Shown piece after piece: positions 1 through 64,000 of a stretch of 64,000 nucleotides of DNA. Below the pieces are notes generated by a model that did no database searches, had not been told where the DNA came from, and saw only the letters and a program-made list of their open reading frames with translations. Source of the DNA: Granulicatella sp. WM01 (GTDB lineage: Bacteria; Bacillota; Bacilli; Lactobacillales; Aerococcaceae); contig NZ_SPPB01000002.1 in NCBI RefSeq assembly GCF_004570605.1, positions 1-64,000 on the forward strand, in the 5' to 3' direction. Positions within the stretch are counted from its first letter, which is position 1, and the number at the start of each line of letters is the position of its first letter. A program made the position numbers and the translations under genes.

Positions 1-367
1 ATCTTGATAGAACATAGTAGGTGTATCCTTTCAATTTATATATGTATATTATAACAGTTAGTGAGGAAAAATGTATAAAATAAATGTTATACGAAAAAAG
101 ACCGCTGACAGTTATATTTGTCAACAGTCTGAAACGTGAAATCAATAAATTGGTTTCACGTTTTTTAATACAGCTATATGCTATTACTCTCCCTCAAAAA
201 TATAAAAATGGCTTTAAATCAAAGAGATTATTCCTTAATTTAAAGCCTAAATTCATACATAAATCTTCAGTTTTCCGTCTTTACATATGTGCTTACTAAA
301 ACATTTTATCAGTTGTAATATATCGTATACCTATCTAATCATTTACTATATCTAAATGATATAAATA
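1..367. other. Intergenic stretch at left edge
   Basis: No convincing gene is seen. A 71-codon open frame at 84-299 has no clear ribosome binding site and its translation looks random. The only structured element is the hairpin at 210-247, the probable terminator of the fructokinase gene that ends at 368. Confidence 0.6.
205..247 (-). terminator. Terminator of fructokinase gene (GGCTTTAAAT family)
   Basis: A perfect 10-bp inverted repeat, GGCTTTAAAT (210-219) and ATTTAAAGCC (238-247), surrounds an 18-base loop. Read on the minus strand it is followed by a U-tract (ATTTTT), so it fits a rho-independent terminator about 120 bases after the scrK stop. Stem and loop sequence are shared with hairpins at 3007, 29641 and 39208. 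Confidence 0.7.
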
Positions 368-1231
368 TTAACGTAATTGATTTTTTGCCAAAACAAAGCC
401 CCCAGTAATACCAGCATTATCTTCTAATCCCGGTAAAACAATGTATTCATTAATTGGTGGAGTTTTGACATATTGATTATTTAATAATTCAAAATGTGTA
501 CGAACTCTATCTAAAATTCCCGGTGCTTTCATCACACCACCACCCAAAATAATGCGTTCAGGTGCTAACGTTAATGTATATGTATATAACCCTTGTGCAA
601 TATACTGAACAACATATTCCCAAGCAACATGGTCCATCGGTACATCAGCACCTTTAATTCCTAATCGACCATCAAAAGACGGTCCAGCAGCCATGCCTTC
701 TAAACAATGTTTATGAAAACGGCACGTGCCATCAAAATGATCATCTACAACTGGTTGAATTAAAATATGTCCCATTTCTGGAGCATTATACCCCTCCATA
801 AGAGCATTATTATACACCATACCTCCACCAATACCTGTTCCAATTGTCAAATATAAAACATGTTTTAAGCCTTTTCCTGCTCCATAACCATGCTCTCCTA
901 AAACAGCAGCATTAACATCAGTTGTCCAGCCAATAGGTGTATTTGGATAACGTTCTTTCATAGCACCTAAAAAGTTAAAGTTTACCCATTTAATTTTTGG
1001 TGTACTTGTAATATAACCATACGTTGATGATGTTTTATCAATATCAATCGGCCCAAAAGAACCAATTCCGATTGCATCACAATTATGTTTGTCAAAAAAA
1101 GCAAATACATGCTCCATTGTTTCTTCAGGTGTTGTCGTTGGAAACGTCACACGCTCTATTACTTCCATATTCTCATTGCCAATACCACAAACAAATTTTG
1201 TTCCACCGGCTTCTATTGATCCTAATAACAT
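368..1231 (-). CDS. scrK: ROK-family fructokinase
   Basis: 287-residue sugar kinase of the ROK family. It would phosphorylate fructose, or a related hexose, with ATP in the cytoplasm. The sequence shows the N-terminal ATP-binding motif (SIEAGGTKF), the catalytic aspartate region (TTDVNAAVLGE), the glycine-rich phosphate motif (TIGTGIGGG) and a His/Cys zinc cluster (GHILIQP followed by CRFHKHC). These match ScrK-type fructokinases in order and length. The start has a GGAG-type site upstream in the minus-strand leader. It lies downstream of an MsmK-like ATPase gene and is the last gene of the sugar locus before the terminator at 205-247. The true substrate could be another ketose or hexose released from imported glycans. 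Confidence 0.85.
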   Translation of the reverse strand: MLLGSIEAGGTKFVCGIGNENMEVIERVTFPTTTPEETMEHVFAFFDKHNCDAIGIGSFGPIDIDKTSSTYGYITSTPKIKWVNFNFLGAMKERYPNTPIGWTTDVNAAVLGEHGYGAGKGLKHVLYLTIGTGIGGGMVYNNALMEGYNAPEMGHILIQPVVDDHFDGTCRFHKHCLEGMAAGPSFDGRLGIKGADVPMDHVAWEYVVQYIAQGLYTYTLTLAPERIILGGGVMKAPGILDRVRTHFELLNNQYVKTPPINEYIVLPGLEDNAGITGGFVLAKNQLR

Positions 1232-1550
1232 TTTATCGCTCCTTTTTTATAGATACATTTATTCTATCATAATGAAAATGTTAAAACTATGCCATTATTT
1301 AAGACTTTTCTATCCAAATAAAAGAATTTACGTTAATTGCTCTATTTTAATATATATCTTATCAAATCATGATTTCATTTTATATACACTATTGCTTTAC
1401 AGTTTTAACCATCAAATATTATTTTAGAAAAATCTATGTCCTTTTTTCTTTTTGCACGTATCCAATTCCTTATTTAAAATATGTTAAAAGGCAGTATACC
1501 ACCTTTTAACAAAGAAACTGGTTGTATAACATTACAACCAGCTGATATGA
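1232..1550. other. Intergenic region between ATPase gene and scrK
   Basis: Holds two adjacent hairpins near the end of the ATPase gene (1483-1541) and the scrK leader with its ribosome binding site. An open frame on the plus strand here is antisense to scrK and unconvincing. Confidence 0.5.
1483..1541 (-). terminator. Double hairpin terminator after msmK-like gene
   Basis: Two consecutive stem-loops lie ten bases past the stop of the ATPase gene: CTGGTTGTA/TACAACCAG (1518-1526 with 1533-1541) and GTTAAAAGG/CCTTTTAAC (1483-1491 with 1502-1510). They are in the position expected for transcription termination on the minus strand. Confidence 0.55.
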
Positions 1551-2681
1551 TTAAATCGCTTTTTCTGTGTCAATATCAAAGAAATGACCTTTATTTAAGT
1601 TAAATGCTAACTTCACTGATGAACCTGGTTCATGAAAATCAATAGCATCAACACGAGAAATAAATTCAAACTCATCAATTTTACTATATAACATTGATTC
1701 TGCACCCAATAATTCAGATACCATAACTTCTGATGTAATAATAGAATCAGAATAAGTATTCAATTCTAGTTCTGAAGCCTTAATGTCTTCAGGACGAATA
1801 CCGAAAACTAAACGTTTTCCATTATATCCTTTTTCTTCTAAATGCTTACGTTTTCCTACTGGCAATGTCAATGAGAATGATTTTCCGTTTGAAATCACAC
1901 CATCATTTAATGTCACTTCAAAGAAATTCATTGCCGGACTACCAATGAAACTTGCTACAAACTTGTTTGCTGGATAATTGTATAATTCTTGAGGTGTTCC
2001 AATTTGTTCTACACGACCAACTGTTCCTGTTCCACTTTCATTTTTAGAAGCACTCATAATAACAATACGATCTGCTAATGTCATTGCCTCTGTTTGATCG
2101 TGTGTCACGTAGATTGTAGTTGCACCAATACGACGGTGAATTTTAGCAATTTCTGCACGCATAGACACACGTAATTTTGCATCTAAGTTTGACAAAGGTT
2201 CGTCCATTAAGAACACTTTTACGTCCCTAACAATCGCACGACCCATTGCAACACGTTGACGTTGTCCACCGGATAAGTCAGCAGGTTTACGTGTTAATAA
2301 CTCCGTTAACCCTAAAATACTTGCTGCTTGCTCTACACGTGATTTAATTTCTTCTTTTGAATATTTACGCAACTTCAATCCAAATGCCATATTATCAAAA
2401 ACTGTCATGTGTGGGTATAACGCATAGTTTTGGAAAACCATTGCAATATCACGGTCTTTGGGCTCCACATCATTGACCAATACATTGTCAATATAAACTT
2501 CACCCTCTGTAATATCTTCCAAACCTGCAATCATACGCAAAGTTGTTGATTTTCCACATCCAGATGGTCCTACAAACACAATAAATTCTTTATCTTTAAT
2601 ATCTAAATTAAAGTTTTCTACTGAATAATGTTCACTTTTTGGGTATTTTTTATAAACATTATTAATATTTAATTGAACCAT
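1551..2681 (-). CDS. msmK: Sugar ABC transporter ATP-binding protein (MsmK/UgpC type)
   Basis: 376-residue ATPase of the CUT1 carbohydrate importer family. It energises sugar uptake from the cytoplasmic face of the membrane. Visible motifs are Walker A (GPSGCGKST), the ABC signature (LSGGQRQRVAMGRAI), Walker B (VFLMDEPLSNLDAK) and the switch histidine (YVTHDQTEAM). A C-terminal regulatory domain of about 140 residues follows, as in MalK/MsmK/UgpC. The CUT1 permeases and lipoprotein at 8296-11729 have no adjacent ATPase, so this separate gene probably supplies it, and as in streptococcal MsmK it may serve several importers. A cre-like site at 2791-2804 suggests CcpA control. Confidence 0.9.
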   Translation of the reverse strand: MVQLNINNVYKKYPKSEHYSVENFNLDIKDKEFIVFVGPSGCGKSTTLRMIAGLEDITEGEVYIDNVLVNDVEPKDRDIAMVFQNYALYPHMTVFDNMAFGLKLRKYSKEEIKSRVEQAASILGLTELLTRKPADLSGGQRQRVAMGRAIVRDVKVFLMDEPLSNLDAKLRVSMRAEIAKIHRRIGATTIYVTHDQTEAMTLADRIVIMSASKNESGTGTVGRVEQIGTPQELYNYPANKFVASFIGSPAMNFFEVTLNDGVISNGKSFSLTLPVGKRKHLEEKGYNGKRLVFGIRPEDIKASELELNTYSDSIITSEVMVSELLGAESMLYSKIDEFEFISRVDAIDFHEPGSSVKLAFNLNKGHFFDIDTEKAI

Positions 2682-2790
2682 TTCTTGTCCTCTTTTCTAT
2701 TTTCTGCTTATACAGCAAAACTAGATTTTCCATTATCTGTAAACTGTCTAGATTTCTATATAATGTTTTTTATGATATTTACATTATAAT

Positions 2791-2804
2791 TGAAAACGTT
2801 TTTT
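2791..2804. promoter_or_regulatory. cre-like catabolite control site
   Basis: TGAAAACGTTTTTT resembles the CcpA operator consensus TGWNANCGNTNWCA, diverging at the last two or three positions. It lies about 110 bases upstream of the ATPase start. Assignment is by resemblance only. Confidence 0.5.
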
Positions 2805-3000
2805 AAGGCTATATCAAATTGCACGAAAAATTAACTAAAACTTGTGCAAGTTGCTTAAGTTGATAATAATACGCTTTATAACAATATGATACACATGTTT
2901 CTTGTAGAGTTCGTCATGTTTTTTAGTAGTCAAGTGATAAACAACTTAGTAATATATTTACGAGCTATTTCTATTCATAAACACAATTCATACTACACCA

Positions 3001-3046
3001 AAAAATGACTTTAAATTAAAGATTATAGATACCTCATTTAAAGTCA
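3001..3046 (-). terminator. Terminator of PucR-type gene (GGCTTTAAAT family)
   Basis: GACTTTAAAT (3007-3016) pairs perfectly with ATTTAAAGTC (3036-3045). On the minus strand a U5 tract follows. The loop is alignable with the other three members of the family, and GACTTT/AAAGTC shows a compensated base-pair change relative to GGCTTT/AAAGCC. Confidence 0.65.
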
Positions 3047-3162
3047 CTTTATTATTTATATTTTTTCTCTACCCTATGTTCTATTCATGAGTATTTTTCA
3101 TTCTTAATACTTTTATCCCCTTATCTTTAAAGATATTCTTATACTTTTTGTTTCATCTCATA

Positions 3163-4035
3163 TTAGAAAGCACTATCCATTAGCACAAAATAGCATAGTG
3201 CTAAATCGTCCATTCGTTTTAAAGACAGTCCTGTCTGCTCATAAAATCTATCTAGCTTGTATTGTAATGTGTTCCGGTGCATGTACAAATTTTGTGCAGT
3301 TTTCGTCAACACCGCTCCCTCATGCCAAAGCATTTTAATAACGTCACTCAATTGTTCATGATTTTGAATAATCTGCTTTAAATATGTTGTTAAAAATAAG
3401 ATGTCCCCTTGAGCATTGCGTTGTCCCCACAACACTAATTGGCTAAATAATAAACATGTGGAACGCTCATACTCTTTCACCCATTGATAAAACAGTTTAT
3501 GCTCTATTTGAAATAATTTTGGCAATAAACTCTTGGCACTCTCCCATATTTGTCCAACTAATACCGCCATTTTTACACCAAAATCAATTTCTATAGTCGC
3601 TGTAATATCACTTAAAGCCTCTTGATCTATAGTAAGAACAGTTTGGTCAAGAATAAATATGAGATTACTGTCGCTCATATAACATTGTGCTAAAAGATTA
3701 GGAAAAAACGCTTGAAAAATACCAAGAATATCTTTCTGGAATGTTTTACCTTGATATAAATGTATATGGATAAACTGAATTTTTGTACACTCAAACTGAA
3801 CAAAGTCTTTCTCTAATATGAGGTAACGATACCATGGTTGATGTTCTAAATGACTGGTTGTTTCTTTATCATAATAGGTACGAATAGCTTGTTGTTGTAT
3901 AAACGTTATACATTTATTATCTAATTCTATCCATCTCCCTAATGACAAGGGCAATACAATTGAGCTCTTTGTTTTTGGAAACTGTTGATGTATTTCAGCT
4001 TCTGGAAAAAGAGATATAAATTCTTGTTCGTTCAT
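3163..4035 (-). CDS. PucR/CdaR-type transcriptional regulator
   Basis: 290-residue putative DNA-binding regulator. The last 60 or so residues match the PucR C-terminal helix-turn-helix: LWHEGAVLTKTAQNLYMHRNTLQYKLDRF, then a conserved alanine/leucine-rich helix, ending MDDLALCYFVLM. The N-terminal 230 residues are not a recognised sensor domain and show no membrane segment. The gene starts 16 bases after the stop of the YesN-type response regulator, with AAGGAG in front of the ATG, so it is probably co-transcribed with yesL-yesM-yesN. Having a second regulator in the same operon as a complete two-component system suggests an additional cytoplasmic signal. The ligand cannot be read from sequence. 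Confidence 0.75.
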   Translation of the reverse strand: MNEQEFISLFPEAEIHQQFPKTKSSIVLPLSLGRWIELDNKCITFIQQQAIRTYYDKETTSHLEHQPWYRYLILEKDFVQFECTKIQFIHIHLYQGKTFQKDILGIFQAFFPNLLAQCYMSDSNLIFILDQTVLTIDQEALSDITATIEIDFGVKMAVLVGQIWESAKSLLPKLFQIEHKLFYQWVKEYERSTCLLFSQLVLWGQRNAQGDILFLTTYLKQIIQNHEQLSDVIKMLWHEGAVLTKTAQNLYMHRNTLQYKLDRFYEQTGLSLKRMDDLALCYFVLMDSAF

Positions 4036-4051
4036 AGAAACTCCTTAATCT

Positions 4052-5359
4052 CTAATGTTCATTTAATTCCGATCTCAAACTTAAAATTTGTTTACGATAA
4101 GCCTTTGGTGATTCTCCACATAAACGTTTAAACGTTTTATAAAAATATCCTACATTACTGTACCCTACTTTATAACAAATAAGGTCAATACTGTCATTAC
4201 TTCCTAATAATAGTTGTTGTGCTACTTTAACTCTTTGTTTGTTCAACAGTTCAGCAAATGTTAAAGATGTTTCTTTTTTAATAATTTGTCCTAAATAAAC
4301 AGTATTAATAAATAATCGCTGACTAACAACTTTCAAAGTCAAATCACTTTGATACTCTTGACTAATAATAGTTAATACTTTTTTAACATTATGGCTATAA
4401 TGATGTAACTCAATCATATTTAGTAATTCGTTTGAAATAAATTGAATTAAATCATTGAAGAGTTGGTATTGTCTAACAGATGTAAACAATGTTTGTAAGT
4501 CCTCATGCCCAACACGATTAAAGTATTGGTACACGTCCATCATTAATTGGATAAACAACTGTTGTGTCAGATGAACATCTGGTGTCCATTTTTCTAATTC
4601 ACTTTTTACAGCAGGCAATTTTTCCAAAAAGTCATTTACTTTTCCAGCTAAAATTGACGGGTAAATATCATTGTATATTTCCCAAAGCATGTCTTTATTT
4701 TCGCCTAATTTTCCATAAAACATAATCTTCTCAACTTTTGTTTTAAATGTTTCAAAAAGTGTATGGTGTATTAATTTTTCTGCATAGATGATATTGTCCA
4801 CAAGCGTATCCACAATAGAGAAATGAATAACTTTCCCTTGAACGTGTCGCTCCAATGAAATAAGTGCTGGAATAGTATCATAGCTAGCCACCAAATACAT
4901 GTCCTTATCACAAGCCATATCCTCCATTACATCATCAGCATTGACAGGATAGCCTTTTAGAAAATCGAGTGGACGACTAGCTGATTGCAATTTTGATTGC
5001 ACAATACGGCGAATTGTTTGTTCCAATTCTTCTTTATTAATAGGTTTCACTAGATAGTTTTTTACACCTAAGCTCATTGCTTTTTTGACATAATCAAATT
5101 CTTGATAACCTGACATCACAATACATTCAATCGTTAGTTTTTTTTGATAAATCTCTTGAATCATTTCTAAACCAGACATTCCCGGCATTGTCACATCAGT
5201 AATAATAATATCTACATGATTTTCCTTGATATATTGCAATGCACTCTCAGCATTTTCTGCCGTATGAACAATTTCAACATGCAAAGACTGATAATCCAAA
5301 AAGCATTTCATTCCCTCCAAAATCATGTACTCATCATCAACAATCATTAATTTATACAC
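4052..5359 (-). CDS. yesN: YesN-type response regulator (REC + AraC HTH)
   Basis: 435-residue response regulator. Residues 1-115 are a receiver domain with the acidic pocket (VDDE), phospho-acceptor region (IIITDVTMPGMSGLEM) and conserved lysine (YLVKPI). Residues of about 335-432 are an AraC/XylS double helix-turn-helix with the typical ending (YKVGYSNVGYFYKTFKRLCGESPKAYR). The middle 200 residues are a family-typical linker without an assigned fold. It lies 41 bases after the histidine kinase gene and should be phosphorylated by it. By analogy with other YesMN pairs, the probable target is the CUT1 importer promoter near 11775. Confidence 0.92.
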   Translation of the reverse strand: MYKLMIVDDEYMILEGMKCFLDYQSLHVEIVHTAENAESALQYIKENHVDIIITDVTMPGMSGLEMIQEIYQKKLTIECIVMSGYQEFDYVKKAMSLGVKNYLVKPINKEELEQTIRRIVQSKLQSASRPLDFLKGYPVNADDVMEDMACDKDMYLVASYDTIPALISLERHVQGKVIHFSIVDTLVDNIIYAEKLIHHTLFETFKTKVEKIMFYGKLGENKDMLWEIYNDIYPSILAGKVNDFLEKLPAVKSELEKWTPDVHLTQQLFIQLMMDVYQYFNRVGHEDLQTLFTSVRQYQLFNDLIQFISNELLNMIELHHYSHNVKKVLTIISQEYQSDLTLKVVSQRLFINTVYLGQIIKKETSLTFAELLNKQRVKVAQQLLLGSNDSIDLICYKVGYSNVGYFYKTFKRLCGESPKAYRKQILSLRSELNEH

Positions 5360-5400
5360 TCTATCTCTCCTTTATTCTATTTAGTCTACATCTATTTAAT

Positions 5401-7041
5401 TTATTCATTAAAAATTTCTTGTCCCCGTAAATAAATGTGATATGTTACCCCTTCATTTTCTTTAGTATGTAACTCAATATCATAGTTATTCCCAAAGTGC
5501 AACAACATTCTTTCATGCACATTAACAATACCTATAGATTGCGTAGGTATACCTATTTTAGAAATATCACGTGTTGTTAAAATTTTTGTTAAATATGCAC
5601 AAGTTTCCTCAGACATTCCTTTTCCATTATCTCGAATAATCATTTCAACACCTTGTCTTTTTCGCATAACTTTCACACTTATTGCATTATTTGTACGACG
5701 TAAGTCTATTCCATGGACAAAGTAATTTTCAATAAGTGGCTGAATTGTAAACCGTGGTATTTTAATGTTTTGGCATCCTTCATCAATAATAAACGAGTAT
5801 GCAATGGCTTTTGGATGTCGAATTTGACAAATATAGCTGTGTTTTTCGCAAAATGCCAATTCTTCTTCAATAGTTGTCATTTTTTCTTGAGAAATACTGC
5901 TTCTTAATAAACTAGAAAACGCATAAATCATATTAGCCAATTCGTCCATTTGTTTTGTAATAGCATACATTCTAAAAAATTCTAGCGTATTATATAAAAA
6001 ATGTGGATTGATTTGTGCCTGTAACGCTTTCATATTGGCATCTTTCTGTGCTATTTCTAGTAGATAGATTTTATTGACAGAACTTTCTATGGAATCTAGC
6101 ATACGATTAATTTCCGAAGAAATAAGATGCATTTCAAATTCTTTAGAACTTACATCAATTCGTCTTGTTTTATCATCTTCTGCAATCACTTGAATGGTCA
6201 TTACTAAATCTTCTACTTGACGTTTGTATTTTAAAAATATTTTTTGTAATAATGTGAGTAAAATACTAATTAAAATGACGCTTCCAATAAAGATAAACAG
6301 TAAAAGTTTAACCAATTCATAAAAAATATGTTCTTTTGATACTGCAACGGTCAACACAAAATCATCTACCGATAAGCTCGTTGAAAATGATGTGTCTAAG
6401 TCTTTGTTTAATGTGTACAATTCATTACCATAATTGCTTTTTACAACAGCCGATACGGGAATATTTGTTACACTGGCAACTAACTGATTCAAACGTTCAA
6501 CATCAATGGTAATGTACGCCACTCCAATTGCATTTGAAGATGCTGAATCATATAAATTAATCGCAAAACTATTGTTTGGTGCGATATACTCAGACGCCAA
6601 TACTTGTACACCACCTTTTTCATCAGCAGTGGATACAAAAACTTTATTCTCAGCATTTAAAGCAATATCAATACCTTTGATAAAGGAATGCCGACGATAA
6701 ATATTTGCAATATTATTATGAAAAGACATTTCTTTAACAAATAAAAAAGGATGATGCAATCTCCATAATTGGTACTCTTCTGGATTAAGTGAAAAATATT
6801 TATATACACTTTCTAGTTTGTCTTTATCTCCAATAAAATCATATATCTCTAGTCTTGAACGGCTGATTTCATAAACAATTTCATCTCTAAGCTGTTCAAT
6901 GATTTGCTGCTGAACATGAGCCATATCATTTACAGTTTGCTGCCACCCTAAAAAAGATAACACACTCGCAAAAAAGATAATAATAATGACTACAACAACT
7001 GAATAGCTTTTTAATAGTGAATGAATTAATATTTTCTTCAT
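5401..7041 (-). CDS. yesM: YesM-type sensor histidine kinase
   Basis: 546-residue membrane sensor kinase. It has an N-terminal transmembrane helix (SYSVVVVIIIIFFASVLSFL), an extracytoplasmic region of about 210 residues, a second membrane helix (LLLFIFIGSVILISILLTLL) and a HAMP-like linker. The His_kinase motif (INPHFLYN) lies near residue 345, and the C-terminal ATPase carries the N box and DNGKGM. This is the layout of the YesM/LytS class that pairs with AraC-type regulators. The ATG at 7041 has AGGTG six bases upstream; a GTG nine bases earlier follows the yesL stop directly and has no spacing for a binding site. It probably senses an extracellular sugar or the sugar-binding lipoprotein. 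Confidence 0.92.
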   Translation of the reverse strand: MKKILIHSLLKSYSVVVVIIIIFFASVLSFLGWQQTVNDMAHVQQQIIEQLRDEIVYEISRSRLEIYDFIGDKDKLESVYKYFSLNPEEYQLWRLHHPFLFVKEMSFHNNIANIYRRHSFIKGIDIALNAENKVFVSTADEKGGVQVLASEYIAPNNSFAINLYDSASSNAIGVAYITIDVERLNQLVASVTNIPVSAVVKSNYGNELYTLNKDLDTSFSTSLSVDDFVLTVAVSKEHIFYELVKLLLFIFIGSVILISILLTLLQKIFLKYKRQVEDLVMTIQVIAEDDKTRRIDVSSKEFEMHLISSEINRMLDSIESSVNKIYLLEIAQKDANMKALQAQINPHFLYNTLEFFRMYAITKQMDELANMIYAFSSLLRSSISQEKMTTIEEELAFCEKHSYICQIRHPKAIAYSFIIDEGCQNIKIPRFTIQPLIENYFVHGIDLRRTNNAISVKVMRKRQGVEMIIRDNGKGMSEETCAYLTKILTTRDISKIGIPTQSIGIVNVHERMLLHFGNNYDIELHTKENEGVTYHIYLRGQEIFNE

Positions 7042-7050
7042 ATTCAACAC

Positions 7051-7662
7051 CTAGTCTTGATAGTATTGTGCCACACGTTCATAAATAGGATCTAATACAT
7101 CAAATACAAACATTAACCAAATAATTGGAATGAACACAGCTACAATTAGCGTTACCTTTGATAAAATAAAGGTACAAATTGCTGTTCCAATCGCTAATTT
7201 TGCTAAAGATTTAATGCTGAAAAATACAGCTATGGCGGATAATTTTAATCCAATAAATAGTCGAAATTCATAATACACGTGTAATTTTAAATATACTACA
7301 TAAACACAAAGTATATAAAATATAATAAAGGCATTAATGATACTGAATAATAATGTGAAAATGGATTGATTAGGTAATTGAACCAATAAATATAAACCGT
7401 ATGCCATAATGCTGATGCTTAGACCTAGAACACCTCCTAGCGCATTAGTCGACCAAAAAATAGTTTTATAATATTTCCATGCATCAGCAAAATGGTATTT
7501 ACTAACATCCATACGATATTGGCGATACATGTATAAAACGGTCGCATTTGCAGGTGTAAATCCGAAAATAAAAAAGCCTGCTACGAGCATAACGATATAA
7601 ATCATACTTAATCTCATAATAAAAAATACTCTTAAAAAAATATTCTCTAATAAACGTTCCAT
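7051..7662 (-). CDS. yesL: YesL-like DUF624 membrane protein
   Basis: 203-residue integral membrane protein with about five hydrophobic segments. It matches the DUF624/YesL family, seen in the N-terminal pattern ending GFFIFGFTPANATVLY and the short amphipathic DAWKYYKTIF segment. YesL-type genes are commonly found beside YesMN two-component systems and lpl/yte sugar importers, as here. It is the first gene of the yesL-yesM-yesN-pucR cluster, and its stop is adjacent to the kinase start. Its biochemical role is not established; an accessory role to the sensor or the importer is inference. Confidence 0.85.
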   Translation of the reverse strand: MERLLENIFLRVFFIMRLSMIYIVMLVAGFFIFGFTPANATVLYMYRQYRMDVSKYHFADAWKYYKTIFWSTNALGGVLGLSISIMAYGLYLLVQLPNQSIFTLLFSIINAFIIFYILCVYVVYLKLHVYYEFRLFIGLKLSAIAVFFSIKSLAKLAIGTAICTFILSKVTLIVAVFIPIIWLMFVFDVLDPIYERVAQYYQD

Positions 7663-8295
7663 ACAATCCTCCTAGTTTTTTTCTTATTATACCAAAAAAT
7701 CAAGGTAAAATAAACATTCCTTCATTATTTCTAAGCAAACATCATTCTCTATGATGCTAGTGACTATATATATTAATAGACACCTACGATAAATAATTGG
7801 CCCGATTTTTATAATCATTTTTTACTTAAATAGCACATCATATCACTTGATTACTCTCCTAAAGTATATATTATTAACAGAACATGACTATATTTAGCGT
7901 TTTACTAGTGACTTTACGTTGTTACTGTTTGCCATAGTCGTCTACTAAAATAGTATTTCACCTTTTATATTTACATTATTTAGGAAAACATGGCATAAAG
8001 ATTAATCTTAATAAATAAAAAATCATTCAATTCACAAACTTAGATTATCCTCAAGCCTAATGCATGCTGCTTTTACAATTCCCTTACACGTCTATACTTG
8101 ATACCTTATAGTAAATAAGAACAACAGTAGGATAAACTATTATGAGGATACAATATTTATTTGTTTTTAAGCTAGGTATATATGTAGAAAGCAGATAAAC
8201 CTATTACTAAAAACATAAAAAGTATAGAGGACATTATAGAATAATGTGTCTATACTTTTTATGCGTGTCAAATTTAGGATATTAAATGATTAAAA
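7663..8295. other. Long intergenic region upstream of yesL
   Basis: This 633-base AT-rich stretch separates the importer operon from the regulatory operon. It holds the terminator of the lipoprotein gene (8217-8260), the unassigned promoter of yesL, and an 18-base hairpin motif (7739-7756) that recurs in front of gpsB. No protein-coding frame or RNA gene was recognised. Confidence 0.5.
8217..8260 (-). terminator. Strong terminator of sugar importer operon
   Basis: A near-continuous stem pairs 8217-8237 with 8242-8260 around an AGAA loop (AAAAAGTATAGA with TCTATACTTTTT outside, ACATTAT/ATAATGT inside, one bulge). The minus-strand 3' side ends in a U-run. It lies 36 bases after the lipoprotein stop. 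Confidence 0.85.
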
Positions 8296-9768
8296 TTAGT
8301 TTTTATTTTTCAAAAATTCATCATATTGACGTTGAATTTCTTTCAATACTTTTTCGTATGAACCTTCAGATTTTAATTTTGTTAGCATTTCTTCAATAGC
8401 TTGATCTGGATCAACTGTTCCTGTTCCAATATTTTTAATGTATTGTTTCATAACGTTTTGAACACTTGAAATTTCAGATTTAATGCTATCTGTGTTTACA
8501 GTAAATCCTAAAGCTGGAGATTCTTTAGCTTCTTTTAATACTTTTTTAGATTGTTCAATATCTGCATCTTTTACTTTATCAGTTGTATATAAGATATAGT
8601 TGTTACCTAAGTTCCAAGCTGACATACGAGTATCTGATTTGTAACCTGGTAATAATTTAATACGGTTTTCACCTGCTGAGTCTTTTTCCCAGTTTTCGCC
8701 TTCTGGACCATATACTAAACCATTTAATAATTCTTTATTAGTATTTAATAAGTTTAATACTTCCATAGCTTTTTCTTTATTTTTAGATGTTTTAGAAATA
8801 ACAAAGTTTGCTACTTGTGTTGATCCACTTGTTTTATACGCTGCTGTCACTGGACGAGATACAATTGGGTAACCTGCAACAGTTGTTAATAAGCTATCAC
8901 CAAAGTCTGCTGGTCCTTGTGTTTCTTCACGAACAAACCATGTTTCTTTTTCTAATGGATAAGTTGCTTTACTTGTTGCAATATCTGCTGGAATATATCC
9001 TTTTTGATAGAAACCACGGATTACTCTTAATTTTTCTTTATAGCTTTCTACTTCATAAGGATTTACAATTTTAGTTGTATCTCCGTCATGGTCAACACCA
9101 AATGGCATTTCATTTCCTAATGGATGGAAGAAGTTTGCTGATGTTTGTCCTGCTGGGAAAGGTACAATTCCAGGTTCTTTTTCTTTAATCACAGCCAATA
9201 GCGGTTCTAAGTCTGCATAAGAATTTACTTTAGAAATATCTAAATTGTATTTATCTACCAAGTTTTTGTTGAATGATAATACTTGTTGTGATGCCACATT
9301 CGCATTAACTGGTACAGCATAAATTTTGCCGTTGATTGTATTTCCTTTAATGTAGGCAGGATCTAAACTTTCATACAATTCTTTACCTTCTTTTTTGTAT
9401 AACTCTGTTAAATCTGCATAAGCACCTTTTTGAGCATTTACAACATAATTATCTGCAAATGCGATGTCATAATTTTCACCAGAAGATGTGATGATTGACA
9501 TTTTTTCTTTATAATCGCCCCAGTCAATGTATTTAATTTCTAACTTAGCGTTTAATTTTTCACCGATAATTTTGTTTGCATTTTCCATCAATTTATCCAT
9601 ATTTTTTGGAGCTGTACCAATTTGGTACATTAAAATTGATGTTTTTTCATCTTTTTTAGTTTCTGATTCGCCAGTTTTTTTAGTACTGCTTCCGTTACCA
9701 CATGCTGCTAAAGCTAAAACTGCTGTTAAAGTAGCACCTGTTAATGCCATTTTTTTCCACATTTTCAT
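8296..9768 (-). CDS. Sugar ABC transporter substrate-binding lipoprotein (CUT1, LplA/NgtS-like)
   Basis: 490-residue lipoprotein that captures an oligosaccharide outside the membrane for the two permeases encoded upstream. A signal peptide with lipobox (LAAC-GNGS) ends at a cysteine near residue 22, followed by a lysine-rich linker. Length and body fit the large (about 490-residue) solute-binding proteins of LplABC/YtcQ importers. The start at 9768 is chosen because AAGGAG lies just upstream; an in-frame ATG 81 bases earlier would place 27 polar residues before the signal peptide. It is third in the permease-permease-lipoprotein operon. The closest architecture I know is the pneumococcal N-glycan importer Ngt controlled by a YesMN system; the substrate here is inference. 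Confidence 0.88.
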   Translation of the reverse strand: MKMWKKMALTGATLTAVLALAACGNGSSTKKTGESETKKDEKTSILMYQIGTAPKNMDKLMENANKIIGEKLNAKLEIKYIDWGDYKEKMSIITSSGENYDIAFADNYVVNAQKGAYADLTELYKKEGKELYESLDPAYIKGNTINGKIYAVPVNANVASQQVLSFNKNLVDKYNLDISKVNSYADLEPLLAVIKEKEPGIVPFPAGQTSANFFHPLGNEMPFGVDHDGDTTKIVNPYEVESYKEKLRVIRGFYQKGYIPADIATSKATYPLEKETWFVREETQGPADFGDSLLTTVAGYPIVSRPVTAAYKTSGSTQVANFVISKTSKNKEKAMEVLNLLNTNKELLNGLVYGPEGENWEKDSAGENRIKLLPGYKSDTRMSAWNLGNNYILYTTDKVKDADIEQSKKVLKEAKESPALGFTVNTDSIKSEISSVQNVMKQYIKNIGTGTVDPDQAIEEMLTKLKSEGSYEKVLKEIQRQYDEFLKNKN

Positions 9769-9864
9769 AATGTATTCTCCTTTGATAATAAAATAATATA
9801 ATAATTGATACCTAAATTTAACAACTTTTTCGTGCATCACTCCTCTCAAGTGAATAACTATTGA

Positions 9865-10788
9865 TTATTCTTTCACGCCACCAATCGTTAATCCTTTGAC
9901 AAAATAACGTTGGAAGAATGGATAGAAGCAAGCAATTGGTAAAGTTGCTAGTACAACCATTGCCATACGTGTTGCTTCTTGAGGAATACTTGAGCCAACA
10001 GAAGATAATTGAGCTCCACCAAGTGCCGCCGCATTATTTACCATATATTCAAGATTGGCTTGAATTTTCATCAGTAAATATTGTAATGGAACTAATTCTG
10101 GGCTTTGGATATAAAGCAAAGCATTATACCAATCATTCCAAAATGCTAATGCTGTAAACAAACTGATTGTTGCAATTCCCGGTAAAGTTAGTGGTAAGCA
10201 AATTTTAAAGAAAATTCTCCACTCACTTGCTCCGTCAATTCGTGCAGAATCAATAATAGATTCTGGAACTGTCTTTTTAAAGAATGAACGCATTAACATA
10301 ATATTAAACGGACTTAACATCATTGGTAGAATTAAAGCTGCCAATGTGTCTTTTAAATTTAAAAATGTTGTCACAACGATATATGTAGGAATAACCCCTG
10401 CACTAAACAACATTTGAATAAGCATAAATATTGTAAAGAAACGTCTATATTTAAATGTGCTTCTTGAAATTGCATAGGCATAAGTTGTTGTAAAAAAGAC
10501 ATTCAATGTCGTTCCTACAATTGTAATGAAAACTGTGACAAATAAAGCAGAAAGAATTTGATCTTTTAATTCATATAAATATTCATAACCGGCTAAACTC
10601 CATCCACTTGGGAAAAAAGAATAACCATTTTTTAATAAACTTGCCTCGTCTGTAAACGAAATAATAACAACAAATACAAACGGAATTATACATGATAATG
10701 CTAAAATTCCAATTAATAAACTAAAGAAAAAATTACTACGTTTACTAAAGGCATGAATACTAACTGTATCAATTTTTTGTTTACTCAT
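9865..10788 (-). CDS. lplC: Sugar ABC transporter permease (LplC/YtcP-like)
   Basis: 307-residue CUT1 permease with six predicted membrane segments. The cytoplasmic EAA loop is visible (ESIIDSARIDGASEWRIFFKICLPLTLPGI), where it docks the ATPase. It ends with the FVKGLTIGGVKE tail typical of LplC/YtcP proteins. It starts 11 bases after the partner permease stop and precedes the lipoprotein gene by 96 bases. The inferred function is translocation of an oligosaccharide, working with the permease at 10800 and an MsmK-type ATPase. Confidence 0.92.
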   Translation of the reverse strand: MSKQKIDTVSIHAFSKRSNFFFSLLIGILALSCIIPFVFVVIISFTDEASLLKNGYSFFPSGWSLAGYEYLYELKDQILSALFVTVFITIVGTTLNVFFTTTYAYAISRSTFKYRRFFTIFMLIQMLFSAGVIPTYIVVTTFLNLKDTLAALILPMMLSPFNIMLMRSFFKKTVPESIIDSARIDGASEWRIFFKICLPLTLPGIATISLFTALAFWNDWYNALLYIQSPELVPLQYLLMKIQANLEYMVNNAAALGGAQLSSVGSSIPQEATRMAMVVLATLPIACFYPFFQRYFVKGLTIGGVKE

Positions 10789-10799
10789 CTAACATCCTC

Positions 10800-11729
10800 C
10801 TAGAACAACGCTGAATTTTTATCCACTTTACGTACAATGAAATTCGCACCTACTAATAGAACACATCCTACAACTGATTGATATAAGCCCGCTGCTGCTG
10901 CCATACCAATATCTCCAGTTCCAGAGATTCCACGATATACGTAAGTATCTAATACTTGTGTTACACTATATAATGATCCTGAATTTTGTGGAATTTGATA
11001 GAACAACCCAAAGTCTGCTCTGAAAATATTTCCGACAGCCAAAATCGTTAAAATTGTAATAAGTGGAATAAGTTGTGGAATAGTGACATAACGGACACGT
11101 TGCCATTTTGTTGCCCCATCCATAACTGCGGCTTCGTAATAAGAAGGATCAATTCCCATAATACTTGCATAATAGACAATACTGTTATATCCCAAGCCTT
11201 TCCAAACACCTAAGAACAGTAAGATAAATGGCCAAAATGCTGGCGCATGAAACCAATTGACTGGCTCCATATTAAATTGTTTCAGTAATGCATTGATAAC
11301 CCCTTTATCTGGGCTTAAAAATGAATAGACAAAGAATGCAATAATAACCCATGATAAAAAGTGTGGTAATAACATTGCTGTTTGATAAACTTTTACTAAG
11401 CGTTTGGAACGCATCTCACTAAAAATAATTGCTATCCCCACTGCACAAATTAAACCTATCGTAATAAATCCTAGATTATATCCAAGTGTATTCTTAGTAA
11501 TAGTTGCCGCATCTGAAGAATTAAATAAGAACTTGAAATTGTCCAATCCGACCCACTCGCTCTTAATTAAGCTGTCAATAAATCCTTCCCCTGTATGATG
11601 AAAGTCTTTAAATGCAACTAAGTTCCCTAGAACGGGTATATAGAAAAATAAAACTAGCCAAATGGCTCCAGGTATAACCATAATTAAAAATATTAAGTTT
11701 TTACGTAATATATTCAGTTTATTTTTCAA
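10800..11729 (-). CDS. lplB: Sugar ABC transporter permease (LplB-like)
   Basis: About 309-residue CUT1 permease, partner of the LplC-like protein. Six hydrophobic segments and the EAA loop (PSYYEAAVMDGATKWQRVRYVTIPQL) are visible. It is the first gene of the importer operon. Start choice is uncertain: a TTG at 11729 has AGGAG eight bases upstream, whereas the GTG at 11738 sits directly on that binding site. A promoter-like TATGAT and a cre-like sequence lie just upstream (11748-11780), consistent with activation by YesN and repression by CcpA. Confidence 0.9.
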   Translation of the reverse strand: MKNKLNILRKNLIFLIMVIPGAIWLVLFFYIPVLGNLVAFKDFHHTGEGFIDSLIKSEWVGLDNFKFLFNSSDAATITKNTLGYNLGFITIGLICAVGIAIIFSEMRSKRLVKVYQTAMLLPHFLSWVIIAFFVYSFLSPDKGVINALLKQFNMEPVNWFHAPAFWPFILLFLGVWKGLGYNSIVYYASIMGIDPSYYEAAVMDGATKWQRVRYVTIPQLIPLITILTILAVGNIFRADFGLFYQIPQNSGSLYSVTQVLDTYVYRGISGTGDIGMAAAAGLYQSVVGCVLLVGANFIVRKVDKNSALF

Positions 11730-11747
11730 GTTTTTCACTCCTTCCTT

Positions 11748-11798
11748 TCAAACGCTTTCATTGATTACATCTATATCATACCATTTATTTACCGTTTG
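11748..11798 (-). promoter_or_regulatory. Promoter with overlapping cre-like site for the sugar importer
   Basis: On the minus strand a TATGAT -10 (11775-11780) has only a weak -35 (TTTTCA, spacer 16), as expected for an activator-dependent promoter. TGAAAGCGTTTGA (11748-11760) just downstream resembles a cre site with mismatches in its right half, where CcpA would block transcription. Position and resemblance are the only evidence. Confidence 0.5.
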
Positions 11799-12099
11799 AA
11801 AATATGCTGACTATAGTTAAAATTCTACAAATTATATGTTATTACAAAAAGAATAGAAAATTTGTTTGTTTTAACTGAATTAAGTGCATTTCAAACACTT
11901 TACAAGATGTAAAAAAGTAGGCGTTTTTGTTTGATTTCTTCTATTTTTAAGAGATTTTTTCACACAACAATAACGTAAACGGTTCTACGCTATTTTATAT
12001 ATTTTTTATCTTCTACCATTTATTTTTTCAATAATTTTCATAAATATTATAGTCTTGTTTATTCGCCTTTACACAGACTAAATATCATTCAGGCAAGTA

Positions 12100-12132
12100 A
12101 AAGTAGGTTGCTTTAATGTGTCAACCTACTTT
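12100..12132 (-). terminator. Terminator of manA-GH1 operon
   Basis: AAAGTAGGTTG (12100-12110) pairs perfectly with CAACCTACTTT (12122-12132) across an 11-base loop. On the minus strand the stem is followed by CTTTTACTT, nine bases after the GH1 stop. Confidence 0.8.
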
Positions 12133-12140
12133 CACAACTG

Positions 12141-13517
12141 TTAAAACCCATTATTTTGACTAAGTTCTTTAAACCAGTAGCCAGATTTTTTTATTGTTTT
12201 TTGTTGAGTTTGCAAATCAAGAGATACTAAGCCATATCTATTTTTATAAGCATTTAACCATGACCAACAATCAATAAATGTCCAAACAAGGTAACCTTGG
12301 CAATTTGCTCCATCTTGAATGGCACGATGAAGTTCAATAAGATGTCCTTTGAAAAAGTCTATACGGTAATCGTCCTGAATAATTCCGTCTACACAATATT
12401 TTTCTTCGCCCTCAACACCCATGCCATTTTCTGTTAAAATCCAATCAATATTTCCGTAATTATTTTTAATATTCATCGCAATATCATAAATTCCACGTTC
12501 ATAAATTTCCCAACCACGATGTGGGTTCATTTTTCTTCCTGGCATAACATAATGGTCGTAATAATGCTCTGGGAAAAATGGAGAATTAGGATGTGGCGCA
12601 TATTTCGGCGCAGCTACACGCAATGGTTGATAATAATTGACACCTAGAAAGTCAACTGTGTTTTCTTTAATCACACGTAACTCATCTTGAGTATACTCTG
12701 GCATCAACTGATGCTCTTTCAATATGTCAATAAGTTCTTGAGGATACTCTCCTTTTACAGAAGGATCTAAAAAGCTTCTTGCTTGGAATAATTCAGCAAT
12801 ATGAGCAGCTTTAACATCTTCTGGGTGTTGGCTGCGTGGATAAGCTGGTGTCAAATTTAATACAATGCTAATACGATGATGTGCATGTTGTTCATGACAA
12901 TGTTTAATGGCTAAAGCACTTGCCAATTGTGTATTATACGCCACTTGTACAGCTGCTTTGGCATCTACTTTACATGGATAATGGTATTGATATAAATAGC
13001 CACATTCTACTGGAACATAAGGTTCATTAAACGTAATCCATGTATCAACTAAATCTCCAAACAAAGCAAAACACTCTTTAGCGTATTCTGCATAAGCATA
13101 AACTGTTTCTTTATTTTCCCAACCACCATTTTTTTGTAATGCGTACGGAATATCAAAATGGTATAAATTAACAATTAATTTAATGTTTTTATCAATTATA
13201 CGCTTAAACATGTCACGATAAAATACTACAGCCTGTTGATTGACTTCTCCTACCCCATTTGGCATTAAGCGTGACCATTGAATAGATGTTCTAAATGCTG
13301 TATGCCCAGTTTTTTCTAAAAATTCAATATCTTCCACATAGTTTTCATAAAATGTACTCGCTTTTTGTGGCCCTATCCCTTGATGAAATTTATACGGTTC
13401 TTTTTTAAACCAATAATCCCAATTACTTTCTCCTTTACCGTCTTGTGCAACGTATCCCTCACTTTGCACACCAGACGTTGAACTTCCCCAAAGAAAATCT
13501 TTTGGAAATTGAATCAT
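12141..13517 (-). CDS. Glycoside hydrolase family 1 beta-glucosidase or 6-phospho-beta-glycosidase
   Basis: 458-residue cytoplasmic GH1 (beta/alpha)8-barrel enzyme that hydrolyses beta-linked glycosides with retention. The N-terminal signature (FPKDFLWGSSTSGVQSEG), acid/base glutamate (TFNEP) and nucleophile glutamate (LTENG) are all visible. The loop that separates free from phosphorylated substrates reads DCWSWLNAYKNRYG, which is not decisive. The start at 13517 is chosen for its GAGGT site and because the family N-terminus begins there; a longer in-frame extension of 21 residues looks spurious. It follows manA by 72 bases, probably in one operon, and would cut sugars delivered by the importer. 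No signal peptide is present. Confidence 0.88.
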   Translation of the reverse strand: MIQFPKDFLWGSSTSGVQSEGYVAQDGKGESNWDYWFKKEPYKFHQGIGPQKASTFYENYVEDIEFLEKTGHTAFRTSIQWSRLMPNGVGEVNQQAVVFYRDMFKRIIDKNIKLIVNLYHFDIPYALQKNGGWENKETVYAYAEYAKECFALFGDLVDTWITFNEPYVPVECGYLYQYHYPCKVDAKAAVQVAYNTQLASALAIKHCHEQHAHHRISIVLNLTPAYPRSQHPEDVKAAHIAELFQARSFLDPSVKGEYPQELIDILKEHQLMPEYTQDELRVIKENTVDFLGVNYYQPLRVAAPKYAPHPNSPFFPEHYYDHYVMPGRKMNPHRGWEIYERGIYDIAMNIKNNYGNIDWILTENGMGVEGEEKYCVDGIIQDDYRIDFFKGHLIELHRAIQDGANCQGYLVWTFIDCWSWLNAYKNRYGLVSLDLQTQQKTIKKSGYWFKELSQNNGF

Positions 13518-13589
13518 ATTCTGTACCTCTTTCATATTTGCAAAAGCAATGTTATCTAAACTGTTAGTCTTAATTGTCAATATATCTAA

Positions 13590-14555
13590 TTATAGCGGTG
13601 TATTAGATACGATAAGCTCTAGTTTACCTGTAAAACGTACGTTCTTAACACCATACGGTAAAATAAATGAATCTGCTGTATGCAATGGATAAACTGCATC
13701 TCCAAAATTCAATTCCCCTTGTCCAGAAATTACTGTAGCTAAATAATAATTTTGTCCCAATTGACACTCTAATTCATCATTTACTTCCCATTTTTCAACT
13801 TTGAAAAAATGATTATCTACATACGTTGTAACAGTTGCTTTAGGATATTCTTTAATTCGAGTATTCAATTCCGGTTTTTTGTCTGGAAACTGCGTTACAT
13901 CAATAGATTGTTGGATATGCAAATCACGTGCATTTCCCTTATCATCAACACGATCATAATCATATACTCGATACGTTGTATCAGAATTTTGTTGTGTTTC
14001 TAAAATAACAATACCTTCTCCTATAGCATGAATTGTTCCGTGTGGCACGTAGAAAAAATCTCCTGCCTTAACGGGAACTTCAACTAATAAATTTTTCCAG
14101 TCTTTTTGATTAACTTTATCTAAAAATTCTTCTGGTGTTTTTGCATGATGACCATAAATAATTTTAGCATTCGGTTCTGCTGACATAATATACCAACATT
14201 CTGTTTTTCCCAATTCTCCCTCGTGTTCTTGAGCATACGTATCATCTGGATGAACTTGAACAGATAAATTTTCTTTTGCATCTAAAATTTTAGTTAATAA
14301 TGGAAAACGTCCATCTGTTTCATTCTTTCCAAATAGTTGAGGTTCTTTTTGGTATAATTCATCTAATCCTATACCTTTATATTGGCTTGGTGAAATTACT
14401 GTAGACACCCCGTGTGGATGTGCACTAATACACCATGCTTCTCCTATTGCATCTGTTTTTGCATCTTTTGGCAATTCTAATCCATATTCTGTATATAACT
14501 TATTACCACCCCATACTTTTTCTTGAAGCACAGGTTTTAAAAATATTGGTTCCAT
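13590..14555 (-). CDS. manA: Mannose-6-phosphate isomerase, class I
   Basis: 321-residue zinc-dependent cupin isomerase interconverting mannose-6-phosphate and fructose-6-phosphate. Visible motifs are KVWGG near the N-terminus, the metal-binding QVHPDD and EHEGELGKTECWYI segments, and GTIHAIGEGIVILETQQNSD. Length is that of the short Firmicute ManA. The ATG at 14555 has GGGGAG eight bases upstream; an in-frame extension of 25 residues further upstream is rejected on that basis. With the GH1 gene 72 bases downstream it suggests that the imported glycan contains mannose, in line with a ROK kinase and a host-glycan-type importer. Confidence 0.92.
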   Translation of the reverse strand: MEPIFLKPVLQEKVWGGNKLYTEYGLELPKDAKTDAIGEAWCISAHPHGVSTVISPSQYKGIGLDELYQKEPQLFGKNETDGRFPLLTKILDAKENLSVQVHPDDTYAQEHEGELGKTECWYIMSAEPNAKIIYGHHAKTPEEFLDKVNQKDWKNLLVEVPVKAGDFFYVPHGTIHAIGEGIVILETQQNSDTTYRVYDYDRVDDKGNARDLHIQQSIDVTQFPDKKPELNTRIKEYPKATVTTYVDNHFFKVEKWEVNDELECQLGQNYYLATVISGQGELNFGDAVYPLHTADSFILPYGVKNVRFTGKLELIVSNTPL

Positions 14556-14876
14556 AAGCACAACTCCCCATGTTTTATTTGTTTCTAGTATATCCTTTTT
14601 TCTTTCCATTTGTAAATGCCTCTTGGACAAATACTTTAAATTGCGTAATAACTCCTAAAAATATGACTGATATTTGTGTGTTAATTTATTTGTTATGACA
14701 CAATCTATTTGTTATAACTTATCATAATGAACTAGCTTTTTATATAAAACATAATTAAAGTTATTTATTACATAAGGGCTATTAATAGTTCACTACTTTA
14801 TAAGATAGTTTGCTCTAAAAAAATATTAAAATAGTATGAAATCAATACTTCATCAATTTCATACTATCTAAATTAA
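14556..14876. other. Intergenic region upstream of manA
   Basis: Holds the presumed manA promoter and, at its right end, the terminator of the LPXTG gene (14831-14867). A direct repeat of ATTTGTTAT lies near 14686-14717 with unknown meaning. No gene is seen. Confidence 0.4.
14831..14867 (-). terminator. Terminator of YSIRK/LPXTG gene
   Basis: ATAGTATGAAAT (14831-14842) and ATTTCATACTAT (14856-14867) form a perfect 12-bp stem with a 13-base loop, ten bases after the surface-protein stop. The minus-strand 3' side is T-rich. Confidence 0.7.
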
Positions 14877-17800
14877 CTATTTACTTTCTTTTCTCTTATG
14901 CATCCCTTTATACATAAGTACTCCACTTAATCCTAAAAGCATACCGACAACATTTAAAAACTGTGTACTAGCTTCTCCTGTTTCTGGTAGTATACTTAAA
15001 GGTTGTGTCTTATCCTCTAAATTTTGAATTTCTAAAAGTGGTAATGGACTGCCTTTTTTAACTTGGCGATGAACCACAGGTATGACTATATGCTCCACTT
15101 CTTGACTACTTATATCGCCTGTTTGTGTATCTAATGTATATATTGTTTCAATACGCTTAATACCTTGACGTCCAGATACAACTTCAATTTCTTTTCCACG
15201 TTCAATGCGAGTATCCTCTTGATAAAGCGTATCAAATGCTATCACTTCATCTCTAAAGTCAGATTTTACTCCAACTTTAACAATTTCAGAAATCGGTTCA
15301 ACACTTACTAAAGTTGACAAGTGTGTACTGATTACTCCTCTATCATTTATTGTGTATGTTATCGTCGTTGTTTCTAATCCATTTTGCCCAACTTGAATCG
15401 TGTCATATTCTCCATAATGACGAGTATCATCTGCTATAAATCGAGTGGTAAATGGCTTGAGTGTAACGTGTTGTTGTGGTTTAACACCAACATGCGTTAC
15501 TTTTGTTACTGGATCTATCTTATCTATAATTGGTGGATTAACTATAACACTTCCTGTTATTGCATTCACTCCGTAAGTTATAATCGTTGTTGTTGTCCCA
15601 ATTTGCCCTTCTACAACAACAATTCTCTCCCCATAAGGCAAAGTGTCATCTGCAATATACTGTGTCTTATATGCATGTAAATCAACCGTTTCTGTTGGTT
15701 TTATCCCTAATTTAACCACTTTATTTATAGCCTTTTTGATTATTTTTTCAGAGTTTATTGTGCCGTCAGCATTTAACACAATTTCTTTTTCCCCATTTTG
15801 TCCCTCAACAACAGTGTCTTTTTCTCCCAATGCTTTTGTTATATCTCCCACATAAACAGTCGCAAATGGAACAATTTCGTGACGTATTGTTTCTGTTGAA
15901 GAAACAATCACTTCTCTTGTCCCTACTTTGATAATTTTTGTTATCGGATTTGTTAATGTTACGATTGGCTGTTCAATATTGACTTGACCAGTTTTGACAT
16001 CTAATGTATAACGTGTTGTCGTTGTTTTTATCCCCTCTTGTCCGTCAACTTCTACACGTTCAATGCCTTTATCCAATGTATCGTCATTTTGACGTATTGT
16101 ATCAAAAGCAATTGATTCACTAACAACATGAGATTTTGTCCCTACTCTAATTATTTCTGTAATAGGATTTATGGTTTCTATTGTTGGTTCATTTTCAATC
16201 ACTTGACCTGTTACACTATCTAATGTATATGTTTTTATTGTTGTTACTCTTCCATTGACACCACTCATGTCTACATGACGTTTACCATAATCTAACGTGT
16301 CATCTGCAACATACTGAATAGGATAAACTTGATTGATTACCGTTTCAACAGATTTCGTACCTACCCTTACTACTCGATTAACAACCTGTTTTGTAACCGT
16401 TTCGGATTTTACTGTACCGTCCTCATTCAAGACAACCCTTTTTTCTCCGTCTTGACCTTCTTGTACAATCTCACGCAATGGCACATCCTTAGTCACATCA
16501 GCTTCATAAACCACTTCAAACGGAATAGGTTCTGTACGAACTACTTCCTTAGAGGTGATAGATGTTTCCGGTGTCGTTTCGTCTTTTGGTTGTACACTTG
16601 TTTCTGGTGTCATTTCGTCTGTTGGTTGCGTACTTGTTTCCGATGTCGTTTCATCTTTTGGTTGTGTACTTGTTTCCGGTGTCGTTTCGTCTTTTGGTTG
16701 TGTACTTGTTTCCGGTGTCGTTTCGTCTTTTGGTTCTGTACTTGTTTCCGATGTCGTTTCGTCTTTTGGTTCTGTACTTGTTTCCGATGTCTTTTCGTCT
16801 GTTGGTTGTGTATTTGTTTCTGGTGTCGTTTCGTCTTTTGGTTGCGTACTTGTTTCTGGTGTCGTTTCGTCTTTTGGTTGCGTACTTGTTTCCGGTGTCG
16901 TTTCGTCTGTTGGTTGTGTACTTGTTTCCGGTGTCGTTTCGTCTTTTGGTTCTGTACTTGTTTCCGGTGTCGTTTCGTCTGTTGGTTCTGTACTTGTTTC
17001 CGATGTCGTTTCGTCTTTTGGTTGTACACTTGTTTCTGGTGTCGTTTCGTCTTTTGGTTGTGTATTTGTTTCTTTTGAGTTAACAAATTTTTCTAATGGA
17101 AAAACCGTTTGTGAACCATCTCCAGTATATGTGATGACAATATTAGAATCTTGATAATCAAGCGTATACTCTTCATAACCTGCTACGACATTATTGATGA
17201 GTTTTTCAATGTTTTGTTTATCTTCAGCAGTTAACTGATGTATATTTTGTACATCCACTTTTCTAATAAGACGATCATCAAAAATATTTTCTTTTTCTAC
17301 ATTTTGAGCAATTGTGTCTGAACTTTTCAACTGGCTAATTGCAGCATCAAGTTGTTTTTTTGCCTGTATCAAAGGATTATGTGCGTCAGGTTGTCCAAAT
17401 ATACGCTGATAATCAGATTTATAGGATTGAACATCTTCCCACACTTGTGTTAAACGTGCATGTGCTTGATTTACTTCATCATCTGTAGCAATATTGTATG
17501 CCCATCTACTTTCGCCTTGCTCATTATCTTTAGAATGACGAATGGTATACGACTCATTAGCATAATTAGATACTTTATCGCTTTGAGTAGCTACCTGCTC
17601 ATGACTGGATCTAGCTTGTTCTAAAATAGATCGTGCATGACTTAGGGCATCTCGATACACGCTCCAAGATTCTGGTGTGTAGTCAGACTCCATTTTATTT
17701 TGCGAGTCTACAATCTGACTTAATGTATCTATTTGACTTTGCGCATCTGCCAAATTCGGTTCTGGATTTTGCATGAATGCATGTGTCGCACTAATATTAT

Positions 17801-17975
17801 CATCAAGTTTAAATATTGCTAAAACTTTTTGTTGCCTAGTCATTTCTTGTGCGTAAGCAATCATTGGAGTGCTAGCAGACAATATATAATTTGTACAAAT
17901 CCCTACTGAAACCGCACCTACTGCAAATTTACGAATAGCATACACTTTAACTTTTCCCCATGTACTCTTTTTCAT
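14877..17975 (-). CDS. YSIRK-type LPXTG surface protein with FIVAR-like, repeat and G5-like modules
   Basis: About 1032-residue cell-wall-anchored protein. A YSIRK-like signal peptide (KVYAIRKFAVGAVSVGI) directs export. Residues 60-130 resemble a FIVAR module (DYTPESWSVYRDALSHARSIL). Residues 300-474 are 14 tandem 12-residue units of the type KDETTPETSTQP, a flexible stalk. Residues 475-990 hold seven G5-like modules, seen as recurring blocks ending in a VGTK- or VGVK-type segment. The C-terminus has LPETG, a hydrophobic segment and a KRKESK tail for sortase A. G5 modules in staphylococcal and streptococcal proteins bind N-acetylglucosamine polymers or mediate adhesion, so an adhesin or biofilm role is likely. 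The ATG at 17975 has GGAGG eight bases upstream. Confidence 0.88.
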   Translation of the reverse strand: MKKSTWGKVKVYAIRKFAVGAVSVGICTNYILSASTPMIAYAQEMTRQQKVLAIFKLDDNISATHAFMQNPEPNLADAQSQIDTLSQIVDSQNKMESDYTPESWSVYRDALSHARSILEQARSSHEQVATQSDKVSNYANESYTIRHSKDNEQGESRWAYNIATDDEVNQAHARLTQVWEDVQSYKSDYQRIFGQPDAHNPLIQAKKQLDAAISQLKSSDTIAQNVEKENIFDDRLIRKVDVQNIHQLTAEDKQNIEKLINNVVAGYEEYTLDYQDSNIVITYTGDGSQTVFPLEKFVNSKETNTQPKDETTPETSVQPKDETTSETSTEPTDETTPETSTEPKDETTPETSTQPTDETTPETSTQPKDETTPETSTQPKDETTPETNTQPTDEKTSETSTEPKDETTSETSTEPKDETTPETSTQPKDETTPETSTQPKDETTSETSTQPTDEMTPETSVQPKDETTPETSITSKEVVRTEPIPFEVVYEADVTKDVPLREIVQEGQDGEKRVVLNEDGTVKSETVTKQVVNRVVRVGTKSVETVINQVYPIQYVADDTLDYGKRHVDMSGVNGRVTTIKTYTLDSVTGQVIENEPTIETINPITEIIRVGTKSHVVSESIAFDTIRQNDDTLDKGIERVEVDGQEGIKTTTTRYTLDVKTGQVNIEQPIVTLTNPITKIIKVGTREVIVSSTETIRHEIVPFATVYVGDITKALGEKDTVVEGQNGEKEIVLNADGTINSEKIIKKAINKVVKLGIKPTETVDLHAYKTQYIADDTLPYGERIVVVEGQIGTTTTIITYGVNAITGSVIVNPPIIDKIDPVTKVTHVGVKPQQHVTLKPFTTRFIADDTRHYGEYDTIQVGQNGLETTTITYTINDRGVISTHLSTLVSVEPISEIVKVGVKSDFRDEVIAFDTLYQEDTRIERGKEIEVVSGRQGIKRIETIYTLDTQTGDISSQEVEHIVIPVVHRQVKKGSPLPLLEIQNLEDKTQPLSILPETGEASTQFLNVVGMLLGLSGVLMYKGMHKRKESK
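16555..17083 (-). repeat. Tandem 36-bp coding repeat (14 units)
   Basis: Fourteen units of 36 bp encode variants of a 12-residue Thr/Glu/Pro-rich sequence (KDETTPETSTQP with K/T, P/S and Q/E alternations). The 36-bp period has no stop in several frames, which produces long spurious open frames on both strands. Confidence 0.9.
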
Positions 17976-18153
17976 CACATCAACCTCCTAATGCTTTATT
18001 TTTATTTTTTAAACATACATCATATAAAAAGTCTACTCTTAACATATTTTCACATATTAAATAGTTTACTTTTCATTTTTCAAAAATATTATCCCCTTTT
18101 TATTTTATCAATCGCTTAATAAAATTAAGCAATTTTTAAAATCAAAACCAAAC

Positions 18154-18180
18154 CAAAACTCCTAAAAATCAGGAGTTTTG
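18154..18180 (-). terminator. Terminator of giant collagen-like surface gene
   Basis: CAAAACTCCT (18154-18163) pairs with AGGAGTTTTG (18171-18180), loop of seven, ten bases after the stop. On the minus strand TTTGGTTTT follows. Confidence 0.75.
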
Positions 18181-18189
18181 ATTATTCAA

Positions 18190-24843
<6,654 letters not shown>

Positions 24844-24871
24844 AACTAAAAATTCTCCTTATATTTTTATA

Positions 24872-25303
24872 TTAAAAAATAACTGTTGCTCCAAACTGAT
24901 TGCTCAAGTCTACCAACAATTTTTTTACTAATGAACTCCCCGTTTGTAACGTATCATAAACAACTTGCATCTGTCCATGTACCTCACTAACATACCTTAA
25001 AAAAATTCTACCATCTAATCCCAAACATAAATAATAATAAATACCCTGTGTGACGTTCCAGTTATTGATAAACTGTAACCATTTCTCTCTATCCTCAAAC
25101 TTCTGACAACATGCTAAATTGTGAAACACGATTTGACATACCCCTTTTTGCTCTCCTTTAGTTAAAGAAACCGCAAAGTCAATAACATGATATTCACTTG
25201 CCATAAGTTTGCCTTGATATACCCACTGTGTGTCTTCTTCTGTTTGTTTTAACACAAAATTTTCTCTAGCTAATATATCCTGAAATGATTGATTTATATC
25301 CAT
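24872..25303 (-). CDS. Small cytoplasmic YbjN-like protein, possible chaperone
   Basis: 143-residue protein without signal peptide or membrane segment. The pattern is weakly like the YbjN / type III secretion chaperone-like fold: a leading helix, beta strands with paired aromatic and charged residues (WVYQGKL, QIVFHNL), a central helix (EKWLQFINNWNV), a strand hairpin (YYYLCLGLDGRIFLRYV) and a final amphipathic helix (SSLVKKLLVDLSNQF). I do not recognise it with certainty. It lies 21 bases after the DivIVA-like gene and 28 bases before the giant surface-protein gene, all on the minus strand. Position suggests a role in production or export of that protein; this is inference. Confidence 0.55.
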   Translation of the reverse strand: MDINQSFQDILARENFVLKQTEEDTQWVYQGKLMASEYHVIDFAVSLTKGEQKGVCQIVFHNLACCQKFEDREKWLQFINNWNVTQGIYYYLCLGLDGRIFLRYVSEVHGQMQVVYDTLQTGSSLVKKLLVDLSNQFGATVIF

Positions 25304-25324
25304 GACATCACCTTACCTTTAGCA

Positions 25325-25915
25325 CTATTTAAATGTATAAATAGGCATATCAGCTTCTTGAATGCTCTGCTGTCTTGTTGGCAAAACGACTACTTTTTTA
25401 CTAATATTTTTTGCATTTTGCACTAACTCTTGTTGCGTTTGCTCAACACTTTTCATCATTTGTGCATGACTGGCAAACTCTGACATATCCACACTCTCCA
25501 AGTGAGTCATATATTTGGCTAACACGTCCATTAATTCATGTTTTAGCCCTTTTTCTTGCGTAATCATATCATGTTTTAGTGCATGTAATCGTTGCATAAC
25601 AACTTCATGCTCAGCCACTTGTTGATTCAATTTTTCTACTGTTTCATTCTTCAGTTTTTCAGCACTCTTTTCAGCACTTAACACAATATCCCTAGCCATA
25701 TCTTTGGCTTCTAAAATCGACTCGGATATAAGCAGCTCTTTTTTTCGATAAGACAAAATTTCTTGTTGCATTTTTTCAATCACTTGATCTTTGTCTTTTA
25801 ATTGTCTTTCGAGCATTGTTTTATCTTCGTCCCATTTTTGTTGCAACACATGCACACTCTTTTTAGAGTAACCAAAAATGGCATTCTTTAGTTCAACTCT
25901 ACTCAATCTTTTCAT
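25325..25915 (-). CDS. DivIVA-like coiled-coil protein
   Basis: 196-residue, highly charged protein. The first 30 residues (LKNAIFGYSKKSVHVLQQKWDEDK) resemble the DivIVA/GpsB membrane-binding N-terminus, which has an F..GY....V..F core. Residues 30-165 are almost continuous predicted coiled coil, including the AEKSAEKLKNE segment seen in DivIVA proteins. No membrane helix or enzyme motif is present. DivIVA proteins bind negatively curved membrane at septa and poles and recruit partners. This is a divergent paralogue distinct from the gpsB gene at 55675. It heads an apparent operon with the YbjN-like and giant adhesin genes, so spatial targeting of surface-protein export is a reasonable but untested inference. 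Confidence 0.65.
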   Translation of the reverse strand: MKRLSRVELKNAIFGYSKKSVHVLQQKWDEDKTMLERQLKDKDQVIEKMQQEILSYRKKELLISESILEAKDMARDIVLSAEKSAEKLKNETVEKLNQQVAEHEVVMQRLHALKHDMITQEKGLKHELMDVLAKYMTHLESVDMSEFASHAQMMKSVEQTQQELVQNAKNISKKVVVLPTRQQSIQEADMPIYTFK

Positions 25916-26099
25916 CTCTCCTTTACAATTTTTTGACTATTAATCCAAATTTGAATATCGTTTATGACATAAGCAAACGTATCATATTCATTTCTGTACT
26001 AATATATTTTTTCCTAATATATTCGGATTATAACAAATATATATTTGGTTGTCTACTCATAATAGTCCTATACTCAAAATAACTAACTGTACAAATTTA

Positions 26100-26128
26100 T
26101 TGACAAATTATGTATTTAATTATACAAT
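26100..26128 (+). promoter_or_regulatory. Sigma-A promoter of VOC-family gene
   Basis: TTGACA (26100-26105) and TACAAT (26123-26128) are separated by 17 bases, close to consensus. The ATG of the VOC gene follows 36 bases later, with AAAGGAG in front. Confidence 0.8.
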
Positions 26129-26164
26129 GAACATTTCCACTAACGAAGAAAGGAGAAACCCTAC

Positions 26165-26578
26165 ATGTTAAAATCTATTGAAGCATATATTATCACAAAC
26201 GGAAACGGTTCTGAAGCTGTAGCATTTTATAAAGATGCTCTACAAGCTGAAGTTATTTCTTACGAAACATTTGGAAATAATTGGCCAGAATGTCCTAGTG
26301 ATATGAAAGATTATGTCATGAATGCTCAACTACTTGTTGATGGCAAGCGTATTATGCTATCTGATAACAATCCTAATATGTTTGACTATCAACTAGGTCA
26401 TCAAGTTTCAATTGCTTTAATTAGTGATGATGTGGCAACAACTCAGCGTTTCTTTGAGAAACTCTCACATAATGCAAAAAATATAGGCATGCCTTTACAA
26501 GCTGTTCCATGGAGCCCTGCTTACGGAAACTTAACGGATCAATTTGGTGTAAATTGGCAGCTCAGTACAGAAGTATAA
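26165..26578 (+). CDS. VOC-superfamily PhnB/glyoxalase-like protein
   Basis: 137-residue cytoplasmic protein of the vicinal-oxygen-chelate fold, PhnB-like subgroup. It has the usual opening (LKSIEAYIITNGNGSEAVAFYKDAL), the central DYVMNAQLLVDGKRIMLSD strands and the final WSPAYGNLTDQFGVNWQLS segment. The family includes metal-dependent lyases, dioxygenases and antibiotic-binding proteins, so the substrate cannot be named. The gene stands alone with its own near-consensus promoter, divergent from the DivIVA-like operon and followed by a terminator at 26715-26751. Confidence 0.85.
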   Translation: MLKSIEAYIITNGNGSEAVAFYKDALQAEVISYETFGNNWPECPSDMKDYVMNAQLLVDGKRIMLSDNNPNMFDYQLGHQVSIALISDDVATTQRFFEKLSHNAKNIGMPLQAVPWSPAYGNLTDQFGVNWQLSTEV

Positions 26579-26714
26579 AATATACACTGATTGACAATTG
26601 TATATACTTTATACAAAATTTATAACATAAAGCAAAAAGTTAGAATAATGTTGTCGTTTTTTATTATTGATATAAAATTCGACATTAACCGTCTCATATT
26701 ATCCATAACACAAA

Positions 26715-26751
26715 AGCATGAAATCAACTAAAGACGTGTTGATTCCATGCT
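26715..26751 (+). terminator. Terminator after VOC gene
   Basis: AGCATG-AAATCAAC pairs with GTTGATT-CCATGCT (one mismatch region) across a 9-base loop, followed by ATTTTTTATTTT on the plus strand. Confidence 0.75.
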
Positions 26752-27082
26752 ATTTTTTATTTTACCTCTACACCTAGATACTCTCCATCACAATTCTTTT
26801 ATATGCATCCATATCCTTACATACATCATATTATTTTCTCTTATCTATTATAGTTTGGTTACAAAAACTATAATCTTGTTGCTACTCTACAATTTTATAT
26901 GTCTTTCTGCCTAAAATCATTTTTGTATATTTTTACAATCCCACTAGAAAGTTACCATATTTCTACAATAATTTTTCCAATATCCATTCTCTTTATAAAA
27001 ATCTATTTTGTGTTATCTACAAAGTGGCTATTCTAAGCTAAACATTCGGACTATTATTTCCTACAGTTATCATCTCAATAAA

Positions 27083-27120
27083 AAAAGTAGCACAATCATA
27101 CATTGATATAGGCTACTTTT
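27083..27120 (-). terminator. Terminator of gor
   Basis: AAAAGTAGC (27083-27091) pairs with GCTACTTTT (27112-27120). On the minus strand the stem runs into a T7 tract, 15 bases after the gor stop. Confidence 0.8.
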
Positions 27121-27134
27121 CTCATTATTTTCGA

Positions 27135-28484
27135 TTAACGCATCGTCACAAATTCTTCTGAACCTGTCGGGTGAATAGCAACTGTACGATCAAAATCTGC
27201 CTTAGTTGCTCCCATTCTCATGGCTACAGCAAATCCTTGAACCATTTCATCTACACCATACCCGATTCCATGCAGACCGATTACTTTTTCATCCTCTCCT
27301 TGTGTAATCAATTTCATTTTTACACTTTGTCTATGATTAGTCACAGCCGTATACATAGACGTAAATGACGTTTGATACACTTTAATATTTTCTTTTCCAT
27401 ACATTTGAATCGCTTCTTTTTCGCTAAGGCCAACTGTTCCGATTGCTGGATGTGAAAAAATAACAGTTGGAATAAGCGTATAATCAAATTTTGCATGTGT
27501 TTTTCCATTAAATAAGCGTTCAGACAATGCACGTCCAGCAGCAATAGCTACCGGTGTTAAAGCAGCTTTATCAATAACATCTCCAAGAGCATACACTCCT
27601 TCTACAGTTGTGTTTTGATAGTCATCTACTTGAACGTATCCTTTAGTATCTAAAGCAATTTGCGTATTTTCCAATCCTAATTTAGATACATTTGGCTGTC
27701 TTCCGATTGCCCAAATTAAACGCTCGACTTGAATATTTTCTAAACTTTCCGTGGCAAGAGTTAACATGCCGTTTTTCTGTTTTGTTACAGATACAGGTGT
27801 TGCATACTGATGTACGCTTACACCGCTATTTACCAATTCTTCATATAAAGTTTGAGAAAGCATATCATCAAATTGGCGAAGCGGCATATTAGAACGTATA
27901 ATCAAATGAACATGTACCCCAAAACTATTTAGCACTCCAGCAAGTTCTACTGCAATATAACCAGCTCCCACAATCGCTACACTCTTTGGTAAACTCGTCC
28001 ACTCAAAAAATTCATTTGATGTTTCTCCAAATTCAGCACCGGGAATATTAGGCACTTTAGGGCTAGAGCCTGTTGCGATTAAAATATGTGGTGCTGTATA
28101 CTGTTCTCCATTTACTTCAACAGTATGATTATCTAAAAATTTAGCATATCCTTTAATAAACGTTATGCCATTATTAACAAAACTATTCGCATAAGAATGT
28201 CTAGCCCGTTGAATGTATGCTTCTCTATTTTTCAATAAAATATCAAAATTTAATGTATCTTGTTCTCCACTAAATCCATAGGCTTGTTTATACAAATTTA
28301 ACGTATCTGCAATTTGTGCCCCATACCACATAATTTTTTTAGGCACACACCCTACATTGACACATGTTCCCCCTAAAAGATTTCCCTCAATGACAACAAC
28401 TTTAGCCCCATACATTGCTGCACGATTTGCAGAAGCAATCCCGCCACTTCCGCCACCGATAACAATATAATCTACTTGATTCAT
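27135..28484 (-). CDS. gor: Glutathione-disulfide reductase
   Basis: 449-residue FAD/NADPH-dependent oxidoreductase that reduces glutathione disulfide in the cytoplasm. Visible parts are the FAD-binding [14 protein letters not shown], the redox-active disulfide ([13 protein letters not shown]), the NADPH-binding [13 protein letters not shown], the second FAD motif (GVYALGDV) and the C-terminal active-site HPTGSEEF of the dimer partner. Length is typical of Gor. It has AAGGAGG before the ATG, a near-consensus promoter (28515-28543) and is divergent from an amino-acid importer lipoprotein. Many Lactobacillales import rather than make glutathione, so the neighbouring importer could supply glutathione or cystine; that link is inference. 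Confidence 0.92.
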
Positions 28485-28514
28485 GTGTTTTCCTCCTTGT
28501 TTATAACAAAATTT

Positions 28515-28543
28515 ATCATAATACGTGATTCATAAAATTACAA
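28515..28543 (-). promoter_or_regulatory. Promoter of gor
   Basis: On the minus strand TTGTAA and TATGAT are spaced by 17 bases, 31 bases upstream of the gor start codon. Confidence 0.65.
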
Positions 28544-28604
28544 CTTTAATACCTTAACTCTTATGTATTTTATTTATAATCTATCGCAAAAAACCACAAA
28601 AATC

Positions 28605-28641
28605 TGTTATATAACAAAATTTATTTTTGTGTTATAACACA
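28605..28641. promoter_or_regulatory. Pair of TGTTATAACA-type palindromes between gor and the importer
   Basis: TGTTATATAACA (28605-28616) and TGTGTTATAACACA (28628-28641) are perfect palindromes 11 bases apart. A related TGTTTATAACA lies at 28499-28509 next to the gor start. They sit between two divergent promoters, as operators would. The regulator is not identified. Confidence 0.5.
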
Positions 28642-28684
28642 TATAAACTCTATTTTAACAACTAAAATCTGTATTATTTTTGTG

Positions 28685-28712
28685 TTGACTTCTGTTATTA
28701 TTTTGCTATAAT
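28685..28712 (+). promoter_or_regulatory. Sigma-A promoter of amino-acid importer lipoprotein gene
   Basis: TTGACT (28685-28690) and a perfect TATAAT (28707-28712) are spaced by 16 bases. AAGGAGG follows just before the start at 28739. Confidence 0.85.
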
Positions 28713-28738
28713 GTGTATATTATCAAGGAGGTAACACT

Positions 28739-29599
28739 ATGAAGAAAATTTTTAGTTTTTTTGCTTTAATTAGCATATTCATTTTAGGTGCATGTTCTCA
28801 GAACCAACCACAAACAAAAACCACATGGGAGAAAATCCAAGAACGTGGCACACTAAAAGTAGCTACACCAGGAACTTTATTCCCAACATCTTATTATAAC
28901 GACAAAAAAGAGTTAGTTGGTTATGAAATTGAGATGTTAAAAGAAATAGGCAAACGTTTAAATGTTTCTGTTGAATTTGTACAAATCGGCGTTGCCGAAG
29001 CATTTACATCTGTTGATAGTGGTGTGGTAGATATTGCAGTAAATAACTTCGATATTACTAAAGATCGCTTAAACAAATACAATATGTCTGAGCCTTACAA
29101 ATATTCTGTAGGTGGAATGATTGTACGTGAAGACGGTAGTTCTGGACTTGAAAAAGCAGATTTAAGTGACTGGAAAGGAAAACGTGCAGGTGGTGGTGCC
29201 GGTACACAATACATGAAAATTTCTGAAAAACTTGGTGCTATTCCTGTCATTTACGATAATGTAACGAATGACGTGTACTTACGTGATGTACACACTGGAC
29301 GTACTGACTTCATTCCAAACGATTACTTCACTCAAGTTGTTGCAGTAGAATGGGTTAAAAAAGCATTTCCAGATATTAAAGTAAAAGTAAGTTCTGTGCA
29401 ATATAACCCAACAGAACAAGCCATTGTCATGACAAAAGTTGACAATAGTGTAAAAGAAAAACTAGATGCTGTTATTCAAGAAATGAAAAAAGACGGCACA
29501 TTAAAACAAATTTCTGAAAAATATTATGCTAAACAAGATTTATCAAAACCTATTGAACATGGTAAAAACTTACCAGTTATCGACACATCAAAAGAATAA
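28739..29599 (+). CDS. Polar amino-acid ABC transporter substrate-binding lipoprotein
   Basis: 286-residue extracellular lipoprotein. A signal peptide with lipobox (LGAC-SQN) is followed by a family-3 solute-binding fold: RGTLKVATPGTLFPTSYYND, then GYEIEMLKEIGKRLNV, and VDIAVNNFDITKDRLNKYNMS. These are hallmarks of HAAT-type binding proteins for polar amino acids or cystine. It has a strong promoter and a strong terminator (29641-29688) between it and the permease gene, which should make the binding protein more abundant than the permease. Divergence from gor suggests cystine or glutathione as ligand, which the sequence alone does not prove. Confidence 0.88.
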   Translation: MKKIFSFFALISIFILGACSQNQPQTKTTWEKIQERGTLKVATPGTLFPTSYYNDKKELVGYEIEMLKEIGKRLNVSVEFVQIGVAEAFTSVDSGVVDIAVNNFDITKDRLNKYNMSEPYKYSVGGMIVREDGSSGLEKADLSDWKGKRAGGGAGTQYMKISEKLGAIPVIYDNVTNDVYLRDVHTGRTDFIPNDYFTQVVAVEWVKKAFPDIKVKVSSVQYNPTEQAIVMTKVDNSVKEKLDAVIQEMKKDGTLKQISEKYYAKQDLSKPIEHGKNLPVIDTSKE

Positions 29600-29640
29600 T
29601 TAAGATGATATTGAATTAACACGCTCATACCCAAGCATTA

Positions 29641-29688
29641 AATGGCTTTAAATAAGGCACTTAAAATCCTTTATTTAAAGCCATTTTT
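29641..29688 (+). terminator. Terminator between importer lipoprotein and permease genes (GGCTTTAAAT family)
   Basis: AATGGCTTTAAATAA (29641-29655) pairs perfectly with TTATTTAAAGCCATT (29671-29685) and T6 follows. It belongs to the same sequence family as hairpins at 210, 3007 and 39208. Its place inside a two-gene transporter unit suggests partial termination to balance expression. Confidence 0.85.
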
Positions 29689-29718
29689 TAAAATATATAG
29701 TAAAAAAGGAGAATATTT

Positions 29719-30384
29719 ATGAAATGGGACGCTATTTTTAATCCCGACTTAGCTATCAAGGCATTACCAACTATTTTAAGTGGTTTACCTTATACATTAT
29801 CACTTTCATTAATCGGCTTTTTTCTAGGTACAATTTGTGGATTTTTCATTGCATTAATGAAATTATCAAGATGGAGAATATTACGCACTTTGGCACATAT
29901 ACATATTTCCTTTATGCGTGGCACACCTTTAATGGTGCTTCTATTTCTCATCTATTATGGATTACCGTTTGCAGGTATTCAATTTGATGCCATTACTGCA
30001 TCAATTATTGCATTTACTATGATGTCAAGTGCCTATCTTTCAGAAATTATCCGTTCATCTTTACAAGCCATTCAAAAAGGTCAATGGGATGCCGCTTATT
30101 CACTAGGACTAAATAAACCTATTATTTATCGTAAAATTATTATTCCTCAAGCTACTCGTATTGCTTTGCCTCCTTTAAGTAATGTGCTATTAGATATGGT
30201 CAAAAGTACCTCATTAACTGCCATGATTACTGTCCCTGATATGTTTAATCAAGCAAAAATTGTTGGTGGATCACATTCTGATTACATGACAGTTTATATT
30301 GTTGTGGCATGTTTATATTGGGTCATTTGTACAACTTACGCTATTGCTCAAGGTTATTTAGAAAGCCGTTTAAATACGTATTAA
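29719..30384 (+). CDS. Polar amino-acid ABC transporter permease
   Basis: 221-residue inner-membrane permease of the HAAT family with about five hydrophobic segments. Visible are the TLSLSLIGFFLGTICGF opening, the FMRGTPLMVLLFLIYYGLP segment and the EAA loop (AAYSLGLNKPIIYRKIIIPQATRIALPP) that contacts the ATPase. It works with the lipoprotein encoded 119 bases upstream. No ATP-binding subunit gene is adjacent, since the next gene is a sugar kinase, so the ATPase must come from elsewhere in the genome. The MTVYIVVACLYWVICT segment near the C-terminus is similar to cystine permeases, which is only suggestive. Confidence 0.9.
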   Translation: MKWDAIFNPDLAIKALPTILSGLPYTLSLSLIGFFLGTICGFFIALMKLSRWRILRTLAHIHISFMRGTPLMVLLFLIYYGLPFAGIQFDAITASIIAFTMMSSAYLSEIIRSSLQAIQKGQWDAAYSLGLNKPIIYRKIIIPQATRIALPPLSNVLLDMVKSTSLTAMITVPDMFNQAKIVGGSHSDYMTVYIVVACLYWVICTTYAIAQGYLESRLNTY

Positions 30385-30517
30385 TTGATTATCAGCATAC
30401 CTAAAAATTAGCTATACCAATCTTTACGATTTTGTGATATGCTTTAATTAGATTTATTTAGCCCTATCACTTTTTTCTTAAGTGATAGCAGCAAAAAATA
30501 ATAAAAAGGAGATTATT

Positions 30518-31465
30518 ATGATTGTAACAATAACATTAAATCCATCTGTTGATTTTCTTTATTTTTTAGATCACTTCTTAAAAGAAGGTGAACATAATCG
30601 TGTATCTAATCCAATAAAAATGATTGGTGGCAAAGGCATTAACGCAAGCCGTGTATTAAGTACGCTACAGTCTAATTTTGCAGCAATCACTATTGGTGGA
30701 GGAAGCTACTTGTCATTTTTAAATGCCCAACTGGCAAAAGATAATATTCCAGTCCACATAATTCCTACTCAAGATGAAATTCGTACAGCAATGACCTTTA
30801 TGGCAAACGGAACCCATACCGAATTGGTCGAAAAAGGTCCAAAAGTTGATCAGACAATAATCCAAAAAGTACTGCAAACACTTGAGAATTTAAATACACA
30901 AGAAAAATTAGATATCATCTCAATTAATGGTTCTATCGTTTCTGATAATGAACATATTTATGCAGAACTTATCGACACATTATATCGTATATACGGTTCG
31001 GATATAAAAGTTATTTTAGATGCCTCACAAATTCAACTAAAAAATGCTTTAAAAGCTAAACAAGCACCGTATTTTATTAAACCAAACACCAAAGAACTGT
31101 CTGAATTATCGCACCAACTTATTAATACTAAAGACGATGTGATTGCCTATTTAAAAGCTGGTCATTTTTCTCATATTCCATTCGTATTGGTATCTATGGG
31201 TGAAGATGGTGGTATTGCACAATTTAATGGTCAATTTTACGATATTACTATTCCTAAAATTGAACTAGTTAATCCAACAGGTTCTGGTGATTCAACCGTT
31301 GCTGGTATTTGCCATGGACTTTCTCAACAACTACCAATTCAAGATATTTTAAAACTTGCAATGGCATGTGGTATGTCTAATGCAATGAACAAAGGAATAG
31401 GTGTGATTGATTTAGATATTGTTCAATCCCTTATCCCACAAATTACAGTATCTGCACTTTCTTAA
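30518..31465 (+). CDS. PfkB-family hexose-phosphate kinase (LacC/FruK type)
   Basis: 315-residue sugar kinase of the 1-phosphofructokinase/tagatose-6-phosphate kinase group. The opening MIVTITLNPSVDFLYFLD, the substrate motif GGKGINASRVL, and the ATP and catalytic motif PTGSGDSTVAGI with its aspartate are all present. It would phosphorylate fructose-1-phosphate or tagatose-6-phosphate. The start at 30518 has AAAGGAG seven bases upstream; an in-frame ATG 36 bases earlier lacks a site. No PTS or lac genes are adjacent, so the substrate is unresolved. Terminator at 31501. Confidence 0.85.
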   Translation: MIVTITLNPSVDFLYFLDHFLKEGEHNRVSNPIKMIGGKGINASRVLSTLQSNFAAITIGGGSYLSFLNAQLAKDNIPVHIIPTQDEIRTAMTFMANGTHTELVEKGPKVDQTIIQKVLQTLENLNTQEKLDIISINGSIVSDNEHIYAELIDTLYRIYGSDIKVILDASQIQLKNALKAKQAPYFIKPNTKELSELSHQLINTKDDVIAYLKAGHFSHIPFVLVSMGEDGGIAQFNGQFYDITIPKIELVNPTGSGDSTVAGICHGLSQQLPIQDILKLAMACGMSNAMNKGIGVIDLDIVQSLIPQITVSALS

Positions 31466-31500
31466 TAGAGCACATACACTGTCTATTATGTAAATTTTAA

Positions 31501-31542
31501 AACACTCATGCCAGCAATAAAAAAGTTGTCAGCATGAGTGTT
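31501..31542 (+). terminator. Terminator of PfkB-family kinase gene
   Basis: AACACTCATGC (31501-31511) pairs perfectly with GCATGAGTGTT (31532-31542), followed by a T-rich run (CTTTCTCTT), 36 bases after the stop. Confidence 0.8.
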
Positions 31543-31568
31543 CTTTCTCTTAATCAAAGAATATCACT

Positions 31569-31711
31569 TTACTATATAAAAAAATTGTGTTAATAAACTC
31601 TTTTGTGGTACTAAAAACAATACTAGTTGAAACAATAGTTTTGTTTCACGTTACTATACAAAAAATCGTGCTAGCAAATTCTTTTGGTTCACCAACACGA
31701 TTTATTGTATA
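31569..31711. repeat. Tandem pair of CGTG...CACG hairpin repeats
   Basis: Two related blocks begin with TTACTATA at 31569 and 31651, 82 bases apart. The second is a good hairpin: its left arm ends AAAATCGTG and its right arm is CACGATTTATTGTA. The first is more degenerate. Between them TGAAACA/TGTTTCA (31628-31648) forms another small hairpin. Related copies lie at 33695, 43790 and 52456. The element is between convergent genes and may also terminate the tlpA transcript. Confidence 0.65.
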
Positions 31712-31732
31712 CGTATTTTTTCTTCAATCTAA

Positions 31733-32296
31733 CTATTTCATTTTTTGCAAAGTTTCTTCTAAAATATCCATAGTCATCATACCAGACACTTGTGCATTTA
31801 ATGTCCCATCACTATTAATAAAAATATGTGTTGGAAATGCACGTATGCCATAGTTTTTAATAAAATCATCTTTCACATCAAACAATATCGGATACGTGAT
31901 ACCTAAACGTTCTTTAACACCTAAAATGCTGCTTTTTGTTTCATTACTTTGCAAAGTATTTTGAAATTCTACATCATTAGGATACGTAATAGATAAAAAG
32001 ACTAAACTATCATCATCTTTATGTTTTTGATACGTCTTTTCAAGTTCTGGAATTTCATGTATACATGGTCCACACCATGATGCCCATACGTTGATATAAA
32101 CTTTCTTCCCTTTAAAATCACTCAACTTGACTCCCTTACCATCCATATCTTTTACGCTAAAATCATAAGATTTTGCCTGTTCAATTTTAGTAACTGTACT
32201 ATTTGTCGTACTTTTGTCTGATGTATTTTGACACGCTGCTAACCCTAATATTGTGAACAACAAAATAGGGAATGTGTACTTTATTGTCTTTCTCAT
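31733..32296 (-). CDS. TlpA/ResA-like thioredoxin-fold lipoprotein
   Basis: 187-residue extracytoplasmic thiol-disulfide reductase. A lipobox (LAAC-QNT) anchors it to the outer face of the membrane. A thioredoxin fold follows with active site WASWCGPC, then ITYPNDVEFQNT and the cis-proline region (IRAFPTHIFI). It starts 13 bases after the ccdA gene and is certainly paired with it: CcdA passes electrons from cytoplasmic thioredoxin across the membrane to such proteins. Streptococcal equivalents (Etrx with CcdA) reduce surface methionine sulfoxide reductase. No msr gene is present in this window. Confidence 0.9.
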   Translation of the reverse strand: MRKTIKYTFPILLFTILGLAACQNTSDKSTTNSTVTKIEQAKSYDFSVKDMDGKGVKLSDFKGKKVYINVWASWCGPCIHEIPELEKTYQKHKDDDSLVFLSITYPNDVEFQNTLQSNETKSSILGVKERLGITYPILFDVKDDFIKNYGIRAFPTHIFINSDGTLNAQVSGMMTMDILEETLQKMK

Positions 32297-32309
32297 AATA
32301 TAATCTCCT

Positions 32310-33026
32310 TTAAAATATTGTAAAATATTTCATGATAACATAATGCATACTGCCTATAATGATAGATATTCCGATAAGAATTAATATAACGCCTGAAATA
32401 ATAACCGTATATTTAATCACGTATTGATGTTTTTTCAGAATGTTTAGCAAATTCGTTGCAAATAACGACACAATGATAAATGGTAAAATAAATCCTAATG
32501 AATAGACAAAAATGAGGAGATAACTGAACAATCCACTATGTGTATTTGCATATAAGAACACACTTGCTAAGACCGGTCCTATACACGGTGTCCATGAAAA
32601 ACTAAATGTAAATCCCATTAATAATGCAACCAAAGGCGTCACATGCGTTGCTTTAATTTTATGTTTTAATGAACGCTCTCTTTTTAAGAAAGTAAAACGA
32701 AGTGCTCCCACTTGAACCAGTCCCATTAAAATAATTAAAAGAGCACTTATCATTTTTATCGTATCAATATGAGTATTTAAAAATATACTAATATAACTCG
32801 TTGCAAAAGCCAAAATGAAAAATGTCAACGCAATGCCAACAACAAAAAACAAGGCATTAATTATGCTATTTTTTCGGTTAATTATCAAATTCCCATGTTC
32901 ATCATATTCTTTTTTTCCTGCTAACATCGTCAAATAAATTGGAATAATCGGAATAATACACGGCGAAAAGAACGACAACATTCCTTCCATAAATAATGCC
33001 ATTAACTTAAATACGTTAAAATCCAA
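32310..33026 (-). CDS. ccdA: CcdA/DsbD-type transmembrane thiol electron carrier
   Basis: 238-residue membrane protein with six predicted helices. Two conserved cysteines in membrane segments (FFSPCIIPIIPIY and FSWTPCIGPVLASVF) form the redox pair of CcdA proteins. It moves reducing equivalents from cytoplasmic thioredoxin to the TlpA-like lipoprotein encoded 13 bases downstream. The start appears to be TTG at 33026, since GGAGG lies seven bases upstream; the first internal ATG would remove part of the first helix. No cytochrome c synthesis genes are nearby, so protein-thiol repair outside the cell is the probable purpose. Confidence 0.9.
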   Translation of the reverse strand: MDFNVFKLMALFMEGMLSFFSPCIIPIIPIYLTMLAGKKEYDEHGNLIINRKNSIINALFFVVGIALTFFILAFATSYISIFLNTHIDTIKMISALLIILMGLVQVGALRFTFLKRERSLKHKIKATHVTPLVALLMGFTFSFSWTPCIGPVLASVFLYANTHSGLFSYLLIFVYSLGFILPFIIVSLFATNLLNILKKHQYVIKYTVIISGVILILIGISIIIGSMHYVIMKYFTIF

Positions 33027-33765
33027 GTTTTTTCCTCCTCATGCTTTATACCGTCATTATATAGGAGAAAGCCCCTATAAGTAAAGGTTTACGAACCGAA
33101 TATATCCATTAAATCCCTAATACAAAAATTTGTCAATACTTTTTGTCGCTGACCACAGGAAAACCTGTTATTCTATTTACATCTCACTAAAAATAATATT
33201 CCTTCTCTATCTAATATTTTCCAAACACACCTATCATATTCTATGCAACATATAAATATGCATCACTTATTTATTGAACAATGTTTCTAGTTATAGACTA
33301 GATTTCTAGTCGATATTCCTACACTTATTTAATCATACTTTAACTACTCCTGTTTATTTAAGTAGAATAAACATCACTACACACTATATTTTCACTAACA
33401 TACAACCCCACTCTATATTGTTTTTTACTCGTATGACTTTATTCCTCAATGTAAACATAGAGACAATTAAATGGCAACACTTATTTTTCTTTGCATAAAC
33501 TAAAAATTGGCTGCTATACATTCTCTCATATAAATGTTGCACTGCTCTATAATAAAGTATATCATCCCTTCAAGTTCTATACTACACATACAAAACAATC
33601 TATTCACATACTATTTAAACAGTTTTCCAATATCTTAAACAGTAAAATCTCCTTAATGAATAAGGTGTCTTTGTTACATTATAATGGTATAAACATAAGC
33701 GTGTTGGCAAACTTTTTTGTTCGCCAACACGCTTAATGACACCTTTCATTAAAGGAACAACATTG
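33027..33765. other. Long intergenic region between sufB and ccdA
   Basis: 739 bases. The right end holds the nested inverted-repeat element (33651-33756) next to the sufB stop; the left end is the ccdA leader. Remaining sequence is AT-rich, and two small open frames (33491-33736 plus, 33615-33797 minus) overlap the element and look spurious. Confidence 0.5.
33651..33756. repeat. Nested inverted-repeat element at the end of the suf operon
   Basis: An outer imperfect inverted repeat (33651-33669, CCTTAATGAATAAGGTGTC; 33738-33755, GACACCTTTCATTAAAGG) encloses a perfect inner hairpin: AAGCGTGTTGGC at about 33697-33708 with GCCAACACGCTT at about 33723-33734. The inner hairpin is related to the repeats at 31651, 43790 and 52456. 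It lies ten bases past the sufB stop and could terminate the suf transcript. The terminal inverted repeats and size (about 105 bp) also fit a MITE-like insertion. Confidence 0.65.
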
Positions 33766-35160
33766 TTATCCAACAGAGCCTTCCATTTCATAGGCAATCA
33801 ATCGGTTTAATTCAACCGCATACTCCATTGGTAATTCTTTTGTAAAAGGTTCAACAAATCCCATAATAATCATTTCAGTCGCTTGACTCTCGCTCAATCC
33901 ACGACTCATTAAATAAAATAGTTGCTCTTCAGATACTTTTGACACTTTTGCTTCATGTTCTAATGACACTTTTCCATTGTGCAATTCATTAAACGGAATA
34001 GTATCAGATTTAGAAATATCGTCCACTAAAATGGTATCACATTCAATATGAGAAATAGATCCTTGGGAATTTTTCCCAAATGTTACTTGTCCACGATAGT
34101 TAACTTTACCTCCGTCTTTAGCAATAGATTTTGACACAATAGAACTTGACGTTTGAGGTGCATTATGAATCATTTTAGCTCCTGCATCTTGCACTTGTCC
34201 TGCTCCAGCAAAGGCAATAGACAACATTGTTCCACGTGCATGACGTCCATTTAAATAGACACTTGGGTATTTCATTGTGGTTTTTGCCCCTAAATTTCCG
34301 TCAATCCATTCCATTGTTGCCCCTTCATAAGCTACAGCTCGCTTAGTCACTAAGTTGTATACATTATTAGACCAATTTTGGATTGTTGTATAACGGCAAT
34401 ACGCATCTTTTTTAACAATAATTTCAACAATAGCTGCATGTAAACTAGCACTAGAATAAGTAGGAGCAGTACACCCCTCGACGTAATGGATACTAGCACC
34501 TTCATCAACAATAATTAATGTACGTTCAAATTGTCCAGATCCCTCATTGTTGATACGGAAATAGGTTTGTAAAGGCACATCACACTTAACCCCCTTTGGT
34601 ACATAAATAAACGTTCCACCAGACCATACCGCAGAATTTAACGCTGCCTCGAAATTATCACTGGCAGGCACAACTGTACCAAAATATTCCTTGAATAATT
34701 CAGGGTATTCTTGTAAAGCAGTATCTGTATCTGTAAAAATAATACCTAGTTTTTCAAATTCTGCTTTCATGCTATGATACACAGCTTGTGATTCGTATTG
34801 AACTGTTGCACCAGCCAAATATGCTCTTTCAGCTTCAGGAATGCCAATACGTTCGAAAGTTTCTTTAATTTTGTCTGGTACATCATCCCAAGAGCGTGCA
34901 ACTTTTTCTGTAGCACTTTGATAATATGTAATATCCATAAAATCTAGTTCTGATAAATCAGCACCCCATGTTGGCAGTCCCAATTTATAGAATGTATTTA
35001 ACGATTTCAAGCGGTACTCTAACATCCATTCCGGCTCACCTTTGCGACTTGAAATATCTCTAACAATATCTGCTGATAATCCTTTTCCTGTGGAATATAA
35101 AATTTCAGCGTCATCTTTAAATCCAAATTTATATTCAGATAGTGCTGGCACTTCACTCAT
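33766..35160 (-). CDS. sufB: Fe-S cluster assembly scaffold protein SufB
   Basis: 464-residue core subunit of the SufBC2D scaffold that assembles Fe-S clusters in the cytoplasm. The conserved core is visible: [54 protein letters not shown], then DEC-type segment ([12 protein letters not shown]) and [15 protein letters not shown] near the end. It is the last gene of sufC-D-S-U-B, nine bases after sufU, the standard order in Firmicutes. Confidence 0.97.
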
Positions 35161-35169
35161 AGCACACCT

Positions 35170-35607
35170 CTATTCTTCTATTTTTTTATCAATAATGTGT
35201 TCTAATGCTTTCCAAGCTAATGTTGCACAACGAATTCTAGCTGGAAATTTAGACACACCTTCTAATAATTCTGCATCTTTCAAGTCTACATCACTATGAT
35301 GTCCTTGCACTAATTCAAAAAAATTGATAGCTTTACATTTCGCCTGTTGCAAAGTATCTCCTATAATGTTCTCCATAAGCATACTGGCACTTGCTCGACT
35401 AATAGAACATCCTTCTCCAAAAAATGTTGCATCAACAATACAATTATCTTTAATAGCCAATTGCACCGTAATCACATCTCCACATGTTGGATTTTTAAGT
35501 TCTATATAATCTGTTACTGGAATAACTTTATTATACCGTCTAGGATTTTGTGAATGATCCAGTATTACTTGTCGGTATAATTGATCTAATTTTGACAAGG
35601 CACTCAT
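35170..35607 (-). CDS. sufU: Sulfur-transfer protein SufU
   Basis: 145-residue zinc-dependent sulfurtransferase that accepts persulfide sulfur from SufS and passes it to SufB. Three zinc-ligand cysteines are visible (NPTCGDVI, GEGCSISRAS, RIRCATLAW) with the aspartate of GDV. Its start overlaps the sufS stop by four bases, indicating coupled translation. Confidence 0.96.
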   Translation of the reverse strand: MSALSKLDQLYRQVILDHSQNPRRYNKVIPVTDYIELKNPTCGDVITVQLAIKDNCIVDATFFGEGCSISRASASMLMENIIGDTLQQAKCKAINFFELVQGHHSDVDLKDAELLEGVSKFPARIRCATLAWKALEHIIDKKIEE

Positions 35608-36809
35608 TTAAAATACTCCTTTACACGTTTTAAAGCAATAATAAACTGTTCGATGTCATCAAGCGTATTATAAATATACACACTTGCACGTACTGTTGAT
35701 GATACGTTTAAATATCGCATTAACGGCTGTGCACAATGATGTCCTGCTCTAAGCGCAATACCCTCCATATCTAATCCTGTTGCTACATCATGTGGATGGA
35801 TAGGATTTAGATTAAACGTCACAATACTCTGACGTAACGTCATATCAGTTGTGCCATAAACTGTCAATCCTTGAATATCTTTTATTCCATTTAGTAAATG
35901 TTCAGTTAAAAGGCGATTATGCTTGTCAATAGTATCTAATCCAATATTTTGTATCCACTTGATACTCTCACCTAAAGTAATGACACCTAGAATATTTGGT
36001 GTTCCTGCTTCAAACTTATACGGTACCTGTGCCCATGTACTCGAGAATTTGTCAACTTGATTGATCATATCTCCACCAAATAATACAGGCTTCATCACTT
36101 CCAACCATTTATGTTTTCCATAAAGCACCCCTGTTCCTGTTAATCCTCCTAGTTTATGTCCACTAAAAGCAACAAAATCGTATTTGGACACATTGACGTG
36201 TCGATGTGGAACACTTTGAGCACCGTCAACAACAATGACACCACCCTTAGCATGCACTAAGTCACTTAATGTATCAATATCATTACATACGCCTAATACA
36301 TTACTGCATTGTGTAACAGCTATAATTTTTGTGCGTTGAGATACCATAAAAGACACCTTATGCACATCAATGTATCCGTCTTGAGTCACTGGCATGTACA
36401 CTAGTTTTGCATGTTTTCTCTTAGCTAATTCTTGCCACGGTATCAAATTAGCATGATGTTCCAACACAGACACAAATATTTCATCATCTTCTTGAACAAA
36501 ATATTCCCCAAAACTTTGTGCTACTAAATTCAAACTTGCCGTTGTTCCACTCGTAAACACAATTTCTGAACTTTTTTCAGCTCCAATAAACTGTTGTACA
36601 ATCTGTCTAACCTGTTCATATTGGTCACTTGCTCTTTGAGAAAGCGTATAAACACCACGATGAACATTCGCATAATCTGTATTCATAAAATGGGTCATGC
36701 GTTGTTGTACAGATAAAGGCATAGGTACACTAGCTGCACTGTCTAAATAAACATAAGGTTCATCGTTTACAAGCTGATTAAATATTGGAAATTCTTGTCT
36801 TATATCCAC
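35604..36809 (-). CDS. sufS: Cysteine desulfurase SufS
   Basis: 401-residue PLP-dependent group II cysteine desulfurase, supplying sulfur for Fe-S cluster assembly. The PLP lysine lies in AFSGHKLGG, with DGAQSVPH before it, and the persulfide cysteine is in RAGHHCAQPLM. Its start overlaps the last base of the sufD stop, and sufU follows with a four-base overlap. Confidence 0.97.
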   Translation of the reverse strand: MDIRQEFPIFNQLVNDEPYVYLDSAASVPMPLSVQQRMTHFMNTDYANVHRGVYTLSQRASDQYEQVRQIVQQFIGAEKSSEIVFTSGTTASLNLVAQSFGEYFVQEDDEIFVSVLEHHANLIPWQELAKRKHAKLVYMPVTQDGYIDVHKVSFMVSQRTKIIAVTQCSNVLGVCNDIDTLSDLVHAKGGVIVVDGAQSVPHRHVNVSKYDFVAFSGHKLGGLTGTGVLYGKHKWLEVMKPVLFGGDMINQVDKFSSTWAQVPYKFEAGTPNILGVITLGESIKWIQNIGLDTIDKHNRLLTEHLLNGIKDIQGLTVYGTTDMTLRQSIVTFNLNPIHPHDVATGLDMEGIALRAGHHCAQPLMRYLNVSSTVRASVYIYNTLDDIEQFIIALKRVKEYFK

Positions 36810-38068
36810 TATACTTCACCTAATTTGCTATCCATAACATCAATTAACTCACGTTGAACACTTTGTAATGGAATAGCTGAAATAACGGTTCCTAAAAAAC
36901 CACGAATAACTAATTTTTCTGCTTGAACACGTGGAATACCTCGACTTGTTAAATAAAATAATTGTTCTTCATCAACTTGTCCAACACTAGCAGCATGTCC
37001 TGCAGTCACATCATTTTCATCAATTAATAAAATTGGATTAGCATCACCTCTAGCGCTATCTGAAAGCATAAGCACACGGCTTTCTTGCTGAGCGTCTGCT
37101 CCTTTTGCACCTTTAATAATATGCCCTATACCATTAAATGTTAAAGTCGCTTTATCCATGATCACACCGTGTTGTAAAATATGCCCTACAGAATGTTTCG
37201 CATAATTTGTAACACGTGTATCTATTCCTTGAATTTGTTTACCACTAGAAATAGCCACTACTTTAATATGACTTGTTGCACCTGTTCCAACTAAATCTGA
37301 ATCAAAATCTGCTATAAGATTTCCGTCATTTAATGCACCAATCGCCCAATCAACATTAGCATCTTTTCCAATATTGCCTCGTCTATTAACATAAGCAACA
37401 CTTGTTTGAGCCAATCTATCCATAGCTGCATATTTCACTTTAGCACCGTCTAAAGCAATAACTTCTACAACAATATTAACAGAATTTTCCTTAGTGCCAA
37501 ATGTCATTAATTTTTCAACATAACTCACTTGGCTATTACTATCGGCTACAATAAGCACATGCTTTGCAAATAATTCTTGAACACTGCTATCTTGAATAAG
37601 TATAGCCTGAATAGGCTCATCAATCACGACATTCTTTGGCACATATAAAAACAAACCGCTATTCATATATGCTTGATGAAATGCTGTCAATTTATCTTCA
37701 TTATAGTTTACAGCTCCATTCAAATACTTTTGAACTAATTCTGGATAATCATGCATAGCTGTGAATAAGTCCGTTAAAATCACACCTTGCTCAACTAATT
37801 CTATTGGGAGTTGTTCAAAAATAGTACGTGTCCCATATTGAATAATCATAGGTTTATCATGATCTAAATTAGGCAACACACCATATCCACGCTCATCACT
37901 TTGATCTTTACTCTCTAAGGTTTTATCAAATAACTTCCAACGGTTAAATTTCACACGTTCAATGACAGGAAGTGATAATTTTTCTAATTGTTTATATGCG
38001 TCTAAGCGTCTTTGTAAAAACCATTCTGGTTCTTGTCTTGTCTTTGAAAATAAGGTTAATTGTTCCAT
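36809..38068 (-). CDS. sufD: Fe-S cluster assembly protein SufD
   Basis: 419-residue SufB paralogue and partner in the SufBC2D scaffold. The right-handed beta-helix core and C-terminus (DENDVTAGHAASVGQVDEEQLFYLTSRGI) match SufD. The ATG at 38068 lies one base after the sufC stop, with GGTGA inside the end of sufC as binding site; an upstream extension of seven residues overlapping sufC is less likely. Confidence 0.95.
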   Translation of the reverse strand: MEQLTLFSKTRQEPEWFLQRRLDAYKQLEKLSLPVIERVKFNRWKLFDKTLESKDQSDERGYGVLPNLDHDKPMIIQYGTRTIFEQLPIELVEQGVILTDLFTAMHDYPELVQKYLNGAVNYNEDKLTAFHQAYMNSGLFLYVPKNVVIDEPIQAILIQDSSVQELFAKHVLIVADSNSQVSYVEKLMTFGTKENSVNIVVEVIALDGAKVKYAAMDRLAQTSVAYVNRRGNIGKDANVDWAIGALNDGNLIADFDSDLVGTGATSHIKVVAISSGKQIQGIDTRVTNYAKHSVGHILQHGVIMDKATLTFNGIGHIIKGAKGADAQQESRVLMLSDSARGDANPILLIDENDVTAGHAASVGQVDEEQLFYLTSRGIPRVQAEKLVIRGFLGTVISAIPLQSVQRELIDVMDSKLGEV

Positions 38069-38069
38069 A

Positions 38070-38843
38070 TTATTCACCATCAATCTCAATATCTAAACCT
38101 AATTCATCACGTATCCCTTTATAGCCCTCTGCTTCTAAGCGTTTTGCTAGATTAGCATCACCTGTTTTGACAATTTTTCCACCCATCATAATATGCACAA
38201 TATCTGGCTCAATATAGTTTAATAAACGTTGGTAATGTGTGATAATCAATGAGCCAAATCCCTCTCCTCGCATAGCATTAACACCTTTAGATACTACTTT
38301 TAATGCATCAATATCTAAACCAGAATCTATCTCATCTAAAATTGCAAAACTTGGTTCAATCATCAATAATTGTAAAATCTCATTTCTTTTCTTTTCTCCA
38401 CCAGAAAACCCTTCATTTAAATAGCGTTCTGCCATTTCCTCCGGCATATCTAATAGAGCCATTTTTTCATCTAATTTTTGGATAAACTCACGTACTGATA
38501 TTTTATCATCTTCTGAACGACGAGCGTTTATAGCCGCACGCATAAATTCAGCATTTGTAATCCCAGCAATTTCACTTGGATATTGCATAGCCAAAAATAA
38601 GCCAGCACGTCCACGCTCATCTACTTCCATTTCCAAAACATTTTCACCATCTAATAAAATTTCCCCCTGTGTTACAGTATAGCTAGGATGTCCCATTATT
38701 GCCGCTGAAAGTGTGGATTTCCCTGTTCCATTTGGTCCCATAACAGCATGAATTTCACCTGTTTTAATTGTTAAATTGACACCTTTTAAAATTTCTTTAT
38801 CTTCAATTGACACATGTAAATCTTTAATTTCTAAAATCGCCAT
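38070..38843 (-). CDS. sufC: Fe-S cluster assembly ATPase SufC
   Basis: 257-residue soluble ABC-type ATPase driving the SufBD scaffold. Walker A (GPNGTGKST), the SufC-type signature (FSGGEKKRNEIL), Walker B (FAILDEIDSGLD) and the H-loop (LIITHYQRLL) are visible. It is the first gene of the five-gene suf operon; the upstream 523 bases contain its promoter. Confidence 0.97.
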   Translation of the reverse strand: MAILEIKDLHVSIEDKEILKGVNLTIKTGEIHAVMGPNGTGKSTLSAAIMGHPSYTVTQGEILLDGENVLEMEVDERGRAGLFLAMQYPSEIAGITNAEFMRAAINARRSEDDKISVREFIQKLDEKMALLDMPEEMAERYLNEGFSGGEKKRNEILQLLMIEPSFAILDEIDSGLDIDALKVVSKGVNAMRGEGFGSLIITHYQRLLNYIEPDIVHIMMGGKIVKTGDANLAKRLEAEGYKGIRDELGLDIEIDGE

Positions 38844-39366
38844 AACTACCTCTTCTTTTCCTTTTTCTCTTTTCTATTTTAAATAATTCTACATAAAAAT
38901 ACAAGAAAAGATGATTATATTGTAACAAAACTGTACGTTTACATTATCTTTTCATGTAAAAATGACACCGTATTATATTCTGCCTTATTTATATCTCTGC
39001 ATTGCAGTATATATTTTCCTAAAACAATGGTTAATTACCATCTTTACATTAGCTTCCCATAAAAAACATTTTTCAGCAATTAACATAGTTCTTAAAACAT
39101 ATATGACACTATAATATACGCATTTTAAGTTATTTTTACTACATCATTTTCCTTATTTTTTGTTCTACAAGAGATAAATTGATAAGTCTATCTCTACTAA
39201 GAGTAAAAAACGGCTTTAATTTAAGGCATTCATCTACCTATTTTAAAGCCGTTTAAGTTAGTAACGAATGTTTCGTATACCACTAATTTTCCTATGACAT
39301 GTTAATAGTACTATCTTACATATTTGCTGAGGATATCAAATCACATAATAGCAGATGATGGTGTCA
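38844..39366. other. Intergenic region between rseP and sufC
   Basis: 523 bases. It contains the suf promoter region at its left end, where no consensus promoter was confidently picked, and the rseP terminator at 39208-39254. No gene is seen. Confidence 0.5.
39205..39254 (-). terminator. Terminator of rseP (GGCTTTAAAT family)
   Basis: AAACGGCTTTAA (39208-39219) pairs perfectly with TTAAAGCCGTTT (39243-39254). On the minus strand a T6 run follows. It is one of four sequence-related terminators in this window, about 110 bases past the rseP stop. Confidence 0.8.
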
Positions 39367-40614
39367 CTAACGGAATAATCGCATAATATCGTTGAATGTT
39401 ACTGCAATAACCAATACTATCATAATTCCCGCACCAACCATAGTCACAATCATTTCTTTTTCAGGACTGATTGGTTTTCCACGAAGAAGCTCAATACTAT
39501 TTAATAAAATTTTTCCACCGTCTAATACAGGAATTGGTAACAAATTCATAATACCTAAGTTAATACTTAGCATGGCAGTAAACCAAATAACAGCAATAAA
39601 CCCTTGTTCTGCCACTTGACCAGTCGTTTGTGCAATCGCTACTGGACCACCAAATTGTTGAATATCCAAACCTTTAGTAAACATATTGCCTAAAACGGAA
39701 AAAATATTTGTTGCAATTCGCCAAGATTCTGTAAACCCATACGTTATTTTACTCATAACATCTGTATAATGATAAGGGGACACCCCTATTTTTCCGTCTT
39801 GTAACACAACTTTATACGTATGCTTTGTCTGATTTTCTTTTTCAACTTCTATACTTACGTCTTGCTGGACGTTAGTTTCCTTAGCTTTTCCTAATTCTTG
39901 CACAATACTTTGCCACGTTGGTGTACTTTGCCCATTAACAGATACAATTTTATCTCCATTTTGAATACCTGCTAGCAATGCAGAGCTATTGTCTACGACT
40001 GATATTTTGTTAGACTGCCCACTTACACCCCCACTGATGAAAGCAAATAAGATAAACAATACAATCCCTAAAATGAAGTTGTTCATAGGTCCAGCAAAAT
40101 TAACTAACATTTTTTTCAAGGGATGAATAGATTCTATTTGTTTTTCAATGGGTGCCACTTGAATTTCTGTCCCATTTTCTTCAATAAATGTCGCTTCTTT
40201 TGATACTGATAAAGTCACAATGTCTGAATTTCCTACCATAGTTCCAGTAAGTATCATCTCTTTTTCTAAATCAGATGCATGCACTTCAAACGGAACTGCA
40301 TTAGCAATAATTTTTTTTGTATTGGTATTAATAGTGTGTACGACCTGATTGTCATCTTGAACAATCGTAATCATCTGTCCAGCTTTCAAAGGCTCAACAT
40401 CATCCCCACGCCCAGCTAAACGTACATATCCCCCTATTGGTAACATACGGATAGTATACGTGGTTCCATTGTGACGTGTTGCAAAAATTTTAGGTCCCAT
40501 ACCTATAGCAAATTCTCTTACTAAAACACCTGATTTTTTCGCAAAATAAAAATGTCCAAATTCGTGAATAGTGACAATCACACTAAACACAAGTAAAAAT
40601 ATAAAAATTGTCAT
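39367..40614 (-). CDS. rseP: Site-2 intramembrane zinc metalloprotease RseP
   Basis: 415-residue membrane protease that cleaves anti-sigma factors and signal-peptide remnants within the membrane. The zinc motif HEFGH lies near residue 18 in the first helix, a PDZ domain lies at about 205-275, and the third zinc ligand is in the NLLPIPVLDGG motif near the C-terminus. It follows uppS and cdsA in the usual order, though 291 bases separate it from cdsA and may hold its own promoter. Confidence 0.93.
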   Translation of the reverse strand: MTIFIFLLVFSVIVTIHEFGHFYFAKKSGVLVREFAIGMGPKIFATRHNGTTYTIRMLPIGGYVRLAGRGDDVEPLKAGQMITIVQDDNQVVHTINTNTKKIIANAVPFEVHASDLEKEMILTGTMVGNSDIVTLSVSKEATFIEENGTEIQVAPIEKQIESIHPLKKMLVNFAGPMNNFILGIVLFILFAFISGGVSGQSNKISVVDNSSALLAGIQNGDKIVSVNGQSTPTWQSIVQELGKAKETNVQQDVSIEVEKENQTKHTYKVVLQDGKIGVSPYHYTDVMSKITYGFTESWRIATNIFSVLGNMFTKGLDIQQFGGPVAIAQTTGQVAEQGFIAVIWFTAMLSINLGIMNLLPIPVLDGGKILLNSIELLRGKPISPEKEMIVTMVGAGIMIVLVIAVTFNDIMRLFR

Positions 40615-40905
40615 TGTTTTCTTTCCATTCTTATGATTTTTTATGTCTTTTTCTAAAACTTATTCTCACCAAATAGTTACATTCACTCCTAAACACTGTT
40701 CAGTTATAGTGCATCAGCGTTCTATTGTTACCCTAGCACTTTTTCTCCGTTCATATCTCAAGTTCCATCATTTTCTAATGCTATCTTAGTCAATCGAGTT
40801 GCATTTTACACTGTCTTGAAAAATACTGCTCTTTGTTTGTATTCTACCTTACTTTACAACAATTAAACACTTTTTATCCTTAGCTTATCGCGTAAAATAC
40901 CTCTC

Positions 40906-41694
40906 CTATCTTAAAATAATTAAGAGTAAATGGCAAGCGACTACACTAAAAAGAGTGCTATCAAAGCGATCGAGTACACCTCCATGTCCAGGAAATAATT
41001 GTCCAGAATCTTTAACAGAATAAAATCTTTTAAGCGCAGATTCGACTAAATCTCCTAATTGACCCGCAATTGATACACTTAGTCCAAGAAAAGTTACCCC
41101 TACTACATCTAAGTGAAAAACTGGATACGCCATATAAAAACCTAATGTAAATATTACTGCTAACAACACTCCACCAATAGAGCCCTCAATTGTTTTATTT
41201 GGACTAATATGAGGAGCAAGTTTTCTTTTTCCACACGCACGTCCTACAAAATAAGCACCTGAATCTGTTACCCATGTTATCATTAATGTGAATAACATTT
41301 CCAAAAAACCAAATTGACGAATGCTTAAAACATAATGTCCACCTAAACCAACATATAATGCACCTAGCGTAACAACACCTACACGCTCAAATGAAAATTT
41401 ATTTTCTGAAAACACTGTAATAATTAATAGTAAAAAGGAACATAAACTTAGTAATAATAAAGGGCTTATCCTAAAATAAGTGTAGTACCTTTCCGGTAAT
41501 GCCAAGCCAACTGTGGCTACAACTCCAATAATGGTTTCAGGACTTTTTAAACGAATATTTGCCATTTGCATAATTTCTAAAAAAGCCAATATAACTAAAC
41601 CAACAATCGCAATCTCAAATGAAATGCCACCAAACCATACTAATGGAACAAGCAGTACAAGAGCTGCAACGGCAGTTAAAATTCTTTGTAGCAT
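40906..41694 (-). CDS. cdsA: Phosphatidate cytidylyltransferase
   Basis: 262-residue membrane enzyme that makes CDP-diacylglycerol from phosphatidic acid and CTP. It has about seven to eight hydrophobic segments and the family signature near the C-terminus (SALKRFYSVKDSGQLFPGHGGVLDRFDS). It lies 15 bases after uppS, with which it is probably co-transcribed. Confidence 0.94.
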   Translation of the reverse strand: MLQRILTAVAALVLLVPLVWFGGISFEIAIVGLVILAFLEIMQMANIRLKSPETIIGVVATVGLALPERYYTYFRISPLLLLSLCSFLLLIITVFSENKFSFERVGVVTLGALYVGLGGHYVLSIRQFGFLEMLFTLMITWVTDSGAYFVGRACGKRKLAPHISPNKTIEGSIGGVLLAVIFTLGFYMAYPVFHLDVVGVTFLGLSVSIAGQLGDLVESALKRFYSVKDSGQLFPGHGGVLDRFDSTLFSVVACHLLLIILR

Positions 41695-41709
41695 CTTTTT
41701 CCTCCTCTT

Positions 41710-42462
41710 TTATAGACCACCATACCGGCGATTTCTCTTTTGATAGACTGCAATTGCTTCTTCCAGAGCAGCTTGTGTGAAATCTGGCCAAAATACATCA
41801 GTAAAATAGCACTCGCTATACGCAATTTGCCATAACATAAAATTGCTGATACGTTGCTCACCACTAGTTCTAATTAATAAATCCGGCTCAGCATATTGCC
41901 CTAAATGACTAGACCATAAATGATCACTCACAATTTCTTCAGTGATATTTTGTGGATTTTCAGAAAATTCCACAGCAATTGTTTTAATCGCTTCTACAAT
42001 TTCTGCACGAGATCCATAATTTAACGCAAAGTTTAAAATCATGCCATCATTATGTTGTGTTTGCAAAACAGCATCTTTTACGGCTTTTTGCGTATGCTCA
42101 GGTAAAGCATCAATAAACCCAGTTGTTGTGACACGAATATTGTTTTCTTGTAACTCTGGAATAAATGTGCTAAAAAAGTCAATAGGTAATTTCATTAAAA
42201 AAGATACTTCATCATTTGGTCGTTTCCAATTTTCTGTGGAAAAAGCGTATAATGACAACACTTTAACACCTAATTTTTTAGCATGTAACGCTATTTTTTT
42301 TACAGTCTGCATACCTTCTTTATGTCCAGCAATACGTGGCAACAGCTTTGCTTGCGCCCAGCGTCCATTACCGTCCATAATAATAGCAATATGTTCTGGA
42401 ATGGCACCATTACTGTCAAATTGTACTTGTTTATCTTGTTTTTTTCGGGAAAAGAAAAACAT
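41710..42462 (-). CDS. uppS: Undecaprenyl diphosphate synthase
   Basis: 250-residue cis-prenyltransferase that makes the C55 lipid carrier for cell-wall synthesis. The catalytic and diphosphate-binding motif IIMDGNGRWA lies near residue 28, with GHKEGM and LSLYAFSTENW after it, and the C-terminal LLIRTSGEQRISNFMLWQ and FTDVFWPDF motifs are present. AGGTG lies just before the ATG. It heads the uppS-cdsA pair and is divergent from the mevalonate kinase gene, so two isoprenoid functions share an intergenic region. Confidence 0.95.
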   Translation of the reverse strand: MFFFSRKKQDKQVQFDSNGAIPEHIAIIMDGNGRWAQAKLLPRIAGHKEGMQTVKKIALHAKKLGVKVLSLYAFSTENWKRPNDEVSFLMKLPIDFFSTFIPELQENNIRVTTTGFIDALPEHTQKAVKDAVLQTQHNDGMILNFALNYGSRAEIVEAIKTIAVEFSENPQNITEEIVSDHLWSSHLGQYAEPDLLIRTSGEQRISNFMLWQIAYSECYFTDVFWPDFTQAALEEAIAVYQKRNRRYGGL

Positions 42463-42626
42463 AAATCACCTTACTCCTATGTAGTTTCCTCTATTTTAAC
42501 ACATATTGACAAACTACTCCATGACAAATAAACATTATAACAAATATATTAAGAAATTTTTAAGATGCTTTACTTTTTTCCCTATTTTTCTTAGACTGTT
42601 AAACAAGAGAAAATTAAGGAGTTTTT

Positions 42627-43568
42627 ATGTATACAACATCTCAAGACATTGCAACTGGGCAATCTTTTGGTAAAATCATTCTCATTGGTGAGCATTCTGC
42701 CGTTTATTGTAAGCCAGCAATTGCTCTCCCTTGTACAGCAGTAAAAACCCAAGTAAATATTAGCCCAGCAGAAAATGGTATATATATTTATTCAGACTTG
42801 TATCAAGGTATCATTGATGACATGCCTGAATTATTACATAGCTTAAAAGTAATTATTCATGCTACTTTATTACACTTAAATCAAGAAAAGGCATCTCTAC
42901 GTATTCACATTCGTAGCTCAATTCCAATTGAGCGAGGCATGGGATCAAGTGCAGCAGTTTCTACGGCGATTATCAAGGCCTTGTTTCATTACTTTCATAA
43001 ATCCCCTAAAAAACAAGAGCTTTTTCATCTTGTGAATATTTCAGAAAAAATAGTACATGGTAATCCTAGCGGCTTAGATGCAACAATTATCATCAATCAA
43101 ACCCCTCTTTTTTTCAAAAAAGATAACCCTATGATTCCGCTTAATATTCAAACAAAAGGCTTTTTAGTTATTGCAGATACTGGAATTACAGGACGAACAA
43201 AACAAGCGATTGACAAAGTATTTTGGTTAAAAAAACACCATCCAAAACAACACCATATCATTATGAGCAATTTAGAAAAACTAACCATTAAAGTGGGAAA
43301 AGATTTAATTTACGGAAACATCAAACAACTAGGAGAACACTTAAGTAAAGCGCATCTCCAATTACAATTTTTAGGTGTATCGCACCCCAAACTTGATTCT
43401 CTTGTTAAAACAGCTTTACACTATGGTGCCTTAGGGGCAAAAATGACTGGTGGTGGCATAGGTGGCTGCATGATTGCTGTTACTGAAACAAAACAAATGG
43501 CTCAGCATATTGCCACTCAATTAGAAAATCACGGTGCCACACAAACATTTATTCAAGCCTTATCTTAA
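42627..43568 (+). CDS. mvk: Mevalonate kinase
   Basis: 313-residue GHMP-family kinase that phosphorylates mevalonate, the first committed kinase step of the mevalonate route to isopentenyl diphosphate. Visible are GKIILIGEHSAVYCKPAIALP, the ATP-binding PIERGMGSSAAVSTA and the C-terminal GAKMTGGGIGGCMIAV. TAAGGAG precedes the start. Other mevalonate-pathway kinases usually follow in Lactobacillales, but here mvk stands alone and is followed by a long-looped inverted repeat (43571-43620). Confidence 0.93.
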   Translation: MYTTSQDIATGQSFGKIILIGEHSAVYCKPAIALPCTAVKTQVNISPAENGIYIYSDLYQGIIDDMPELLHSLKVIIHATLLHLNQEKASLRIHIRSSIPIERGMGSSAAVSTAIIKALFHYFHKSPKKQELFHLVNISEKIVHGNPSGLDATIIINQTPLFFKKDNPMIPLNIQTKGFLVIADTGITGRTKQAIDKVFWLKKHHPKQHHIIMSNLEKLTIKVGKDLIYGNIKQLGEHLSKAHLQLQFLGVSHPKLDSLVKTALHYGALGAKMTGGGIGGCMIAVTETKQMAQHIATQLENHGATQTFIQALS

Positions 43569-43570
43569 TT

Positions 43571-43620
43571 GTTTAATAAATCCTGTTTATATAAAGCACT
43601 CCTATTTTGATTTATTAAAC
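43571..43620. terminator. Inverted repeat after mvk
   Basis: GTTTAATAAATC (43571-43582) and GATTTATTAAAC (43609-43620) are perfect complements separated by 26 bases, immediately after the mvk stop. It lacks a clear T-run, so termination is uncertain. Confidence 0.4.
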
Positions 43621-43720
43621 ACTAAGCATAGGAATCGGGTAGATTCTTTTTGAATAACAACACCCCATTTTCATAAACCATATCACACCTTGTTCACATT
43701 CAAAGTCTACCCTTTCCACA

Positions 43721-43757
43721 AAAACGGGTCTACGTCACATAATGTTGACGTAGACCC
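43721..43757 (-). terminator. Terminator of rexBA operon
   Basis: GGGTCTACGTCA (43726-43737) pairs perfectly with TGACGTAGACCC (43746-43757). Read on the minus strand the stem is followed by GTTTTTG, about 100 bases after the addA stop. Confidence 0.75.
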
Positions 43758-43789
43758 TCAATCTTATAATTTATCTAATCACTTATTAG

Positions 43790-43832
43790 AACACTTTCTT
43801 TGTTTACTAGCACGATTTATTGTAGTAAGTGC
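43790..43832. repeat. Degenerate CGTG/CACG family repeat
   Basis: The right-hand part TTTACTAGCACGATTTATTGTA is shared, with few differences, with the element at 31651-31711. The left arm is degenerate. It lies directly downstream of the addA stop. Confidence 0.5.
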
Positions 43833-43859
43833 AGTGACCTACACTCGTTATTTAGCTAA

Positions 43860-46800
43860 CTACACTTTCCATTTTTTCCACTCAATTGAAATAGTTTCAT
43901 TCACACTCAAAGCACAAATGTACACATGCTTAACAGGTTTTTCCAAAATAGCCTCAAGTGCATTGGCATAAACAGATAGCTGATTTGTATATCTTTCTAT
44001 CAATACATTTCGTGCATTTTTGTGCGTTACATTGTCCGTCTTAAAATCGTACAGCACAATACCCTCGTCTGTTTCTATATATCCATCTACAATCCCATGA
44101 ACAAGCACTTTTTCATCTAAATGTAATTCATTTGGGAATAACTGACTTGCTTTAACAACTAATGAAAAAGGCACTTCTCGTGATACATGTTTAGCATGTG
44201 CTATCATATATTGACCAAATGAACTTGAAAAGAAATGAAATAACTGTTCTCTGCTCAACTTTTCACCGATTTGAGTGGACAGTAACTGATTAGACACTAA
44301 CCATTGAATATGCTGCTCAATACTGTTCCATGTTATTTGTTCCTCTAAAGGAATAGTTTGCATAAATAAATGTATAGCATTTCCTAATGTAGCTCCATTT
44401 ACTTCTTGAGCATGCTCCATAAATTTAGGCTTTTTAAATTCTTTAACAACATACCTATTGCTGCCTAACATTTCCATTTGCAACACATCAGGGTCCTCAA
44501 TCATTCGCTTCAGTTCAGAAACTGATTGATAGCTAGTGGTTCGTGTCGCTGCTTCATAAGGATAGTGATAATGCATCTGATAAATAAGTTTTTCTATGCT
44601 CTCTTGTTTAAAATGCTCGTTTTGTTGGTTCATCCACTCTTGAATAGTTGTTTTTACAGCATCTCCTTTAAGCACATTTTTTAGAGCATCATTCGTGTAA
44701 AACGATAGCGTGTACTGTACGGGAAAATGTGCTAATTCTGTAGGATAATGTTTTTCTACTAAATACTTATTATTAGCACAACGATGACGCATCAATGCCA
44801 TACTGACCCAACCTAATAAGGACTGACTTTGCAAACGACTCGCTACGGGCAAAGTAATTGGCTTATGCTCTTGAATCATTTCTAAACTTTCCCAATATTC
44901 CTTCTCATTTTGACAACTTCCCACTAAAAATAATTGTTCTTTAGCACGTGTTAAAGCAACATATAACTTACGCATTTCCTCTGCCAACATCTTTTTTTCT
45001 TTAAATTGCATCATGCCTATACGTGCTAAAGTTGGGTATCTCCACTTATATTCATGGTTAAAATAGTCACTCCCAAAACCATATTCTTCAGTAAAAATAT
45101 ATGGTTTATGCAACTCCTGCTTATTAAATGATTTTCCCATATCCATAATAAATACAATAGGAAACTCTAATCCCTTACTAGCATGAATCGTCATAAGCTG
45201 AACAGCATTTTCTGAATGTGCTATATGGGAAACTTCGGCTAAATCATTATCTTTTTCTTGCATTTTTTCAATAAATCTTACAAATTGAAACAGTCCTTTA
45301 AATTGTGTTTGTTCGTATGATTTAGCATGTTCATACAAGGCATGCAAATTTGCTTGTCGCTGTTTTCCAGAAGGCAAAGTCAAAACATAATCTAAAAATT
45401 GAGTATCTTGATAAATTGTCCAAATAAGTGCAACTAAAGACTCCTTATGTGCCATAAAACGCCATTTTTCTAAACGTTCTAAAAACACACATAATTTGTC
45501 ATAAATATGATGATGAAAGTCATTTTGCACAATACTTTTTTCACGATAATGATTAACAAATTGCAAGACAGCATGAAAGTAATTTCCTGTCCTTTCATTA
45601 ATTCGAATGGCTGCCAATTCATTCTCGTCTAATTGTACAATTGGCGAACGTAAAACAGAAACAACAGGAATATCTTGATATGGGTTATCAATGATTCTTA
45701 ATACCGACATCATAATCATCACTTCTGTCCGTTGAAAATACGTATCGGCTTGACTGACAAAAATTGGAATAGTGTACCGTTCAAAAATTTCTTGAATAAT
45801 GACATTATGCTTACGTGTTGGCACTAAAAGAACAATATCTTGATAAGTTACTGGTCGCTTTTGTCCGTTATCTTGAATAAGTACTTGCTGTTGAATTAAC
45901 TCATTAATTTTATGAGCAACCATTGTAATCTCTCCCTCAGCCTTACTATCAATCATAAAGCGTTCATCAACATCTCCTAACAGTTCTCTTTGTGGAGTAG
46001 TCTGTTCTTTTTCATAAAGAAGTACAGTTAATGGATACTGCTCATCTTGTTCAAAAGACATGTTTCCTTGTACAAGCATAGCATCTTGATCATAGAGCAT
46101 ATCTCCAACTTGTTTATCCATAATTTGTTTGAAAATAAAATTAACGCCTTGTAGCACACTCCCACGAGAGCGGAAATTTTCCGCCAAAATGATACGTTCT
46201 CCCCCACTTTTCTGCCCATAAGCTATATATTTTTCCAAAAACAGACTGGGTGTTGCTAAACGGAATGAATAAATAGACTGTTTCACATCTCCTACCATAA
46301 ATAAATTGTTCCCATTTGTTAAGTAACTTAAAATGGCCTCTTGTAGACGGTTCACATCTTGATACTCATCAACCATAATTTCATTAAACTGTTCCTTAAA
46401 CTCTTTGGCAATCGCACTTTCGTAACGTGTACCGTCCTTTTGTATAGGGGCTAAAATATCTAAAGTAAGATGCTCTAAGTCACTAAATTCCAACACGCTA
46501 GCTTCTCTTTTAGCTTGTGTGTAACGCTCTGAAAACAATTTAACAACACGCACAACCTCCTCAATAAATGGAGCTTGTTGATGTAGTAACTCTAATTGTC
46601 TATCTTGTGTCCCGTTAAAAATTTGCTTTTGTAAATGTGTTATCGTGTCTTTAATTGTATCTCTAATTTTTTTCGCTTTATTAGCCAAATCTTTTAAGGT
46701 ATCATCATCTTTTTTTCCTGCACCTTTCCACCGTTCAAAGTTAACATTTTGCACAGCCTCATATATATCATCAAAATTAGACTGTTGATTTAATTTCTGT

Positions 46801-47594
46801 TGAATAAGATAAATATGTTGGTAATCTTGCTCTAATATTTCCACGCTTTTTTGTAGCGTACTCTCTCCTTTAAGAAAATGTATCGCATACTCTAATTGTG
46901 CTATACTCTCTTCAATGACAGCTTGCACATTTGGTCTAATCAACTCTTGAAACAACTGACTAGATCCTAACTCTTGAATGGTGTATAAATCGCTCAAATG
47001 ATTTAACCATTTATCTGGATATTCATTAGATAAGGCAAAGGCATGCAATGAAAAAACCAATTCTGTTAGACTGTCATCATATTTATCACTAGAATAGGCT
47101 TTAGCTAACTGAATAAATGAGTCTTCTTGATAAAGTTTTTCTTTTAATTGCAGCCATACATCTTCTTTAAATAATGCAATTTCAGTATCATCACTCATCA
47201 ATCGACAATTCGGATCTAAGTGAACTAAATAAAAATATTGACGAATTAACTTCAAACAAAATGCGTGAATAGTACTAATGTATGCCTGTGGCAACAAAGA
47301 AATTTGCATTTGCAAGTGCCGTTTTATAGTATCATCAACACTTTGATTAATCTCTTCTTTTATCACACGTTCTAAACGTTCTTTCATTTCCAAAGCAGCC
47401 GCTTGAGTATACGTTACCACAACGAGTTGCTCAATAGATACACCTTTTTTTAATTTTTCTACAATTCGTTGCGTTAATACTGTTGTTTTTCCGGAACCAG
47501 CAGAAGCCGATACTAAAATATTTTGTCCCTCTTGGAAAATAGCACGCCATTGAGCATCTGTAAATTTAACATTACTCGGCTTAATTGGTATCAT
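43860..47594 (-). CDS. addA: ATP-dependent helicase/nuclease subunit A (AddA/RexA)
   Basis: 1244-residue UvrD-like helicase-nuclease that processes double-strand breaks for recombination and degrades foreign linear DNA. Walker A (SASAGSGKTT) lies near residue 33, the helicase motif II is seen as MVDEYQDVN, and IHASKGLEFPIVF is motif V-like. The C-terminal RecB-type nuclease has VHGIVDGYI...VLYDFKTD. The ATG at 47594 has AGGTG six bases upstream and overlaps the end of addB by 14 bases. Partner of RexB encoded immediately upstream. A Chi-like sequence cannot be deduced from this window. Confidence 0.94.
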   Translation of the reverse strand: MIPIKPSNVKFTDAQWRAIFQEGQNILVSASAGSGKTTVLTQRIVEKLKKGVSIEQLVVVTYTQAAALEMKERLERVIKEEINQSVDDTIKRHLQMQISLLPQAYISTIHAFCLKLIRQYFYLVHLDPNCRLMSDDTEIALFKEDVWLQLKEKLYQEDSFIQLAKAYSSDKYDDSLTELVFSLHAFALSNEYPDKWLNHLSDLYTIQELGSSQLFQELIRPNVQAVIEESIAQLEYAIHFLKGESTLQKSVEILEQDYQHIYLIQQKLNQQSNFDDIYEAVQNVNFERWKGAGKKDDDTLKDLANKAKKIRDTIKDTITHLQKQIFNGTQDRQLELLHQQAPFIEEVVRVVKLFSERYTQAKREASVLEFSDLEHLTLDILAPIQKDGTRYESAIAKEFKEQFNEIMVDEYQDVNRLQEAILSYLTNGNNLFMVGDVKQSIYSFRLATPSLFLEKYIAYGQKSGGERIILAENFRSRGSVLQGVNFIFKQIMDKQVGDMLYDQDAMLVQGNMSFEQDEQYPLTVLLYEKEQTTPQRELLGDVDERFMIDSKAEGEITMVAHKINELIQQQVLIQDNGQKRPVTYQDIVLLVPTRKHNVIIQEIFERYTIPIFVSQADTYFQRTEVMIMMSVLRIIDNPYQDIPVVSVLRSPIVQLDENELAAIRINERTGNYFHAVLQFVNHYREKSIVQNDFHHHIYDKLCVFLERLEKWRFMAHKESLVALIWTIYQDTQFLDYVLTLPSGKQRQANLHALYEHAKSYEQTQFKGLFQFVRFIEKMQEKDNDLAEVSHIAHSENAVQLMTIHASKGLEFPIVFIMDMGKSFNKQELHKPYIFTEEYGFGSDYFNHEYKWRYPTLARIGMMQFKEKKMLAEEMRKLYVALTRAKEQLFLVGSCQNEKEYWESLEMIQEHKPITLPVASRLQSQSLLGWVSMALMRHRCANNKYLVEKHYPTELAHFPVQYTLSFYTNDALKNVLKGDAVKTTIQEWMNQQNEHFKQESIEKLIYQMHYHYPYEAATRTTSYQSVSELKRMIEDPDVLQMEMLGSNRYVVKEFKKPKFMEHAQEVNGATLGNAIHLFMQTIPLEEQITWNSIEQHIQWLVSNQLLSTQIGEKLSREQLFHFFSSSFGQYMIAHAKHVSREVPFSLVVKASQLFPNELHLDEKVLVHGIVDGYIETDEGIVLYDFKTDNVTHKNARNVLIERYTNQLSVYANALEAILEKPVKHVYICALSVNETISIEWKKWKV

Positions 47595-50500
47595 GTTGCT
47601 CACCTACCTTTCCACGAATTAATGACATGACATCTTTATGTTTAATAAATTGTCGATAGTGATTTTCTGGTAAAGTTGCATCAAATAAAGAAATACTGCG
47701 AAATTCTCGTAAAGATGGTGTAAATAATTCATCTTTAAAAGGTTGCAAACGAATATCACCTGCCAAAATCCGTTCTCCTGCTTCCTTAATTTTTATTTTT
47801 AAATATTCAAACAATATAACTAAATCCTCGTTGAGAACCGTAGGCATGGTTTTTTGTTTATCATAAGTTTGCTTAGTGGTCAGTTTTGCTTGATAAAACA
47901 GCCCATTGCCATCCACGGTTTGCATACTTTCTTCATCTAGCGTCAATAGTCCTGTCAATTTAGGTGGGGTATGTATCAATTCACTAGGACTGAGCATAAT
48001 GTTTTGAACTGTTTCATAAGCGTTATTCACATGATAATAGAAAGCACCCATTGAGTGTTTATCCTGTACTTGCAATTTCTCTCTATTTTGATTCAACACA
48101 TATAAATATGTCACTAATTGTAAAGATAATCCCTCAAAAAAACGATTAAAGTCAAATTTTTGCTGACTTGATTTATAATCAACAACACTGAGAAATTTCT
48201 GATTAATAACATCAATTCTGTCAATTTTTCCACGCAAAATAAGTTGACGATTATTTTCCACATAAATAGGTGGAATAGAAAGCAAACTATCTTGTCGACT
48301 AGAAAAAATGCTCTCCGTTAACAAAGTGTGTACATTAATCGTTTTTGCATAATCATGTAGACGCATGATCACATGCTCCAATGTATCACTCAATAAATAT
48401 TTCGTAAATGCCATACGGTTATTCATATAAAACAATCTATATTGAGGTTGATTGAATACGGATTGACATACATCATCAACAATACGTTTTAACTCATCAG
48501 TTGTTAAATTTTGAAACACAAGTTGACGCTGCTCCAAATAACGATACAGCACGTCTAATGTATCATGAAAAACATTTCCAACATCAGCGGATCGTAATTG
48601 CAATAATTGTCTTTCTTTTACATGCAGTCCATATTGTAAAAAATGACTATACGGATCTTTAAAATAACTTTCTAACTGGGATACCGATAAAGCCAACTGT
48701 TTAGGATATAACTCCATGGCTAATTCAAGTTTTGCTGGAATATTTTTATAATAAAACCCTTGTTTTAAATGTTTAAACTGATGGGCTAGTGTATCATGTT
48801 TTTCAATATAATCTATCAAATGTTTCGTCCGTTCATCTAACATACTTTGTCTATCATAAGCCTGACGAATATCTATAATCACTTGCCGTATCACTTGTGT
48901 TGTTTTTCCATATTTTGCTAATGTATGCTTATGTTTAAAACGTCTATCCAATAACTCTATGTACATAGAGCATTCCTGTTGCATACTTGGATAAAATAAA
49001 TAAAGTTTTTCAGTAGCACTAGCAAATACTTGATATGCAACAAACGGCTCAATTAACGTACGATAGGTGCTATCCAAAACTAAATAAGACTGATTAGATA
49101 ACACACTAGAAAACATAGCTCTCTCTTGATTGGATAATAAACTCAAATTTTCATACGACTTAGGAAACTGCTCTGCACTTGCTCCTATAACAAAGACAAC
49201 TTTACTAGGATGTTCACGATTTGTATCTAAACTTGAAATCGTCACTTGATCTAAACTTGGTGGTACAGAACTGTACTCTGCCTGCTCAAAACCTTCAAAT
49301 AAAATTGTATAGAAATCATCTAACTGAAAGGGCTGATTTCCTAATACCATAACAAACTCATCTAATAACTGTCCAAACATCTCCCATGCTTGTTCATGTT
49401 CCCTAGCCCGTTCTAATTGTCCTTTATCAAGCAAATCATCACGCCAATGAATCAATTTGTCCATAACACCCATTTGCTCAAAAAATTGATACAATATTAC
49501 ACTTGCCTCTTTCATTGTCCTAGCCTGTTCCAATTGAGTTTGAAACGGCAAAATTGCATCCACAATTTGAAGCCTTAGCGATTGATTTTCCCACGCTGCA
49601 TCATGAGTCCACCAATATTTCCCTTGATACCCGTTTGCTAACAATTCATTCTCTAATTGATCAACATCATAACGTTCCTCTCCAACAATTAGCTCTGTTC
49701 TCAATAAACGCATGACATCTTGATATTGCCAATTTCTTTTTTGTAGATGATATAAAGACGACAAACACTCCACTAGTGGATGATATGCCATAGATTCAGC
49801 ATTATCAATAAATATCGGAATATCATTCTCCTTAAAAATTGGCTTAATTAACATTTCATACGATTCCACCTGACGCATCAACACATGAATATCTTTATAG
49901 CGATAATGTCCACTGGACACTAAAGCATGAATTTCATTAGCTACTGCCTCTACTTCTGCCTGTTTGCTCGCAAATGCTTGAGTAACTATGGCATCTTGTT
50001 CCATAGGATTTTGAGTGTACTGGTACCCTTTTTGAAAAATATCTTTCCAATACTCTAAAACATCTAATATCCCTTTACTATAACGCTCTTTACCTTGCTC
50101 AATCTGTCTAATAGGTAGACAATTTATATCATGCATTCTTGCCAACTGCCATAGTCTATGATACGTCTGTTTAGACACATACGTTAAGGGATCAAACACA
50201 TCACAATGAATATCTTTAGCCTCTAAAGCTAAACTAACAGACACTTTATATGCTTGTTTTAATAAAGCCAAAATAATAGACTGCTCCTTAGCTGTAAAAC
50301 GATGATACCCATACACATAAATTGCTGTTTGTGATAAATCCAATTGTAAAATGCGTTGCACTAGTTGATCATAAAGATCCTCTTTTTCAATATACTGCCC
50401 AATGAGTTGCTCATTAAATAACTGATACAAATAATTTAATTCATTGATTTTTTGACTATTTTTTTTAATGCTGGAATGCTTGGAATAATGCTCTTCAAAG

Positions 50501-50934
50501 GCATTCAAATCTTCAGTTGAAATAGTCCCCCCACGGAATTCTAAAAATAAATCTGTTAACTGTTGAATAAATCCAGAATGCCTAATATCGCCACGATATA
50601 CGCTTAATTCGTTTTCATGCTCCAGTAAAATATGGCGGACAAGCATTGTTAATCCAACTTTACTTAGTGAAGTTTTAGACAAAATTCCAGTATCCTTTAA
50701 TAAAAACCACGCTAATCTGGAAAAACTATAAATTTGTACACGAATACTGCCTCCAAGTATTGAATTTTCTCCCATTAAATGTGATAATACACTTAGTTCG
50801 GAATCAAATTTGATATGCTCTGGGACGAGATAAAAAATAGTGTTTACATGTTGTGTCTGTAATAGTTTAGACATATCTTGAACAATCCATTGCTGTTTGT
50901 TGGCTGTTATATCACCTAAAATGAACTCTAACAT
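47581..50934 (-). CDS. rexB: ATP-dependent nuclease subunit B (AddB/RexB)
   Basis: 1117-residue partner of RexA with an inactive helicase-like part and a C-terminal RecB-type nuclease ([25 protein letters not shown]). Two features fit the Lactobacillales RexB form rather than Bacillus AddB. The N-terminal Walker A is absent ([15 protein letters not shown]). The four cysteines that ligate the Fe-S cluster in AddB are replaced: FKDPYSHF in place of the usual CPF.HF, and [14 protein letters not shown] in place of the PC..C.....C..FD segment. The ATG at 50934 has AAGGAG upstream. It is divergent from argR. Confidence 0.92.
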
Positions 50935-50997
50935 AATGCTCTCCTTCACTTTGATTCTAACGTTTTACAGTCAATTTATAAATATAAGGAGATTTAT

Positions 50998-51468
50998 ATG
51001 AACAAAAAAGAATCACGTCATCAATTAATACGCTCTTTAGTCCTTGAACACACTATTCAAACGCAACAAGAACTGCAAGAACTTCTTGCTCAAAATGGCA
51101 TTTCTGTGACACAATCTACTTTATCACGTGACATTAAAGACTTAAATTTAATTAAAGTTAATGAAGTCGATTACTCCTATTATGCTATTTATAGTACTTC
51201 CCAATCAAAATGGGCAAAACGTTTAAGTTTATATATGGACGATGCGCTTCTATTGCTTCGCCCTGTTCAACATACGGTTATTTTAAAGTCATTACCTGGA
51301 TTAGCTGAATCTTTTGGATCAATTTTAGATAAACTAAACATTCCAGAAATCGTGGCAACAATTTGTGGTGACGACACTTGCTTAATTATTTGTGAAACAA
51401 ACGAAGATGCCAAGCGTTGCTTTGAGCAACTAAAATCATATACACCACCACATTTTTTCAAAAAATAA
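50998..51468 (+). CDS. argR: Arginine repressor family regulator
   Basis: 156-residue regulator with an N-terminal winged helix ([25 protein letters not shown], then [17 protein letters not shown]) and a C-terminal hexamerisation and arginine-binding domain with the [13 protein letters not shown] motif. It would sense arginine and control arginine metabolism genes. TAAGGAG lies before the start. It is divergent from rexB with only 63 bases between; ArgR family genes lie near DNA repair genes in many Firmicutes. AhrC- or ArcR-like specialisation cannot be excluded. Confidence 0.92.
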
Positions 51469-51582
51469 CCAAATGTTATAACTTGCCATAAATTATACTA
51501 TACATTATAGCATAAAGTCCGATTAAGACGAACAACCAAGTTAATCTTGAATTTTAATATTGATTTTTATATAATGGAAACA

Positions 51583-51620
51583 CGTGGTTCGAAACCCTCC
51601 CACGAAAAAAAACTAGGAGG
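51583..51620 (+). promoter_or_regulatory. preQ1-I riboswitch upstream of queT
   Basis: The stem P1 is CGTGG (51583-51587) with CCACG (51600-51604). The loop starts TTCG and contains CCCTC. A poly-A stretch (51605-51612) and CTA then lead to GGAGG (51616-51620), the ribosome binding site of queT. GGAGG can pair with the loop CCTCC, forming the H-type pseudoknot of preQ1-I aptamers. Ligand binding would therefore hide the binding site and block translation. This is a compact translational design in which aptamer and binding site are fused. Confidence 0.85.
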
Positions 51621-51628
51621 CATATTAT

Positions 51629-52138
51629 ATGCAAAAATATTTTTCAACTAAGGAGTACATTATAACGGCTTTAATTGCCGCAATTTATGTTGTATCAACA
51701 TTATTGTTGGCACCTATCTCGTATGGTATTATTCAGTTTAGACTGTCCGAAATTTTAAACCATTTATTAGTGTACAACAAAAAATTTATCGTCGCCTTAA
51801 CATTAGGTGTATTTATTGCTAATTTTTGGTCACCTTTTGCACTATACGATATTATTTTCGGAACCGGAGCAACTTTTTTATGCTCTCTTATTTCAATCGT
51901 TGCGTTTAAATATATTAAACATAAACACATACAATTTATATTTAATACGCTTAACTTCTCATTTATTGGTATGGTTCCAATTACACTAATGATTATCGCT
52001 CTAGGTGATTCAAATACATTTTTTGCAATATATTTTCCATTGGTATTGAGTGAACTAATCATTTTAGGTGCTGGACAAATCGTTTTACACCTTTTACATA
52101 AAAAAATCAATTTATCAAGTTACTTGAATGATAAATAA
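51629..52138 (+). CDS. queT: Queuosine precursor ECF transporter S component QueT
   Basis: 169-residue membrane protein with five to six helices, the substrate-binding (S) component of an energy-coupling-factor importer. The QueT family pattern is clear at the N-terminus (KEYIITALIAAIYVVSTLLLAPISYGIIQFRLSEILN) and in GVFIANFWSPFALYDIIFGT. It would import a queuosine precursor (preQ1 or preQ0) for tRNA modification, with shared EcfAA'T encoded elsewhere. The preQ1 riboswitch directly upstream supports the assignment. Terminator at 52142. Confidence 0.95.
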   Translation: MQKYFSTKEYIITALIAAIYVVSTLLLAPISYGIIQFRLSEILNHLLVYNKKFIVALTLGVFIANFWSPFALYDIIFGTGATFLCSLISIVAFKYIKHKHIQFIFNTLNFSFIGMVPITLMIIALGDSNTFFAIYFPLVLSELIILGAGQIVLHLLHKKINLSSYLNDK

Positions 52139-52141
52139 CTC

Positions 52142-52185
52142 AAAACTGTATAACTTTAGCATAGACTAATGTTATACAGTTTTTT
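52142..52185 (+). terminator. Terminator of queT
   Basis: AAAACTGTATAAC (52142-52154) pairs perfectly with GTTATACAGTTTT (52171-52183), and the T-run continues. It begins four bases after the stop. Confidence 0.85.
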
Positions 52186-52455
52186 AGTGTATCCTTTCTT
52201 TGTTATATGGTTAATATACTGTTCATTTCATATACAAACTATTATCCAATACCGACTATACTCACTAAAAAATATCAAATATTTTAGTCTAATGATATAA
52301 GGAATTGTATTATCACACGTGTGTTATCCTAATTAAAGCAATATAAACTAAACATTTTATCCATTAAAACCATTCCATACTAACTTAACATCTTTCTTGC
52401 GTTATTTAAATATAATGTCCTAAATTGCTCTTCGTCAAATTATATGCTAAAAAAC

Positions 52456-52505
52456 AGTTTTGCTTCACTATATAAATTAATTCGCCAAAACGATTTATTG
52501 GATAC
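52456..52505. repeat. Internally deleted CGTG/CACG family repeat
   Basis: CAGTTTTGCTTCACTATATAAA followed by TTCGCCAAAACGATTTATTGGATAC matches the two flanks of the element at 31636-31711, with the left hairpin arm missing. This suggests an internal deletion of a once complete copy. Confidence 0.55.
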
Positions 52506-52782
52506 CTCTATCAATATTTAAATGAAAGTAGCTATTTTTATGATGCACTGCCTATTTTTTATGTGTACACTTCTAAAAATCTAAAGAATTCACTTATTTT
52601 TTTACCATATTCTCAACAGGAAAAAAGATTCTAACTAACAAAATCTGCAAAAAAATCAACGTTTATAGACAAAGATTTCTTGCAAATTTAAAAGATTACT
52701 CTATCCAACATTTATTTTTTTAAAGTCAAAGTACAACAATTTATCAAATCATCATTACTTTTATTTAGATAGAATTCAAAAA

Positions 52783-52824
52783 ACTAGCAAGGTTCAATGT
52801 TTTTTATCATTGACACTTGCCAGT
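52783..52824 (-). terminator. Terminator of psuK-psuG-niaR operon
   Basis: ACTAGCAAGGTTCAATG (52783-52799) pairs, with three mismatches, with CATTGACACTTGCCAGT (52808-52824). On the minus strand T6 follows. It lies about 50 bases after the niaR stop. Confidence 0.8.
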
Positions 52825-52875
52825 CTAATCTAAATTTTTATGTTAGAGTAATATATGACGTCTTATCTTACTGAA

Positions 52876-53403
52876 TTACTCATCACTCACTAAAAAATGA
52901 AGTGATTCCAATTCAGCTTGAATATCGTCTAAAATTTCCTTTGTATCAGCCTCAACCAGATGATATTGTATACCATCTGTAGTTAAATCAATCAAGCATT
53001 TAAATCCTTGAGCTTTAAATTTCTCAACAAACTGTTTGATACAACGCCGACTTTGTATATTTAATGCAACTTCTATTTCACCATAGATAGGGTGTTTTAT
53101 TCTTACATTTTTTACCACACCACCGTTGTCTATAATCGCTTGATATTTTCTCACAATATCTTCACGTTTATGTTGCACTTTAAAGATGCGACTATATTTT
53201 CTTTCTGATTTTTCTCGATGATATAAATATCCTCGATTAGTACTTAAAATGGTTTCTCCATTAGCTTTTAGTACTGCAATATCTTGCACGATAACCTGTC
53301 TAGTGACATCAAAATTATCCGCCAATTTTTGTGCATTAACTGCTCCCTTTGCATTTTTTAATGCATGTAATATTTTTTTTCTTCTCTCTTCTACATTTTT
53401 CAA
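52876..53403 (-). CDS. niaR: NiaR-type niacin-responsive repressor
   Basis: 175-residue regulator with an N-terminal winged helix (residues 5-60, LADNFDVTRQVIVQDIAVLKANG) and a 3H domain (about 75-170). The three histidines are visible (VQHKREDI, IKHPIYGE, IQYHLVEA). NiaR represses NAD synthesis or niacin uptake genes when nicotinic acid is available. The start is TTG at 53403, with GAGGG seven bases upstream. It begins 21 bases after psuG, so it is probably co-transcribed with the pseudouridine genes, an unusual setting. No niacin transporter lies in the window. Confidence 0.88.
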   Translation of the reverse strand: MKNVEERRKKILHALKNAKGAVNAQKLADNFDVTRQVIVQDIAVLKANGETILSTNRGYLYHREKSERKYSRIFKVQHKREDIVRKYQAIIDNGGVVKNVRIKHPIYGEIEVALNIQSRRCIKQFVEKFKAQGFKCLIDLTTDGIQYHLVEADTKEILDDIQAELESLHFLVSDE

Positions 53404-53424
53404 CTTTCTTCCCTCAACCGTTTC

Positions 53425-54339
53425 TTACTTATTTGCAAAAAACTTAACGGCTAATTGTGCACCGACCTTAGCGTTATTTTTTACTAATTTGATATTAGCC
53501 TCTAAACTTTTTCCATCTGTTTTCTCAACAATTTTCCCTAATAAAAACGGCGTGATATCCTTCCCTACGATACCATTTTCCTCCGCTTCTTGAACAGCTA
53601 ATGCAATAATTTCATTAATGTATTCAGGATCTAAAGCATCTTCATGTGGAATTGGGTTAGCAACTACCACACCACCTTTTAAGCCTAAATTCCATTTTGT
53701 ATCAATCATATATGCAATATGCTCTAGACTATCTGAACTTAAAGCTAGTGGTAACCCACTATCTCTTGTAAAGAATGCTGGTAAGTTTTTCGTACCATAC
53801 CCTACAACTGGAACACCTTTTGTTTCTAAGTACTCCAAAGTAGCTGGTAAATCTAAAATAGACTTAGCTCCTGCACAAATGACCGTCACACTTGTTTGTG
53901 CAAGTTCATCCATATCCGCTGAAATATCAAGCGTACTTTCCCAACCACGATGAACTCCCCCTAGTCCACCAGTGACAAAGAATTTAATACCCGCTAATTC
54001 AGCAGCAATCATTGTTGTGGCAACAGTTGTTGCACCTAAACGTTTTGAAGCCACAATATCTGCTAAATCTCTACGTGATACTTTAGCAATACCTTTACTA
54101 CTTCCAAACATTTCCAATTCTTCATCAGACAAGCCAATTTTAATTTTCCCCTCAACAATAGCTATTGTTGCAGGTACTGCACCATTGTCACGAATAATTT
54201 GTTCAACTTCACGTGCCATAGCAACATTTTGTGGATACGGCATACCGTGCGAAATGATAGTTGACTCTAAAGCAATAATTGGCAAGCCTTTTTCCATACC
54301 TTGCTTAACTTCTTGAGATAAAACTAAATACTCATTCAT
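53425..54339 (-). CDS. psuG: Pseudouridine-5'-phosphate glycosidase
   Basis: 304-residue enzyme cleaving the C-glycosidic bond of pseudouridine 5'-phosphate into uracil and ribose 5-phosphate. Conserved catalytic positions are visible: Glu25 ([10 protein letters not shown]), Lys86 (AKVSRRDL), the metal-binding aspartate region (DISADMDEL) and Lys159 (CAGAKSILD). Its start overlaps the psuK stop by eight bases, so translation is coupled. Confidence 0.95.
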
Positions 54340-55438
54340 TATTCCGATACTCCTTCATTTCTTTTTTTAACTGAGTTTTTGTTACATTTTGACGAACCGT
54401 ATACTCCGATTGAATGGTATGATAAGCATTAGTCATTCCAGCTAAAACACACTCCTCATCGTCCATTCCATGATACCATGCATCAATATAAGCCGCACTA
54501 AACGCATCTCCTGCTCCAGTGACATCAACAATAAATTGATTGTCTAATGGTTTAACTTTATACCATTTTTTCTGAGGAGAAGCGACAATAATGTCGTGTC
54601 CTCCAGCGGTTAGAACAACACGTTTAACACCTAATTCTAGCCACTTATCCATTGCTAATTCTATTTGCTCTTTTGTATCTAAAGTCATATTAAAATAAGC
54701 AGCACTCTCCCCTTTATTGACAATTAAGCAATCTACTGCTGATAATTGCTTAGGCAGTCGCTCCATTTTAGGCTCAGATACAGTAATAACAACCAACTTA
54801 GTGTGGTGTCTTTGGGCAAATGAACATAAATATTCAATGGTTTCTTTAGGGCAATTCAAATCGACAACAATGCACTTGGCATGTTGAAGCAATGTAGATT
54901 GTTTAGACAACACTTCTGGCGTTAGACAATCATAAATAGACATATCAGCTAGGCCTAAATACATTTCCCCTTCTTCATCTAAAAGTGCCGTATACGTTCC
55001 TGTTGATTGTCCTTCAATCATTACAACACTTGTCACATCCATAAATGGACTAGATAACTCTTTAATATATGCCCATTCTGAGTCATTACCTGACACAGAA
55101 ATTAAAGACACTTGATTCCCTAATCGTCCCAAATTTTCGGCAACATTACGTGATACTCCTCCAATAGACGTTGTAGAAGTCACAGGATTGGACGTGTATT
55201 GTTTTAACTGTCCATTTGTTTTTATTTTTTTATCAACATTTGCAGCACCAATACACACAATTGTTCCTAATCGCTTCACAACATACGCTTTCCCTAATAA
55301 GTAATTTTTACGAATTAGACTAGAAATAATATTTGCTACTGCTGAACGTGATAGGCCTACTTTTTCAGAAAGGGATTGTTGGGATATAAACGGATTTGCT
55401 TGAATTAATTCAAATATTAATTTCTCATTGTCTGTCAT
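54332..55438 (-). CDS. psuK: Pseudouridine kinase with N-terminal HTH
   Basis: 368-residue PfkB-family kinase that phosphorylates pseudouridine at the 5' position. Residues 1-58 form a winged helix-turn-helix ([27 protein letters not shown]), and the kinase domain (60-360) has [10 protein letters not shown], the [15 protein letters not shown] substrate motif and catalytic [14 protein letters not shown]. The ATG at 55438 is chosen; a GTG 12 bases upstream coincides with the GGAGG binding site. The fused HTH, together with a 12-bp inverted repeat just upstream (55455-55485), suggests autoregulation. No pseudouridine transporter gene is next to it. Confidence 0.92.
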
Positions 55439-55454
55439 AATATCCTCCACTTTA

Positions 55455-55485
55455 AAACAAATGTTTGCTTTTGAAACATTTGTTT
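55455..55485. promoter_or_regulatory. Candidate operator upstream of psuK
   Basis: AAACAAATGTTT (55455-55466) and AAACATTTGTTT (55474-55485) form a perfect 12-bp inverted repeat with a seven-base spacer, 16 bases upstream of the psuK ATG. Each half is itself close to palindromic. The location fits an operator in the psuK leader, or a leader hairpin. Confidence 0.55.
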
Positions 55486-55561
55486 ATATTTTACTCCTAT
55501 TTTTTGTGTATGTCAATATTTCTCTTGAAAAAACATGTAATTTATCTATTTTTTATATATT

Positions 55562-55592
55562 TTGTATTATTTTACCTTTTTAATAGTATAAT
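55562..55592 (+). promoter_or_regulatory. Probable gpsB promoter
   Basis: A perfect TATAAT (55587-55592) is preceded at 19 bases by TTGTAT (55562-55567), a somewhat long spacer. It is oriented toward gpsB at 55675. Confidence 0.45.
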
Positions 55593-55674
55593 ACTTTAAA
55601 AATTGTGACAGTCATTGTACAATAAAGGAGATACATCATTCTCTATGATGATAAAACTTAACAAGGAGATTATT

Positions 55675-56001
55675 ATGACACATAAAAACTTGACTTCCCA
55701 AGACATTTACCAAAAAAATTTTAGAACTAGCATGCGCGGATACAAAGCTACTGAAGTAGATGAATTTTTAGATTTAATCTTACAAGACTATGACACGTAC
55801 GAAAAAGAAATTGCTTCACTAAAAGCAGAAAACGTTGCTTTATTAAGACGTTTAGAAAATGAAGAAAAACAACACTCTTTTAGCGATCAAACGATTGTTG
55901 CCAAATCTTCTACACAAATGAATGGTACAAATTATGATATTTTAAAACGTATCTCAAACTTAGAAAAACATGTATTTGGCGCAAAATTAGATAACAATTA
56001 A
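55675..56001 (+). CDS. gpsB: Cell-division regulator GpsB
   Basis: 108-residue DivIVA-related coiled-coil protein that coordinates septal and peripheral wall synthesis. The N-terminal membrane and PBP-binding domain is visible (TSQDIYQKNFRTSMRGYKATEVDEFLDLILQDYD), followed by coiled coil and a C-terminal trimerisation helix (YDILKRISNLEKHVFG). The ATG at 55675 has AAGGAG eight bases upstream; an in-frame extension of 20 residues is not supported. gpsB next to rnpB is the usual Lactobacillales arrangement. Confidence 0.95.
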   Translation: MTHKNLTSQDIYQKNFRTSMRGYKATEVDEFLDLILQDYDTYEKEIASLKAENVALLRRLENEEKQHSFSDQTIVAKSSTQMNGTNYDILKRISNLEKHVFGAKLDNN

Positions 56002-56011
56002 TGACACAACG

Positions 56012-56398
56012 AACATGTAAACTTCGGATTATTGCAGTCTTTTAGGCTGAGGAAAGTCCATGCTCGCACAAGCTGAAATGCTTGTAGTGTTCGTGCTTAA
56101 CGAAACAATAAGTTAAGGCAACCAAATGGTTGACGGCAGAAAAAATGACTAAGGGAAACTATGTCAAAGTATTCTTGAAAGTGCCACAGTGACGAAGCAA
56201 TATTGGAAACTTTATTGGTGGAACGCGGTAAACCCCTCGAGCGAGCAACCCAAACTATTGGTAGGGGCACTCTTTATTAGGAATAACAACGAAAAAAGAG
56301 GTGTGCATTTGTCAATGTACACAGACAGATAATAATCGATGTTTAAAATCTCCCGAGTTTTAAACGGAACAGAACATGGCTTATAGAAGTTTACATAT
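56012..56398 (+). ncRNA. rnpB: RNase P RNA (type B)
   Basis: About 387 bases of bacterial class B RNase P RNA. The terminal stem P1 is formed by ATGTAAACTTC (56015-56025) with GAAGTTTACAT (56386-56396). Conserved core segments are visible: GAGGAAAGTCCATGCTCGCAC, AACGAAACAATAAGTT, GGTAAACCCCTCGAGCGAG and the ACAGAACATGGCTTATAG 3' end. It lies between gpsB and an rRNA methyltransferase gene. End positions are approximate. Confidence 0.95.
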
Positions 56399-56409
56399 CG
56401 GGTCAATTA

Positions 56410-56430
56410 AACCTGCTGCTTCAGCAGGTT
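56410..56430 (+). terminator. Hairpin after rnpB
   Basis: AACCTGCTG and CAGCAGGTT form a nine-bp perfect stem with a three-base loop, 12 bases after rnpB. The following ATTACTATG is only mildly T-rich, so it may be a weak terminator or a processing boundary. Confidence 0.6.
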
Positions 56431-56455
56431 ATTACTATGTAATAGGAGAATGAAT

Positions 56456-57595
56456 ATGCAACACTTTCAACTTATGGCAACTTGTGCTGCAGGAATTGAG
56501 GCTTTAGTTGGCAAAGAATTACGTGAATTAGGATACACTTGCCAAGTCGAAAATGGCAGAGTACTTTTTCAAGGAAGTGCTGAAGATATTGCCAAAACAA
56601 ATCTTTGGCTTAGAACAGCTGATCGTATCAAAATTATTTTAGGACAATTTAAAGCAAAAACATTTGAAGAACTATTTCAACAGACAAAAGCATTACCATG
56701 GGAAACGCTCTTACCAATGGATGCTAATTTTCCGGTATCTGGAAAATCTGTAAAATCTATATTACATCACGTCCCTAGTTGTCAGGCGATTACTAAAAAA
56801 GCTATTGTGACACGTCTATCAGATTACTATCATCGTAAAACAAAATTACCTGAAACAGGCGCAATATATCCAATAGAAGTATCTATTTTAAAAGATATTG
56901 TCACATTAACACTCGATACAACTGGATCTAGTTTATTTAAACGAGGATATCGTAGTGAAAAAGGTGGTGCTCCACTTAAAGAAAATATGGCAGCTGCTCT
57001 TGTTTCATTGACAACTTGGTTTCCAGACAGACCACTTTATGATCCAACATGTGGCTCTGGAACAATTTTAATTGAGGCTGCATTAATGGCATTAAACATT
57101 GCTCCTGGTTTAAATAGAGAATTTGTCAGTCAACATTGGCGTTTATTTGATAATACAATTTGGCAAGAGGCAAAACAGGAGGCAAAAAAACACATTAAAA
57201 CAGATATCACACTTGATATATTAGGAACAGACATTGATCCAGCGATGATTGATATTGCCAAATGTAACGCTGAAAAAGCAGGGGTATCTCAACATATTAC
57301 ATTTAAGCAAATGCAATTATCTGATTTTAAAACAACGAAAGAATTTGGTATCTTAATTTCCAATCCACCGTATGGAGATAGATTACTAGACGAAGAAAAA
57401 GTACATCACTTATATCGTCAAATGGGCGAAACCTATGCACATATCCCAACTTGGAGCAAATACATTTTAACAAGTGACTTAGCATTTGAAGATTACTACG
57501 GGCAAAAAGCAACAAAGAAACGTAAACTTTATAACGGTGCTTTACGTACAGATTTCTTTCAATTTTGGGGTATAAAACCCAAACGCCATAATTAA
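56456..57595 (+). CDS. THUMP-domain RNA methyltransferase (RlmL/YpsC-like)
   Basis: 379-residue SAM-dependent methyltransferase. The N-terminal part is a ferredoxin-like/THUMP module (ATCAAGIEALVGKELRELGY, up to about residue 160). The Rossmann methyltransferase domain follows, with DPTCGSGTILIEAAL, the acidic GTDIDPAMIDIAK and the catalytic NPPYGDRL motif. This matches the YpsC / N-terminal RlmL group that makes m2G in 23S rRNA; exact target is inferred. The ATG at 56456 is preferred over an ATG six bases earlier because AGGAG is seven bases upstream. Confidence 0.9.
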   Translation: MQHFQLMATCAAGIEALVGKELRELGYTCQVENGRVLFQGSAEDIAKTNLWLRTADRIKIILGQFKAKTFEELFQQTKALPWETLLPMDANFPVSGKSVKSILHHVPSCQAITKKAIVTRLSDYYHRKTKLPETGAIYPIEVSILKDIVTLTLDTTGSSLFKRGYRSEKGGAPLKENMAAALVSLTTWFPDRPLYDPTCGSGTILIEAALMALNIAPGLNREFVSQHWRLFDNTIWQEAKQEAKKHIKTDITLDILGTDIDPAMIDIAKCNAEKAGVSQHITFKQMQLSDFKTTKEFGILISNPPYGDRLLDEEKVHHLYRQMGETYAHIPTWSKYILTSDLAFEDYYGQKATKKRKLYNGALRTDFFQFWGIKPKRHN

Positions 57596-57912
57596 TGCAA
57601 AAAAATTATGTCTGAAATTAAAGCTGCGAGGATTTTTCGTTTATAAACGAAAAATCCTCGCAGTAACTCGTCTCAAAGGCAATCAGTCTGTCTACAATAA
57701 TTTGAGTTTGGTATTAATGAGCATGAATTTAACGAAATTAGCAAAGCAGTTAGTCAATTTTTCTACTCTTTTTATAATAAAAAACAGTGTAATTTCTAGG
57801 TTGCCTTTTTCCCAATTCCTTGTGCAATTTGCAAATTTTTAATATGAAAAAAGAAACAGTGAATTAAAAAATTTTACAATAAAGGGTATATCTTCCTTAG
57901 TTAAACACTTTC
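57596..57912. other. Intergenic region after the methyltransferase gene
   Basis: 317 bases holding a perfect 40-bp palindrome (57624-57663) and a short stretch (57709-57795) that reads as 29 codons of gene-like sequence (GINEHEFNEISKAV...) without a start, possibly a gene remnant. Confidence 0.4.
57624..57663. repeat. Perfect 40-bp palindrome
   Basis: CTGCGAGGATTTTTCGTTTA is followed directly by its exact reverse complement, giving a 20-bp stem with no spacer. No T-run follows on either strand, so it is not a standard terminator even though it lies 28 bases after the methyltransferase stop. Confidence 0.8.
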
Positions 57913-58530
57913 TTACTCAATGCATTCTCTTTGTTGCTCTATTTCATGATGTATGAGAACAACAAAACATACTGATCCTACTCCAAAAAAGACAATTTGA
58001 AGAAAAGAATCAACTAGAAGCCCAAATAAATTCATGCCTGCACATAGTAATATCATTCCCCACCATTTTTTACATAAGCGAACACTATTTTCTACATGAA
58101 AATGACAATATATTAAAGCAATAAGCATAAAATCCATAAAAATTTGATTGACTAAAAATATAGCAGATGTAAACAACCCATTTATATGAATTCCCATTCC
58201 CACTAACATTCTAAAAAATACTGTCATAATAGTATTTATACATATCCCAAAAATAATACTAGATATAACTCCTTTTAAAACAATTGACCACATACTTCTC
58301 TGGTGCCGCTTAGCCCAATCTTTTAATAAAATGACTAATATACCTAAACCTACTAATAGAACTATAAGCACTAAAGGATTTACTGTAAATTTCTCAGGCT
58401 CTCTACGTAATTTTGGAAGAAGCCACGATTCAAAAAGTAATGTACCACATGTCATAATCATCACGCGTGCTACAAAATAAGAACCTAATGTAGATATATT
58501 TTTTTTCACATACGTCATATAATTTTCCAT
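57913..58530 (-). CDS. Membrane protein of unknown function
   Basis: 205-residue protein with about five hydrophobic segments (LGSYFVARVMIMTCGTLLF, NPLVLIVLLVGLGILVILL, GVISSIIFGICINTIMTVFF, SAIFLVNQIFMDFMLIALIY, DSFLQIVFFGVGSVCFVVLI) and a charged N-terminus. I do not recognise the family. The ATG at 58530 has GGAGGG in front; an eight-residue upstream extension is rejected. It is a single gene with 690 bases of empty sequence upstream, and its cysteine and histidine content shows no obvious metal motif. Confidence 0.65.
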   Translation of the reverse strand: MENYMTYVKKNISTLGSYFVARVMIMTCGTLLFESWLLPKLRREPEKFTVNPLVLIVLLVGLGILVILLKDWAKRHQRSMWSIVLKGVISSIIFGICINTIMTVFFRMLVGMGIHINGLFTSAIFLVNQIFMDFMLIALIYCHFHVENSVRLCKKWWGMILLCAGMNLFGLLVDSFLQIVFFGVGSVCFVVLIHHEIEQQRECIE

Positions 58531-59220
58531 TATTACCCTCCTTAGTATAACCATTTAAACTAGATAAAAATTACATATTAGACAGATACATTATATACTA
58601 ATGTCAATAATAACACAATATTATTTCTTTATGTGTATAGACATTATAATCTTGTTTACATCATACTGAATTATATTGAAATAACCAATACATTTTAATC
58701 AATACAGTTATCCGAGTTTATCATTTAATAATCAATTCTTTTTACTGGGAAATATACCAACTATAGCACAAAATAGCCAAAACGTGCCAATAGGCTTAAT
58801 AAAATTAATTAATAAATACTCGCTTTAAATCCTTTGTATATGCACTAAATCAAAAATCACAATTTGACTATTTTGACACAGCTAAGTGAAATAATCTTCT
58901 TTTTCACCAATATTATTTAACAACGCACTATTGGAAGTATACTCAATTTTTTATGTACTCATACAATTAAATAACACTATTATCTGAACACATAGAATAG
59001 GGTATTCAGCAACTTTTATAAGCGAATACCCTATCCTTTTCTTGCCCAATTTCTTTTCAAAACTGCCATAAAAACAATCTTCTCAATACTCTATGTATTC
59101 TTTTTAATGCACAATTTTTTATTCTTTAAAATTTACATTTGACATATCATATTCACTCTATACTGCACTTTTTGCAAATTACCATATATAAAAAAAATCA
59201 TTTGAGATAATAAAAATCCA
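58531..59220. other. Long intergenic region before the Bce transporter gene end
   Basis: 690 AT-rich bases between the 3' end of the Bce permease gene and the unknown membrane-protein gene. Only the hairpin at 58997-59034 stands out. No gene was found. Confidence 0.5.
58997..59034. terminator. Hairpin downstream of Bce permease gene
   Basis: ATAGGGTATTC (about 58997-59007) pairs perfectly with GAATACCCTAT (59024-59034). The plus-strand side is followed by CCTTTTCTTG, but no plus-strand gene precedes it, and the minus-strand side lacks a T-run. Its role is unclear. Confidence 0.4.
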
Positions 59221-61209
59221 TCATTCTTTAATAATTTTATAATAAATACGTGCCGTCAAATAATACATTAATCCGTAAAATATAGCAAATACTAATCCGG
59301 TTATGCCCATTGATAACATAAATATCATTGTATCACCCAAGCCAAATAGTAACAATATTTTTTCAATGTATGGAAAGGCTACTGCTACATGAATACCGGC
59401 TATGCATAATGGTGCAAAAAAGACAATCAACACTTGGGAACAAATCGTTCGCTTAATATCCTTATTTTCCAGACCAACTTTTTGCATAATGGCATACGCC
59501 TGTTTATCTTCATAACCTTCTGCTAATTGCTTATAATACATAATCATTACACACGATACAAGAAAAACTAGACTAGTAAATATACCCACAAATAAAAATG
59601 AACCATTCATATTCATAAAACTTTGACGCAAACTAACTCTATCTTCAACTTTATCTTCCACCTTTAATCCATTTAGAATGGATAATTGCTGTGCTATTTT
59701 TTGAACTTTCGTTTTATCTGACAAATTAAAATCATAACGGAATGCATAACGAGTTGTTGTCGCATATACACTATGGTTTAATTGCGTATCAATGTTTTGT
59801 TTTAAGATGTCTATCTCATCATCTGAAATCACAATAAAATAGGTTCCAATAATATTAGCGACCGCTTCCCCAGGAATATCTATTTTTGATACTTGTTTTT
59901 TTATATGATAGGTCTTATCTGCCAAAGTGAGTTGATTTTGTGTTAAGCGCTCTGTTTTTTCACTTTGTACTAAAATTTCACCTATTTCTAAATGCTCATT
60001 TTGTTGGAACGTACTATTGTATTGAGATAAAGGTATCACGTTAACCAAATGAACTTTTGAAAAATCTATTTGTTTTGATACTGGATTAAATCGGATAGAC
60101 TGATTCTCTTCTTTTATGCCTGTTGCATAGAGATAATCATAATTAATACTATTTTGAGTAGAAACATCTTCTTGTTTAAGGACATCATCAATCTTTTGTT
60201 TAATTGCGTGACTTTCACCTAGTTTATCACTATAGTACAAAACTGATATATCTCTAGGTGATCTTAATTGTACTGCATTTTCTATTCCAGCATATAAAGA
60301 CACCGTTGTCCCCATAGCCACTAAAATCATACACGACAAAATACAAACATTAGCTAAACCTAAAGCATTTCTTTTCATGCGATATAACATACTTGATATA
60401 CCAATAAAATGTTTCGTCTGGTAAAAATAGACTTTATTACTTTTGAGAATACGTAATACAAAAATACTAATTACCATAAATAAACTATACGTTCCTAAAA
60501 TAACACAAAGTACCGCAATAAAAAATGAAAATAATGCACTAATAGGTGATTTAATGGTTAAGGCTAAGTAATACCCATAACCTATTGCAACAATGCCTAT
60601 AAGCACCAAAAGTACATTAGCTTTAGGTTCTTTTTCCCCTCGTTTACTCTGTTGCAACAACGATGTAATATTTAGACGTAATATTTTCCACAACAAAAAT
60701 ATAAATAATAATGCATAAATACACACATATAGACAAATCGTTACTAGAACACTTGGAAGGGATAGAGATAAACCATACACAACAACTTGAGTTCCCCATA
60801 GATGAAATAAGGATAATTGAGCGACTTTAGAAAAAAGCATACCTCCTATTAATCCTATGCACACCGTAATCATACCGGTATAACATATCTCACAAAAAAT
60901 GATACGAACAAGTTGTTTTTTGCTCATTCCCAATACAAAATACACCCCATATTCTTTTATCCGTTTCTTTAATAAAAATGAGTACGTATAAAACGTAAAA
61001 ATGGAAACAAATAAACCAATGATGATAACACCAAAATTTAAGACTATTGGGACAGCACTTAATTCAGCGACCTGTTTATCAAAACATAAAGAAAGAAAAA
61101 TATAATACAACGCAACAGTAATAGCACCAGAACATAGATAAGGTAGTGTTAATACTTTATTCGCCTTAATGCTGCCTAAAGCTAATTTACTATAAAAAAA
61201 CTTAGTCAT
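59221..61209 (-). CDS. bceB: Bce-type antimicrobial-peptide ABC transporter permease
   Basis: 662-residue FtsX-type permease. It has ten predicted membrane helices and a large extracellular domain between helices seven and eight (about residues 300-520), the BceB layout that contacts the peptide and the sensor kinase. The N-terminus (FFYSKLALGSIKANK) and first helix region (YVFSFLLKKRIKEYGVYFVLGMSKKQL-type segment) are typical. It frees lipid-II-cycle intermediates from antimicrobial peptides such as bacitracin and signals flux to the kinase. The ATG at 61209 has AGGTG six bases upstream and overlaps the ATPase gene by eight bases. The specific peptide is unknown. Confidence 0.9.
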   Translation of the reverse strand: MTKFFYSKLALGSIKANKVLTLPYLCSGAITVALYYIFLSLCFDKQVAELSAVPIVLNFGVIIIGLFVSIFTFYTYSFLLKKRIKEYGVYFVLGMSKKQLVRIIFCEICYTGMITVCIGLIGGMLFSKVAQLSLFHLWGTQVVVYGLSLSLPSVLVTICLYVCIYALLFIFLLWKILRLNITSLLQQSKRGEKEPKANVLLVLIGIVAIGYGYYLALTIKSPISALFSFFIAVLCVILGTYSLFMVISIFVLRILKSNKVYFYQTKHFIGISSMLYRMKRNALGLANVCILSCMILVAMGTTVSLYAGIENAVQLRSPRDISVLYYSDKLGESHAIKQKIDDVLKQEDVSTQNSINYDYLYATGIKEENQSIRFNPVSKQIDFSKVHLVNVIPLSQYNSTFQQNEHLEIGEILVQSEKTERLTQNQLTLADKTYHIKKQVSKIDIPGEAVANIIGTYFIVISDDEIDILKQNIDTQLNHSVYATTTRYAFRYDFNLSDKTKVQKIAQQLSILNGLKVEDKVEDRVSLRQSFMNMNGSFLFVGIFTSLVFLVSCVMIMYYKQLAEGYEDKQAYAIMQKVGLENKDIKRTICSQVLIVFFAPLCIAGIHVAVAFPYIEKILLLFGLGDTMIFMLSMGITGLVFAIFYGLMYYLTARIYYKIIKE

Positions 61210-61966
61210 GATGTTCACCTACTTGTATAATACTTAATGCATCAGCTATTTTTTGATACATTTGTATATGTGTTTGTTGCCCTTTATATAATTCATGAAA
61301 AACAACACCGTCCTTAATAAATAATACCCTGTCTGCTCGACTAGCCGTTTTAATGGAATGCGTCACGACAATAAGCGTATGCCCTGATTGGTGGATGGTA
61401 TCAAATACATCTAATAATTGATCGGTTGTTTTGGAATCTAAAGATCCTGTTGGCTCATCAGCTAAAATAAGTATAGGATTTGTAATAATTGCTCTAGCTA
61501 TTGCTACTCTTTGTTTTTGTCCACCAGATAATTGATAAGGATACTTATTCAATAAAGTATCAATCCCTAAAGATTTAGCAACATGTGCTAAACGTATGCT
61601 CATCTCTTTATATGGCGTTTTCGATAAAACTAAAGGCAGTAAAATATTGTCTTTAATATTTAGTGTATCTAATAAATTAAATTCTTGAAAGACAAATCCT
61701 AGAGTATTCCTACGAAAACTAGCTAATTGCGTATCTTTCAATTTTTTTAAATTAGTATCTGATAAAATCACTTCCCCATTAGTTGCCTTATCAAATGTTG
61801 CTAAAATATTTAATAAAGTCGTTTTACCACTTCCACTTTCTCCCATAATAACAACGTATTCTCCTTTAGATACTGAAAAATTAATATCTTTTAAGGCTTG
61901 TGTTTGTGTAGTACTAAATGGACTAGCGTATACTTTTTGAACATGTTTCACCTCTAATAACATCAT
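61202..61966 (-). CDS. bceA: Bce-type antimicrobial-peptide ABC transporter ATPase
   Basis: 254-residue ATPase of the MacB/BceA class. Walker A (GESGSGKTT), Q-loop (FVFQEFNLLDTL), signature (LSGGQKQRVAIARAI), Walker B (LILADEPTGSLD) and H-loop (IVVTHS) are visible. The first ATG at 61966 has GGAGG six bases upstream. It is the first gene of the transporter operon, downstream of a TTACA-N4-TGTAA palindrome, and is coupled to the permease gene by overlap. Confidence 0.93.
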   Translation of the reverse strand: MMLLEVKHVQKVYASPFSTTQTQALKDINFSVSKGEYVVIMGESGSGKTTLLNILATFDKATNGEVILSDTNLKKLKDTQLASFRRNTLGFVFQEFNLLDTLNIKDNILLPLVLSKTPYKEMSIRLAHVAKSLGIDTLLNKYPYQLSGGQKQRVAIARAIITNPILILADEPTGSLDSKTTDQLLDVFDTIHQSGHTLIVVTHSIKTASRADRVLFIKDGVVFHELYKGQQTHIQMYQKIADALSIIQVGEHHD

Positions 61967-62046
61967 CGTTTTCCTCCTATTTGTTTGACTATATTTAGTG
62001 TAAAATACACGAAAAAAAGTTTCCATATCTTTTTCTTACAAAAAAG

Positions 62047-62078
62047 CGTATAATCTTACAAAACTGTAAGATTATACG
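62047..62078 (-). promoter_or_regulatory. Palindrome acting as candidate BceR operator and terminator
   Basis: CGTATAATCTTACA (62047-62060) and TGTAAGATTATACG (62065-62078) form a perfect 14-bp stem with a four-base spacer. The centre reads TTACA-N4-TGTAA, matching the reported operator pattern of Bce-type response regulators (TNACA-N4-TGTNA type). On the minus strand the stem is followed by a T6 run, so the RNA form is a rho-independent terminator. It overlaps the stop codon of the kinase gene and lies about 80-110 bases upstream of bceA. Confidence 0.8.
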
Positions 62079-63052
62079 TCTAAACTGTATTTATCAAAAG
62101 TAATTATGGCACACGTTCCACAACCGACTGTTGATTCTAAGGAGAGCTGTTGTCCAAGTTTATGTGTAATTGATTTGCAAATGTACAACCCTAACCCACT
62201 TGATTGTTGAAGACGTCGTCCATTATATCCTGTATACCCTCGTTCAAAAATCCGTGCCATATCTTCTTTTAAAATGCCTATCCCATTATCTTGAATGTAC
62301 AAACTTTGTGAGGTTGTATAAATTGTGATGTTTCCTCTTTCATGAGTGTATTTAATCGCATTACTCACAAGCTGTTCAATGACAAGCGCCAACCACTTTT
62401 TATCACTTTTAATGACTAAATCACTTTTTTGATAATCTAAATTTATTTTCTTTTGAATGAATAGTAGAGCATATTTTTTCATCACTTGTTTAATGAGGAC
62501 ATCAATCGAAAATTTTTCAATGACAAAATCATTTGTTTGACTATTTAAGCGAATGTAGTCCAAAGCCAAATTAGCATATTGTTCAATTTTAAACAATTCA
62601 GTTTCCATAACCGACATTGGCACATTATCTTGCTCAAGCAACACATGCATAGCCGCTATAGGTGTCTTAATTTGATGAACCCACAATGTATAATAATCTA
62701 AGATATGTTGTCTATCTTGCTGATGCTCTAGGGCTAAAGTCTGTTTTTGCTCATATTCATGTTGAATAATATCAACATATAATTGTACCATTGAAGATAA
62801 TCTTGGTAAATCCTCTAATTGTAGTAATGTCGTATTTTTTATATACTGTAATTTACGGTATAGATGACGATATTTAATAAAATATATGATAAAATCAAGA
62901 CAGATACAAAAAAGATAGAGCATGCTCGCATAAATTAAGTATTCTAAAGAAACATAATAAAGATAGCCAATTCCATTAAACAATAAGAAACATATTCCTG
63001 CTAGTACATATTTAGATTGATAGTCTTTAATATATGCACCAATCATTTTCAT
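62072..63052 (-). CDS. bceS: BceS-type intramembrane-sensing histidine kinase
   Basis: 326-residue kinase. Two membrane helices near the N-terminus (KYVLAGICFLLFNGIGYLYY and LIYASMLYLFCICLDFIIYF) are separated by only a few residues, so it has no extracellular sensor domain and reads peptide flux through the transporter. The phospho-accepting histidine is in WVHQIKTPIAAM. The ATPase has NAIKYT, QDNGIGI and GLGLYICKSI. Its start overlaps the response regulator stop by four bases. Confidence 0.93.
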   Translation of the reverse strand: MKMIGAYIKDYQSKYVLAGICFLLFNGIGYLYYVSLEYLIYASMLYLFCICLDFIIYFIKYRHLYRKLQYIKNTTLLQLEDLPRLSSMVQLYVDIIQHEYEQKQTLALEHQQDRQHILDYYTLWVHQIKTPIAAMHVLLEQDNVPMSVMETELFKIEQYANLALDYIRLNSQTNDFVIEKFSIDVLIKQVMKKYALLFIQKKINLDYQKSDLVIKSDKKWLALVIEQLVSNAIKYTHERGNITIYTTSQSLYIQDNGIGILKEDMARIFERGYTGYNGRRLQQSSGLGLYICKSITHKLGQQLSLESTVGCGTCAIITFDKYSLDV

Positions 63053-63717
63053 ACCATATATCCTCTTCCTTTTTTAGTTTGAATAAAATCAACAATACCA
63101 ATACTTCCAAGTTTGCTCCGTAAACGGTTAACATTAACAGACAATGTATTTTCATCAACAAATTGCTCTGTTTCCCATAAAAAACGCATTAATTCATCTC
63201 TTGTCACAATTGTTTCTTTATGATCTAATAAATAATATAAAATACGGGCTTCATTTTTGGTTAACTCAAGACTTTGATGGCAATAACTAACACTATCCTT
63301 GCTTGTATCAAAATAAACCTCTTTATGCATTAAAATTGTCTGATTTAGTTGAAAGTCATAAACACGTCTTAATAAAGCATCAATTTTAGCTTTCAACACC
63401 ATTAGTTTAAACGGTTTTTGAATAAAATCATCGCCTCCCACATTAATCGCCATCACAATATTCATCTCATCACTAGCAGATGAAATAAATAAAATAGGCA
63501 CTTTAGATACACGGCGAATTTCCTCACAAAAATAATAACCATCATAGTAAGGTAAATGAATGTCTAACAACACTAAGTCTGGAGAAAAAGACACTATTTC
63601 GTCCATGATCTGATTAAATTGTTCAACTATTTTCACTTGAAAAGACCATTTTTCTAAATAGGATGCTATACTTTTTGCAATAATGGCATCATCTTCTATA
63701 ATCAAGATTTTATACAT
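63049..63717 (-). CDS. bceR: BceR-type OmpR-family response regulator
   Basis: 222-residue response regulator. The receiver domain has IEDD, the phospho-acceptor aspartate (LVLLDIHLPYYDG) and QKPF lysine. The C-terminal winged helix ends with NVNRLRSKLGSIGIVDFIQTKKGRGYMV. The predicted target is the TTACA-N4-TGTAA site at 62047-62078 upstream of bceAB. The second of two adjacent ATGs (63717) gives the better spacing to AGGT; a longer in-frame extension of 36 residues lacks the family pattern and is rejected. Confidence 0.92.
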   Translation of the reverse strand: MYKILIIEDDAIIAKSIASYLEKWSFQVKIVEQFNQIMDEIVSFSPDLVLLDIHLPYYDGYYFCEEIRRVSKVPILFISSASDEMNIVMAINVGGDDFIQKPFKLMVLKAKIDALLRRVYDFQLNQTILMHKEVYFDTSKDSVSYCHQSLELTKNEARILYYLLDHKETIVTRDELMRFLWETEQFVDENTLSVNVNRLRSKLGSIGIVDFIQTKKGRGYMV

Positions 63718-63840
63718 CATGTTACCTAATCCTTTTTTAAACATTATACATTTTAAGAGCAGTATACCATAAAAATTGCTAGCCATACGCTTTGTTACAC
63801 AACATTCATACATTTGTTTAGACAAAATAAAACATAAAAA

Positions 63841-64000
63841 TTATTCAATCTTCACAAAAATACTGTCATTCTGTTGACGATCAAACACATTTAGAAAGAA
63901 TGGCATGATAAATGTTTTTCCAAAAATCCCACGATATAACTGATAACACGTTAATAAAGCCACGATAAAACAATATATACCAAACAATACAACTTTTATT
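63841..64000 (-). CDS. Partial membrane protein, C-terminal end (start lies beyond the window)
   Basis: An open frame runs from the right edge to a TAA at 63841-63843. It encodes 52 residues: a hydrophobic helix (VVLFGIYCFIVALLTCYQL) followed by a short polar tail (YRGIFGKTFIMPFFLNVFDR and beyond). I do not recognise the family. The gene would be transcribed in the same direction as bceR, ending about 120 bases upstream of it. Confidence 0.5.
   Translation of the reverse strand, partial: IKVVLFGIYCFIVALLTCYQLYRGIFGKTFIMPFFLNVFDRQQNDSIFVKIE

Follow-up and report, generated by a model that had tools for sequence, protein, structure and literature searches.

The palindrome that separates bceRS from bceAB in the window (the whole stretch of 64,000 nucleotides that was analysed) is likely to be a fused operator and terminator, at which bceRS transcripts would end, leaving bceAB insulated from them. 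At the level of double-stranded DNA, its inner part would serve the module's own response regulator as its main binding site and, together with a half-site 20 nt downstream and a -10 box 38 nt further on, would form an inducible bceAB promoter. At the level of RNA, where these bases would close the bceRS transcript, they would act with their outer arms and a U6 tract as an intrinsic terminator. Termination of bceRS would come before the polymerase reaches the remaining BceR platform and the bceAB promoter, so that bceAB would remain controlled by its own promoter, which BceR drives, and no polymerase would sweep the activator complex; this insulation is probably the main benefit. In Bce modules, little transporter is needed for sensing, and the transporter is strongly induced. 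To our knowledge, what separates bceAB from bceRS transcription directly upstream has received scant attention so far, and a repeatedly evolved fusion of operator and terminator would be a direct answer to it.

The Bce module and its predicted internal promoter

Pfam and PDB sequence searches place the genes bceR-bceS-bceA-bceB, in this order, on the minus strand of the window. The features discussed here are the following:

63052–63717, minus strand: bceR-like response regulator gene (222 codons, then stop; Response_reg and Trans_reg_C domains; gene order kept in relatives)
62072–63052, minus strand: bceS-like sensor kinase gene (HATPase_c; 33–52% identity to the kinases of bceRSAB loci of the family)
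62047–62078, minus strand: 14-bp hairpin, putative terminator stem-loop whose loop-proximal part is the predicted main BceR operator
62056–62069, minus strand: predicted main BceR operator TTACA-GTTT-TGTAA, followed by G (published consensus; the only TNACAN4TGTAAG in the genome)
62040–62045, minus strand: T6 tract of the putative terminator, within the linker that joins the two parts of the operator
62035–62040, minus strand: TGTAAG, the predicted secondary BceR half-site, spaced 20 nt from the right half of the main operator and sharing the last T of the T-run
61997–62002, minus strand: predicted -10 box of the bceAB promoter, TACACT, placed 38 nt after the secondary half-site
61973–61977, minus strand: ribosome-binding site GGAGG of bceA, read from the sequence
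61202–61966, minus strand: bceA-like ATPase gene (ABC_tran; 54–60% identity to BceA of relatives)
59221–61218, minus strand: bceB-like permease gene (FtsX; called from a GTG at 61218, with an in-frame ATG at 61209)

The bceR product is of the OmpR/PhoB type, and its nearest solved chain in the PDB sequence search is 5dcl/5dcm (E 3.7e-52). In the bceS product, HATPase_c is the sole Pfam domain recognised, and the top NCBIfam match is the SapS model, with a score under the model's cut-off. The only solved relatives of the bceB product are PsdB (9ugg, E 1.4e-34) and BceB (7tcg, E 5.4e-27). With a BceB-like permease next to an ATPase, and an OmpR/PhoB-type regulator and a kinase beside the transporter in the order RSAB, which is seen in many genomes of the same family, the locus appears from its sequence to be an ordinary Bce-type module. 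The start of bceA is probably the ATG at 61966, with GGAGG at 61977–61973 ahead of it; the longest open reading frame, starting at 62026, was disfavoured because it would begin upstream of the predicted -10 box.

A secondary response-regulator site beyond the linker has reportedly been described by Fang and colleagues in PbceA and PpsdA. Bce modules carry an internal promoter before the A gene, with a TNACA-N4-TGTAA operator (PMC9020739, PMC10858260), and in a pneumococcal relative phosphorylated BceR binds directly, as detected by EMSA (PMC9020739). In the window, such an operator precedes bceA and is followed by a half-site and a -10 box at conserved spacing. The extended pattern TNACAN4TGTAAG occurs a single time in the 2,027,228-base genome; the shorter TTACAN4TGTAA has one other site, which falls inside a glycosyltransferase gene, at its end, and was dismissed as chance. 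A second TGTAAG, allowing one mismatch, was detected in 138 of 153 collected Bce operators, with a spacing of 20 or 21 nt in 137 of the 138. From there to the best -10 match, the commonest offset is 38 nt, seen at 97 of these sites. The spacings of 20 and 38 nt in the window are the commonest values among relatives. Another -10 candidate, TATAGT, closer to bceA, was dropped in favour of TACACT, which is placed at the conserved 38 nt. Immediately upstream of the -10 box, a second T-run (T7, within 62002–62025) is present without a hairpin; similar T-runs are found at Streptococcus-like sites lacking a terminator, and this stretch may have a promoter role of its own.

The hairpin between bceRS and bceAB

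The minus strand from 62078 to 62047 reads CGTATAATCTTACA GTTT TGTAAGATTATACG, giving 14 perfect pairs around a 4-nt loop. The first-pass annotation had described a 14-bp hairpin overlapping the bceS stop and containing TTACA-N4-TGTAA, and both points are borne out: the stop codon TAA (62074–62072) lies inside the 5' arm, and the operator core occupies 62069–62056. The 3' side of the stem is followed by C (62046), TTTTTT (62045–62040) and GTAAG. The T6 run that was said to end the hairpin is therefore present, but it falls outside 62047–62078, one C past the stem, and on the non-template, RNA-like strand, where it yields U6.

Folded as RNA, the segment 62083–62032 reaches -17.9 kcal/mol (z -5.9), and none of 200 shuffles was as good. 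The stem, at -16.2 kcal/mol, is followed by C-U6, giving the stable hairpin and U-rich tract of an intrinsic terminator. It is, however, A+T-rich, with 4 G-C pairs among 14, two of them at the base, and so departs from the G+C-rich stem that is typical of terminators, though not strictly required in A+T-rich genomes; other terminator-like hairpins in this A+T-rich window resemble it in stem composition. The signature is one-directional, given that the opposite strand has no T-run after the stem. An Rfam search of the region retrieved no family, with one meaningless sub-threshold match.

With the core fixed and the flanks drawn from local composition, 8 extra outer pairs arose in 0.00094 of draws, and 8 extra outer pairs plus a T6 within 9 nt in 5e-6. 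The hairpin was the sole terminator-like match in a simple scan of 59000–64000, where 1.5 are expected by chance, and ranked eighth among 22 in an energy scan of the window's minus strand. The statistical weight rests on position and on relatives, not on the hairpin by itself.

The locus shares its gene set, RSAB order and operator-bearing internal promoter with BceRSAB and PsdRSAB of Bacillus subtilis and relatives, but here the operator doubles as the putative terminator stem and the linker carries a T-run. It has the stem-loop and U-tract with which Rho-independent terminators close a transcription unit, whereas its stem is A+T-rich and constrained by the operator core, and its T-run enters a second site for protein binding. 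Leader attenuators and riboswitch terminators are similar in placing a terminator at a regulated gene; unlike them, this hairpin precedes the -10 box predicted for bceA and can act on bceRS transcripts only. Since it also precedes the predicted bceA transcription start, transcripts initiated at the bceAB promoter do not carry it in their leader, and any RNA-level selection on the stem must therefore act through bceRS transcripts.

Operators and terminators in related loci

We gathered 89 bceS-to-bceA gaps from the same family and from public genomes. An operator with at most two mismatches was present in 86 of the 89, against about 6 in shuffles, and a hairpin-plus-U-tract scan detected a sense terminator in 61 of 84 gaps, compared with 19 in the antisense direction and 2–8 in each of the shuffled sets. 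The main operator serves as the stem in 19 of these 61 terminators, as in the window, while 37, mostly from Clostridia, have the secondary site within the hairpin and a T-run that borders the -10 box; one spans both sites, three are separate and upstream, and one is of another kind. Separate classical terminators upstream in the same gap are found at L019, L040 and L045.

In ten Clostridial gaps (L067, L078, L084, L095, L102, L118, L120, L127, L131 and L136), which have the secondary BceR site inside the terminator stem, the T-run merges with an extended -10 box (e.g. TTTTTGTATACT), an overlap tighter than that of the window. At four loci of the same order (L205, L210, L213 and L214), the T-run of a separate upstream terminator enters the left half of the operator (TTTTTTCTTACA), which is a third way of abutting terminator and operator. 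In the wider set, the T-run of an upstream terminator reaches the operator edge in some Streptococcus-like loci.

As a control set, we searched 395 genomes of the order for the operator pattern and combined the matches with the gaps; thinning left 130 non-redundant sites. A site was classed as co-directional when an upstream co-directional gene ends at most 60 nt away, and as stand-alone when its upstream neighbour is divergent or lies beyond 150 nt. With these groups and thresholds, which we chose after a first look at the data, a terminator-like hairpin with a U-tract accompanied 71 of 100 co-directional operators and 5 of 17 stand-alone ones (p 0.0018). The terminator overlaps a predicted BceR site in 64 of the 100 co-directional operators (main site in 33, secondary in 31). 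Its presence depends on an upstream transcript, as one would expect for a terminator but not for an operator; given that 29 of the 100 lack one at the thresholds used, it is not essential. The length of the T-run alone failed as a discriminator, the longest linker T-run not being significantly longer than in controls (p 0.18).

The outer arms of the main hairpin vary by lineage, as illustrated by CGTATAATC/GATTATACG in the window, AGTGGAAG/GGTTCCACT in L036 and GACAAGTTTC/GGTAACTTGTC in L044. Per-position pair counts for the main class are conditioned on hairpin detection, and we relied instead on permutation tests, for which sites were thinned, a step that does not fully remove relatedness: past the operator consensus, arms pair better with their own partners than with the arms of other loci (0 of 300 permutations), and at least 7 extra contiguous pairs occur in 12 loci against 1.8 expected (0 of 2000 permutations). 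In the Clostridial stem around the secondary site, 215 of 280 cells are paired, compared with 155 in permutations (0 of 5000 reach the observed value), and G-C, A-T, C-G and T-A pairs occur at the same positions. Among control operators without an upstream co-directional gene, some have extended arms (4 of 300 permutations were as good), including the extended palindromes of L199 and L063. Because a few stand-alone operators have an extended palindrome but no T-run, some of the outer pairs may be there for protein binding.

Mapped on a tree of the kinases from 93 modules, the main and secondary registers require 16 changes each, with gains not separated by parsimony; the changes forced by well-supported branches number at least 12 for the main register and at least 14 for the secondary one. 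Judging from these sequences, the operator-terminator overlap appears to turn over quickly. The architecture, spacing and uniqueness of the site, its recurrence and the compensatory stems in relatives can all be read from the sequences compared. This comparative evidence supports well the first-pass proposal that the same bases act as operator and as terminator, an arrangement recurrent, in several registers, among relatives across the Bacillota; the secondary half-site and the -10 box had been overlooked there. The operator, the half-site and the module are already known, and in the literature searched, which covers subscription papers incompletely, we found no report of an operator-terminator overlap in Bce modules or of its recurrence.

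Other readings of the site

For the window itself, we infer that BceR would bind here, that transcripts would end here and that insulation would be the benefit. A possible but rather unlikely addition to the fused operator-terminator is coupling between its two functions: bound BceR would block or alter the polymerase, with readthrough occurring only when BceR is off, or changing on induction. That the two signals overlap at all, and have come to do so repeatedly and in different registers, points in this direction, as does readthrough in a relative, the psdRSAB locus of L. paracasei being partly cotranscribed, with all four psd genes joined to a degree detectable by RT-PCR (PMC10858260); by analogy, a leak of this kind could feed the sensor transporter ahead of induction. 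However, insulation alone accounts for the pattern, and coupling is not needed at loci with a separate upstream terminator, such as the three named above, or with none. It is possible that readthrough and activation are mutually exclusive, but a bound BceR dimer could stop the polymerase ahead of hairpin formation, in which case there may be little readthrough in either state. We also consider it unlikely, though conceivable, that the recurrence of the fusions across Bacillota, in at least two registers, is explained by an interaction between activator occupancy and upstream termination, with bound BceR altering termination or readthrough. If this were true, a single stretch of DNA would toggle between a low readthrough supply of the sensor transporter and full activation.

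It is rather improbable that the site is an extended operator only, in which the palindrome binds BceR, the T-rich linker is a feature of promoter DNA and the likeness to a terminator is incidental. Some stand-alone operators do have extended arms, T-rich linkers are found at stand-alone operators too, and the inner positions of the outer arms (AATC/GATT, AACC/GGTT) belong to the published consensus AnnTTACnAnnnnGTnAG (PMC10858260). Even within the order alone, however, stem and U-tract are tied to a co-directional upstream gene, with a terminator at 44 of 58 co-directional operators versus 3 of 14 stand-alone ones (p 0.00026). Moreover, the stems past the consensus are wholly different between lineages and still paired, and an operator without terminator function fails to predict a terminator on the secondary site, as in Clostridia, or just upstream of the operator, as elsewhere.

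We find it very doubtful that the hairpin is a stabilising or processing stem at the 3' end of the bceRS mRNA instead of a termination signal. A stem at the stop codon would also shield the message from 3' exonucleases, and the U-tract is modest, but in most relatives a T-tract directly follows the stem, and L019, L040 and L045 carry separate classical terminators in the same gap. A terminator only, with BceR acting elsewhere, is highly implausible, as this is the sole site in the genome with the operator consensus, at the right gene and with conserved half-site and -10 spacing.

If the fused operator-terminator is as we propose, reporter or knock-out studies that mutate a Bce operator may delete a terminator as well, and an operator consensus derived from fused sites may take in bases kept for RNA pairing.

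Elsewhere in the window, another palindrome of about 40–45 bp (GGCTTTAAATNAAGG ... CTTNATTTAAAGCC) is repeated at 210–247, 3007–3049, 29641–29685 and 39211–39254. Its pattern has 30 matches in the genome with at most one mismatch, compared with 0 for the reversed pattern, and the element could be either a small mobile or REP-like sequence or a bidirectional terminator that has been reused.
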